Positions 1 through 5,123 of a stretch of DNA of 5,123 nucleotides are shown here, piece after piece. The number at the start of each line of letters is the position of its first letter. Position 1 is the first letter of the stretch. The position numbers and the translations under genes were made by a program. The notes beneath the pieces were generated by a model. It was not told where the DNA came from. It did no database searches and saw nothing but the letters and a program-made list of their open reading frames with translations. The stretch comes from Chloroflexota bacterium (lineage in GTDB: Bacteria; Chloroflexota; UBA6077; CF-72), in assembly GCA_019242065.1 (NCBI GenBank), contig JAFAWJ010000045.1, positions 1 to 5,123 of the forward strand, written 5' to 3'.

Positions 1-1026
1 TGCTTGCAGCTCGGCTTTCAGGCTGGCATCCATGGCCATCGGCGACACGTCGCTGGCCAGTTCGTACTCGATGCTGACGCCGCGCTCGGCGGCGATGTCC
101 TGGCCAAGCTGGCGGATCTGCGCCGCGAGTCGCTGCTTGCTGGCTTCGTCGGGATGGCGCAGGTCGACCGAGAACTCGACGTGGCCCGGCACGATGTTCC
201 AGGCGCCCGGCCGCACGTCCCACCAGCCGTTGGTGACCACCGCCGGCCGGCCAACCTCGGCGACCAGGCGGGTCATCTCGGAAGCAAACAGCGCCGCCGC
301 CTGCAGCGGGTCGCGACGCAGGTCCATGGGCGTGGTCCCGGCGTGATCGGTGCGCCCCTCCAGCGTCACGCGGAAACGGTACAGACCGGTGATGGCGTCG
401 ACGATACCCAGCGGCAGGTGCGCGTCATACAGGATGCGGCCCTGTTCGATGTGTAGCTCGACGAACGCCTCCAGATCGGTGCGGACCGCGTCACGGACGC
501 GCTCGGGCGCCAGGCCCACCTCACCCATCGCCCGTGCGATCGTCACCCCGTCGTCGTCGGTCAGCGAGTCGAGCTCGCCTGGCTCGATCTGGCCCAGGAT
601 CCCGCGGGTACCCCAGAAATTGGCATGGAAGCGGCTGTCCTCTTCCTCGCACAGCGCCACCATTTCGACCGACTTGCGCGGCCGGCCGAGGCTGCGCTTC
701 AAGGCGCGCATGGCCGCCAGTGCGCTGAGGATGCCCAGGCCGCCGTCATAGCGGCCACCCAGGATGACAGTGTCGACATGCGAGCCGGTCAGGATGGTGC
801 GCGGGCTCTCACCTTCGAGTCGGCCAAACAGGTTACCGACGGCGTCGCCGCTGACCTCGAGACCCGCCTCGGCCATCCAGTCCGCCACCTGCTGCCGAGC
901 GGCGCACCAGGCGGGGTCGTACACGTGGCGCACGATGCCGCCGCCGGGCTGCTCGCCAATCTTGCCCAGCGTCTCGACCAGTTCAGCCATCTCGGCGGGC
1001 TCAATCGTCAGCCAACCGTCAGCCAT
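1..1026 (-). CDS. M20-family N-carbamoyl-L-amino acid hydrolase / allantoate amidohydrolase-like protein, C-terminus cut by window edge
   Basis: The leftward frame is open from an ATG at 1024-1026 to the window edge: 342 codons without a stop, against about 410 residues usual for the family, so roughly 70 are missing. These enzymes hydrolyse the carbamoyl or ureido C-N bond of N-carbamoyl amino acids, allantoate or ureidoglycine in the cytoplasm using two metal ions. Visible motifs are GSHVDT (81-86, His83), GGRYDGGLG (90-98, Asp94), the acidic CEEEDSRF (126-133), ELHIEQG (190-196, His192), GRTDHAGTTPMDLRRDPL (224-241) and NIVPG..EFSVDLRHPD (277-293). They match the metal and substrate residues of the AllC/HyuC/AmaB group. 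The last metal-binding His would lie beyond the edge. Substrate cannot be told from sequence: carbamoylase, allantoate and beta-ureidopropionate members share these motifs. The start overlaps the end of rarA by 8 nt, so the two are probably cotranscribed. The family is sure, the substrate is not. Confidence 0.93.
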   Translation of the reverse strand, partial: MADGWLTIEPAEMAELVETLGKIGEQPGGGIVRHVYDPAWCAARQQVADWMAEAGLEVSGDAVGNLFGRLEGESPRTILTGSHVDTVILGGRYDGGLGILSALAAMRALKRSLGRPRKSVEMVALCEEEDSRFHANFWGTRGILGQIEPGELDSLTDDDGVTIARAMGEVGLAPERVRDAVRTDLEAFVELHIEQGRILYDAHLPLGIVDAITGLYRFRVTLEGRTDHAGTTPMDLRRDPLQAAALFASEMTRLVAEVGRPAVVTNGWWDVRPGAWNIVPGHVEFSVDLRHPDEASKQRLAAQIRQLGQDIAAERGVSIEYELASDVSPMAMDASLKAELQA

Positions 1027-2365
1027 CTGCCTTCTCCTCGCCAGCGAGGCCGCGAATGCGCTCGACGCGCGGCGCGATGTCGCTCGCCTCGAATCCCTGA
1101 TCGCCGGGCGCGTAGAACCGCCGCCCCACCAGATTTTCTGGCACGTACGTTTGCGTCCAGCGCCGCGGGTCGTCGTCCACAAAATCGTGGCTGTAGCGAT
1201 AGTCACGCCCGTAGCCCATGCCGCGCATCAAGCCAGTCACCGCGTTGCGCAGGTGCAGCGGCACCGGATCGTTGCGTGTGTCCCGCACCGCGTCCATGGC
1301 CGCACTGTACGCGCGACCCACCGAATTCGACTTGGGCGCCGTCGCCAGATACAGCGTCGCCTCGGTCAGCGGAAACATCGCCTCGGGCATGCCCACGAAA
1401 TGGGCGGCCTGCTGCGCGGCCACGGCCACGCTCAACGCGTGCGGATCAGCCAGTCCAACGTCCTCGCCGGCCAGGATCACCAGGCGACGGGCGATGAACA
1501 TCAGGTCTTCACCGGATTCCAGCATGCGCGCCAGCCAGTACACCGCCGCGTCCGGATTCGAGCCGCGCACCGACTTGATGAACGCCGAGATGGTGTCGTA
1601 GTGCGCGTCGCCGGCCTTGTCGTAGACCAGCGCGCGCTGCTGTACCGCGTCTTCGATCAGCCCCAGCGTGATGGTCGACGAGTCGCCCGCCGCGTTCGCG
1701 GCGAGCTCCAGGGCGTTCAGCGCCATGCGCGCGTCGCCGTTGGCGCGTTCGACCAGGTGCTTGACCGCCGGCTCCTCGATGTGCAGGCCGCGGCTGCCCA
1801 GACCCCGGTCGGCATCGACGAGGGCGCGGCGCACGATGGTCTCGACGTCCGCGTCGCTCAGCGCCCGCAGCGTGAACACGCGGACACGTGATAGCAGCGC
1901 TGCGTTCACCTCGAAGCTGGGATTCTCGGTGGTTGCCCCGATGAGCGTCACCGTGCCGTTTTCGGCGTGCGGCAGCACGGCATCCTGCTGCGCCTTGTTC
2001 CAGCGGTGGACTTCATCGATAAACAGGATGGTGCGCTGGTCGGCCGCGCGCCGCGCTTCGTCGACGACCTTGCGCAGGTCGGCCACGCCCGCGGTGACGG
2101 CCGAGAGCGCCACGAAGCGCGAGTGGCTGAGTCTGGCGATCACTTCGGCAAGCGTCGTCTTGCCCGAGCCCGGCGGACCCCACAGCAGCATGCTGGGGAC
2201 GCGGTCGGCTTCCAGTGCGCGGCGCAGGGCGCGGCCGGGCGCCAGCAGGTGGTCCTGGCCGAGGATCTCGTCGAGCGTCCGCGGGCGCATGCGCGCCGCC
2301 AGCGGCATGCCGGCCGCCGCGGCCGCCTGGCGTGGATCCGAAAACAGCGGCGCCTGCGCGTTCAC
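1019..2365 (-). CDS. rarA: Replication-associated recombination protein A (RarA/MgsA), AAA+ ATPase
   Basis: This is a complete 448-residue protein, the usual length for RarA, a clamp-loader-like AAA+ ATPase that acts at stalled replication forks and single-stranded/double-stranded DNA junctions. The conserved N-terminal block PLAARMRPRTLDEILGQDHL (21-40) is followed by Walker A GPPGSGKT (63-70), Walker B ILFIDEVHRWNK (113-124), sensor 1 GATTENPS (143-150), the arginine-finger region SRVR (159-162) and sensor 2 GDARMALN (210-217). The C-terminal tetramerisation domain typical of RarA/WRNIP1 follows, with RGSNPDAAVYWLARMLESGED (267-287), EDVGLADPHAL (301-311) and ENLVGRRFYAP (410-420). All catalytic motifs are intact. 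The start is GTG at 2363-2365. No good Shine-Dalgarno precedes it, but the next in-frame Met (20) leaves almost nothing before the conserved block, and other RarA proteins have a short leader with a similar LFS-type segment. The stop overlaps the downstream M20 gene. Identification is firm. Confidence 0.97.
   Translation of the reverse strand: MNAQAPLFSDPRQAAAAAGMPLAARMRPRTLDEILGQDHLLAPGRALRRALEADRVPSMLLWGPPGSGKTTLAEVIARLSHSRFVALSAVTAGVADLRKVVDEARRAADQRTILFIDEVHRWNKAQQDAVLPHAENGTVTLIGATTENPSFEVNAALLSRVRVFTLRALSDADVETIVRRALVDADRGLGSRGLHIEEPAVKHLVERANGDARMALNALELAANAAGDSSTITLGLIEDAVQQRALVYDKAGDAHYDTISAFIKSVRGSNPDAAVYWLARMLESGEDLMFIARRLVILAGEDVGLADPHALSVAVAAQQAAHFVGMPEAMFPLTEATLYLATAPKSNSVGRAYSAAMDAVRDTRNDPVPLHLRNAVTGLMRGMGYGRDYRYSHDFVDDDPRRWTQTYVPENLVGRRFYAPGDQGFEASDIAPRVERIRGLAGEEKADG
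1030..1039 (-). promoter_or_regulatory. Ribosome binding site of the M20 hydrolase gene, inside the end of rarA
   Basis: Read leftwards the bases are GAGGAGAAGG, ending 3 nt before the ATG at 1026; the GAGGAG core lies 7 nt before it. This purine run is also the codons for the Gly-Glu-Glu-Lys near the RarA C-terminus. It supports the ATG at 1026 over the next in-frame ATG (Met13). Confidence 0.7.
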
Positions 2366-2500
2366 TGCCGTGGGAGGCTACCAGTTCTGTCTTCTGACTT
2401 CTTCGTGTGGCATACTTGCGGTGCCGTCCTCGAGGCCCCGTGACGGGTGGCACGGTGGGATTTCGGCGCAGGTCTGGAGGAGGATCAAAGACCCACGGTC
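2366..2500. promoter_or_regulatory. Divergent intergenic region between rarA and the sigma-54 activator gene
   Basis: These 135 bp separate two divergent genes, so promoters in both directions are expected. Rightwards, the best candidate is an extended -10-like TGG-CATACT at 2408-2416 (4 of 6 matches to TATAAT plus an upstream TG), with no convincing -35 at normal spacing. I see no clear promoter for rarA. A purine run GGAGGAGG at 2476-2483 resembles a ribosome binding site but ends 17 nt before the ATG at 2501, too far to be ideal. If translation instead began at the in-frame GTG 2447, this run would be coding. An 11-bp palindrome is listed separately. Confidence 0.4.
2437..2447. repeat. 11-bp palindrome in the divergent intergenic region, possible operator
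   Basis: The sequence is CCCGT-G-ACGGG, two perfect 5-bp arms around one base. It lies about 20 bp downstream of the tentative -10 element and between the two divergent genes, where an operator would make sense. A palindrome this short is also expected by chance in GC-rich DNA, so the call is weak. Confidence 0.25.
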
Positions 2501-3931
2501 ATGGTTGCACGCGCACAACGTAAGGCGCGCCCCGCAGAACAGCAAAGCGACCGCCCGATCCAGACCAGACGCATCCTCATCGCCGACGACGACGCGGCCA
2601 TCCGTGGCACCCTCGTCGAGCTCCTGCAGAGCGAGGGCTACGACACGCTCCAGGCCAAAAGCGGCAGCGAGGTGCTGCGCATCGTGCCCGTCGAGGAGCC
2701 CGATCTGCTGCTCATCGACCTGCGCATGCCGGACCAGGACGGCATCCAGATCCTGAAGCGCCTCTCGGCCCAGGACATCAACGTCGGCAACGTCATCTTG
2801 ATGACCGCTTACGGCACGTCCAGCACCACGATCGAAGCGATGCACCTGGGCGCCTACGACTACATCACCAAGCCCTTCGACATCGATCGGGTGCTGTTCA
2901 CGATCCGTCGCTACTTCGAGCGGCAGCAGCTGGCTCAGGAGCTCGTCCGCAGCAAGCAGGAAAACAAGGCCCTCTCGGAGCGCATCGTCGGCAACACGCC
3001 CCAGATGCTGGACGTCTACAAGATGATCGGCAAGGTCGCGGCTTCGGACGCGAACGTACTGATCATCGGCGAGACCGGCGCCGGCAAGGAGTCGGTGGCC
3101 GAGATGCTGCACGAGTATTCGACGTACTCCAAGGGACCGCTGGTCAAGGTCAACCTGACCGCCCTGCCGGCCACGCTCATGGAAAGCGAGCTGTTCGGCC
3201 ATGAGAAGGGCTCGTTCACCGGCGCCGACCGCCAGCGCATCGGTCGCTTCGAGATGGCCCACAAGGGCACGATCTTCCTCGACGAGATCGGCGACATGGC
3301 CCTTACCCTGCAAGCCAAGCTGCTGCGGGTGCTGCAGGAGCGCGAGTTCGAGCGAGTTGGCTCCTCCCAGTCGATCAAGGTCGACGTGCGCGTGGTCGCC
3401 GCCACCAATAAGGACCTGCGCGCCGAGGTCGAGGCCGGGCGCTTCCGCGAAGACCTGTATCACCGTCTGGCCGTCATCACCATCCACGTCCCGCCGCTGC
3501 GCGAGCGCAAAGAGGACATCCCGCTCCTGGTCGAGCATTTCCTGCAGAAGCACCGCTTCAGCGACGCCAGCGCGCCGGCGCGCATCAGCGAAGAAGCCCT
3601 GCAGCGCCTGATGGCGTACGACTGGCCGGGCAACGTGCGCGAGCTGGAGCACACCGTCGAGCGCGCGGTCGTCCTGGCCCAGGGCGGGGTCATCACCGCC
3701 GACCACCTGGCGATGGACGTCGATCGCGAAATCGCGATCATCGACCTGAACCAGCAGCTCACCGACGGCAAGACGCTGGCCGAGGTGCTCGCGGCGGTCG
3801 AGTCGCGCTACATGCAGCGGGCGCTGCTGCGCTCGGACGGCAACCGCCACGCCGCGGCCCGGCTGCTTGGCACGGATATTGCAACCATCGAGAAAAAGCT
3901 GGCGGAGCACGGTCTCGACGGTCGCGTCTGA
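2501..3931 (+). CDS. Sigma-54-dependent response regulator, NtrC family (receiver - AAA+ - Fis-type HTH)
   Basis: This 476-residue bacterial enhancer-binding protein uses ATP hydrolysis to open promoters held by sigma-54 RNA polymerase. The receiver domain (about 23-140) has acidic-pocket Asp30/Asp31, phosphoacceptor Asp73 in LIDLRMP, Thr102 and Lys124 (ITKPFD), so phosphorylation control is expected; no histidine kinase is in the window. The AAA+ domain (about 162-395) has Walker A GETGAGKE (190-197), sigma-54 contact loop GSFTGA (237-242, usually GAFTGA), Walker B TIFLDE (257-262), FREDLYHRL (315-323) with the arginine finger, and WPGNVREL (375-382). The C-terminal Fis-like segment GNRHAAARLLG (447-457) is clear, but the following recognition part TDIATIEKKL lacks the basic residues usual here. 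The start is uncertain: ATG 2501 places the receiver 22 residues in; GTG 2447 would add 18 residues with no recognisable conservation. The specific target cannot be named from the protein, but the next genes are a likely one. Confidence 0.94.
   Translation: MVARAQRKARPAEQQSDRPIQTRRILIADDDAAIRGTLVELLQSEGYDTLQAKSGSEVLRIVPVEEPDLLLIDLRMPDQDGIQILKRLSAQDINVGNVILMTAYGTSSTTIEAMHLGAYDYITKPFDIDRVLFTIRRYFERQQLAQELVRSKQENKALSERIVGNTPQMLDVYKMIGKVAASDANVLIIGETGAGKESVAEMLHEYSTYSKGPLVKVNLTALPATLMESELFGHEKGSFTGADRQRIGRFEMAHKGTIFLDEIGDMALTLQAKLLRVLQEREFERVGSSQSIKVDVRVVAATNKDLRAEVEAGRFREDLYHRLAVITIHVPPLRERKEDIPLLVEHFLQKHRFSDASAPARISEEALQRLMAYDWPGNVRELEHTVERAVVLAQGGVITADHLAMDVDREIAIIDLNQQLTDGKTLAEVLAAVESRYMQRALLRSDGNRHAAARLLGTDIATIEKKLAEHGLDGRV
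3722..3739. promoter_or_regulatory. Perfect inverted repeat inside the activator gene, candidate enhancer (upstream activating) site
   Basis: The repeat is GATCGCGA-AA-TCGCGATC: two perfect 8-bp arms around two bases, covering codons 408-413 of the activator gene. Its centre is about 139 bp before the -24 GG of the sigma-54 promoter at 3868-3883 and about 163 bp before the predicted transcription start. Sigma-54 activators normally bind dyad-symmetric sites roughly 80-200 bp upstream, so symmetry and distance both fit. What is seen is the repeat and its position; binding by the local activator is inference. Chance repeats of this quality are not rare across 5 kb. Confidence 0.4.
3868..3883 (+). 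promoter_or_regulatory. Sigma-54 (-24/-12) promoter embedded in the 3' end of the activator gene
   Basis: The bases TGGCACGGATATTGCA match the sigma-54 consensus TGGCACG-N4-TTGC(A/T) at every defined position. The -24 GG is at 3869-3870, the -12 GC at 3881-3882, and the required 10 bp lie between them. Transcription would start near 3894, giving a leader of about 87 nt before the membrane-protein ATG at 3981, with rpoN next. The site lies over codons 456-461 of the activator. The Ile460 codon is ATT, the only non-ATC isoleucine codon of 31 in that gene, and it supplies the TT of the -12 element. A 12-position match with correct spacing is unlikely by chance in 5 kb (about one in a thousand for both strands with even base composition). 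Confidence 0.75.
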
Positions 3932-3965
3932 TGCTTTCCGTTTCGTACGCTTGTTGAACTACGCG

Positions 3966-3975
3966 AAGGGAGAGG
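3966..3975 (+). promoter_or_regulatory. Ribosome binding site of the small membrane-protein gene
   Basis: AAGGGAGAGG ends 5 nt before the ATG at 3981; the GGAG core lies 8 nt before it. It fixes this ATG as the start rather than the upstream in-frame ATG at 3867, which lies inside the activator gene. Confidence 0.75.
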
Positions 3976-3980
3976 ACACG

Positions 3981-4322
3981 ATGGTTGACGAAGGTAGCGG
4001 CGCGTACGCCAGCTCGAAACCCTGGGAAGATCGCGGCGGACGCGCCATTGGCACCGTCATCGCCGCCGCGCTGGCGGCGGGTGTTATTGCCTTTATTTTG
4101 CGCCGCTCGCGCGCGGAAGAGGAAATCGAAGAGCCGAGCAATCAGCTGGCCAGGCTTGCGCGCGATTGGGCCAGCAGCGACAGCGTGGAAGCCGGCCGCG
4201 AGTTTGTCATGGACAAAATTGTCCCCGAGCTGAAGCCTGCCTTGTTGTCGGCACTCTCAGAAATTGAAGACATCGTCGACCAGGCCTTTCGGCGCATCGA
4301 GAAGAACATCAAGAAGCTGTAA
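3981..4322 (+). CDS. Small single-pass membrane protein of unknown function, upstream of rpoN
   Basis: I do not recognise this 113-residue protein. A polar N-terminus (1-21) is followed by one hydrophobic segment AIGTVIAAALAAGVIAFIL (22-40), then RRSR and a charged, helix-prone tail (41-113) starting with an acidic patch (EEEIEE, 46-51). The basic residues after the membrane segment suggest the tail faces the cytoplasm. There is no cleavable-signal pattern and no cysteine. The tail, with spaced hydrophobics from 54 to 110, looks amphipathic and may bind a protein or the membrane surface. The start is set by a good ribosome binding site. The gene lies 49 nt after the activator and ends 5 nt before rpoN, so it is probably cotranscribed with rpoN, from the embedded sigma-54 promoter among others. 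By analogy with Psp-type systems it might report envelope state to the activator, but nothing in the sequence proves this. It has a loose resemblance to small YtxH-like membrane proteins, without a clear motif. Confidence 0.85.
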   Translation: MVDEGSGAYASSKPWEDRGGRAIGTVIAAALAAGVIAFILRRSRAEEEIEEPSNQLARLARDWASSDSVEAGREFVMDKIVPELKPALLSALSEIEDIVDQAFRRIEKNIKKL

Positions 4323-4327
4323 TCCGT

Positions 4328-5123
4328 ATGACGATGGAGCTGGAGCTCGATCTCGGCCAGGAGTACTCGCCGAATCAGACGCTCAAGGTCTCGCCTCGAC
4401 TGGTCGCGGCCAATTACATCCTCGAGCTGTCCTCTCAGGAGCTCCAGCAACAGATCGCCACCGAGCTCAACGACAATCCCGCCCTCGAGCTCGTCGAGGT
4501 GCCGACCTGCCGCATCTGCGGCACCGAGCTGCAAGGGTCGATTTGCCCGCGCTGCATCCAGCGCCAGAAAGGTAGCTCGTCGAGCAGCACCTACGGACCC
4601 GAGGGCAGCGGTTACGGCTACGACGACGGCGATACGCGCGGCCGGTCGTCAGACGACGAAGACTTTGATCCGCTGACGCGGGTCGCGTCCGAGCAGACAC
4701 TCAGCGAAAAGCTGCTGATGGACATGGGCGCGGCGCTGCCCGAGGAGGACATGCCGATCGCCGAGTACCTGGTCGGCAGCCTGGACGAAAAGGGCTATCT
4801 GGCGATCAAGATCGAGGACGTCGCCTACGAGCTCGACGTCTCGATCGACACGGTGCGCGCCGTGCTGCGCGTGCTCCAGGCCCAGGAGCCGATCGGCATC
4901 GGCGCCCGCCGCCTGAGCGAGTGCCTCCTCATCCAGATCGACCACCTCGAAGAGCGCGGCCTGTCCCAGCCGCACGCCCGCGAGATCGTCAGCCAGTTCC
5001 TGACGGAGCTCGGCGAGCACAAGTTCGGGCGCATCGCGCACGAGCTCAAGATCTCGCAGCAAGAGGTCTCCGACGTCTGGGAGTTCGTCAAGAGCAAGCT
5101 CAACCCGCACCCGGCCCACGGTT
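4328..5123 (+). CDS. rpoN: RNA polymerase sigma-54 factor (RpoN) with zinc-ribbon insert, C-terminus cut by window edge
   Basis: The frame is open from ATG 4328 to the window edge: 265 codons of a protein usually 430-500 long. Sigma-54 directs polymerase to -24/-12 promoters and needs an ATP-using activator. Region I (about 14-56) is recognisable from LKVSPRLVAANYILELSSQELQQ..TELNDNPALE but diverged from the usual TPQL-x-QAI-x-LLQ form. Next comes a four-cysteine knuckle, C61-x2-C64-x8-C73-x2-C76, then a Ser/Gly/Asp-rich acidic linker (82-114) in the place of region II. The core-binding domain starts near DPLTRVASEQTLSEKLL (114-130), with SLDEKGYL (151-158) and EPIGIGARRLSECLLIQI (187-204), typical of sigma-54. 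The HTH and RpoN box are beyond the edge. There is no strong ribosome binding site; with a 5-nt gap after the membrane-protein stop, translational coupling is likely. ATG 4334, two codons later, is an equally possible start. Confidence 0.93.
   Translation, partial: MTMELELDLGQEYSPNQTLKVSPRLVAANYILELSSQELQQQIATELNDNPALELVEVPTCRICGTELQGSICPRCIQRQKGSSSSSTYGPEGSGYGYDDGDTRGRSSDDEDFDPLTRVASEQTLSEKLLMDMGAALPEEDMPIAEYLVGSLDEKGYLAIKIEDVAYELDVSIDTVRAVLRVLQAQEPIGIGARRLSECLLIQIDHLEERGLSQPHAREIVSQFLTELGEHKFGRIAHELKISQQEVSDVWEFVKSKLNPHPAHG

Follow-up and report, generated by a model that had tools for sequence, protein, structure and literature searches.

Organization of the rpoN locus

The analyzed DNA (5,123 nt, referred to below as the window) originates from an uncultured Chloroflexota bacterium and carries, on the + strand, three genes encoding in turn an NtrC-type activator, a putative membrane protein of 113 aa and the sigma factor RpoN. 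The main features of the locus are as follows:

2501..3931, + strand: gene of an NtrC-type sigma-54 activator (response regulator), whose translation contains receiver, AAA+ and Fis-type HTH parts (Pfam PF00072, PF00158, PF25601 and PF02954)
3966..3976, + strand: ribosome-binding-like sequence AAGGGAGAGGA, preceding the membrane-protein gene
3981..4322, + strand: gene of the putative membrane protein (113 aa; ATG at 3981), the first gene behind the predicted promoter
4328..5123, + strand: rpoN (sigma-54; ATG at 4328), cut by the end of the window (Pfam PF00309 and PF04963, AID and CBD)

The AAA+ domain of the activator matches PF00158 with an E value of 1.4e-70 (Pfam). Its translated loop, GSFTGA, is one residue off the GAFTGA motif, which agrees with an activator of the NtrC type, and HTH_8 (Pfam) spans aa 430-469. 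The product of the second gene, predicted from its sequence to be a membrane protein, matched no Pfam family; in the genomes G001, G002 and G003 this gene is also preceded by GGGAGAGGAC. The match of the window rpoN to NCBIfam TIGR02395 is below the cut-off, the gene being cut. The motif ARRTVAKYR, which we take to be the DNA-binding RpoN box, is located near the end of the RpoN of G001; the window gene stops before that part. At the genome level, an RpoN with this DNA-binding motif (read in the G001 protein) is thus accompanied by a sigma-54 activator. The RpoN protein also contains a zinc-ribbon-like CxxC...CxxC insert (window 4508-4555) between its activator-interacting and core-binding regions. 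This insert is present in the window and at 17 of the 20 rpoN loci of the class described below, while the other three were not read by the pattern; a literature search gave no paper on it among the matches listed.

A -24/-12 sequence within the activator gene

The consensus of sigma-54 promoters is TGGCAYR-N4-TTGCW. The sole exact match in the window, TGGCACGGATATTGCA, occupies 3868-3883 of the + strand and shows a ten-base spacing of GG and GC; no exact match occurred in 200 dinucleotide shuffles of the window. The sequence may be divided into the following elements:

3868..3874, + strand: -24 element TGGCACG, in the codons CTT GGC ACG (Leu-Gly-Thr)
3879..3883, + strand: -12 element TTGCA, in the codons ATT GCA (Ile-Ala)
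3894, + strand: predicted transcription start, derived from the spacing with C3882 taken as -12

The six codons concerned, CTT GGC ACG GAT ATT GCA (Leu-Gly-Thr-Asp-Ile-Ala), lie within the HTH (HTH_8) of the activator, and their ATT is the only one among the 32 Ile codons of this open frame. The site faces the membrane-protein gene (ATG 3981) and rpoN (ATG 4328), and the predicted leader, from 3894 to ATG 3981, comprises 87 nt. The initial annotation had described a consensus-perfect promoter sequence, placed it in the coding end of a sigma-54 activator gene and oriented it toward the membrane-protein gene and rpoN; the uniqueness of the match, its position in the HTH_8 part of ORF 2501-3931 and the predicted +1 lying 87 nt before ATG 3981 bear out all three statements.

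Orthologous loci with and without the site

Orthologous loci were located via the membrane protein. At the protein level, 66 activators show an identity of at least 71% (P0121-P0186). The class to which G001 belongs is represented by 29 genomes, those of the relatives being MAGs. The membrane protein was found in 14 of the 29 genomes, a relative of the activator (E <= 1e-90) in 18 and rpoN in 18. The activator gene directly precedes the membrane-protein gene in eight of them (G001-G004, G018, G020, G021 and G029). This comparison revealed that the window and six of the eight genomes with the gene pair (G001-G004, G018 and G020) have TGGCA[CT][AG]-N4-TTGC at identical codon positions. The codons of the window are shared by G001 and G002. 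They are replaced by CTT GGC ATA GAT ATT GCT in G003 and by CTT GGC ATA GAC ATT GCC in G004 and G020, G018 being alike except for a final GCG. The residue following Leu-Gly is therefore Thr (ACG) in three of the seven site-bearing sequences and Ile in four. This Ile is encoded in all four cases by the rare codon ATA, which in G004 (31 Ile codons) and G018 (27 Ile codons) is the only ATA of the open frame. The bases that change among the sites occupy positions that are open or two-fold in the consensus, with the exception of the last W. There, G004, G018 and G020 carry C or G, so that three of the seven sites match at only 11/12 positions, which counts against a promoter.

The lack of the site in two genomes with the gene pair, G021 and G029, also counts against this interpretation. 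G021 retains the order activator-membrane protein-rpoN, with codons for Leu-Gly-Leu-Asp-Leu-Gly and no intragenic site; its perfect site, TGGCACGGCTCTTGCA (12/12), follows the membrane-protein gene and precedes rpoN. In G029, rpoN is located approximately 45 kb from the activator gene and is preceded by two 11/12 sites, one before a BON-domain gene and the other between this gene and rpoN. G022, whose activator is encoded on another contig and retains a GG-N10-GC remnant, contains TGGAGCGAATCTTGCA (10/12) before the membrane-protein gene. It follows that in G021, G022 and G029 rpoN has another candidate site where the intragenic one is missing. In G018 the intragenic site is present and the contig ends before rpoN could appear, while in G024-G028, which encode the membrane protein, no activator gene was found before it and no rpoN was detected.

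Sigma-54 sites upstream of rpoN across the class

A scan of upstream DNA covered 20 rpoN loci in 18 genomes (22,852 bases). It revealed 16 sense sites matching at least 11/12 positions, distributed over 13 of the 20 loci; six of these sites are perfect. The numbers expected from Markov copies were 0.23 (at least 11/12) and 0.02 (perfect). The antisense strand of the same regions yielded no site of at least 11/12, and a single one was found when both strands of the rpoN bodies and of the DNA that follows them (44,889 bases) were examined. A same-strand sigma-54 promoter sequence upstream of rpoN, by which an autoregulated rpoN may be recognized, is thus present in the window and at 13 of the 20 class loci.

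Five of the 16 sites correspond to the intragenic site, two are located inside the membrane-protein gene (G003 and G004) and nine lie elsewhere (one each in G005, G006, G007, G008, G011, G021 and G023, two in G029). In G005, G007 and G011 (L070, L072 and L074) a gene encoding a HisKA kinase directly precedes rpoN and the sigma-54 site precedes the kinase gene; the G005 site overlaps the last bases of the preceding ORF. These may be kinases of the single activator discussed below. Three loci (G017, G022 and the second rpoN of G022) have only a 10/12 site, and no upstream site of at least 10/12 was found at four of the 20 loci (G012, G013, G016 and the second rpoN of G021; the G013 locus offered only 138 nt). 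Loci of both these kinds were counted against a promoter.

These data bear on what the intragenic site might serve. RpoN polymerase might bind at 3868-3883 and drive only the membrane-protein gene, or it might form a roadblock for read-through transcripts from the activator gene. Many intragenic sigma-54 sites of E. coli are without a known product, according to the available part of one report (PMC4591121). In a simple scan, which gave five terminator-like hairpins in total versus 1.5 in shuffles, three on the + strand fell inside the membrane-protein gene (4060-4080, 4076-4091 and 4184-4200), which speaks indirectly against a transcript extending into rpoN. The membrane-protein gene is also separated from rpoN by approximately 150 nt in G001; in the window, however, this gap is only 5 nt. 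Moreover, the sites of G021 and G023 are located shortly before rpoN itself, and those of G005, G007 and G011 before kinase-rpoN pairs. We consider a role other than rpoN expression improbable and favor a promoter that includes rpoN among its targets.

Consensus sites elsewhere in the genomes and a candidate enhancer

The genomes of eight relatives contain two to 12 exact matches to TGGCAYR-N4-TTGCW each (63 in total), and 24 matches to the reversed pattern. With so few exact sites per genome, chance is an unlikely source of one that lies near rpoN and points toward it. Among the 30 of the 63 sites that were inspected, three represent the intragenic site and 16 are outside called genes; many of the remaining exact sites lack a close downstream gene and may be background, given the 24 matches of the reversed pattern. 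In G001, G002 and G004 (L102, L108 and L095) exact sites are situated 31-63 bp before a gene for a conserved small Cys-containing protein, the L102 copy of which has no Pfam family. This gene is likely to be a further target of the same activator. In G020, an exact site lies 72 bp before the gene of a transglycosylase-associated membrane protein.

Among 400 genomes of the phylum, CTTGGCAYRGAYATTGC was found in ten, i.e. at six known loci and at four places elsewhere (G218, G335, G159 and G016). None of the latter four was taken as support; among them, L022 is in an unrelated long ORF and L025 is approximately 170 nt before an ORF.

The activator gene contains one further sequence that might take part in regulation:

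3722..3739, + strand: inverted repeat GATCGCGA-AA-TCGCGATC, a weak enhancer candidate at about -172 from the predicted +1

The repeat is kept in G001-G003 and imperfect in G004. The sequence GATCGCGAAATTGCGATC occurs at a single place in each of G001-G003, in the activator gene, and is absent from G004. We regard the dyad as a weak candidate for an activator-binding enhancer, because its outer arms have a probability of approximately 0.035 given the protein alone, G018 carries a different inverted repeat, and G020 has none with 8 bp arms.

Number of activators

Of the 19 genomes searched, 17 encode a single full PF00158 domain (E <= 7.1e-70); G011 has two partial domains and G023 none, and all other PF00158 matches have E >= 7e-9. 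These counts come from MAGs and are lower bounds, so activators may be undercounted. They suggest that the NtrC-type activator is the sole sigma-54 activator of the cell. If it is, opening of the rpoN promoter must fall to this protein, and the likely circuit is then autoregulation by the activator.

Only five further HTH_8 matches were detected in the same genomes. The recognition helix of the window activator, encoded at 3875-3901, reads DIATIEKKL, and some class members whose activator gene is not beside the membrane-protein gene have, for example, YRRLLYAKM. The absence of arginines from DIATIEKKL may indicate altered DNA binding.

Constraint on the codons of the site

It could be argued that the site is a by-product of coding, with Leu-Gly fixed in the helix, TGG-C following from CTT-GGC, and the rest due to chance and shared ancestry. 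Leu, Gly and Ala of this stretch are indeed invariant across 48 aligned activators, and the longer pattern also arises by chance, as in the unrelated ORF at L022. Against this stand the rare codons CTT, ATA and ATT, which occupy the required places in activator genes with a GC3 of 0.76-0.89. When each protein was recoded with its own codon use, the chance of the site was 2.6e-4 to 6.4e-3 per gene (window 6.1e-4; G001 6.4e-3; G002 5.9e-3; G003 1.7e-3; G004 6.4e-4; G018 2.6e-4; G020 4.2e-4), the seven values not being mutually independent. The protein tree gives good support to the G003/G004 clade as well as to the G018/G020 clade, and the T-ending codons common to the two amount to 1/24, 0/23, 1/12 and 3/12. 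With so few in common, the clades count as nearly two trials, and the presence of the site in both is not simply inherited codon choice. Furthermore, the site is absent from the activators of ten more class members (L060-L069), one of which, L062 (G022), has a remnant (GG-N10-GC).

Among 242 degenerate columns in which the residue is invariant, 41 are also codon-invariant. The only rare codons among these (<20% of synonymous use) are CTT at 3866 and ATT at 3878, both belonging to the site, the open positions of which do vary among orthologues. The initial annotation had proposed a comparison of synonymous-site conservation with the flanking codons. The conservation of the site is high in a sliding scan (rank 10/476 with windows of 5 codons, 36/478 with 6, 33/479 with 7) but not first, and it falls to 59/479 with 8 codons and 118/480 with 10, which we counted in favor of a by-product and against a promoter. 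Within the activator gene, synonymous conservation peaks at window 2975-3016, in the codons of SERIVGNTPQMLDV. Free variation of the GG/GC bases with the protein kept had been named as the finding that would speak against a promoter; the opposite was observed, the DNA core being kept in the window and six of the eight genomes while a residue changes. The core bases are thus kept beyond the demand of the protein, and we hold a mere by-product to be very improbable. Least probable of all is another DNA or RNA element resembling a -24/-12 sequence. In its favor, the identity between the window and G001 continues slightly past the site; against it, the GG/GC core is kept while an N4 base varies, and the same core recurs elsewhere before rpoN in the class.

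The proposed circuit

The conserved core, the upstream sites found class-wide in excess of expectation and the lone full activator domain of most genomes (17 of 19) support sigma-54 autoregulation from an intragenic promoter, as had been predicted for this locus. We estimate at about 0.82 the probability that 3868-3883 is a selected intragenic sigma-54 promoter for the positive autoregulation of rpoN. The activator gene, and perhaps rpoN, would receive basal transcription from upstream; no sigma-70-like site was found at 2300-5123 by a simple scan, which is not informative for Chloroflexota. RpoN polymerase would then bind at 3868-3883, in the HTH codons of the activator gene, and would be opened by the phosphorylated activator, probably the only sigma-54 activator of the cell. 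Transcription starting near 3894 would produce an mRNA for both the membrane protein and RpoN, i.e. the two genes would be co-transcribed. In this way RpoN would raise its own synthesis via its activator, closing a positive feedback loop.

A broader model may be put forward only tentatively, and we think it rather unlikely to hold in full. According to this model, the whole class would use a closed positive loop of one activator and one sigma-54; in one lineage, the activator coding sequence would contain the enhancer dyad as well as the -24/-12 promoter, the latter in the codons of the DNA-binding helix, so that promoter and helix would mutually constrain their evolution.

Comparison with known systems

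To our knowledge, Rrp2 of Borrelia and CtcC of Chlamydia are the sole sigma-54 activators of those systems. The Rrp2-RpoN system (PMC2940757) and that of CtcC (PMC7482065) resemble the present one in that sigma-54 is served by one activator, and the available parts of both papers describe no autoregulation of rpoN. CtcC is without a DNA-binding domain (PMC7482065, as far as its available text goes), whereas the activator described here has HTH_8.

Conserved intragenic sigma-54 promoters are known from E. coli (PMC4591121). They are similar in that a sense-strand site within a gene, conserved between species, drives the next gene; the E. coli leaders, in the available part of that report, measure 360-760 nt and the hosts are nagB and yqeC, in contrast to the predicted leader of 87 nt, the sigma-54 activator gene as host and rpoN downstream found here. 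Autoactivation of rpoN has been described for the nifU2-rpoN superoperon of Rhodobacter capsulatus (PMC6925177, citing Cullen 1994). There too, a sigma-54 promoter ahead of another gene and rpoN leads to autoactivation; unlike in the window, the activator is NifA, and no promoter inside the activator gene is described in the available portion of the text (PMC6925177). The location of rpoN behind sigma-54 promoters, with autoregulation, has been predicted in several bacterial classes (PMC12316311). The locus described here shares this arrangement, although neither Chloroflexota nor Chloroflexi appears in the main text of that study. Among the matches listed in a literature search confined to open-licence papers, no title or abstract opening reported the present arrangement.

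Neither an intragenic sigma-54 promoter nor autoregulation of rpoN is thus new; the novelty lies in their proposed dual coding in the DNA-binding codons of the activator itself. If the proposed interpretation is true, the locus would be a clean natural case of DNA with a double reading, in which the same bases encode the DNA-binding part of a regulator and form the promoter that this regulator opens; the rare codons together with the residue swap would show how the two requirements are reconciled. The interpretation further predicts an autoregulated, single-activator sigma-54 circuit in a phylum in which, according to the available part of one source, sigma-54 has been noted in only some members (PMC3162934).
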